A DNA stretch of 28,979 nt, from positions 1 to 28,979 of the IMG/VR virus record IMGVR_UViG_3300008107_000276; one strand, given 5' to 3'. Positions within the stretch are counted from its first letter, which is position 1, and each line of letters starts with the position of its first letter. Origin of the DNA: a virus. Positions 1 to 28,979 of the stretch are shown one piece after another. A program made the position numbers and the translations under genes. Under the pieces are notes generated by a model. That model did not search any database and had not been told where the DNA came from. It saw only the letters and a program-made list of their open reading frames with translations.

Positions 1-216
1 AATATTTTTTTCTTTGTGGATATTGTGCGCTAGTTCCTCAATTTTACTTTCTAATTTGTCAACTTTTTGTGCAACCTGGTCTATTTTTATAGTGTGTATA
101 TCCTCCAAGGATTGCACCCGCTTTTCTAAGTTATCAACTCTCTTGAATAAGTAACTGTAAGCAACTACTAAAGCGCTGCCAATAGTATTAAATAGGTATT
201 GTATATCAAAATTCAT
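1..216 (-). CDS. Membrane-anchored coiled-coil protein, C-terminus beyond window
   Basis: Open from an ATG at 216 to the window edge (72 residues visible, stop not seen). Residues 6-24 are hydrophobic (LFNTIGSALVVAYSYLF) and would span the membrane. From residue 26 on the protein is charged and heptad-like (VDNLEKRVQSLEDI, then KLESKIEELAHNI), so a coiled coil would project from the membrane. It follows the 3-TM protein by 7 nt, at the end of the structural block where lysis genes often sit. An accessory holin or spanin-like role is possible, but nothing seen here proves it. Confidence 0.6.
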   Translation of the reverse strand, partial: MNFDIQYLFNTIGSALVVAYSYLFKRVDNLEKRVQSLEDIHTIKIDQVAQKVDKLESKIEELAHNIHKEKNI

Positions 217-223
217 AGGGGTA

Positions 224-562
224 TTATTTGCGGAAAAAAACTTTAAAACCTACATAGTGAATATATAAAAATAATAATGCTGTTAATGTATAATCAATAA
301 AGCTATAATCCTTTAAAAAATAGGCAAGGAAAAATAGCAAGTAAGTAAGTAAAATTCTCAACCAATCAAACACGTGCCATGCGTTTATTACCGCTCCGAT
401 TTTCTTTTCTATCCAACTTGGATTAATGTATAGTTTGCGCCAACTTTCTCTATCCCAAAAATAACCTAGTGATTTAAGGTTGTTATAAAACATAATACGG
501 TCGGTAATGCCTTTACACGCTCCAATCGTAAATGAAATAATAAATAATAATGCCTCAATCAT
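224..562 (-). CDS. Small integral membrane protein (about 3 TM)
   Basis: 112 aa. Hydrophobic stretches lie at about residues 2-16, 66-82 and 87-105. Between the first two is a conserved-looking polar segment rich in aromatic residues (GYFWDRESWRKLYINPSWIE). The start overlaps the stop of the 39-aa basic protein as ATGA, so translation is probably coupled. Position after the fibre genes and beside another membrane protein suggests a lysis or envelope function such as a holin, but I do not recognise the family. The gene call is firm; the function is not. Confidence 0.6.
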   Translation of the reverse strand: MIEALLFIISFTIGACKGITDRIMFYNNLKSLGYFWDRESWRKLYINPSWIEKKIGAVINAWHVFDWLRILLTYLLFFLAYFLKDYSFIDYTLTALLFLYIHYVGFKVFFRK

Positions 563-678
563 CTGCCTTGTCTATTATAAGGTTTTTTATTTTCGTGTTT
601 GTTCAGTTTCTTTTTTGCCACGCCTTTTTTACGTGTGCCAAAAGATTTTTTAGTGTTGTGTGATGTACCCTTTGCCAT
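559..678 (-). CDS. 39-aa highly basic protein
   Basis: ATG at 676-678, TGA at 559-561, 39 codons. It begins MAKGTSHNTKKSFGTRKKGV and ends KKPYNRQGR, with about one third Lys or Arg and almost no acidic residues. The start shares a base with the upstream stop (TAATG) and the stop shares four with the downstream start (ATGA), the junction pattern used throughout this operon. That spacing is the main reason to call so short a gene. Its composition resembles small ribosomal or nucleic-acid-binding peptides. No function can be assigned. Confidence 0.6.
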   Translation of the reverse strand: MAKGTSHNTKKSFGTRKKGVAKKKLNKHENKKPYNRQGR

Positions 679-893
679 TAATGTTCAGTGTTTAATTCAA
701 TTTCAATTGGTTCTCCTAAAACGCTAGTCCATTTCTCACTGTATACAATATAGTAATAGCCATTAGGATGCTGTTTATAACTTGTTTCATCAAACTTTGT
801 TAAACCGCCTTGTACGGGTAAGCCGTGATGAACGTTAAGATAATTCATTGCTTCATCGGCTATTTGCTTGGTATCAAATTTATGTACTAACAT
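678..893 (-). CDS. Small conserved-looking hypothetical protein
   Basis: 71 aa, soluble, with a balanced charge and a Tyr-rich centre (HPNGYYYIVYSEKWTSVLG). It starts 2 nt after the adhesin stop and overlaps the 39-aa gene by one base. The compact alpha/beta-like sequence and location after the fibre genes suggest a virion accessory or chaperone role. I do not recognise a named domain. Confidence 0.55.
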   Translation of the reverse strand: MLVHKFDTKQIADEAMNYLNVHHGLPVQGGLTKFDETSYKQHPNGYYYIVYSEKWTSVLGEPIEIELNTEH

Positions 894-895
894 AA

Positions 896-2692
896 TTAAA
901 ATGTTCTATAAAATGAGTTTAAATCAGTTCTAATATTAGCATCATTAGACGATTGGTTTGTATTGTCAATACACATTTCTGATACAAAACCAACTAACCT
1001 AAATGTATTATTTCCCGCTCCACCCAATTGTAAATTAAATGATGAGTTTGATGTACTTGGAGCAACTGTTTGTGTATTGCCTTGTAATGCTGCACCGTTA
1101 TTAATTCTACTTATGCTCCTATTTGCAGCAGTTGAATTATCGGCATCAAATTGAGATGTGTAAATACAAACTTGTTGTGGTGACAAGGAGTTGTTGTTTA
1201 TTGATGTAATAGCATTTGCCCCAAGGCCATTTGCTACTTGTATTCTTGTAGCATTATTTAAAGGGACAGAGGCTCTATCATCATACGTTATTGTAAATCC
1301 AATATTAGAACCATTCACAGCGTAGTTACCAATCAATGCATATAATGCGTTAGGGTCTGCAACCTTGCCAAATTCTGCAACTCCATATACATAAGATGAA
1401 GTTCCATTATGAATAAAATTGTATAATGATGTTGAACTTGAAACAATTAAACTTTGAGTGCCACTAAAATCCATTGCTGGCCTTGCCTCTGCTCCAACTC
1501 CTGCACCTGTGCGCTTAATTATAACTCCTGCACTAACAAATTGTGGTTGTTCTAGTGGTGTTGATTGAGTAAAGTGTCTTGTGCTACCATCTTGCGCATA
1601 AAGTGTTACAACAAATGCGTTATTAGCACCAACCCATGATGTAATTGCAGCTTCATCTAATAATCCTGATGTTGTTACACCAAAATTACTTTCTGCATTA
1701 TCATTACTTCTTCGTAATCTAATTATTGCGCTACCATAGTAAGCTCCTCTTAATAGTCTTGATGCTGAATATCCATTATACATTGGATACTTGTCAAGCA
1801 TAGTTAAAAATACAGCAATAGTATTGCTTGTTGCATTTGCTGAACCTGCTGCATTGGTAGCTGTAACCACGCAAGTAATATTTTGTCCTGCATCAGCAGC
1901 AACTAAAGCATAAGTAGAAGCCGTTGCGCCTCCTATATCTACACCACCCCTTCTCCATTGGTAACTAAAGGTAGGTGTAGGAATACCAGTCCATGTACCG
2001 TTTGTGGTGCTAAGTGTTTGTCCTACTACTGGCGTTCCACTTATCACAGGCGCAGCCGTATTAACAGGTTCTACCGCATTAACCGCACTTACACTATTAC
2101 TACTTGCCACGTATGCACTTGTTCCGTAGGCATTAGTACCCCTCACTTCAACTCTAATTGTAGTACCATCATCAGCCGCTTGTATGGTGTAGGTTGAATT
2201 TGTTGCTCCCGATATTGGTACTCCGTCACGTGTCCACCTGTATTCATAAGTAATTGTAGGTGTTCCAGTCCATGTTCCAATACTTGCAGTAATTAACGTG
2301 CCTGTTACCCTTGTTCCACTTGGGCTTAAAGTTGGTGCTACCGTGTTAACTGGCCTTGTACCAACAACTAAACTATTGCTTGTTGTTGCGCTTGCACTAC
2401 CTTGTGAGTTAGTAGCGGTTACTTCGCACGTAATAACTTTGTTAATGTCAGGGCCTGCTGTTACATACTCATTACTTATACCGAGTTGAACGCTTACACC
2501 ATCGGCTTTAAAGTTATATTCAAAGGATGGAGTAGGATAACCAGTCCATGTTCCTTTATTACAAGTAATAGTAGAACCTACCAAACCCGTTCCAGTTAAT
2601 GAAGGTAAAACCACATTTACGGGCGCAGCTGGCGTTGGCGGTTCGTTATTACGCCTTGCAAAAATACTTAAATTAGTATTCGTTAAAATCAT
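896..2692 (-). CDS. Tail fibre / adhesin: three Ig-like domains plus a lectin-like C-terminal domain
   Basis: 598 aa. After a short N-terminus and a Pro-rich linker there are three repeats of about 90 residues (about 24-110, 112-206, 208-295). Each contains GTWTG-x-PT or a close variant, an aromatic strand and a VTATN-type closing strand, which is an Ig-like beta sandwich. Residues about 300-598 contain SASRLLRGAYYGSAIIRLRR, a W-x-G-A-N-N-A-F-V-V-T segment and a QP-x-F-V strand, resembling the concanavalin-like module related to the GH54 arabinofuranosidase catalytic region. The likely role is receptor or glycan binding at the tail tip or on the virion. Enzymatic activity is not implied. The start overlaps the upstream stop as ATGA. 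Confidence 0.75.
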   Translation of the reverse strand: MILTNTNLSIFARRNNEPPTPAAPVNVVLPSLTGTGLVGSTITCNKGTWTGYPTPSFEYNFKADGVSVQLGISNEYVTAGPDINKVITCEVTATNSQGSASATTSNSLVVGTRPVNTVAPTLSPSGTRVTGTLITASIGTWTGTPTITYEYRWTRDGVPISGATNSTYTIQAADDGTTIRVEVRGTNAYGTSAYVASSNSVSAVNAVEPVNTAAPVISGTPVVGQTLSTTNGTWTGIPTPTFSYQWRRGGVDIGGATASTYALVAADAGQNITCVVTATNAAGSANATSNTIAVFLTMLDKYPMYNGYSASRLLRGAYYGSAIIRLRRSNDNAESNFGVTTSGLLDEAAITSWVGANNAFVVTLYAQDGSTRHFTQSTPLEQPQFVSAGVIIKRTGAGVGAEARPAMDFSGTQSLIVSSSTSLYNFIHNGTSSYVYGVAEFGKVADPNALYALIGNYAVNGSNIGFTITYDDRASVPLNNATRIQVANGLGANAITSINNNSLSPQQVCIYTSQFDADNSTAANRSISRINNGAALQGNTQTVAPSTSNSSFNLQLGGAGNNTFRLVGFVSEMCIDNTNQSSNDANIRTDLNSFYRTF

Positions 2693-2955
2693 TCTGAATA
2701 ACCCATTAATGAACCACTTGCAACACCCGCGCTGGCTATTGGATAGCCTTTGGTAGTTATTACCGTTCCTGCTCTTAATGTTACTCCACTAATAGCATAA
2801 TCAGTAATTAAATTGTTACCCGCTGTATCGGTTAATAAATCAATTACCGCGTCATCATGTACTATAATAGTGTGGAATTTTTGACCAGTAATTGAACTGG
2901 AGATATATTTTTGGCCTCTATGACCGCCTGCTATTTGTTCTATAACTGTACTCAT
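2689..2955 (-). CDS. Small structural protein upstream of adhesin
   Basis: 88 aa, predicted beta-rich (ITGQKFHTIIVHDDAVIDLL, then GVTLRAGTVITTKGYPI). The protein is short, Gly/Thr-rich, and lies between two fibre-type genes, so it may be a small tail-tip, fibre-connector or decoration protein. Four-base overlap with the adhesin start suggests coordinated synthesis. No named family was recognised. Confidence 0.55.
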   Translation of the reverse strand: MSTVIEQIAGGHRGQKYISSSITGQKFHTIIVHDDAVIDLLTDTAGNNLITDYAISGVTLRAGTVITTKGYPIASAGVASGSLMGYSE

Positions 2956-2959
2956 ATTA

Positions 2960-3436
2960 TTAGTTAATTTTATTCATTGAAATTATTACCGGTTCGGTTG
3001 GATTGCTATGTACGTTAATGAAAAGTTTTAATGTTCCATTTTCAATAGTATATGATCTTAAGTTTACATCAAATCCATTATACTTCACAGTTAACTGTAA
3101 AAAATCTCCATTGTTAAGAAACCCGCCTGTATTTATTGTTATTTGTTTATTACCTGTACCGCTTGGAATATTGGAGATAGATAATATACAATTTGCTGAA
3201 ACTAATGTACTGCCGCCTTGTGCATTAATACCTATAACGCTGATAGACTGTTTATCCTGTTTTTCATCAATACTTGCAATGGTCGCATATACGGTATCAA
3301 ATGAAGTCTTAAATAAACTGTACACCTTTTGCAAAGTGGTTTTTTTATTCCCATTTTGCAATACTGGAACTTGGTCGGTTAACTGATTATTAGTTACCTC
3401 TGTATATCCTGAATATAGTTTTTTACTTGCTGCCAT
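2960..3436 (-). CDS. Probable tail fibre / virion appendage protein
   Basis: 158 aa. The N-terminus (residues 1-60) has LYSGYTEVTNNQLTDQVPVL and a helical segment, followed by a beta-rich region with many Asn, Gly, Ser and Ile (residues 65-158), typical of short fibre or collar proteins. It overlaps the preceding gene by one base (TAATG) and lies directly upstream of the adhesin pair. Assignment rests on composition and location only. Confidence 0.45.
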   Translation of the reverse strand: MAASKKLYSGYTEVTNNQLTDQVPVLQNGNKKTTLQKVYSLFKTSFDTVYATIASIDEKQDKQSISVIGINAQGGSTLVSANCILSISNIPSGTGNKQITINTGGFLNNGDFLQLTVKYNGFDVNLRSYTIENGTLKLFINVHSNPTEPVIISMNKIN

Positions 3437-3945
3437 TATTCCTGCGTTAATAACACCCCTGTCTCATCGGTTAAAAAGTTTCCTTGTTCATCCATTAAAA
3501 ATACAGGTTCGTCTACTTTATAACAAATATTGAAGTCATTTACCAATTTAACGGTAGCTGTTAATATCCAACCTGTGGCCTCGGTATCAAACTTTTCATC
3601 ATAGAAATCCTGAAATCCAATCGTGTTTTCATCCAGTATAAATAAGTCATTTTCGGCCCTCAATTCAGCGGTTAAGTCCTTAGCTACTTCTAGCATATCT
3701 GAACTTACATCGTATTTATTGTTATCTCCTTTGTTGACTAAATCCATTAAGATAATAGACAAAGGCAGGGACATAACCACACCCGCCTGCGTTACTTGCC
3801 CGCCAACCATACACAACGCCACAGGGAAATCCAACTCCGTGTTACTGTCGGCCTCGCTTTCCCATTCGTATGACTTAATTTTTGGATGTGCTAAACACTT
3901 TGTTTGCAGCCAATCCTTTATCTGATTTATCGTTGCTGATTGCAT
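3436..3945 (-). CDS. Candidate tail terminator / neck protein
   Basis: 169 aa. An N-terminal helix (residues 1-20) is followed by an alternating alpha/beta region with VALCMVGGQVTQAGVVMSLP, a central helix (DMLEVAKDLTAELRAEND), and a strand pattern ending GWILTATVKLVNDFNICY. This arrangement and its place after portal and connector fit the tail-terminator/head-closure group found in siphophages. The last 20 residues repeat FLMDEQGNFLTDETGVLL, a short beta hairpin. Annotation is by pattern and context. Confidence 0.45.
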   Translation of the reverse strand: MQSATINQIKDWLQTKCLAHPKIKSYEWESEADSNTELDFPVALCMVGGQVTQAGVVMSLPLSIILMDLVNKGDNNKYDVSSDMLEVAKDLTAELRAENDLFILDENTIGFQDFYDEKFDTEATGWILTATVKLVNDFNICYKVDEPVFLMDEQGNFLTDETGVLLTQE

Positions 3946-4018
3946 TTTCTTTTACTTGTGAAATAAATGACATTAACTTATTGAAGTTATCCTTTTTTTT
4001 GCTGCCTATTTTTCTCAT
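3875..4018 (-). CDS. Possible 47-aa overlapping small protein
   Basis: ATG at 4016-4018 overlaps the connector stop as ATGA, matching other junctions in the operon. The frame runs 47 codons to TAA at 3875-3877, so its last 71 nt lie inside the following gene in another frame. The product is Lys-rich at the start (MRKIGSKKKDNFNKLMSF) with no recognised domain. It fills the only notable gap (3946-4014) in this part of the operon, but it may be chance. Confidence 0.25.
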   Translation of the reverse strand: MRKIGSKKKDNFNKLMSFISQVKENAISNDKSDKGLAANKVFSTSKN

Positions 4019-4569
4019 GGGTTGTTGTATTTCTCTTGCAAAGTCTTTTTTCTTTGTTGGCCCAAATAAATGCCACCATAACTATACATACTATCAACGG
4101 GCTTCATTTCGTCAATCTCTCCTGTAGTAGTAAAGTATGCTGGGTATAGCTCTTTATTGGCACATAAATAATCAATTAAACGTTGAGCGTAAAACCTCGC
4201 AGTTTGAAGTTTCTTTGCAGCCAACTTTTCAATCTCATTCAATTCAATAGGTGCGCTATTTTCTGAACTCTTTTTCATTATGCCTTTGTTTTCCCACTTG
4301 TACGTCATGTCATAAGGCATTTCAGCAAGTAAGTAATAAATCATAGTTGGCTGTATGTATTCTTCAATTAACGTACTATTTAAGGCCGTTACTGTGCCAT
4401 TAGTTATTTGGCTATTTAACTCACGATAAAGATTAGTACCAATAATAGTTTGAATGTACATATCTTCAACCGTTTTTAAGTTGGCTAATATGTATTTGAA
4501 ATCAACGTTACCATTAATAACGCTATTTTCTTTCAAGTAATCTTCAGTTATAAATATTGCTGTTCTCAT
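4015..4569 (-). CDS. Head-tail connector, DUF6712-like
   Basis: 184 aa from the ATG at 4567-4569. This start gives an ATGA overlap with the portal stop and keeps the conserved beginning (MRTAIFITEDYLKENS); a longer reading from 4596 would overlap the portal by 31 nt and is less likely. The protein is mostly helical, with DMYIQTIIGTNLYRELN and IQPTMIYYLLAEMPYDMTYK, patterns I know from the DUF6712 connector family of Bacteroidota phages. Its probable role is to sit under the portal and join head to tail. A position immediately after the portal gene supports this. Confidence 0.6.
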   Translation of the reverse strand: MRTAIFITEDYLKENSVINGNVDFKYILANLKTVEDMYIQTIIGTNLYRELNSQITNGTVTALNSTLIEEYIQPTMIYYLLAEMPYDMTYKWENKGIMKKSSENSAPIELNEIEKLAAKKLQTARFYAQRLIDYLCANKELYPAYFTTTGEIDEMKPVDSMYSYGGIYLGQQRKKTLQEKYNNP

Positions 4570-6497
4570 TTTTCTGCTACTAAAACTGCGTTCCAAATAT
4601 GTCTACATGATGGCCTGTGATTTCCATTAGGCAATGTCAACCAACCGCCCCTAAAAGTCCAAACATCATAGCCTAATTCCGCACTAATATTGTTGATATC
4701 CTCACGGCTAAAATATTTATTTGACTTAACCAACGCTTCGCAAAATCCACGGGTTCTACCATCAGGCAAAATATCAGGGCCGCTTGCATCTGGTCTTTTA
4801 ACATACTCATAGACCGTGCGCAACTTTGCCAACTCTCTATTTGGTTGCAACTCGGTTAAGAGCAAACCACCCAACTCAGTTAATTTATAAGCCCCGCTTT
4901 CGCGATCTGTTACAATTAATTTTTTGCCCTTAAGTTTTTCTTCAGTTTTGGCTTCAATTTTTGGATTTTGCCCTTGGGCAATTTTTTTCAATATCCCTTT
5001 TTCGTACTCATTTACACCTTGCTCTTTTTGGATTTCATTAAATGAAATATGAAAGGTGTCCATATCAGCCATACTTAGGTGTTTAACCTGCACCGCATTT
5101 AACTTTTCAAACTTTTCTTTTAATGAACCGTATTTGCTAAAAACAGCAATTTCTTTTACATCATTAAATTTAAATTGCGCTGGCTGAGTTTCAGGTATTA
5201 TCCCTCCATCCTCTTTAGGAGGCAAGGCTACTAAACCACGAATCTCATTTGGTGTCATTGATTCAAGTACCTTATTCGCAACTAATGGGCTTAAAGAGTT
5301 AATTGCATCATTTGTAGCGTTTAAGTTAGTCTTAATATCAATAGCTTTAAATCCATACATTTCGCGTATCTCATCCTTAGTTAATACCTGAGACATTACG
5401 TTTTCACTCATTTGCATTTGCATAGGCACAAATGGCAATAATTCAAATCCAGTCGGCAAGCCTTTTAATGTACCTAATTCGTTTATTAAGTTTTCAAAAT
5501 GTAATACGCGTTCCTCTACATAGGTGTTTTTAAACAATTCAAACGCTTCTAATAACTCATTACGGCCTCCTAATTGGCCTTCTACCCTTACACCAAATAA
5601 CATCGGACTTGGAATCTTATGGGCAATAAATATTTCCTGTTCGGTATCTTTGCGTAACTGAGAAAACTGGTCTCCAAAATCACCCGCACTTAAATCGGTT
5701 ATTGTGGTTGCACGTTCCGTACCGTCATTAAATGCAAGCATAAATTTACCTGCATTTTCATCCGAAGTAAACTTGTCCTGTACGGCTCTTTCTATATCGT
5801 CCTGTTCTTCTGCGCTTGGTAATCCGTTGTTAAAGTTGATTATCTTATTAGCAAAAAACCCGTTTCTTAAATTGTTCAAATGGAAATTGCTCACCCTTGC
5901 ATCGGTTTCAATCGCTGCTAACCCTTGTGTGTATTCAGGCTGTGGGTATATGCCTATATTTGGACGGTAGCAGGTGTATAAGATAATACTTTCACTTTGA
6001 TACGAACCATCAAATACAGGATATTCTCTCACGGCCTTTTTAGGCTTGCCCGTTTTAGCCGTTTCCCATTCATCACTAATGGTCACCGTTTTGCAGTCTT
6101 CACTTAAACGAACCTTTGATATATCTACATGATAGTAAGAAGCTGGTTTATCTTTTAGAATATTAGGCACTACCAATATAGCATACCCACCAAACAACTC
6201 ATAATCTAATGCTAATTTCTTTAATAATACTTCGAGTGTATCATTTGGATTTGCTTTGTTTATAAACTTGTCAGTTTCTGCTGTTGGGTTAGTGTGAATT
6301 ACTCCACGCCCTACTACATAACTGGCTTTACCTGTTACAATAGCACCATGCTTTGCACTTTCGTTAAATAGCTTAATTAACTTTTGCGGATAGTCATTAA
6401 ACTTTCCCCAAAACACCCATTTCTGATTTCCCTTTTTTTCTTGAAAATCCTCTACCTTGGTTACGGCTAATTTTATTACTTTAATATTATTGCTCAT
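4566..6497 (-). CDS. Portal protein with extra C-terminal domain
   Basis: 643 aa. The N-terminal 400 residues follow the phage portal layout: a WGKFNDYPQKLIKLFNES segment, a clip-to-wing region with LFGGYAILVVPN, and the conserved motif around IPSPMLFGVRVEGQLGGRNE (about residues 300-320). Portals form the dodecameric ring at the capsid vertex through which DNA is packaged. Residues about 560-643 look like a separate module with RGFCEALV, EDINNISAELGYDVWTFRGG and a closing PSCRHIWNAVLV. A Cys/His-bearing tail of this kind also occurs on minor head proteins. The gene overlaps the 126-aa gene by 11 nt. Confidence 0.75.
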   Translation of the reverse strand: MSNNIKVIKLAVTKVEDFQEKKGNQKWVFWGKFNDYPQKLIKLFNESAKHGAIVTGKASYVVGRGVIHTNPTAETDKFINKANPNDTLEVLLKKLALDYELFGGYAILVVPNILKDKPASYYHVDISKVRLSEDCKTVTISDEWETAKTGKPKKAVREYPVFDGSYQSESIILYTCYRPNIGIYPQPEYTQGLAAIETDARVSNFHLNNLRNGFFANKIINFNNGLPSAEEQDDIERAVQDKFTSDENAGKFMLAFNDGTERATTITDLSAGDFGDQFSQLRKDTEQEIFIAHKIPSPMLFGVRVEGQLGGRNELLEAFELFKNTYVEERVLHFENLINELGTLKGLPTGFELLPFVPMQMQMSENVMSQVLTKDEIREMYGFKAIDIKTNLNATNDAINSLSPLVANKVLESMTPNEIRGLVALPPKEDGGIIPETQPAQFKFNDVKEIAVFSKYGSLKEKFEKLNAVQVKHLSMADMDTFHISFNEIQKEQGVNEYEKGILKKIAQGQNPKIEAKTEEKLKGKKLIVTDRESGAYKLTELGGLLLTELQPNRELAKLRTVYEYVKRPDASGPDILPDGRTRGFCEALVKSNKYFSREDINNISAELGYDVWTFRGGWLTLPNGNHRPSCRHIWNAVLVAEK

Positions 6498-6867
6498 TCG
6501 TATATACTTTATTCGTTTGTACTAAATTAGTGTAGTATGTTTCTGTGTATGGTTCAGCTATTACTTGTACTTTGCCATATTCAATCGGTTCACCAACTGG
6601 CACTAATCCGTTGCGCTCTTGATAAATTTTGTATTGATAAAATCCACTCACAAAATCAACCACCCCGTTATATAAGTCTTCGGTTGCGCTATCTAAAATA
6701 TAAAATACTTGATATTGTGCGCTTGTAGTGTAATTAGCAGTAAAGTATTTCTTTACAAGTGTAGTTGCATTTTGAACCTCGAATAAATATTGAGGCACGG
6801 TAACAGTTGTCTTTTCTGCAAGAGTTAAATATACCTCGTTAAGTTCGCCTTTGTTAATGCTAATCAT
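6487..6867 (-). CDS. Small virion-associated protein between tube and portal genes
   Basis: 126 aa from ATG 6865-6867 (MISINKGELNEVYLTLAEKT). An in-frame ATG at 6906 would put 13 hydrophobic residues in front but would lie in the terminator hairpin, so the inner start is preferred. The protein is beta-rich, with FLFEVQNATT-like strands and a central GFYQYKIYQERNG, a layout seen in small phage proteins next to head genes in Bacteroidota phages. A head-decoration or head-completion role is possible. It overlaps the portal start by 11 nt. Confidence 0.5.
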   Translation of the reverse strand: MISINKGELNEVYLTLAEKTTVTVPQYLFEVQNATTLVKKYFTANYTTSAQYQVFYILDSATEDLYNGVVDFVSGFYQYKIYQERNGLVPVGEPIEYGKVQVIAEPYTETYYTNLVQTNKVYTNEQ

Positions 6868-6900
6868 ACTAATAAAACAAAAAACATTGATTATTTTACA

Positions 6901-6933
6901 AAACAAAAAGCCACCCCGTTAAGAGTGGCCTTT
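6901..6933 (-). terminator. Intrinsic terminator, leftward
   Basis: Read on the minus strand, a 7-bp stem (GCCACTC with GGGTGGC, one G-U pair) closes a short loop, with bases paired between 6910-6916 and 6923-6929. It is followed by five T (6909-6905), a G, then four T. It lies 24 nt beyond the stop of the tube-protein gene and before the next start, so it would reduce transcription into the portal part of the operon. Confidence 0.7.
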
Positions 6934-6953
6934 AAACAATTAGAAAATATGGA

Positions 6954-7454
6954 TTAAGCTGTGAGTGTGGCGTATGTTGCTGAAGTGATTTCTACCATTG
7001 ATAATTCTTCTTTACCTGTGAACACCAACGTATAACCATTCATATCTCCCATGGCTTGACCTGTTACGGCTGTTCCCGATTTAGTTAAACCGTTGTTCCA
7101 ACCCAATAACCAGTACTTACCATTTCTATCAGCTACAACCACATCTAAACGGGCTTGTGCTAATATTCTTAATTCATTACGGGTAGTAGTGTTTAGTTTA
7201 TGAAGCATTACATTTAGTACTTGCTCATAAAACACCGTTCCATTTACATCGTTTTCGTTTTCTGTTTCAGTAAACGAGGCAGTCTCAGGACGAAATTCGT
7301 ATTTGTACCAACCACTTGTAGCAATAGCACTCACAACATTTGCTGAGGTAAGTGTAATATCGTTAGTGCTTGGGTGCTTACGTAATTTCAACTCCTTTAT
7401 ACCACCAACCGAATTACGGCAGTCAACTGTGATATTTGTTGTTAAATTACACAT
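6954..7454 (-). CDS. Candidate major tail (tube) protein
   Basis: 166 aa. It has a beta-rich fold pattern: FYEQVLNVMLHKLNTTTRNE, then LDVVVADRNGKYWLLGWNNG and GYTLVFTGKEELSMVEI. The RNGKYWLLG and TLVFTGKE motifs are ones I associate with abundant tail or head-tail proteins of Bacteroidota siphophages. The gene follows the capsid gene by 45 nt and is followed by a terminator, as expected for a highly expressed structural protein. A head decoration protein is the main alternative. Confidence 0.5.
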   Translation of the reverse strand: MCNLTTNITVDCRNSVGGIKELKLRKHPSTNDITLTSANVVSAIATSGWYKYEFRPETASFTETENENDVNGTVFYEQVLNVMLHKLNTTTRNELRILAQARLDVVVADRNGKYWLLGWNNGLTKSGTAVTGQAMGDMNGYTLVFTGKEELSMVEITSATYATLTA

Positions 7455-7499
7455 ATTATTTTAAAATATGGGGCGGTATTTCACGCCCCTTGTTAATTA

Positions 7500-8456
7500 T
7501 TAAGCTACTGTGATTACTTGACGAACAATTTGTTCAGGGTAGTAAACTTGAACACCCATCATACCCTCTAATGCGAAACGCACTTCGCGGTTATCTTGTG
7601 AATACCACATATCCATCAAGGTTGATTCAAATGGGTTGTCTACACCGATTACAAAGTTTGAAGCCTGACCAGCCCAGATTCTGTTTGAGTTAGTCAATCC
7701 GTTTAACGCTACAACTTTAACGTTAGTGCCTGGGTGTACGATTTCAAAACTTGGAGTTCCACCTTCAACCGCTGCATTTCCATTGTAGTGGAATAAGTTT
7801 AATTGACGTAATCTTGTCAAGTATTCGCGGAAACGAGGCATTGAGATGTAAACTTGGGTATCTTCTTTATCGATTACCTCAGCTGGGATAGCGTTAATAA
7901 CACCATCGATAATATCAAATGAAGTTGAAATTGACCATGCAGAAGTAGCAGGATTGAAAGAGTTAGCCGAAGTAGCTACGTCTAAAATCTTGTTAAATCC
8001 GTCAAACTTATTCAAGTTCGCATCACCTGAACCTGTATCACCTTGCCAAATTGCGCGCTCGATAATTTCACTAAAACGACCTACAACACCATCCATAAAT
8101 ACTGATTCTAATTCAGTTGGCATTGATTGGTTAGCCTGTTGACCAACTGGTAAATAAGCGCGTGTAAAGTAAGCCTCAAGGTCTTTAATACAAAACGGCA
8201 TATTGATTTTGTACGAACCAGGGGTTAAAGTACGTTGTGTTAACGCTACGCTGTTAGCGGTAGTAGTAGTCCAACCACATCCACCTGCTTGTAGTGAAAG
8301 ATTAACAGCGGCACGGTTTAAGGTTGTTGCAACTTTATATCCTTGCTCAACTGTGAAAGTACGGATTGATTTCGAAGTGAAAAATGCGCGCAACTTTAAA
8401 GCGGTAGCATTTTGTTCTGTGTAGGCTGTAAGCCCTGCTAAATTAAAACTTGACAT
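7500..8456 (-). CDS. Major capsid protein
   Basis: 318 aa, the usual size for an HK97-fold capsid subunit without a long delta domain. Its neighbours (protease and scaffold upstream) are those of a capsid gene. The sequence shows an N-terminal arm (1-60), a long helical spine region with LESVFMDGVVGRFSEIIERA (about 112-135), an alpha/beta A-domain with VYISMPRFREYLTRLR, and a C-terminal strand set ending VRFALEGMMGVQVYYPEQIV. It would self-assemble into the icosahedral shell. Context is the strongest evidence. Confidence 0.75.
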   Translation of the reverse strand: MSSFNLAGLTAYTEQNATALKLRAFFTSKSIRTFTVEQGYKVATTLNRAAVNLSLQAGGCGWTTTTANSVALTQRTLTPGSYKINMPFCIKDLEAYFTRAYLPVGQQANQSMPTELESVFMDGVVGRFSEIIERAIWQGDTGSGDANLNKFDGFNKILDVATSANSFNPATSAWSISTSFDIIDGVINAIPAEVIDKEDTQVYISMPRFREYLTRLRQLNLFHYNGNAAVEGGTPSFEIVHPGTNVKVVALNGLTNSNRIWAGQASNFVIGVDNPFESTLMDMWYSQDNREVRFALEGMMGVQVYYPEQIVRQVITVA

Positions 8457-8468
8457 TGTTATAAATTT

Positions 8469-9092
8469 TTATTTGTTGATTCGTGATAAATAATTGTTTA
8501 CTAATTCTGAAACCTCATCTTTTGCGGTAACTTCTTTTGCTACCTTAGTGAAGTTTTGTTTGCTTGCAGCTTCTTTTGATCCTGACTCGCTATCAGCAAT
8601 TTTGTTTAATAAGTCAAACACCTGCTTTGCAAATTCAGCGTTTTTAGTTTTTTCATTTTCAAAGGCTTGCTTTGCTTCTGACAACTCTGATTTGTAAGCG
8701 TTAATTTGCTCGTTAAATTTGTCGGTAGCTTCAGCAATTTTTGCATTGATACCGTTAGCGATTTCAGCAAATTGGGCAGCCATTTCTTCTTCTACTTTCT
8801 TATCGTCCTTTTTCATTTCGTCCTCGATTTCGATTTCTGTAATAGCACCTGTTTCATCAACTGTGATAACTTCGCCTGAAGCTAATTGATGCTCACCCGC
8901 TGGGGCTGTAACTTTATTGCCCTCGGCATCAATAACCGAAACAACCGCGCCAGCTTCTAATGCTGGTTCAATTACTACTTGTGTAACTCCATCTGCTAAG
9001 GTTGCTTCTACAAACTTTGCAGGTTCAGCCTCATTAAAAAGTATTTTCTTAATGTCGGCCAATCTTTCTTTAACTAAACTTTGAATGTCCAT
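8469..9092 (-). CDS. Capsid scaffolding protein
   Basis: 207 aa. The first 90 residues include a beta-rich module (LADGVTQVVIEPALEAGAVV, then APAGEHQLASGEVITVDETG). Residues 93-165 are a charged, Ala/Glu/Lys-rich coiled coil (FNEQINAYKSELSEAKQAFE), and the C-terminus is basic and helical, ending NNYLSRINK. A long central coil plus a small capsid-binding C-terminal helix is the scaffolding layout. It lies between the XkdF-like protease and the capsid gene, so it probably shapes the procapsid and is removed by that protease. Confidence 0.7.
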   Translation of the reverse strand: MDIQSLVKERLADIKKILFNEAEPAKFVEATLADGVTQVVIEPALEAGAVVSVIDAEGNKVTAPAGEHQLASGEVITVDETGAITEIEIEDEMKKDDKKVEEEMAAQFAEIANGINAKIAEATDKFNEQINAYKSELSEAKQAFENEKTKNAEFAKQVFDLLNKIADSESGSKEAASKQNFTKVAKEVTAKDEVSELVNNYLSRINK

Positions 9093-9112
9093 TGTGTATA
9101 AAATAATTAATG

Positions 9113-9697
9113 TTAATTGTTACCATTTATCAATGCCTTGGTGATTTCTTCAATCAATTTAGCATCTTCCTGTTTTTCGTATTCGTATTTAAATAAACCC
9201 TCTACGCTGAAGCCTTTAAACTCACCTGTCTTTATAAAGTTTTCCCAAAGGTTTTTATCTGTTATTTTGTAAGTTCCCCACCATGTTCCGTCTGGCAATT
9301 CGTCATATCCTTTTGGAGTTTCTACGCCTCTGGACTTGTCAATAAAAAACGTTTCAATCATTGTCGCTCCGTTCACTACTTCGTCCGAATCGTGCATGAT
9401 ATTAACCGAATTATGCAACCCGTTTTTAAAATACTTAAGCGCACATTGCTCAATGGTATCACGGTCAAATATTACATAGTGTTCGCCTTTTTCATTATCC
9501 CTGCGATATATAGGTAAATCGGGAATCATTAATGGCCCGCTTACTATTTGCCTGTCTCCTACCTGTTGGAATTTTATAGGCTTACTATTATTGAACGCCT
9601 GCCAATTAACTTGAATGGCTGGGTTATCAACTAAGGCAACGGCCTCTAATCCCAATTCTTCTTCATCAACTACTAACTTATAAATAGGTAAGTTCAT
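9113..9697 (-). CDS. Prohead serine protease, XkdF-like
   Basis: 194 aa. The sequence matches the XkdF phage-protease pattern: VSGPLMIPDLPIYRRD (about 52-67), a histidine in NIMHDSDE (His102), GTWWGTYKI, and a serine in FKGFSVEG (Ser164). His and Ser are the expected catalytic residues of this herpes-protease-like fold. It is placed directly before the scaffold, which it should digest during capsid maturation. Length is normal for the family, and the final 20 residues form a charged tail. Confidence 0.75.
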   Translation of the reverse strand: MNLPIYKLVVDEEELGLEAVALVDNPAIQVNWQAFNNSKPIKFQQVGDRQIVSGPLMIPDLPIYRRDNEKGEHYVIFDRDTIEQCALKYFKNGLHNSVNIMHDSDEVVNGATMIETFFIDKSRGVETPKGYDELPDGTWWGTYKITDKNLWENFIKTGEFKGFSVEGLFKYEYEKQEDAKLIEEITKALINGNN

Positions 9698-9731
9698 ATA
9701 ACCTAAAACAATTTGAGTTCACATTTACCTT

Positions 9732-11357
9732 TTAACCAATAGTCCTATTGCGTTCAATTACATCCACTCTATTCATTGTTCCTCTTATGTCGCTTTCAAC
9801 TACAAATACCCTTGTGGCCTGTGGTTGGTTGCTTAATTGAATATCACCCGCACCTTGAACAGTTGCGCCTTGTGCTGGGGTAAAACTTGGTGGAGCAGGG
9901 GTATTAAATGAACGGCCTCCGCCTGAACCACTACCACCCATTGATGGATTTCTTGACTTTACTATTTGAACAGCACGTGCAGTATTTACGGCAATGATAC
10001 CTGCAATGGTAGCAAACTTTGCAATACCCGCCAATCCCCCTGTGGCTACGTTATCCGCAGAAGGGCTTGACGTAGTATTTAATGCTTTAGTAATAGCTTG
10101 TGCTGAATCGTATGCTATTTGAGCCAATGCGATTGTCTTTGAAACATTATCATTTTGAAGCAATGCCGCATTAATAGCCCCTGCAATATTTACACTTTGT
10201 TGTGAAATTTCGTTTTTTGCCTCAGCTATTTTTCTTTCAGTCTCTATTTCCCTTTGCGCTTCGCGGTCTTTTTTAGCCCGTATCAAATCCATTGCCGCCT
10301 GTGCCTTTTCAGGGGTTGGCAATCCAATCATTTTAAATACATTGTCTTTTTCTCCGCCTATTGTTTCGCGTACTTCAAGTTCACGCCTGAAATCCTCATC
10401 GGCTTTCTCACGTCTTTTTTGTTGATATTTTGCTTCGGCCTCAAGTTTCCATTGGTTTAATTCCTCAATGTGCTTGCGTTCTTTTTCCTGACGTTTCTCA
10501 AACTCTTGCTGCTCAAACTCTTTTGTGGCTTTTGCTCTATCCGCATCCGATTGTGCTATTTCTCTATTTGCTTTTTCACGGGCCATGGCTATTAATGCGT
10601 TAGCCTCTTGCTGAGTTCGTACACCCTCTTTTACACTTTCGTTTAATTCCTGTTGTGTTTTTCTAAATTCTAAATTAGCCTTAATCTTACGCTGGGTAAA
10701 CTCATCGTATTTATCCGCACTAAGTTCAAATATTTTGTTTTGAGTTTCTAATAACTTAGCATTTTGCTTTAAAATTTCTGCCTGACTTGGCCCTAATCCA
10801 ATAAACTCTCGAACAACTTTTACAACTTTTTCCCAATTAGCTACTAATAAACCCACAGCAACAGCAGCCGCCCCGATACCTGTTGCAATCAAAGCACCTC
10901 TTAATGTTCCTAACGCTGGGATAACTTGACTTACAATCATGGTGCGGATTTGCATAAATGCTCGTGGAGCATCTTCTAATGCGGCCAATCCTTGTGTTAA
11001 TGCCATTGCTCCATTAAGCTGTACCAATAACTTTTGTAAATCCTCACTTTCGCTACCAAACAACGCCATTGCACCTTGGGCCGCTGTGAATCCACCTGCT
11101 ATACCTTGAACCGCTTTACCAAATGCCTGAAATTGCCCAGCACCTGTAAATGACTGTATCGCATCATTGGTATCGTCTATTTGATCGCGTAACTGTGCAA
11201 CTCTTTTCTGTGCTGCCACAGCTTCCGCACTTCCGAAATCTTGTGAACTTAATTTTTGTGCCTCTTGTACGGCCTCACGAAGTTGCGCTTTAAGTGATTT
11301 TATATTGGTATTAGTTTTTGGATCTACTTCTACCTCTAATCCTATTTTTGTTTCCAT
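9732..11357 (-). CDS. Tape measure protein
   Basis: 541 aa. It has an N-terminal coiled coil (residues 15-70), an Ala/Gly-rich region with AAVAVGLLVANWEKVVKVVR (about 160-185) that is hydrophobic enough to enter a membrane, and a long charged helix (about 195-375, many Glu, Lys, Arg and Gln). A Gly/Ala-rich segment and a flexible Gly/Ser-rich tail follow. This is typical of tape measure proteins, which set tail length and are ejected with DNA. By length it implies a short to medium siphovirus tail. Start and upstream stop overlap by one base (TAATG). Confidence 0.75.
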   Translation of the reverse strand: METKIGLEVEVDPKTNTNIKSLKAQLREAVQEAQKLSSQDFGSAEAVAAQKRVAQLRDQIDDTNDAIQSFTGAGQFQAFGKAVQGIAGGFTAAQGAMALFGSESEDLQKLLVQLNGAMALTQGLAALEDAPRAFMQIRTMIVSQVIPALGTLRGALIATGIGAAAVAVGLLVANWEKVVKVVREFIGLGPSQAEILKQNAKLLETQNKIFELSADKYDEFTQRKIKANLEFRKTQQELNESVKEGVRTQQEANALIAMAREKANREIAQSDADRAKATKEFEQQEFEKRQEKERKHIEELNQWKLEAEAKYQQKRREKADEDFRRELEVRETIGGEKDNVFKMIGLPTPEKAQAAMDLIRAKKDREAQREIETERKIAEAKNEISQQSVNIAGAINAALLQNDNVSKTIALAQIAYDSAQAITKALNTTSSPSADNVATGGLAGIAKFATIAGIIAVNTARAVQIVKSRNPSMGGSGSGGGRSFNTPAPPSFTPAQGATVQGAGDIQLSNQPQATRVFVVESDIRGTMNRVDVIERNRTIG

Positions 11358-13525
11358 TATGATTCGTATTGTATTAATTCTACTTCAACTGGTTCTTGTA
11401 TTATGGTGTTATATGAATTTATCTTACCTATTAAAAACAAAACACCGTCAATAATAACCTTGTCATATAACTTCAAGTTGTTTATTTCAAACGGTTCTAA
11501 TTTTACATAGCACCTTAATAATTTTGCGTTAAGTCCTAACTGATTATTAATGTCATTCTTATAATAGGTTTGATATAACGTGCTGTTTGCGTTAAGAGTT
11601 ACCGTTGAGGCTTGGTAATAAATTTGACTTGGTAAACCAAACAATGTACTTTCGGTTACGTTAATCGGATTATTAAACTCACCAACATAAGCATACCCTG
11701 AAGAATTAATAAGATTAGAGGCAGAAAAATACCATTGCCAAAATGCCGTTCCATCTTCTATCCACCCGCCCCAAATTCCGTATCTATGTTTACAGTCAAC
11801 TGGTTGGCGATTGCCGTTGTTTAAATCGTATAGGTGTTGGGTCTTTGGCCTGTTTATAGCCGTGCTTACTGTAATTGGTGCGCTGCTACTTAACTCTACT
11901 TCTTTAGGCTCTTTTATAAACTCGTTTTCGTTTATTATGTCCTGCTCACCATACACCTCGGTAAATTGCTGTTTGTAAAGTTTAGAGTAATAATCATTGT
12001 CATCCTGAAATTTAAACTGCAATTCTTTCCAACTTAACTGCCCCACAGGTACTATTGTGTAATCCTGTGAACGGTCTACTTTATCAGTCCAATCATAAGT
12101 AACCCCTAAGCTATAAAAACTATCCCTTGGCTCGACTATGTACTTAGTGCCATCAAAAAACATATACAAATTGAACAGCCTAAGCATATCAACGATAAAG
12201 TCTTTTTGCTTGTGCTTATTGCTTATTGCATTTGCTATTGTGTACGTATCACCCAGCGACAATGTGTTTTTATTTGGTGTTATGCTTAAAGTTGAACCGC
12301 TTAACACTTGTGCGCTTGCGGTAAGTGATGCTGGCAATGTTGCGCTTACTGACAACCTAAAATCAAATGTTGAGTTTATTGCAGATACAAAGAAGTCCTT
12401 ATAATCAAAAAGTATATCACCCGTTGCGGCTGTATATGCAAAGTCTATTGTTTGGCCTGAAGTGTAATTGCCGTTTAAAGTAAATGTTTGGCTAATCGTT
12501 AAAGGTGTACCAAATCCAACCCCATCAGAAAATGGCCTAACCGTTAATGTTACATTGTAAGGTTGGTTTACAAAATTTGCTGAAGTTGTTAACGTCAATC
12601 TACTTTGCAAACTTACTTTCGCATTAATGTCATAACTTCTAAACGAATTACAAGTAAAGATACCTGTGGTGTTATTGTATCGATTGTCAGGGTCTAAAAC
12701 GTCATTGTTAAAAATAATTGTGTTATAACCCGATGGTGCAAAAGTGTAACCTGTATTTGTTGACCTACTTACGCGGGCCGAAATATTATTGTATTGTGTG
12801 GTGGTTAAATTAGGTAAGTCCTTTTTGCAATCCATGTACACGAACTTATTAAAACCGCTTGTAGTAATAAAGCTACTATCATACACTTCACCATACTTTT
12901 GAAATATCCTATCCCAAATATGCCTGCATTTTACGGCTAACCTTTGATTGTTAAAAGGTACACGCCAAAACGGGTATGTGCTTAATTCACTTGTATTGCC
13001 TGAATCCACATAGTAACGTTCAGCCGCTCTTAAACTTGCCACAAAGTTATTGGCCCTTGCTTTGCCACCATCAGAATCACACCCAACCGTTACGGCTGAT
13101 GTGGTTTCTAAACTTACATCATTTGCACTTGTGGCATTACCTGTGATGTAGCTATCACCCATTTTGCTAAATAGGCTTTTGCCCTCGCTGTATAACACCC
13201 CTATATATTGGTGGCCTGTTTGTGTGCGTTTTATTTCAAGCAACTGAAAGAATCCATCTAAAACATTTGAAGCCCCTATTTGTAAAAAAGCAACTACTCT
13301 TAAGTTAGGATTAAAGGTAACGATATTGTTGTCCTTACCTACTATGAACAACTGTTTAAATATAGAATCATTATTTGCAGTTCCAGGCAATGTGATACTT
13401 TTTGAACTGCTTACTTTGCGGGTAGCTGGGTTCATTACATCACTAATCGAATAGTCAACCACTATTGGATCAGCCTCGGTTATGTCCGCCTCAATACCTC
13501 CTATGTATAGTTTAGGTGTTATCAT
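11357..13525 (-). CDS. Large tail-tip / baseplate hub-like protein
   Basis: 722 aa. It opens with LYIGGIEADITEADPIVVDY and a KSITLPGTANNDSIFKQLF segment, and later has YMFFDGTKYIVEPRDSFYSL followed by YDWTDKVDRS. I know these motifs from large tail proteins adjoining the tape measure gene in Bacteroidota phages. The beta-rich sequence with few charged helices suits a baseplate hub or tail-tip component that touches the cell surface. It overlaps the 521-aa gene by four bases. Confidence 0.55.
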   Translation of the reverse strand: MITPKLYIGGIEADITEADPIVVDYSISDVMNPATRKVSSSKSITLPGTANNDSIFKQLFIVGKDNNIVTFNPNLRVVAFLQIGASNVLDGFFQLLEIKRTQTGHQYIGVLYSEGKSLFSKMGDSYITGNATSANDVSLETTSAVTVGCDSDGGKARANNFVASLRAAERYYVDSGNTSELSTYPFWRVPFNNQRLAVKCRHIWDRIFQKYGEVYDSSFITTSGFNKFVYMDCKKDLPNLTTTQYNNISARVSRSTNTGYTFAPSGYNTIIFNNDVLDPDNRYNNTTGIFTCNSFRSYDINAKVSLQSRLTLTTSANFVNQPYNVTLTVRPFSDGVGFGTPLTISQTFTLNGNYTSGQTIDFAYTAATGDILFDYKDFFVSAINSTFDFRLSVSATLPASLTASAQVLSGSTLSITPNKNTLSLGDTYTIANAISNKHKQKDFIVDMLRLFNLYMFFDGTKYIVEPRDSFYSLGVTYDWTDKVDRSQDYTIVPVGQLSWKELQFKFQDDNDYYSKLYKQQFTEVYGEQDIINENEFIKEPKEVELSSSAPITVSTAINRPKTQHLYDLNNGNRQPVDCKHRYGIWGGWIEDGTAFWQWYFSASNLINSSGYAYVGEFNNPINVTESTLFGLPSQIYYQASTVTLNANSTLYQTYYKNDINNQLGLNAKLLRCYVKLEPFEINNLKLYDKVIIDGVLFLIGKINSYNTIIQEPVEVELIQYES

Positions 13526-15087
13526 TTCGCTTGCCTTTCGTAACTTGCTTTCTCAGTAACGGTCAATTCAATTTGGATTAAATCACCGTTTGTCTTTTTT
13601 CTGTACTCGAATGAATCGTTATTAACCGTTACAGGAATACGTTGTGGGATGTCGGCATTTAAACCTGTGGTTACAGTTCCAAATGTACCATAGGCCAAAC
13701 TTTGAATACTTGTCGATGTGCTTGTTCCTGTAATAGACAAGGCCGTACCTGTTTGTTTAGCGATTAATCTAAATGCTAATGATGCACCCGAAATATCAAC
13801 CACATCATAAAACGCCCCTATTACGCTGGCCCTTATTAACGGAATTAACTCATCTGCAACAGCAGCCGCATCTGGGAATAAGTCAGTATCAACGGCCTGA
13901 GTATAAGTGTATGTCCCATTGGCGTTAGTTACCGAAAAGAACCAACCTGCATTTACATAGAAATCACCACCAATATCGGGCACAAGAGTAAACGTAAAGT
14001 CAACTTGTGATTTACGGCCTGGTATGTAATTACCGTCAAATGCGATAAATACATTATTGCTTTCTACTAACTCGCTCAATGCCTCGCTTTCTGCCTGTGT
14101 TAGCCAATCGGTATTCAATACGTGTTGGCGTTTTATATTACTTGCAAATGTGTTAGTTCCTTGTATGCTGTAAGGGGTGTTTAATCCAAATCCGCGTTTA
14201 AAGTTTTTACGATCAATGTTTGATTGCTTTGTTGACTTACGGTTAAATACATATACATCTTCAGCCCCGTACTTGTTTTGAAAATAAACATTAACCGCCT
14301 CGAAGCGCGTACACTCGCTATTCAATAACACTTCATAAGGTTGTGTTAGCGGGTTGGTATTGCCTTGCCTTATCAGTTCAACCGCGTATCGTGTAGTGCC
14401 TGATGGTATGGTAAATTGCGATGGGCTAAAGTCTAATCGTTTGTAGGTTTCAAAAAAAGTGCTTGTAGCCGAACCGCTTGTGGTGTTTAGTAATGTCGCA
14501 CCGTTAAAGAATTTAACAAGGTAACGCGAAGCCCTGCTATTGTTTAAAACATCTAAGTTTAATTCTGTACTGTTTACTATTTTTCGGTTAGGTAGTGATG
14601 TTAAAAACCTCATCCCAATTCCGCTTGTGCCGCTTGTGGTTACATCATTGTACAAGTTCAAAGAGTTATAGTTTTGATACTCGCTTACTGGTAATGCTCC
14701 GTTATATCCAACAAAACTAAACGCGCTTGTCGGTACATAAACAGGTGCGGCCGATGTACTCGCAGCCGACTCAAACCCCATCTGTACGCTAATTGAATAT
14801 GCTTGCTTTTGAAATGGGTTAATGGGCCATGTTTGAAACTCTTTGCGGCTTTGTAAAATATCCGACAAATTAAAAAAACCGTATGGGCTTAATTGTGCTT
14901 CTGATGTTATCGGCCTTGCTTTAAACCTACCTATGCTTGCCGTATATGGCACGCTGTCATCAATCAAAGTTACATCCATGCAAAATTGAAACTTAGGTTG
15001 GCTTGCACTTGTCGAAGTACACAATACCTCTAAGTCATTGTATATCGGCTGATAACCTGTTGGCCTTTTAACTAATGTAAAACTCAT
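13522..15087 (-). CDS. Distal tail / baseplate-like protein
   Basis: 521 aa, beta-rich. Features include FQTWPINPFQKQAYSISVQM, a bent beta region with RYLVKFFNGATLL, the helix TDWLTQAESEALSELVES (about 330) and a final domain with PVTVNNDSFEYRKKTNGDLI. Residues about 365-465 look like an inserted domain (GTYTYTQAVDTDLF, then a helix PDAAAVADELIPLIRASV) of a type found in phage appendage proteins. Position between the tail-completion and hub genes suggests a distal-tail or baseplate role. Confidence 0.5.
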   Translation of the reverse strand: MSFTLVKRPTGYQPIYNDLEVLCTSTSASQPKFQFCMDVTLIDDSVPYTASIGRFKARPITSEAQLSPYGFFNLSDILQSRKEFQTWPINPFQKQAYSISVQMGFESAASTSAAPVYVPTSAFSFVGYNGALPVSEYQNYNSLNLYNDVTTSGTSGIGMRFLTSLPNRKIVNSTELNLDVLNNSRASRYLVKFFNGATLLNTTSGSATSTFFETYKRLDFSPSQFTIPSGTTRYAVELIRQGNTNPLTQPYEVLLNSECTRFEAVNVYFQNKYGAEDVYVFNRKSTKQSNIDRKNFKRGFGLNTPYSIQGTNTFASNIKRQHVLNTDWLTQAESEALSELVESNNVFIAFDGNYIPGRKSQVDFTFTLVPDIGGDFYVNAGWFFSVTNANGTYTYTQAVDTDLFPDAAAVADELIPLIRASVIGAFYDVVDISGASLAFRLIAKQTGTALSITGTSTSTSIQSLAYGTFGTVTTGLNADIPQRIPVTVNNDSFEYRKKTNGDLIQIELTVTEKASYERQAK

Positions 15088-15680
15088 AATTCTAAAATCT
15101 GTATTGCGGCTGATTGACCTGCTATTTTAGCAATGTCCATTTCGGCCTGTTGAATTAATTTAGGTGTAATCGCTCGCTGTATTACCTTGGTTGCTTTTAT
15201 ACCCTTGTTAAAAATCTTTTTCTGCAAACTCTTTGATGCCATGTACAATTCCTTTTTAGGTGTGCCGTACTTCATTATCAAGTGTTTTTCCATTACTTGA
15301 CGCGGTGGCATTTTAGTTGTGTATTGATACGGGCTTTCACGTGAAGCCGCATAGGTAAACCTTTTACCCTTTACCCCTAAATCTTGATACTTCAAGTAAT
15401 TAGGTACGGTAAAATAAACCAATACTGAATTAACATTGTTATCCGTGGATATTGCACCACCTACCGTTTGATACGCATTACCTGAACTGATTTGATTTTT
15501 ACGCGCGATATTTGCCTGCACTCCTTTTTGCATACGTGCAACGTACTTTGTAACTACTCGCTGAATAGGTGTCATTGCAAGTGCATTAAAGTTTACTTGC
15601 TTCTGTCCGTACCTTTCCAAACCCTTACCTTTAAGGAATTTATCTTGTAGCCTGTTAGTGGATGCACTTGGTAATATCAC
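15084..15680 (-). CDS. HK97 gp10-like tail completion protein
   Basis: 198 aa. The central sequence LVYFTVPNYLKYQDLGVKGK followed by PRQVMEKHLIMKYG resembles the YAKYVEFG-type strand and C-terminal helix of gp10-like head-tail joining or tail-completion proteins. Basic helices flank it (MQKGVQANIARKNQI and SKSLQKKIFNKGIKATK). It precedes the two large tail proteins and overlaps the first as ATGA. Family assignment is by motif shape. Confidence 0.5.
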   Translation of the reverse strand: MILPSASTNRLQDKFLKGKGLERYGQKQVNFNALAMTPIQRVVTKYVARMQKGVQANIARKNQISSGNAYQTVGGAISTDNNVNSVLVYFTVPNYLKYQDLGVKGKRFTYAASRESPYQYTTKMPPRQVMEKHLIMKYGTPKKELYMASKSLQKKIFNKGIKATKVIQRAITPKLIQQAEMDIAKIAGQSAAIQILEL

Positions 15681-15703
15681 ACTTTTAAAACAAAAAAGTC
15701 AGG

Positions 15704-15955
15704 CTATTTACCTAACTCCTGTTTCATCCTATCCTTAATATCAGCCATGTGATTTAGAAACTCAATAAGCGTTATTTCATTAAGATAGTAACCATAGTCT
15801 TTCCGTTTTCCGTTGCTCATCCTGTAGAGGACATCTAACCACGACCGTTCGAGGCTAACCTCGCTTGTTCCGCTTCCACTTTCTTCATCAGTTCCTCCGC
15901 TTGCTTCAGCAAATAGGTTCGGGTAGCATCTAATGATGCCGTGTAAAGATGATAA
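15704..15955 (-). CDS. Frameshift extension of tail assembly chaperone (gpT-like part)
   Basis: In the -1 frame relative to the chaperone, an 83-codon stretch is open from the nine-T run to TAG at 15704-15706. The same frame has stops immediately upstream of the run, so it can only be reached by slipping there or by a short internal start (ATG at 15817). The peptide carries SLERSWLDVLYRMSNGKRKD and then NEITLIEFLNHMADIKDRMK, with a W-x-x-L segment and a late helix like the second parts of other tail chaperones. A fusion product would be 244 aa. This mirrors the lambda G/GT arrangement. Confidence 0.65.
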   Translation of the reverse strand, partial: LSSLHGIIRCYPNLFAEASGGTDEESGSGTSEVSLERSWLDVLYRMSNGKRKDYGYYLNEITLIEFLNHMADIKDRMKQELGK

Positions 15956-16437
15956 AAAAAAAGCGCGCTACTATACGCAAAGTCGGACGGCATATCCTTA
16001 TAAAATATTTCCGCGTACTTTATGGCCTTTTTACTATTGTATTTTCTTTGATACCACGGCCTGCAAAATATAGCCATAATTTTATGCATATTCTCAATTA
16101 TATCCTCATCTGTTTTGGTTAATAGGCTAATGTCGATATACTGAGCTGGCAAAATATTTTTTATCTCTAAATCCATACGCCATAATTTACCACCCAAAAA
16201 GAAACGTTTAGCCGCTTTTGCTGGTGGCAGTTCCTTTGTAAAAGTACATTGGCCTATAATATTAGTCAAGTCAACCAATGATAAGTTTTCTTCTACCCAT
16301 TCAACTGGCTTGTCAAGTAGTGCCGAAACTATCAACACGTTCCTATCAAGGCTTTCAATATCCCTCATCTCTAATGCAGCACGTAACTCAATAAACTGCT
16401 TAATCTTTAAGTCGCTCCACTTTTGCGGTATTCTCAT
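15835..16437 (-). CDS. Tail assembly chaperone (gpG-like, unshifted product)
   Basis: 200 aa. It begins MRIPQKWSDLKIKQFIELRA and continues as a helical protein with FFLGGKLWRMDLEIKNILPAQYIDI, a pattern seen in tail assembly chaperones of Bacteroidota phages. Chaperones of this type coat the tape measure protein before tube polymerisation. The gene lies between the terminase and the tail genes. The unshifted product ends in a charged helix (KQAEELMKKVEAEQARL). At codons 159-162 the message has nine consecutive T (SALFFY), where a -1 slip would lead into the 83-codon extension. Confidence 0.6.
   Translation of the reverse strand: MRIPQKWSDLKIKQFIELRAALEMRDIESLDRNVLIVSALLDKPVEWVEENLSLVDLTNIIGQCTFTKELPPAKAAKRFFLGGKLWRMDLEIKNILPAQYIDISLLTKTDEDIIENMHKIMAIFCRPWYQRKYNSKKAIKYAEIFYKDMPSDFAYSSALFFYHLYTASLDATRTYLLKQAEELMKKVEAEQARLASNGRG
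15954..15962 (-). other. Programmed -1 frameshift slippery run (nine T)
   Basis: On the minus strand, CTTTTTTTTTAT covers the codons for Leu-Phe-Phe-Tyr of the chaperone. Nine T allow both P- and A-site tRNA-Phe to re-pair after a one-base backward slip. The -1 frame is blocked by TAG codons just 5' of the run and is open for 83 codons after it, so the run is exactly where a shift must occur to make the fusion. Confidence 0.7.
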
Positions 16438-16463
16438 ATATGTAAAACAAAATTAGTCAATAA

Positions 16464-17618
16464 TTATCTTATGGCATATTTGCCACTCATACCTTGCATT
16501 AATTTATTTAACGCTAAATATCTCACGCTATCAATCCCGTGGTTTAAATAGTCAACTGTTCGGCCCGTGTGTTTGCCATCCCGATCTGTTTCCCATTTGT
16601 AAGCCCTTAACTCTTTTATGAGGTTTACACTTGACTGGGTTACGTTTAATTTATAACGCTTTAATACGTCTATGGATGTATTGATACTGTCCTTACCTTT
16701 TAGTGCGCCTTGGATGTTGAAACCTTGCCGTCTTATTTCTTCAATACTTTTCGGTTCAGCACTATCCGCGATTATCACCTCATTGCGTATGCCTTTTGAT
16801 TTTAGCACATTACAAATATCTGGGTTTGTCAATCCTGATTGGTAGCACACCTCATCCAACCATAACTCACCATCCTGTTTATAAACCGCTGTTATTGCGG
16901 TAGGGTCATTTGTAAATCCAAAATCTAAACCGTAACCAATTAAAGTTGCATCGGTAGATATTGAATGACATGAGGCCCAGTTGTTAAATACTAAATCTTT
17001 TAGCTGCCCTCGTTCACCTAAACCAAACACTTTCCAATATTCAGGGTCTGCATCCTTTAAGGCTTCAATCTCTCGAATGATGTATTCGCTTAAATGTGGG
17101 TTGTCTTTGTAGGTGGTTACTAACAAGCCACAATCCTCACGTGTAAGTACATGGTCATAAATCCATGAGTCCACCATGGATGGGTTATAGTCAATGATTA
17201 TTCGGCCCGTGGTTCTGAACACTAACTGCCGCCATTGTTCAAGTGTTATTTCGTTGGCCTCGTTTACAAATAAAAGGTCTCGCTTCCTACCTCTTAACTT
17301 CTGCTCATTGTCAACGCTAAAAAACTCAATCGTACTCCCGTTTAAGGTGTACACGTTTTCGGTCATATTATGGTTGGATTCCGAGTACAAACCTAAATTT
17401 GTTAGTATCTCCACAAAGTCGCGCATAGCCGAAGCCTTTAACGCTGGCAACGTGGCACGGACTATTGAGATAGTTAACCCTTTATACTGCATACATTGGC
17501 GCACAATCCATTGCAATGCTGAATACGTTTTTCCCGAACGTGTACCGCCTTGTAATGCAAGTACACGCTTTTCACTTATATTCTTTTCAATAAATACAAA
17601 GTTCGGGTTGAGTTTCAT
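16464..17618 (-). CDS. terL: Terminase large subunit
   Basis: 384 aa. The packaging ATPase domain shows Walker A GGTRSGKT (24-31) and Walker B LLFVNE with Glu120. The RNase-H-like nuclease domain shows three Asp in the expected places: GYGLDFG (Asp232), IIADSAEP (Asp285) and NHGIDSVRY (Asp363). The enzyme docks on the portal, pumps DNA and cuts it at headful or cos sites. The frame has no earlier ATG before a stop, so 17618 is the only reasonable start. It follows the small subunit by 69 nt. Confidence 0.92.
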   Translation of the reverse strand: MKLNPNFVFIEKNISEKRVLALQGGTRSGKTYSALQWIVRQCMQYKGLTISIVRATLPALKASAMRDFVEILTNLGLYSESNHNMTENVYTLNGSTIEFFSVDNEQKLRGRKRDLLFVNEANEITLEQWRQLVFRTTGRIIIDYNPSMVDSWIYDHVLTREDCGLLVTTYKDNPHLSEYIIREIEALKDADPEYWKVFGLGERGQLKDLVFNNWASCHSISTDATLIGYGLDFGFTNDPTAITAVYKQDGELWLDEVCYQSGLTNPDICNVLKSKGIRNEVIIADSAEPKSIEEIRRQGFNIQGALKGKDSINTSIDVLKRYKLNVTQSSVNLIKELRAYKWETDRDGKHTGRTVDYLNHGIDSVRYLALNKLMQGMSGKYAIR

Positions 17619-17687
17619 TTTATACGAACGTTTTAAAAGGTCGTGTTTTGAGGCATTTTTTTACTGAAAAAAAGTATAAGCGGCTGT

Positions 17688-18107
17688 TTATTCAATTTTC
17701 TTAGTCAGCCAATCGGGCAAACTTTGAATGTTCACATTACTTTCAACCTCTACTTTATCACCGTACTTCTTCGGCTTCAGCTTTGCGGCTATCCATTTGC
17801 GGGCCTCAACCTGTAAACGGGAACGGGCTATATTCGCTGCATTACCTACATCACCAAACTCACCCGCCTGAGTATCACCTGTTTTATCGTCTGCTAACTT
17901 GATTATTTCATCGGCTAATAAATCGGCCTGCTCTTCGCGCGCACGCGTGTATATGTTAAGTAATTGACTATCATCCTTAATCCATGAATAAAAGGCCACA
18001 CTACTTACACCGTGGTTTTCGCATACCTCTTTTAAGCCTTTACTTGAAGTTGCTATGTCTTGACATATTTTGTCAAACAGTTCTTTACTGTATTTCCCTT
18101 TGCCCAT
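17688..18107 (-). CDS. terS: Terminase small subunit
   Basis: 139 aa. A helix-turn-helix of the terminase-small/homeodomain-like type covers about residues 8-50 (GLKEVCENHGVSSVAFYSWI), followed by an oligomerisation helix region (EEQADLLADEIIKLADD) and a basic segment (RKWIAAKLKPKKYGDK). It recognises phage DNA and loads the large subunit. It is placed directly before the large-subunit gene and starts 2 nt after the lipoprotein stop. Confidence 0.82.
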   Translation of the reverse strand: MGKGKYSKELFDKICQDIATSSKGLKEVCENHGVSSVAFYSWIKDDSQLLNIYTRAREEQADLLADEIIKLADDKTGDTQAGEFGDVGNAANIARSRLQVEARKWIAAKLKPKKYGDKVEVESNVNIQSLPDWLTKKIE

Positions 18108-18109
18108 GG

Positions 18110-18367
18110 TTAATCGTTTGTTTGTGGTTTATCATAATTACAAGGCTCACCTATTACTTGCTTAACGTGCATTATTTGGTGCATTTGTCCGTTTAAATAG
18201 GTTACGTATGACTTAAATACTATTAACTGGCAGTTGTGGTGATATGCCACACTATCATTTAATATCCATTGTTCGCTCTTAATTTCAGTTGCCGGTAGCG
18301 TGTAGCTTTCTTTTTCGCAGCTTACTAATCCAATTAGCATGGCTGCCATTATTAATGTTTGTTTCAT
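18110..18367 (-). CDS. Small lipoprotein
   Basis: 85 aa with a type II signal peptide: a Lys near the N-terminus, a hydrophobic core (LIMAAMLIGL) and a lipobox LVSC (Cys17 would be acylated). The residues after Cys are EKES. In some Bacteroidota, a Lys/Asp/Glu-rich stretch right after the lipidated Cys directs lipoproteins to the cell surface, so surface exposure is possible. The mature part is about 69 aa with one other Cys and several His. Its location next to glycan genes and before terminase fits a conversion factor such as superinfection exclusion, which is an inference. Confidence 0.65.
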   Translation of the reverse strand: MKQTLIMAAMLIGLVSCEKESYTLPATEIKSEQWILNDSVAYHHNCQLIVFKSYVTYLNGQMHQIMHVKQVIGEPCNYDKPQTND

Positions 18368-18996
18368 TCTTTCACAAAGATAGCACTTATTATATTAATG
18401 TCAATATTTGGCCTTTTTCTGATTATGTCTTCTACATTAGACATCGCCTTTAAGATATACCCATTACGCCTGAAATGCTTAACTAAACTTTCTGCATTAA
18501 AGTGATGTAAGTGTTCATTTGGCCTCAAATGTGGATAGGCATAAGTTAAATACCCTAAATCGTTTGGCATTGAGCAGTTAGGTACACTTACATAAACAAA
18601 CTGAGTATTGAGGTTTTTAATAAAGTTGATATCCTCAAAGTGTTCTAATACGTCAAACATACATACCACGTCTACATGATCATAAATGCTTTCTGTATAT
18701 TGAACGCCTTGCGGTGTTGGTATGCCTGTGATGTCATGGCCTAAACATTCTATGCCTGAATCCGCGCACAACTTTATAAAATCTCCTGCCCCATAGCCTA
18801 TCTCTAATAATTTGTAAGGCTTGCCTATACACCCCATCATATATGCAAATCTTAAGTGGCTCATGTTTGCCCGCTTGTCTGGGATATTCCCGTACCTGTC
18901 TAAGATGTAATCAAAGTCATACTTAATTATCTCAGGATTTACCTGTTGCAATACCCCGTCTTTGTTTATTGCGTATTCGAATCCGTGTACTATCAT
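18364..18996 (-). CDS. Class I SAM-dependent methyltransferase
   Basis: 210 aa. Motif I is LLEIGYGAGDFIKLC (about 63-77), an acidic residue in GHDITG would bind the ribose of SAM, and VVCMFDVLEHFEDINF is the motif IV/post-I region typical of the UbiG-like Methyltransf_23 group. A late HLHHFNAESLVKHFRRNGY segment is also common there. Such enzymes often methylate sugars or other small acceptors. It overlaps the lipoprotein and the glycosyltransferase by four bases each, so it acts in the same pathway or is at least co-expressed. Confidence 0.75.
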   Translation of the reverse strand: MIVHGFEYAINKDGVLQQVNPEIIKYDFDYILDRYGNIPDKRANMSHLRFAYMMGCIGKPYKLLEIGYGAGDFIKLCADSGIECLGHDITGIPTPQGVQYTESIYDHVDVVCMFDVLEHFEDINFIKNLNTQFVYVSVPNCSMPNDLGYLTYAYPHLRPNEHLHHFNAESLVKHFRRNGYILKAMSNVEDIIRKRPNIDINIISAIFVKE

Positions 18997-19673
18997 TTGT
19001 TTAATAAAGTTTCATTTGGTACGTTATGTATGCAGTTGGTGTGGTTATCTGCAACCATTAATCTGTAAGGCTTACCTAACCCTTGTGCAATACTTAAGCA
19101 TAAAGACTGGTTACAACTCAACACTTCCGCTCCGTTAATTAGTTGAGCAAGCTCCAAACAATTATCGGTTCTAAAATATCCTAATCCTTCAAACGGGCCT
19201 ACCATGTCTTTTTCTTCACCAATGAAGTAAACCTTTTTATATTTGGTTTGTAAATATTGGACTTCTTTTGTCCAATTAAATCCATGTGCATGATAACGCG
19301 GTGTTACGTTAACTAAAGCATACTTGCCCTTTATAAATTGCTTTGCAGGCACGCTTAACCATGGTTCATTCCATCCTGCCTCATTTAGACCAAAGGCTCT
19401 CATATGATTTAGGATTAATGGTACTTGTCCTATTCCCGAAGTTAGTCTAAACAAATCAAGGTTATGTGTAACTATTGCAGGGCTTGTAGGTGGCAAACAT
19501 TCTTTTATATACGGCTGCGCTTCAAGTAATGGCTTAAGGTTTAAATACTCCTTTTCGCCCCATGTTACTTTAAAAAAGCCAGTTCCTATTTTGCGTACCG
19601 TTGGTAGTGAATAGATAACATCACCGTGTGCGCCTGAATGTGAATAAATAATATTAGGTTGTTGGTGTATCAT
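18993..19673 (-). CDS. GT-B fold glycosyltransferase, GT9-like
   Basis: 226 aa from ATG 19671-19673 (MIHQQPNIIYSHSGAHGDVI); earlier in-frame ATGs at 19679 and 19721 would increase overlap with the 71-aa gene. SGAHGDVIYSLPTVRKIG resembles the G-x-x-GDV-x-x-x-P start of heptosyltransferase-like GT9 enzymes. KKVYFIGEEKD and then LIN-GAEVLSCNQSLCLSIAQGLG-KP match the nucleotide-sugar-binding C-terminal half. It is shorter than bacterial GT9 enzymes (300-350 aa). Donor and acceptor are unknown. Confidence 0.6.
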   Translation of the reverse strand: MIHQQPNIIYSHSGAHGDVIYSLPTVRKIGTGFFKVTWGEKEYLNLKPLLEAQPYIKECLPPTSPAIVTHNLDLFRLTSGIGQVPLILNHMRAFGLNEAGWNEPWLSVPAKQFIKGKYALVNVTPRYHAHGFNWTKEVQYLQTKYKKVYFIGEEKDMVGPFEGLGYFRTDNCLELAQLINGAEVLSCNQSLCLSIAQGLGKPYRLMVADNHTNCIHNVPNETLLNK

Positions 19674-19869
19674 AAACATTTTTATAATGGGTGAATACTC
19701 GATAAACTGCTGATAGTACACATTCCTTACAATTCATTGCAGGAATAGCGCCAAACCATTCTTTATGAAGTAATCCAACTGCCATTGGTACTTCATGTGT
19801 ATAACCGCTTTGCCTTTCAAATGCTGGCAGGTTATTTTTAATTACTTCTTTTGCTTCTTCTTGTGTCAT
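19654..19869 (-). CDS. Small protein with CxxC, in glycan cassette
   Basis: 71 aa, with a helical N-terminus (MTQEEAKEVIKNNLPAF) and a central MNCKECVLSAVYRVFTHYK containing a Cys-x-x-Cys pair. It is placed 2 nt after one glycosyltransferase gene and overlaps the next by about 20 nt. No family was recognised. A small partner or regulator of the neighbouring transferases is possible. Confidence 0.5.
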   Translation of the reverse strand: MTQEEAKEVIKNNLPAFERQSGYTHEVPMAVGLLHKEWFGAIPAMNCKECVLSAVYRVFTHYKNVYDTPTT

Positions 19870-19871
19870 AT

Positions 19872-20933
19872 TTACTTTATAATTGATTGGTAAAACTCAT
19901 GTCTTGTCTTGACTAAATTTGTCAAATCGTATGGCTTAACATCTTCATGTAACTGGTTGGCTAAGTCAATCACCATGTTCGGATTGTTTACTAATCTCTT
20001 TATGGCTTTATACCATCCGTTTGTATTATCGGTCGGGTTAACTTTTAAACAATTCTTTTCGTGCTTTAATATTGATGTGTAAGGATAAACATTAGATACT
20101 ATAACGGCCTTACCCTTTACCCCAGCTTCAAGCATTTTTAGATTTGATTTGCAATTATTAAACGGGTTGTCTACTAATGGAATTAAGGCCACGTCTATGT
20201 GGTCATATAACGCACCGTATGTATCTACTTCTTTCCCGGCTATGTTTGTGTACTGATTGTCCTTTGCCGTGCCTAAACCTGTTAATATCCATTCGTAATA
20301 TTTAGAGTGTTTCATTTCAGGATTCCACCCTAAAAAGTTCATGCGATAATTTACTTGTTCCTCATTCAACCTTTTTAATGATTCGCTCATTAAGTTAATA
20401 TCGTAAATATGATTAGAACTTCCACACCATCCAAAGTCCAATGTGTTTCTTATGGCTCTGGTTTTGCGTTCAAATTGTATTTCGGTATTATCTAATCCGT
20501 TTGGTAATATAGTATAATTGCGCTTTGTTAATTGGCCTACAACTTCATGTGTAACGGTTATGTAATCTGCATTTTTAATGTTTGAAATAATAACGGATGT
20601 CATGTTATGTTTTGCCCACCATGAGGATAACTCATGGTTTTTATGCAGATGCCAGTAATCGTCTAAATCCAAAACTACCTTTGGGCCTGCCTTTTTAATT
20701 CTGTTTATTTGCTCAATTTGCTTGTCTACTTCTCCAACTGATGCAATGGTACGGTTGCCAATTACAATATCAAAGCTTTTCAATGTTTCATCACTCACTT
20801 GCTCAATAGCATCACAATCATGCACATCATACTCATATTGTTGACATAACACTTTGTGAGGCCTCAATAATCTATGATAGCTAACCCCGTTAGGCGCACC
20901 CCCTCGAATTAATAATATGCGTAACTTTTTCAT
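19872..20933 (-). CDS. Glycosyltransferase, GT4-like (GT-B)
   Basis: 353 aa. The N-terminal half begins with a Rossmann-type ILLIRGGAPNGVSYHRLLRP; VVLDLDDYWHL and ITVTHEVVGQL are typical internal strands. The C-terminal half carries DFGWCGSSNH, a DVALIPLVDNPFNNCKSNLK acceptor/donor-loop region and KMLEAGVKGKAVIVSNV, which corresponds to the E-x7-E donor motif region of GT4 enzymes. It probably transfers a sugar from a nucleotide donor. The start overlaps the sigma-like gene by 44 nt, an unusually long overlap here. Confidence 0.75.
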   Translation of the reverse strand: MKKLRILLIRGGAPNGVSYHRLLRPHKVLCQQYEYDVHDCDAIEQVSDETLKSFDIVIGNRTIASVGEVDKQIEQINRIKKAGPKVVLDLDDYWHLHKNHELSSWWAKHNMTSVIISNIKNADYITVTHEVVGQLTKRNYTILPNGLDNTEIQFERKTRAIRNTLDFGWCGSSNHIYDINLMSESLKRLNEEQVNYRMNFLGWNPEMKHSKYYEWILTGLGTAKDNQYTNIAGKEVDTYGALYDHIDVALIPLVDNPFNNCKSNLKMLEAGVKGKAVIVSNVYPYTSILKHEKNCLKVNPTDNTNGWYKAIKRLVNNPNMVIDLANQLHEDVKPYDLTNLVKTRHEFYQSIIK

Positions 20934-21459
20934 TTATTCTCCTAATTGTTTTTTTGTAACTGTTGTATAGTGTGGTGTAGCTTATCCCTGTTGCTTTGCT
21001 AATTTCCGCTATGCTATTAAACTTTTTAAACTCTCCATTACCTAAATCCACACCCTGAGTAATTAATAAAAACAACTCGCGGTCATAGATATTTTCAAGT
21101 TTAGCAATGTGATTAACTAAATGTAGCAACTCATCCCTATTAACATCTTTGCCACTTATTTCTATCAACTCCGTGTAGAAACTATCTTCTATATCTACAC
21201 CTATTGGCTCATCAGTAAAACTTAATTTGCGTTCATGCTTAACATAGTTTTGATACATTAAACTTGATCGGGTGATACAACTTACTACATGGTATCGCAT
21301 AAATCCCTGTGTGTATATGTGTTCTAATCTCTCAGCATCCATTTCACACAAGTACACCATTAACTCGCTCCACAAATCACCATTGACATCATACTTACCT
21401 GCAAGGCTTTTCAATTCCTTGTCATTAAATACGCTCAATATTATTTCATCTTTATTCAT
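20890..21459 (-). CDS. Sigma-70-like transcription regulator
   Basis: 189 aa. The N-terminal part (DLWSELMVYLCEMDAERLEH, then YHVVSCITR) resembles the region 2 helices of ECF-type sigma factors in phages of this group. The C-terminal part ends in a helix-turn-helix (SIAEISKATGISYTTLYNSY, then KKTIRRI) like region 4. Length is normal for an ECF-like factor. Lying just before the late genes, it could switch transcription to them, but no late promoter was found to test this. One-base overlap with the phosphoesterase stop. Confidence 0.6.
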   Translation of the reverse strand: MNKDEIILSVFNDKELKSLAGKYDVNGDLWSELMVYLCEMDAERLEHIYTQGFMRYHVVSCITRSSLMYQNYVKHERKLSFTDEPIGVDIEDSFYTELIEISGKDVNRDELLHLVNHIAKLENIYDRELFLLITQGVDLGNGEFKKFNSIAEISKATGISYTTLYNSYKKTIRRINEKVTHIINSRGCA

Positions 21460-22457
21460 TAGTATATCTTACCTTCAACTATGGTCTTTTGCTGCACGTA
21501 ATACTCACCTGAACGTGGATTAATTTCTACATACGTAAATCCGTGAGTCCAATCGTTAATAGGCATATAGGCCGGATTAAGGTCGCATAAGCATCCGCTT
21601 GAATAAGTAGTGTAAGGTTTGTCATCAAACTGTTTACCGTTGCTTCTGGTTTCCCGGTGAAAGTGTCCTACAATACCTTGCTTGTTTAGTTTGAGTTGTA
21701 CTGTACGTGCTGGATTTACTCCGCCTGATTTAGTTGGTAGTTCGTGTCCGTGTAATATAGGTAACTTACCCGCATAAGCCCATTGCATACTTTTTACTTC
21801 CTGTATTCTTAACTCGGTAAAGTCTAATAACTCATAAAGTTTTAAAGCATCAACCCCTAATAAGTGTGGAGCGTTTTGCATGATGTACTTTTCATAACGT
21901 GCATCATGGTTCCCTATTTTGTAAACTATGTGTGCATTTGGGAATGTTTCTCGGAGTGCTTTTAAAAAAGCCCTTGTCGCATCCAATTCATAACTAAATG
22001 AGCGGTTCATTGGATTTTTCTCGTGCCTGCTTAACTGGTACATATCCATTGTATCACCGTTTAGATATATGCAGTTCACATCCTTTTCTAATCCGTATTC
22101 AATCGCTGCTATCAATGCCTCGTCTGAATGGTAAGGTATGTGGATATCCGATAACACTAAAATCCGTGTGCATGATTTTGGCAAATAATACGGCTCACAT
22201 TTTTCACTCTCTCCTTTTGGCATTTGTTTTTTAAATCCAGCTAATTCTTTTCGTATGTCAACATGGGCTTTATCTCTTTTGTACGAACCGCTTTTGCCCA
22301 AAACAGTTCTTACTATGCTACGGGCTTTTTCGATATCTCCAAACACATCGGGATAGTTTTCAATAAGCAATTTTGCCAAAGCTGTTGGTGTGCTATTCGG
22401 GTATTTCTTAATATACTCAATAGCTAAAATAGATTTAGAGGTTTTCTTACCTGCCAT
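21459..22457 (-). CDS. Calcineurin-like metallophosphoesterase
   Basis: 332 aa. Metal-binding motifs are in order: SDIHIPYH (Asp104, His106), LNGDTMD (Gly133-Asp135), GNHDARYEK (Asn183, His184), LHGHE (His236, His238) and VGHFHRE (His265, His267). All classical ligands are present, so it is probably active. The first 60 residues form a basic helical, possibly DNA-binding segment (TPTALAKLLIENYPDVFG). Phage enzymes of this kind may act on nucleic-acid ends or nucleotides. It lies in the replication-regulation part of the operon. Confidence 0.8.
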   Translation of the reverse strand: MAGKKTSKSILAIEYIKKYPNSTPTALAKLLIENYPDVFGDIEKARSIVRTVLGKSGSYKRDKAHVDIRKELAGFKKQMPKGESEKCEPYYLPKSCTRILVLSDIHIPYHSDEALIAAIEYGLEKDVNCIYLNGDTMDMYQLSRHEKNPMNRSFSYELDATRAFLKALRETFPNAHIVYKIGNHDARYEKYIMQNAPHLLGVDALKLYELLDFTELRIQEVKSMQWAYAGKLPILHGHELPTKSGGVNPARTVQLKLNKQGIVGHFHRETRSNGKQFDDKPYTTYSSGCLCDLNPAYMPINDWTHGFTYVEINPRSGEYYVQQKTIVEGKIY

Positions 22458-22711
22458 TATTCATTGTTGTTAGAGGTTTCATCGTCAAATATACTATCGT
22501 ACATTTCTGTGGTTGCCCAGTCCAACATCTTCAATGATTTTCTCCTTATCCGTGCTATTGCTCTTTTCCCTGAATCGGTTAAGTTTACATCATTTGTATC
22601 TATAAAATCCAAACAATAAAACATTTGGCCTACAAAGTTCACCACATCATGCGGTGTGGTTGGGTCTTCATAATAAAATTCTTCGTTTGTTTCACTTTCG
22701 GGCATACACAA
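22457..22711 (-). CDS. Small acidic hypothetical protein
   Basis: 84 aa, acidic at both ends (MPESETNEEFYYEDPTTP and YDSIFDDETSNNNE), with a central basic helix (SGKRAIARIRRKSLKMLDWA). A second ATG two codons in (MPESET) may be the true start. One-base TAATG overlap with the phosphoesterase gene. Not recognised. Confidence 0.5.
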   Translation of the reverse strand: MCMPESETNEEFYYEDPTTPHDVVNFVGQMFYCLDFIDTNDVNLTDSGKRAIARIRRKSLKMLDWATTEMYDSIFDDETSNNNE

Positions 22712-22723
22712 ATTTATGTCAAA

Positions 22724-22864
22724 TTACTTTTTCTTTGCTTTACTTTTTTTCCACATTTTAACGCCTTCCCATTTTTGTCGTATTCTTTCGATACGTTCCT
22801 GCCTTTCTTTTTCGTAATCTTCAAGTGCTTTTTTCTGCGCTTCGGTTAACTCTTTGCCCCACAT
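22724..22864 (-). CDS. 46-aa charged helical protein
   Basis: ATG at 22862-22864, TAA at 22724-22726. The product (MWGKELTEAQKKALEDYEKE, then RQERIERIRQKWEGVKMWKK) is almost entirely a charged alpha helix with a Lys-rich tail. It fills the gap between two operon genes, with 1 nt before it and 12 nt after it, which is why it is called. It could bind nucleic acid. Family unknown. Confidence 0.55.
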   Translation of the reverse strand: MWGKELTEAQKKALEDYEKERQERIERIRQKWEGVKMWKKSKAKKK

Positions 22865-22865
22865 A

Positions 22866-23018
22866 TTAATTTCCTTTTATATGTTCGTTTACTAATTCGT
22901 GATGAAACCCCTGTGCTATCAATAAGCCTTTAATCACGTCTACTACTTCGGTAATAGTTGCTTCATCGCTTAACTCTGCGGTGGTGGTTACTCCGTGTGA
23001 TGTTATTGTTATTTTCAT
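22866..23018 (-). CDS. 50-aa small protein next to helicase
   Basis: Starts at ATG 23016-23018 (MKITITSHGVTTTAELSDEA), one base after the helicase stop; an earlier in-frame start at 23081 would run into the helicase gene. The layout is a beta hairpin followed by one helix (VVDVIKGLLIAQGFHHEL). I know similar short proteins from replication regions of Bacteroidota phages but know no function. Confidence 0.55.
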   Translation of the reverse strand: MKITITSHGVTTTAELSDEATITEVVDVIKGLLIAQGFHHELVNEHIKGN

Positions 23019-23019
23019 T

Positions 23020-24366
23020 TTAAAACGGTGCATTAAAACTTTGCAAATCGTAAAACTTTGTGCGAGGCCCATCATATCCAACCACTACTTTCCCAGTCGG
23101 GCCGTTGCGGTGTTTGCTTATTATTAATTCAGCTTTGCCATCACTTGGTGAGCCATCTTCCATTTCAGGCACTCCGTATTCGCTCGGTCTGTGAATAAAT
23201 ATAATCATGTCGGCATCTTGTTCTATACTTCCTGACTCTCTAAGGTCGGAGTTCATCGGCCTTGCACTTAAACCTCTTTTTTCACTTGCACGGCTTAACT
23301 GGGCCAAGGCTATTATCGGTATGTCAAGTTCCTTTGCTAATGCTTTTAAGGTTCTACTTACCTCACTAACTTCTTGCTCACGTGTTGTTCCTTTTTCTTT
23401 GTTCACCACAAGCTGTAAATAGTCAATCACTAATAAACCTAAGTTATGTTCACGTTTCCATTTGCGGGCCTTATTTACAAGGTTAAACAACGTCATGCCT
23501 CCCGTGTCATCAAATAACATATTTTCATTACATAGTACGTTTTGGTGTTCTAAAACCTTTTCAAGTTCGTGATGATTCATCCCACGTCTTAATATACTAT
23601 CTAATATTACATCGGTTTTTTGCGCTATCAAACGTGCATAAAGTTGACGGCTACTCATTTCAAGTGAGAATATCCCTGTTGAAACGCCTGATTTTAATGG
23701 TGCATCTAATATAGTTAATGCCAAACTTGTCTTACCTTGTCCGGGCCTTGCAGCGATTATAATTAAATCCGAATTTTGGAAACCGCTCGTTAACTTGTTT
23801 AAGGTTTGAAGTCCTGTATCAACTCCAACCAAAGCATTTGTATTCTGTACTAACTTGTCATTTATCTTTAATGTTTCAATAAACAACTCGGCTGCGTTGG
23901 TTGTATTACTCACAACCACGTTTGCTGATATTTTATTAACGCCTCGCTGAGAATAGTCTATTACTTCATTACAAGTTGCTCCATCCTTGTAAGCTAATTG
24001 TGCAAGTTCGTGAGCAAATGATATTGCTTTTCTCTTTATGTAACAGTCATTAACGATTCGTGCATAAGCCGCTGCATTTGCCGTACTTCCTATTTTATTG
24101 GTTAAACCTACCAATGCCATCGTGCCACCTATCTGTTCATGCTTACCAAGTTCTTTTAGCTTTTTTGATACGGTTATCACATCTACAGGTTCGCCTTTTT
24201 TGTTTAAGGATAATACAGCTTTGTAAATTTCTCCGTAATTTTCGTTATAAAACGCTTCAGGATTAAGAAATTCCATGAAGTCATACAATCTTTTAGATTC
24301 AACTAAAACGCAACCGATAACGGCTTCTTCTGCGCTTTTGTTATTTGGTGGTACTAATCCGTTCAT
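23020..24366 (-). CDS. dnaB: DnaB-like replicative helicase
   Basis: 448 aa, full length. The N-terminal primase-interaction domain is at residues 8-105 (SAEEAVIGCVL, AYARIV), then a linker and the RecA-like motor. Walker A is ARPGQGKT (206-213), followed by SLEMSSRQL (motif H1a region), LLVIDYLQL (about 311-319, Walker B), and LAQLSRASEKR with the sensor Gln and Arg finger SDLRESGSIEQDAD. It unwinds phage DNA at the fork. It directly follows the initiator-like gene (ATGA overlap), as in other phage initiator-helicase pairs. Confidence 0.9.
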   Translation of the reverse strand: MNGLVPPNNKSAEEAVIGCVLVESKRLYDFMEFLNPEAFYNENYGEIYKAVLSLNKKGEPVDVITVSKKLKELGKHEQIGGTMALVGLTNKIGSTANAAAYARIVNDCYIKRKAISFAHELAQLAYKDGATCNEVIDYSQRGVNKISANVVVSNTTNAAELFIETLKINDKLVQNTNALVGVDTGLQTLNKLTSGFQNSDLIIIAARPGQGKTSLALTILDAPLKSGVSTGIFSLEMSSRQLYARLIAQKTDVILDSILRRGMNHHELEKVLEHQNVLCNENMLFDDTGGMTLFNLVNKARKWKREHNLGLLVIDYLQLVVNKEKGTTREQEVSEVSRTLKALAKELDIPIIALAQLSRASEKRGLSARPMNSDLRESGSIEQDADMIIFIHRPSEYGVPEMEDGSPSDGKAELIISKHRNGPTGKVVVGYDGPRTKFYDLQSFNAPF

Positions 24367-24992
24367 AATAGGTTTTTATAAATGATTTGATTTGTTTGTT
24401 GTGGTTGTTGTTGTTTATCCAACCATGCAGCCTCAAATCCACCCCAGCTTTTTTCAACTGCTATGGTTATTGCTTTATTAGGATGAAGTTTTGATAATGC
24501 AATTTCATTTTTTATTTTGTTAAATGCAATTTGACTATTTACTAATTTCTTTTTCTTTCTTATTTGTAAGAATGTATCAACAACCAATTCATCAACTCCT
24601 AAATTAAGTAAAGACTTTTTAAAACTAAATACTTTATTATTATCACTTACACTATCATTTACACTTACACTTACATTTACAGTTGGATTTCGTTCAATTT
24701 CGTTAACGGTCGTTGAACGGTCGTTGAATTTCGTTGAACGCTTTTCTGCACTCTTTCGACCAGCTTCACTTCGTTGACTTCGTTCCTTTTCCCACTTTTC
24801 TAAATCTCTTTTAAGCGTGCTTTTTACTTGCTCAAATAGTGCATTGATTACATAATCTTCACTTGTGGGATTTTCATCATTAACATAAGCAAAGATGTGT
24901 TTTACTAATTTACCCGCAATTTCATCAGGCAATGCCTTAAACATTCCGTACCAATCGGAATAAGCAATAAATGATTTTTTGTTTTCTGCCAT
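24363..24992 (-). CDS. Replication initiator-like protein (DUF6291-like)
   Basis: 209 aa from ATG 24990-24992 (MAENKKSFIAYSDWYGMFKA). The N-terminal 80 residues match the DUF6291 pattern (LPDEIAGKLVKHIFAYVND, then LKRDLEKWEKERSQRSEAGR). A low-complexity linker (TVNVSVSVNDSVSDNN) is encoded by repetitive DNA, and a C-terminal helical domain resembles DnaD-type replication proteins (NSQIAFNKIKNEIALSKL). A role as initiator or helicase loader is inferred from the DnaB gene directly downstream and the iteron cluster inside this gene. An in-frame ATG at 25043 would add 17 residues across a hairpin and is less likely. Confidence 0.6.
   Translation of the reverse strand: MAENKKSFIAYSDWYGMFKALPDEIAGKLVKHIFAYVNDENPTSEDYVINALFEQVKSTLKRDLEKWEKERSQRSEAGRKSAEKRSTKFNDRSTTVNEIERNPTVNVSVSVNDSVSDNNKVFSFKKSLLNLGVDELVVDTFLQIRKKKKLVNSQIAFNKIKNEIALSKLHPNKAITIAVEKSWGGFEAAWLDKQQQPQQTNQIIYKNLL
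24601..24784. other. Candidate phage replication origin inside the initiator gene
   Basis: The pentamer TCGTT (AACGA on the other strand) occurs at 24690, 24700, 24710, 24721, 24731, 24771 and 24780. Five copies are spaced 10-11 bp, one helical turn, within the core GTTGAACGG-type repeat. The adjoining 24601-24690 is very AT-rich and carries tandem ACTTAC/ATTTAC repeats. Iterons next to an AT-rich segment in the middle of the initiator gene is the layout of the lambda O-gene origin. Function here is inferred. Confidence 0.5.
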
Positions 24993-25083
24993 AAAATAAA
25001 AAACCCCGCTATCTTCATTTGGGGTCTGACTTCCAAAATCCAATAACGAGGTATTAATATCTTCAGTTCTATATTGTCAGACC
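24993..25083 (-). promoter_or_regulatory. Possible transcription attenuator in leader of replication operon
   Basis: On the minus strand a 5-bp GC-rich stem (ACCCC at 25025-25021 with GGGGT at 25007-25003) and a 13-nt loop are followed by TTTTTT-A-TTTT, ending just before the initiator ATG. An upstream segment GGTCTGAC (25083-25076) can pair perfectly with GTCAGACC (25030-25023), which includes three bases of the terminator stem. The two structures exclude each other, as in an attenuator. No ligand or leader gene is evident, and the terminator stem is short. Confidence 0.4.
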
Positions 25084-25096
25084 AGAACTATGAGTG

Positions 25097-25126
25097 CAAA
25101 TATAGTAAACAGTTTTAATAATGCAA
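25097..25126 (-). promoter_or_regulatory. Leftward Bacteroidota-type promoter PL1
   Basis: The -7 box TATATTTG (25104-25097) matches TAnnTTTG exactly. A TTG (25126-25124) within CTTGCAT is 19 nt upstream. The start would be near 25090, about 100 nt before the initiator ATG. It lies directly downstream of the leftward terminator, so this promoter, not readthrough, should drive the long phage operon. Confidence 0.65.
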
Positions 25127-25128
25127 GC

Positions 25129-25162
25129 AAAAAAATAAAAAAGGCCGCAAATTATTGCAGCC
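25129..25162 (-). terminator. Leftward intrinsic terminator
   Basis: On the minus strand a hairpin forms between 25155-25162 and 25143-25150 (8 positions, one A-C mismatch, 4-nt loop). It is followed by TTTTTT (25142-25137), an A and seven T. It sits between the two leftward promoters. In the other direction only CCTTTT follows, so activity rightward would be weaker. Confidence 0.65.
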
Positions 25163-25197
25163 CCTTTTAGTAAAAACCAAATTAAAACCTACATGAA
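25137..25197 (-). ncRNA. Predicted short RNA of about 60 nt
   Basis: Promoter PL2 should start transcription near 25197 and the terminator would end it near 25137. The 60-nt product contains no coding sequence (an ATG is followed at once by TAG) and ends in the terminator hairpin. This call is only the consequence of a promoter and terminator in the right order; no RNA family was recognised. Confidence 0.3.
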
Positions 25198-25203
25198 GTA
25201 ATG

Positions 25204-25233
25204 CAAAGATAATATTTACCCACACATATGCAA
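25204..25233 (-). promoter_or_regulatory. Leftward Bacteroidota-type promoter PL2
   Basis: The -7 box TATCTTTG (25211-25204) and TTG (25233-25231) within CTTGCAT have the same 19-nt spacing as PL1, and both are followed by GCA after the -7 box. The two promoters look like copies. Transcription from PL2 would meet a terminator after about 60 nt. Confidence 0.55.
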
Positions 25234-25255
25234 GTATTTATTTTCCTGTTTTAAT

Positions 25256-25281
25256 ATTGCACATCACATTACCGGTGCAAT
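25256..25281. promoter_or_regulatory. Inverted repeat, candidate operator
   Basis: ATTGCAC (25256-25262) and GTGCAAT (25275-25281) form a perfect 7-bp dyad with a 12-bp centre. It lies upstream of PL2 and of the rightward promoter, in the space expected for a regulator binding site. The nearby XRE-type protein is a candidate ligand, but this is not shown. Confidence 0.35.
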
Positions 25282-25314
25282 GCCAGATTCATAATGTTTG
25301 TTTTGTTTGTTTCA

Positions 25315-25341
25315 AAGAGCAGCTTTCGGGCTGCTTTTTTA
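25315..25341 (+). terminator. Rightward intrinsic terminator
   Basis: AGCAGC (25318-25323) pairs with GCTGCT (25330-25335) around a 6-nt loop TTTCGG, flanked by AAA and TTTTTT. This is a strong standard terminator. It would stop rightward transcription from the leftward operon side before the rightward promoter, which isolates the early operon. Confidence 0.7.
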
Positions 25342-25401
25342 TTTTCACGTAAAATTATTGACTTAATTATCAATAAGTTACAAAACTGATGTAAAAAATA
25401 C

Positions 25402-25437
25402 TTGACTTGTATAGGATAACGAATATACATTTGTATA
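25402..25437 (+). promoter_or_regulatory. Rightward promoter PR with overlapping dyad
   Basis: The -7 box TACATTTG (25426-25433) matches TAnnTTTG, with TTG at 25402-25404 (21 nt upstream). The perfect dyad TATACA-TT-TGTATA (25424-25437) covers the -7 box, so a bound dimer would block transcription. The start should be near 25440, 20 nt before the first rightward gene. Confidence 0.65.
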
Positions 25438-25459
25438 CACAAAACAACGACAAAACATT

Positions 25460-25591
25460 ATGTACACAACAGACACAACAATCTACGCAAACTTAGCACT
25501 AATTGGATTACTGCTGGTTATTATGGGTATCGCTTACATTCTTTACCCTTCAATTAAAGATGACTTCGAAAAATTTAAAGACTTGAACTAA
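25460..25591 (+). CDS. 43-aa single-pass membrane protein
   Basis: ATG at 25460, TAA ending at 25591, sharing one base with the next ATG. Residues about 11-29 are strongly hydrophobic (NLALIGLLLVIMGIAYILY), followed by an acidic/basic cytoplasmic-type tail (SIKDDFEKFKDLN). It is the first gene after promoter PR, which supports that it is expressed. Function unknown. Confidence 0.6.
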   Translation: MYTTDTTIYANLALIGLLLVIMGIAYILYPSIKDDFEKFKDLN

Positions 25592-25800
25592 TGAGAAACT
25601 TACTTGAAAGACTGAAGCCGGAGCATAAGGCTAAACTTAAAGAACTTGAATCCAAATATCCAACTACTATCCAAGGCATTTATAGTGATTTAAGTAAAAC
25701 ACATTTCTATACAGAACTTACTATCGGGATAGCAGCGACTATGTGTTCTCATTTAGACCTTACATTAACTCACATTTTAGACTTATTTGATGACAAATAA
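25591..25800 (+). CDS. 69-aa helical protein of phage early operon
   Basis: It starts MRNLLERLKPEHKAKLKELE and is mostly helical, with SKYPTTIQGIYSDLSKTHFY and a C-terminal LTLTHILDLF. I know proteins of this size and pattern beside HTH genes in Bacteroidota phages and prophages, without a known function. Overlap TAATG upstream and about 11 nt with the HTH gene downstream. Confidence 0.55.
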   Translation: MRNLLERLKPEHKAKLKELESKYPTTIQGIYSDLSKTHFYTELTIGIAATMCSHLDLTLTHILDLFDDK

Positions 25801-25978
25801 CATATTCAAACAGGCACGAGAAAACGCTGGTTTAAGCGTGCTAAAATTAGCAGCCATATCAAATGTTAGCAGACCTACTATTCACGCAATAGAGGCGGGC
25901 AAATACACTAACTTAGCCAGTATGACAAAGGTTGCTAAGGCCCTAAATAAAAAAGTATTAATCACTTTAATAGATTAG
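25790..25978 (+). CDS. XRE-family HTH regulator (Cro/C1-type)
   Basis: 62 aa from ATG 25790 (MTNNIFKQARENAGLSVLKL); a TTG three bases earlier is not needed. The HTH occupies about residues 6-58: ARENAGLSVLKLAAISNVSR and PTIHAIEAGKYTNLASMTKV, with the recognition helix around SRPTIHAIEAGK. The protein is the DNA-binding domain alone, like Cro-type repressors or HigA-like antitoxins. No toxin gene is next to it. It may bind the dyads at 25256-25281 or 25424-25437 and so control PR and PL. It overlaps the preceding gene by 11 nt. Confidence 0.7.
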   Translation: MTNNIFKQARENAGLSVLKLAAISNVSRPTIHAIEAGKYTNLASMTKVAKALNKKVLITLID

Positions 25979-25981
25979 ATC

Positions 25982-26119
25982 ATGTACACTTGTGATAAAT
26001 GCGGCAAAGAATTTTCAATCCCTGTTATGGTTGATACAGGTGGAGAATACGGGAACACTCCATATACTGAACCTGCAAGCCCATGCTGTGAGGATAATTT
26101 TGAGGAAGTGGAAAGCTAA
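25982..26119 (+). CDS. 45-aa zinc-ribbon-like protein
   Basis: ATG 25982-25984, TAA 26117-26119. Cys pairs at MYTCDKCGKEF (4, 7) and PASPCCEDNF (35, 36) can form one zinc site. The tail is acidic (EDNFEEVES). It begins 3 nt after the HTH stop, so it belongs to the early operon, and its stop codon lies in the first attC-like core (AGCTAAC). That makes it the last phage-type gene or the first cassette gene. Confidence 0.6.
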   Translation: MYTCDKCGKEFSIPVMVDTGGEYGNTPYTEPASPCCEDNFEEVES

Positions 26120-26245
26120 CGGTTTGCGGCTTGTAGCTGAAAGGGTTTTAGAAGCACACAGTTTCGACCTTCCACTACTGCCGATTAGAACCACAAATGA
26201 CGAATGTAGCACGTCAGCCCTTTTTGCTACAAACCGCTGTTACCT
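26114..26245 (+). other. attC-like site 1 (132 nt)
   Basis: R'' AGCTAAC (26114-26120) pairs with R' GTTACCT (26239-26245) through TAAC/GTTA. Unpaired spacers are GGTTT (5 nt) and T (1 nt). Then GCGG pairs with CCGC, a C/A mismatch follows, and a further stem of about 16 bp (TTGTAGC, then AAAGGG) is complete. The loop holds an ATG at 26197. Confidence 0.7.
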
Positions 26246-26265
26246 GCTGGGCGGTTTATCAGTAG
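26197..26265 (+). CDS. Possible 22-codon leader ORF inside attC-like site 1
   Basis: The ATG follows the A-rich ACCACAA in the loop. The frame (MTNVARQPFLLQTAVTCWAV) crosses the core GTT as Ala-Val and stops at TAG (26263-26265), 20 nt before the DUF3307 start. It may aid translation of the next gene by coupling. No independent support. Confidence 0.25.
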   Translation: MTNVARQPFLLQTAVTCWAVYQ

Positions 26266-26285
26266 GAACTTAAATTAAAAAATAA

Positions 26286-26660
26286 ATGCAAACACAAATT
26301 TTAATCGGATTATTTATCTGCCATTTTTTAGCAGATTACACACATTTATCAACTGCTTGGATGCTTAATGCAAAGCGACTTGGAAAGCCATTATTTCCAA
26401 TATTCATTCACGCTGCGATGCACACAATGTTAATGTCGCTTGTTTTAGGGTTGTTTATTGGCTTTACAAATGATTGGGCTTACTTGGTAATATTCCAATG
26501 GGTAACACACTTTTTAATTGATACTTGGAAAGGTAAAATGAATGTGTGGTTTCCTGCACTACAATCACCTGCTAATAAATGGCATTGGATTGTGTATGGA
26601 TTTGACCAATTATTACACGCTTTGGTTATTATCGGAATGTCATTATATGCAGTATCTTAG
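26286..26660 (+). CDS. DUF3307 membrane protein (cassette gene)
   Basis: 124 aa, about four hydrophobic segments (2-16, 38-58, 62-80, 106-123). Conserved polar residues fit the DUF3307 pattern: HFLADY (His13, Asp17), FIHAAMHT (His42, His46), THFLIDTWKGK (His75, Asp79) and FDQLLHALV (Asp107, His111). The family is common in phages and bacteria and its function is unknown; the buried His/Asp may bind metal. The ATG follows AAATTAAAAAATAA, a good leader for this group. The stop is 6 nt before attC-like site 2. Confidence 0.7.
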   Translation: MQTQILIGLFICHFLADYTHLSTAWMLNAKRLGKPLFPIFIHAAMHTMLMSLVLGLFIGFTNDWAYLVIFQWVTHFLIDTWKGKMNVWFPALQSPANKWHWIVYGFDQLLHALVIIGMSLYAVS

Positions 26661-26666
26661 CCTTGC

Positions 26667-26720
26667 AGGTAACGGACGAGTATTTGCGCTCGTTTTAATG
26701 ACGCAAATACTGTGTTATAT
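26667..26720 (+). other. attC-like site 2 (54 nt)
   Basis: R'' AGGTAAC (26667-26673) and R' GTTATAT (26714-26720). Spacers GGACGA and TGT are unpaired. GTATTTGCG (26680-26688) pairs perfectly with CGCAAATAC (26702-26710). The loop is CTCGTTTTAATGA, nearly the same as in site 3. Confidence 0.7.
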
Positions 26721-26748
26721 GATGTAAAAAATTTGTTCTTTTGTATTT

Positions 26749-26873
26749 GGGGAGCTGGCGGAATTGGAATACGGCAGTAGATTGGCGGAAGCACCACGAA
26801 GTCGCCCGTAAGCAGAAATGCTGGTATAAAACCTTAGCTCTGTGGTTTGCAGGTTCGAATCCTGCGCTCCCTA
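26749..26873 (+). tRNA. tRNA-like element, tRNA-Leu-like ends with enlarged centre
   Basis: Acceptor stem GGGGAGC pairs with GCTCCCT (one G-U), followed by A and CAAA rather than CCA. The T arm is perfect: GCAGG-TTCGAAT-CCTGC (26849-26865). The 5' part TGGCGGAATTGG is like the D arm of tRNA-Leu, but its 3' side (CGGC) leaves a mismatch. The span is 125 nt, against 80-95 for class II tRNAs, and the middle (26775-26845) has no clear anticodon arm; it can form GGCG/CGCC and AAACC/GGTTT stems. It is either a tRNA with an inserted segment, a degenerate tRNA, or a tRNA mimic. It is the only content of its cassette. Confidence 0.55.
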
Positions 26874-26888
26874 CAAATTTTTTATTTC

Positions 26889-26942
26889 ATATAACGGCTG
26901 CGTATAGGCGGTCGTTTTAATGCCGCCTATACGTTGTTATAA
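26889..26942 (+). other. attC-like site 3 (54 nt)
   Basis: R'' ATATAAC (26889-26895), R' GTTATAA (26936-26942). Unpaired spacers GGCTG and TT. CGTATAGGCGG (26901-26911) pairs over 11 bp with 26923-26933. The loop is TCGTTTTAATG. It has the cleanest attC layout in the array. Confidence 0.75.
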
Positions 26943-26979
26943 GTTGGCTGCGGATTATTAACGAAAAACTTAAATTGAA

Positions 26980-27624
26980 ATGAAAATATTAATAGCTTGT
27001 GAGGAGAGCCAAGAAGTTTGCAGAGCTTTCCGAGAATTAGGATTTGAGGCTTATAGTTGTGACCTACAAGAATGTAGCGGAGGACATCCCGAATGGCATA
27101 TTGTAGGAGATGCAATAAAAGAGGCTTATAGTGGTAAATATGATATGATGATTGCACACCCACCTTGCACTTATATGAGTAAGGCAGGAGCAAGATGGAT
27201 GTATCCAACGGCAGGTAATTTGTGCCAAGATAGATATGCAAAAGCAATTGAAGCGAAGGCTATGTTTTTGGAACTACTTAATGCACCGATTGAATTTATT
27301 GCAGTTGAAAACCCGACACCATTAAAAGTAGTTGAATTGCCAAAACATAGCCAAGCGATACAGCCATACGAATATGGACACGAATACAGTAAACGAACTT
27401 TATTATGGTTGAAAAATTTGCCACTATTAAAGCCGACTGATATTCAAAGCAACTATAAGCCGTATTTACCGAGCAATACTGGAGGGAAGAAACGAGGACA
27501 GAAATACCATTCTGTAAGCATCACTCAAAAAGAAAGCTCAAAAACTTTTAGTGGGGTGGCAAAAGCTATGGCTGAACAATGGGGAACTTTCATTCGGAGC
27601 AGGAACGTAGCAGCTTGCTTATAA
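26980..27624 (+). CDS. C5-cytosine methyltransferase-like protein (cassette gene)
   Basis: 214 aa. MKILIACEESQEVCRAFREL is a Rossmann SAM-binding start, YSCDLQEC (about 25-32) has the ribose-binding Asp, MIAHPPCTYMSKAG (58-70) carries the Pro-Cys catalytic motif IV and AVENP (108-112) the motif VI Glu. QPYEYGHEYSKRTLLWLKNL is typical of the short phage-associated branch of this superfamily. There is no clear target-recognition domain (DNA C5 methylases are usually over 300 aa), so the substrate is uncertain. It starts 34 nt after site 3, and its stop overlaps site 4. No partner nuclease is next to it. Confidence 0.7.
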   Translation: MKILIACEESQEVCRAFRELGFEAYSCDLQECSGGHPEWHIVGDAIKEAYSGKYDMMIAHPPCTYMSKAGARWMYPTAGNLCQDRYAKAIEAKAMFLELLNAPIEFIAVENPTPLKVVELPKHSQAIQPYEYGHEYSKRTLLWLKNLPLLKPTDIQSNYKPYLPSNTGGKKRGQKYHSVSITQKESSKTFSGVAKAMAEQWGTFIRSRNVAACL

Positions 27625-27714
27625 TGAACAAGTGTTTAAACAGTGCCCGACTTATAGCACAAAACGAACTACAAAGAACTGAACTAAGGGCATTGTTTAA
27701 ACATAGTGTTATGT
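27623..27714 (+). other. attC-like site 4 (92 nt)
   Basis: R'' AATGAAC (27623-27629) is degenerate (GAAC instead of TAAC); R' GTTATGT is at 27708-27714. GTTTAAACAGTGCCC (27634-27648) pairs with GGGCATTGTTTAAAC (27688-27702), 15 positions with one G-U. The loop of 39 nt has no ATG. This is the weakest core but a strong stem. Confidence 0.6.
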
Positions 27715-27823
27715 GGCGTGAGCGTTAGGCGGTGCGGTGGTAGCGAACCGTTGCCGCACGAAGCGTGGACAATGCGAGGAACAGCTTCCATGCCCGAAGC
27801 ATTATTGAGGGTGCGGCAATGGC
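27715..27823 (+). ncRNA. GC-rich non-coding cassette body with alternative stems
   Basis: No convincing gene is seen, and GC is clearly higher than in neighbours. GTGCGG (27732-27737) can pair with CCGCAC (27754-27759), or TTGCCGCAC (27751-27759) can pair perfectly with GTGCGGCAA (27811-27819). In the second fold AATGC/GCATT and ATGC/GCAT stems nest inside. Two exclusive folds suggest a structured RNA, or the remains of an older recombination site; GTTAGGC at 27725-27731 equals a consensus core but has no partner. Confidence 0.3.
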
Positions 27824-27957
27824 ACATAACGTGATGCAGCTTGGCGACAGGCTGCGATTTTGGAACACGAATTTTCACTTAACAACAAAACAAAACATGG
27901 AACACGAAACTAAATTATCAGACTACACTCGCAGCTTGCGCCAAACTGCTGTTATGC
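27824..27957 (+). other. attC-like site 5 (134 nt)
   Basis: R'' ACATAAC (27824-27830), R' GTTATGC (27951-27957). Spacers GTGAT and T. GCAG pairs with CTGC, a C/A mismatch follows, then TTGGCG pairs with CGCCAA, one bulged A, and CAGGCTGCGA pairs with TCGCAGCTTG (one G-U). The loop contains an A-rich leader and the start codon of the next gene (27897). Confidence 0.7.
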
Positions 27958-28157
27958 CTCGTTTTTTTATCGGGCAGGAAGTCAAAACAGAACACGGTAT
28001 TGGTATTATAGTAGCCATTGAAATGCCACACAACGGACTTTATTTACAGCCCGAAAGAGCCGAAGCGGTTGTTTGGTATAGCACAGAAAGAGCATTTGAA
28101 GAAGGCATCAAATGGGTTAGCTTCACGTATAAATTGTCGGAATTGTCGGCTGTTTAA
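27897..28157 (+). CDS. 86-aa unknown protein whose start lies in an attC-like loop
   Basis: Start at ATG 27897, preceded by AACAACAAAACAAAAC, an excellent A-rich leader. The first 18 codons run through the 3' arm of site 5, GTT of the core encodes Val19 and the ATG inside GTTATG is codon 20. The cassette-borne part is MPRFFIGQEVKTEHGIGIIV, then MPHNGLYLQPERAEAVVWYS and WVSFTYKLSEL. The repeated short strands resemble an SH3-like barrel, but no family is named. An alternative start is the core ATG at 27954 (67 aa). Confidence 0.6.
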   Translation: MEHETKLSDYTRSLRQTAVMPRFFIGQEVKTEHGIGIIVAIEMPHNGLYLQPERAEAVVWYSTERAFEEGIKWVSFTYKLSELSAV

Positions 28158-28163
28158 AATGGG

Positions 28164-28296
28164 GCATAATGTTCCGCAGCCTTGCTTAGTGCGGGCTTAA
28201 CAAGTAAAATTTATATTATGAAAACAGAAGAATATTTTAACGAAGGAACTCCTTTTGAAAGCATGAAACCCGCATTGAGCAAGGGTGCTGTTATGC
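28164..28296 (+). other. attC-like site 6 (133 nt)
   Basis: R'' GCATAAT (28164-28170, last base C in most sites), R' GTTATGC (28290-28296). Spacers GTTCC and T. The stem between 28176-28198 and 28266-28288 has 23 positions (GCAGCCTTGCTTAGTGCGGG on the left), with two mismatches and two G-U pairs. The loop has an ATG at 28218. Confidence 0.75.
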
Positions 28297-28511
28297 GATG
28301 CCCTTCTAAACTCATTCTTGAAAACCGAACTGATTTGCCAATGGTAGATTTTTTAAGGTTAGCTCAAGAAGTGGTTTCAATGGGTCGCATTTCAAACGAT
28401 GATAAGCAATATTGCTACTTAACTGCATTTACTATTGACGGTAAAGAATACCACATTGTAAGCGACCTTAACGAAAAGTCGGATAAGCTAACCTTTTACA
28501 AGCGTCCATAG
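28218..28511 (+). CDS. 97-aa unknown protein whose start lies in an attC-like loop
   Basis: ATG 28218 is preceded by AAGTAAAATTTATATT. The first 24 codons (MKTEEYFNEGTPFESMKPAL, then SKGA) lie in site 6. GTT of the core is Val25, followed by Met26. The cassette part begins MRCPSKLILENRTDLPMVDF and ends in a beta hairpin (AFTIDGKEYHIVSDL). No family recognised. As in the previous cassette, Ala-Val-Met marks the recombination core. Confidence 0.6.
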   Translation: MKTEEYFNEGTPFESMKPALSKGAVMRCPSKLILENRTDLPMVDFLRLAQEVVSMGRISNDDKQYCYLTAFTIDGKEYHIVSDLNEKSDKLTFYKRP

Positions 28512-28517
28512 GGTATC

Positions 28518-28642
28518 GCATAACGTTTTCGGGCTTTGCGAAGTGGCTGAACCCGAAGTTCAATAGAATTACTAAACTTAAAAATTAAAAACGAATGTTG
28601 ATAGAAGAACTAAACAGCCATTTTGCCAAACCCGTGTTATGC
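28518..28642 (+). other. attC-like site 7 (125 nt)
   Basis: R'' GCATAAC (28518-28524), R' GTTATGC (28636-28642). Spacers GTTTT and T. CGGG pairs with CCCG, a C/A mismatch follows, then TT/AA, one mismatch, and GCGAAGTGGCTG pairs with CAGCCATTTTGC (two G-U). The loop carries an A-rich leader and an ATG at 28595. Confidence 0.7.
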
Positions 28643-28669
28643 CTAGTGCTTTTGATTATTAAACTTTAA
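28595..28669 (+). CDS. Possible 24-codon leader ORF in attC-like site 7
   Basis: It follows TTAAAAATTAAAAACGA. It reads through the stem and core in a different frame from the other sites (core read as GTG-TTA-TGC) and stops at 28667-28669, 11 nt before the next cassette gene. It could act in translational coupling or simply be out of frame after cassette exchange. Confidence 0.3.
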   Translation: MLIEELNSHFAKPVLCLVLLIIKL

Positions 28670-28680
28670 ATTAAATAAAA

Positions 28681-28896
28681 ATGGATATTACAGAAGAAAT
28701 GATTGAAGATTGTGTTTCAGATTTGTCAATCAACGGCAAATACAACAAACTTTACCAAATGCTTATTAATGAGGTTGAAAACCAAATTTCAGATAAGCGT
28801 CTAAATTCAATGGTAGATACATTGAACTATGTCGGATTGGATTGTCGTAAGATGTCAAAACTTGAAATTTTGTTTGAATACTCGAAGCTCATTTAG
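28681..28896 (+). CDS. 71-aa unknown helical protein (cassette gene)
   Basis: ATG 28681 after TTAAATTAAATAAAA, a good leader. The product is helical and acidic (MDITEEMIEDCVSDLSINGK, KYNKLYQMLINEVENQ, LNSMVDTLNYVGLDCRKMS). No membrane segment or known motif. It lies entirely between attC-like sites 7 and 8, a one-gene cassette. Confidence 0.55.
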   Translation: MDITEEMIEDCVSDLSINGKYNKLYQMLINEVENQISDKRLNSMVDTLNYVGLDCRKMSKLEILFEYSKLI

Positions 28897-28902
28897 CATT
28901 GG

Positions 28903-28979
28903 GCATAACTACTTTATATGTGCAACTTAAAGGTAACACTTCAATGATAACAAGGCTTAACGATATACCAACAGAGCAA
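28903..28979 (+). other. attC-like site 8, left half (cut by window end)
   Basis: R'' GCATAAC (28903-28909), then a 5-nt spacer TACTT and the start of the left arm TATATGTGCAAC. An ATG (28944) with an open frame to the window end lies where the loop should be, as in sites 5-7. The right arm and R' would be outside the window. Confidence 0.5.

Follow-up and report, generated by a model that had tools for sequence, protein, structure and literature searches.

A probable integron cassette array with an attI-like end in a Bacteroidota phage

The right-hand part of the window analysed here (28,979 nucleotides, positions 1–28,979 of IMG/VR record IMGVR_UViG_3300008107_000276) is best read as an integron cassette array of a Bacteroidota phage, with seven cassettes and an attI-like right end, on which a host recombinase most likely acts in trans (probability of this reading roughly 0.78). 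Each cassette consists of a folded attC-like site and one gene or RNA, cassette 4 having no fitting open reading frame (ORF). In type, the array matches integrons that are widespread in Bacteroidota and whose recombinase is related to IntI and XerA and lacks the IntI-specific insertion. The window is a phage fragment and ends 51 bp past the attI-like site.

Seven folded attC-like sites were found between 26117 and 28639, all on the + strand, and none elsewhere in the window:

26117–26242, + strand: site 1, attC-like (R1 81.5 bits; R2 88 bits, E 1e-21)
26670–26717, + strand: site 2, short type with the TCGTTTTAATG loop (R1 30.9 bits; R2 20.9 bits, E 0.0014)
26892–26939, + strand: site 3, short type (R2 25.3 bits, E 9e-5)
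27622–27711, + strand: site 4, AAT core variant (R1 31.3 bits; R2 17.4 bits, E 0.012)
27827–27954, + strand: site 5 (R2 69.3 bits, E 1e-16)
28167–28293, + strand: site 6, AAT core (R2 55.4 bits, E 7e-13)
28521–28639, + strand: site 7 (R2 85.4 bits, E 6e-21)

An early stem scorer, whose core was loosely defined, produced numerous chance matches below about 14 and gave way to covariance models; with the scorer, three strong sites reached 18.0–20.5, and 40 dinucleotide shuffles of the array peaked at 14.8. R2, a covariance model whose training set was 60 bacterial integron sites and nothing else, recovered 7/7 sites at E values from 1e-21 to 0.012 and gave no other match in the window. In line with the sequence-only reading, the sites have a TAA(C/T)...GTTA core and stems that are long, imperfect and different in sequence from site to site; the unpaired spacer measures about 5 nt on the left side and about 1 nt on the right. 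The C/A mismatch that it had noticed, four pairs inside the spacer, was confirmed as a frequent feature, present in 29/54 aligned phage sites. Site 4 is atypical, with a perfect GTTTAAAC palindrome, while sites 2 and 3 have the TCGTTTTAATG loop in common. Site 7 is about 91% identical to one that Muminvirus phages carry beside a DNA methyltransferase gene.

The paired columns covaried in the bacterial sites of R2, with 95% of cells paired compared with 67% after shuffling and 32–52% after sliding; these counts are biased, as the sites were picked by pairing or by the model, and the covariation against the slid controls is still strong. Paired columns of the phage sites covaried likewise. Together with the R2 recovery, this covariation supports the proposal that these are integron-type recombination sites defined by their folded structure. 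As in integrons, the array is composed of folded sites in which structure is conserved and sequence is variable.

An eighth attC-like site had been proposed near 28906, and attI had been thought missing. The stretch forms no hairpin and instead resembles attI:

28906–28928, − strand: attI-like site, the insertion end of the array (PWM 23.6 bits)

The attI PWM, built from 7 bacterial attI sequences only and uneven in leave-one-out scoring (2.2–20.8), gave 23.6 bits at this position, compared with 11.4 for the next match in the window and a maximum of 19.9 over 200 shuffled windows. This match points to a putative attI at one end of the array, as in integrons. With seven sites in 2.5 kb, the array otherwise has the composition of a CALIN (at least two attC sites and no nearby integrase), from which the attI-like site is a departure.

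The units delimited by the sites are as follows:

26120–26672, + strand: cassette 1, site 1 and a DUF3307 gene (ORF 26286–26660); ends GTTACCTGC/GCAGGTAAC
26673–26894, + strand: cassette 2, site 2 and a tRNA-like RNA (about 26748–26873); ends GTTATATGA/TCATATAAC
26895–27624, + strand: cassette 3, site 3 and a C5-methylase-like gene (ORF 26980–27624); unit GTTATAAG...CTTATAA
27625–27829, + strand: cassette 4, with about 115 nt separating site 4 from site 5 and no ORF fitting the unit; ends GTTATGTG/CACATAAC, read from the sequence
27830–28169, + strand: cassette 5, site 5 and ORF 27897–28157, start codon within the site
28170–28523, + strand: cassette 6, site 6 and ORF 28218–28511, start within the site; ends GTTATGCGAT/ATCGCATAAC, 10 bp
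28524–28908, + strand: cassette 7, site 7 and ORF 28681–28896; ends GTTATGCC/GGCATAAC

Cassette ends form inverted repeats of 8–10 bp, and the two ends were mutually complementary in 7/7 window cassettes. Beyond TAAC/GTTA, the inverted repeat averaged 3.85 bp from site n to site n+1, compared with 0.95 within a site and 0.83 from n to n+2. Moreover, copies of the same cassettes were found in unrelated phage contigs. The DUF3307 gene of cassette 1 has 92% identical copies in other phage contigs, where homology stops exactly at TAAC; cassette 2 recurs in phage contig L259 with identical ends and different neighbours; and the cassette 3 unit is 93–95% identical in L018, L019, L021, L022 and L030, with different flanking sites. 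For the tRNA-like RNA of cassette 2, as for the whole array, ARAGORN gave no match and neither did Rfam at gathering or permissive thresholds, and the fold of this RNA was no better than that of shuffles (z −0.83). The cassette 3 protein matched Pfam DNA_methylase at E 0.063 only, below the cut-off. Most relatives of this methylase in bacterial genomes lie outside arrays, and the protein is therefore no marker of the system.

Each unit had been read as ending in its palindrome; the polarity proved to be the reverse. The site lies at the 5' end of the gene in 56/56 phage cassettes, compared with 1/18 bacterial cassettes, and the canonical order of gene then attC, seen in 17/18 bacterial cassettes, is a classical criterion that the phage cassettes fail. 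Between sister phages, site and downstream gene move together, so that the mobile unit starts with the palindrome, and two window ORFs (those of cassettes 5 and 6) begin inside their own site. This inversion is consistent with the array being transcribed towards attI.

Homologous arrays lie within complete genomes of isolated virulent Flavobacterium phages, with 9–16 such sites each in Muminvirus and its relatives. The array thus belongs to the phage, one of two origins that the earlier reading had entertained, and an origin in the host genome was rejected on this ground. Among 12 Muminvirus-type genomes, 105/123 homology breakpoints fell at the TAAC core on the 5-nt side or at the attI-like end, although the left-core windows cover only about 4% of the array; 4/123 fell at the other core and 8/123 inside stems. 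As in integrons, crossover at the G|TT core and gain or loss of whole cassettes could be read from the sister-phage breakpoints and from one cassette in two contexts. In distant contigs, one gene unit was found between different stems on both sides, suggesting that exchange also occurs at the core on the 1-nt side, an outcome not foreseen by a model with a single strand and a single core. These swaps at both cores and the breakpoints inside stems would suit a phage annealing recombinase working on homology or microhomology at short conserved motifs such as TAACGTT and AAACCGCTGTTA, with the hairpins as mere joints or terminators. Such a mechanism leaves unexplained the matching inverted repeats of cassette ends, the base-pair covariation, the attI-like ends and the adjacency to a bacterial recombinase gene, and we regard it as quite improbable.

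Sites of this type were present in 65/158 sampled Bacteroidota genomes, often adjoining the gene of a tyrosine recombinase akin to IntI and XerA, and in 1/120 genomes of a control phylum, that one being the source of the contig that seeded the search. They were found in 44/56 genomes with the recombinase versus 21/102 without it (p=1e-12); conversely, 12/56 genomes had the recombinase without detected sites. Twenty recombinase genes lay at most 12 kb from a site, 17/20 of them in one layout, and the order integrase–attI–cassettes was read directly in L235, L236 and L237. Furthermore, 75/75 sites were one-stranded within each of 21 loci. REP/BIME-like or IS200/IS605-type elements also have hairpins with a short conserved foot, and single sites do occur in bacteria. 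The sequence-only reading had named REP-like palindromes, scattered singly in both orientations, as the alternative to its view; the sites are instead clustered in one orientation, enclose gene-sized units and adjoin a tyrosine recombinase gene. REP-like repeats were rejected on this one-strandedness, and hairpin elements of either kind are a highly improbable explanation.

The recombinase does not support an assignment to IntI in the strict sense. The IntI-specific insertion was absent from 11/11 array-linked recombinases tested, with 24 aa at the insertion position compared with 66 in VchIntIA. Against TIGR02249 the recombinases scored 178–221 bits (cut-off 265; IntI1 control 509), and their best profile match was NCBIfam NF040815 (archaeal XerA), at 193–248 bits over a single stretch (cut-off 220). 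A split in the tree (100/100) separated the array-linked recombinases and IntI1, itself on a long branch, from XerC/XerD and the Bacteroidota Xer paralogues. Although XerA is the closest profile, its own role differs, archaeal XerA being known for chromosome dimer resolution. It could also be that classical IntI integrases of other bacteria, with their extra domain, recombine the phage sites, the XerA/IntI-like link being secondary. Qi et al. (2023; PMC9892861) showed recombination by IntI1 at attC sites carried by virulent phages, 1 of 2 tested from Polaribacter phage P12002L among them; this phage has a short-type site with an identical TCGTTTTAATG loop. Against this, no IntI turned up in either the window or the related phage records, the linked Bacteroidota recombinases fall below the IntI cut-off and lack the insertion, and R2 fails to recover class 1 attC sites; we consider IntI action unlikely.

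The absence of an integrase from the window, noted earlier, was borne out: no integron integrase was found in this fragment or in 29 related phage records, except for a 99-aa N-terminal piece. A search of viral contigs for the recombinase gave four distant matches only; Polaribacter phage Leef_1 and Cellulophaga phage Ingeline encode relatives at 35–39%. A phage-encoded recombinase could conceivably lie beyond the contig end. Because no phage checked encodes a full recombinase, supply by the host in trans is likeliest. In the host-recombinase reading, the enzyme would act on phage DNA while it is single-stranded during replication, with the cut placed in the folded strand at G|TT, in the core beside the 5-nt spacer. 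The cut would release single cassettes for insertion at attI or another site, and phages would swap anti-restriction and other small genes from a pool of inverted polarity.

We speculated further, with somewhat less assurance, that Bacteroidota probably own a widespread integron lineage whose recombinase lacks the IntI-specific domain, and that virulent phages hold a separate, inverted pool with their own attI and use the host recombinase. This lineage may have been overlooked because integron finders key on that domain; with IntegronFinder 2.0, one complete integron was reported in Bacteroidota, in Salinibacter ruber (PMC9024848). If so, integrons would become a common feature of Bacteroidota, and what the IntI insertion is needed for could be tested directly with a recombinase that acts on folded sites and does without it.

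The system shares with classical integrons the recombinase gene, attI, tandem cassettes, G|TT crossover, folded sites with an unpaired central spacer and cassette-end inverted repeats. It differs in its spacers (about 5 + 1 nt vs. 5 + 6 in attC of aadA1), its linked recombinase without the insertion and its inverted phage cassettes. Integrase-less attC clusters on phages are already known from P12002L, TJE1 and PH101 (Qi et al., 2023; PMC9892861). Those CALINs likewise occur in virulent phages, have attC-type sites with DNA methyltransferase cassettes and unknown ones, and lack a phage integrase. The arrays here differ in having from 7 sites (window) to about 15 (Muminvirus relatives), an attI-like end, gene polarity that is consistently inverted and a tie to the integrons of Bacteroidota; Flavobacterium and Bacteroidota go unmentioned in the main text of Qi et al. 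In the literature searched, no prior report was found of the attI, the recombinase lineage or the polarity inversion.

The Flavobacterium phages Muminvirus, Lillamyvirus and Hattifnattvirus (PMC7077304) carry homologous, DNA methyltransferase-rich arrays with whole-cassette differences between sisters. In that study, which does not mention integrons or palindromes, methyltransferase differences between the phages correlated with plating on LMO6. The host-recombinase reading, if correct, would account for the swapping, among virulent Flavobacterium phages, of DNA methyltransferases and other small genes with a bearing on the restriction systems that the phages survive. In Hymenobacter lapidiphilus, a methylase cassette of the phage type adjoins the recombinase.

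The window is a linear IMG/VR virus record of 28,979 bases whose terminase is ~41% identical to a Flavobacterium phage terminase, and small early-type genes precede the array in the same direction. A stem scorer followed by two covariance models detected seven recombination sites (26117–28639), all on the plus strand, and none elsewhere in the window. R2, a covariance model trained solely on sites adjoining recombinase genes in bacterial chromosomes, recovered all seven (E = 1e-21, 6e-21, 1e-16, 7e-13, 9e-5, 0.0014, and 0.012); the best match after these had E = 0.35. Covariation of the stem columns was present in the phage and bacterial sets alike, reaching 0.68 in the bacterial set vs. ≤0.13 for slid pairings; this contrast is a safer measure than the share of paired cells, which is inflated because the site sets were picked by pairing or by model.

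The bacterial counterpart emerged from a genome scan with the methylase, in which one methylase cassette of Hymenobacter lapidiphilus adjoined a 361-aa tyrosine recombinase. Among 158 sampled genomes of the same phylum, sites (E ≤ 1e-5) were present in 65 and a close relative of the recombinase in 56, with both in 44 (p = 1e-12). Twenty recombinase genes lay ≤12 kb from a site, 17 of them in the same layout. In the control phylum, the single match in 120 genomes was the genome whose contig had seeded the search. A 4.8-kb Candidatus Izimaplasma MAG contig (L111) in which the phage methylase occurs together with an array site, in a phylum otherwise without sites, is probably a mis-binned phage contig. 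The layout is directly legible in three bacterial loci (L235, L236, and L237): recombinase gene, attI (for example, TATAAACGAG|TTAGC), and cassettes, each with a forward gene and a site at its 3' end. Within each of 21 loci (75 sites), all sites occupied one strand.

The catalytic residues of the recombinase were all found in the alignment (R in GLRRSE, K in GKGKKDR, HxxR in HWLRHS, H in LGHKS, and Y in IYTHV). The protein aligned with residues 9–176 and 243–309 of the IntI structure 2A3V, and has 24 residues where IntI has 66. Eleven recombinases scored 178–221 bits on TIGR02249, always in two stretches and below the cut-off of 265, whereas IntI1 scored 509 bits in one. In a tree where a few array rows were frames read stop to stop, array-linked recombinases and IntI1 were separated with full support from XerC, XerD, and Bacteroidota Xer paralogues; the exact position of IntI1 is unsure because of its long branch. 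The integrases of phages Polaribacter Leef_1 and Cellulophaga Ingeline show 35–39% identity to the integron recombinase. On a contig with 11 sites, a 99-aa frame (L190/L254; G005:C1:8774-9022) has a match to tyrosine recombinases that is confined to their N-terminal SAM-like domain; it is possibly a decoy or inhibitor.

A matrix built from seven bacterial attI sites gave its best window match at 28906–28928 (23.6 bits; runner-up, 11.4; maximum over 200 shuffled windows, 19.9). The sequence-only reading had proposed eight attC-like sites; seven are those recovered by the scorer and models, and the eighth is this attI-like match. Matches also lay beyond the last site in L013 and L007. A 219-kb phage contig, L006, contains several matches, every one of which closes one small cassette, and such a large phage may carry several attI sites:

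L006 ~4869–4900, 5120–5142, 5953–5975, 6386–6408, 6718–6740, 7965–7987: attI-like sequences (TAACTCGTTTATTTGTCC...)

Complementary ends characterise integron cassettes, in which both ends make up the single site of an excised circle. In the window, the right flank of each site was the reverse complement of the left flank of the next in 7/7 cassettes (for example, GTTATGCGAT and ATCGCATAAC), with AAT replacing AAC in the complementary ends of two. The paired run beyond TAAC/GTTA averaged 3.85 bp over 73 distinct neighbouring pairs of sites, compared with 0.83–0.95 in same-site, previous, and next-but-one controls. Moreover, the DUF3307, methylase, and tRNA-like units each recurred in unrelated phage contigs, with homology stopping at the core. 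The methylase unit (GTTATAAG...CTTATAAC) of L018–L022 and L030 was 93–95% identical to window positions 26892–27624, with unrelated stems on both sides. Such a change on both sides of near-identical genes in distant contigs calls for exchange either at the second core or, by homology, inside the stems. The tRNA-like RNA is a cassette of conserved sequence in two unrelated phage contigs; it has acceptor-like and T arms with a long unusual middle, and neither ARAGORN nor Rfam called it:

Window 26748–26873: tRNA-like RNA, ~126 nt
L259 ~145–270, minus strand: tRNA-like RNA

Blastn from the window led to Muminvirus-group Flavobacterium phages, whose arrays sit in complete genomes of virulent isolates. 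Twelve species representatives contained 10–15 sites per genome at the scorer's threshold (9–16 across thresholds). Of the 123 distinct homology boundaries within their arrays, 80 fell at the TAAC core that adjoins the 5-nt spacer, and the TAAC in the attI-like end accounted for 25; the others lay inside stems (8), at the other core (4), or inside cassettes (6). LMO9 phages that plate poorly on LMO6 are reported to be missing one particular methyltransferase (PMC7077304), and cassette exchange would explain such differences between phages. The recombinase acting on the phage sites, the strand used, and the timing are points that we infer. The open-licence PubMed Central literature searched covers CALINs in phages (PMC9892861) and integrons, described as rare, in Bacteroidetes (PMC9024848); the recombinase lineage, its attI, and inverted phage cassettes were not found in it.

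Phage cassettes are inverted: relative to site orientation, the gene pointed away from its own site in 56/56 phage cassettes that were distinct and had a clear ORF vs. 1/18 bacterial ones. Furthermore, the ORF started inside the site in 19 of the 56, whereas neither ORF end entered a site in any of the 18; phage and bacterial cassettes therefore look like two pools. The Hymenobacter lapidiphilus methylase cassette (L112 7866–9811) is of the phage type and inverted relative to the adjoining chromosomal recombinase, as though a bacterial integron had captured it from a phage. In addition, a short site subtype with a common TCGTTTTAATG loop occurs in L107 (2027–2057, minus strand), L009, L010, L018, L020, and L031, and also in Polaribacter phage P12002L.
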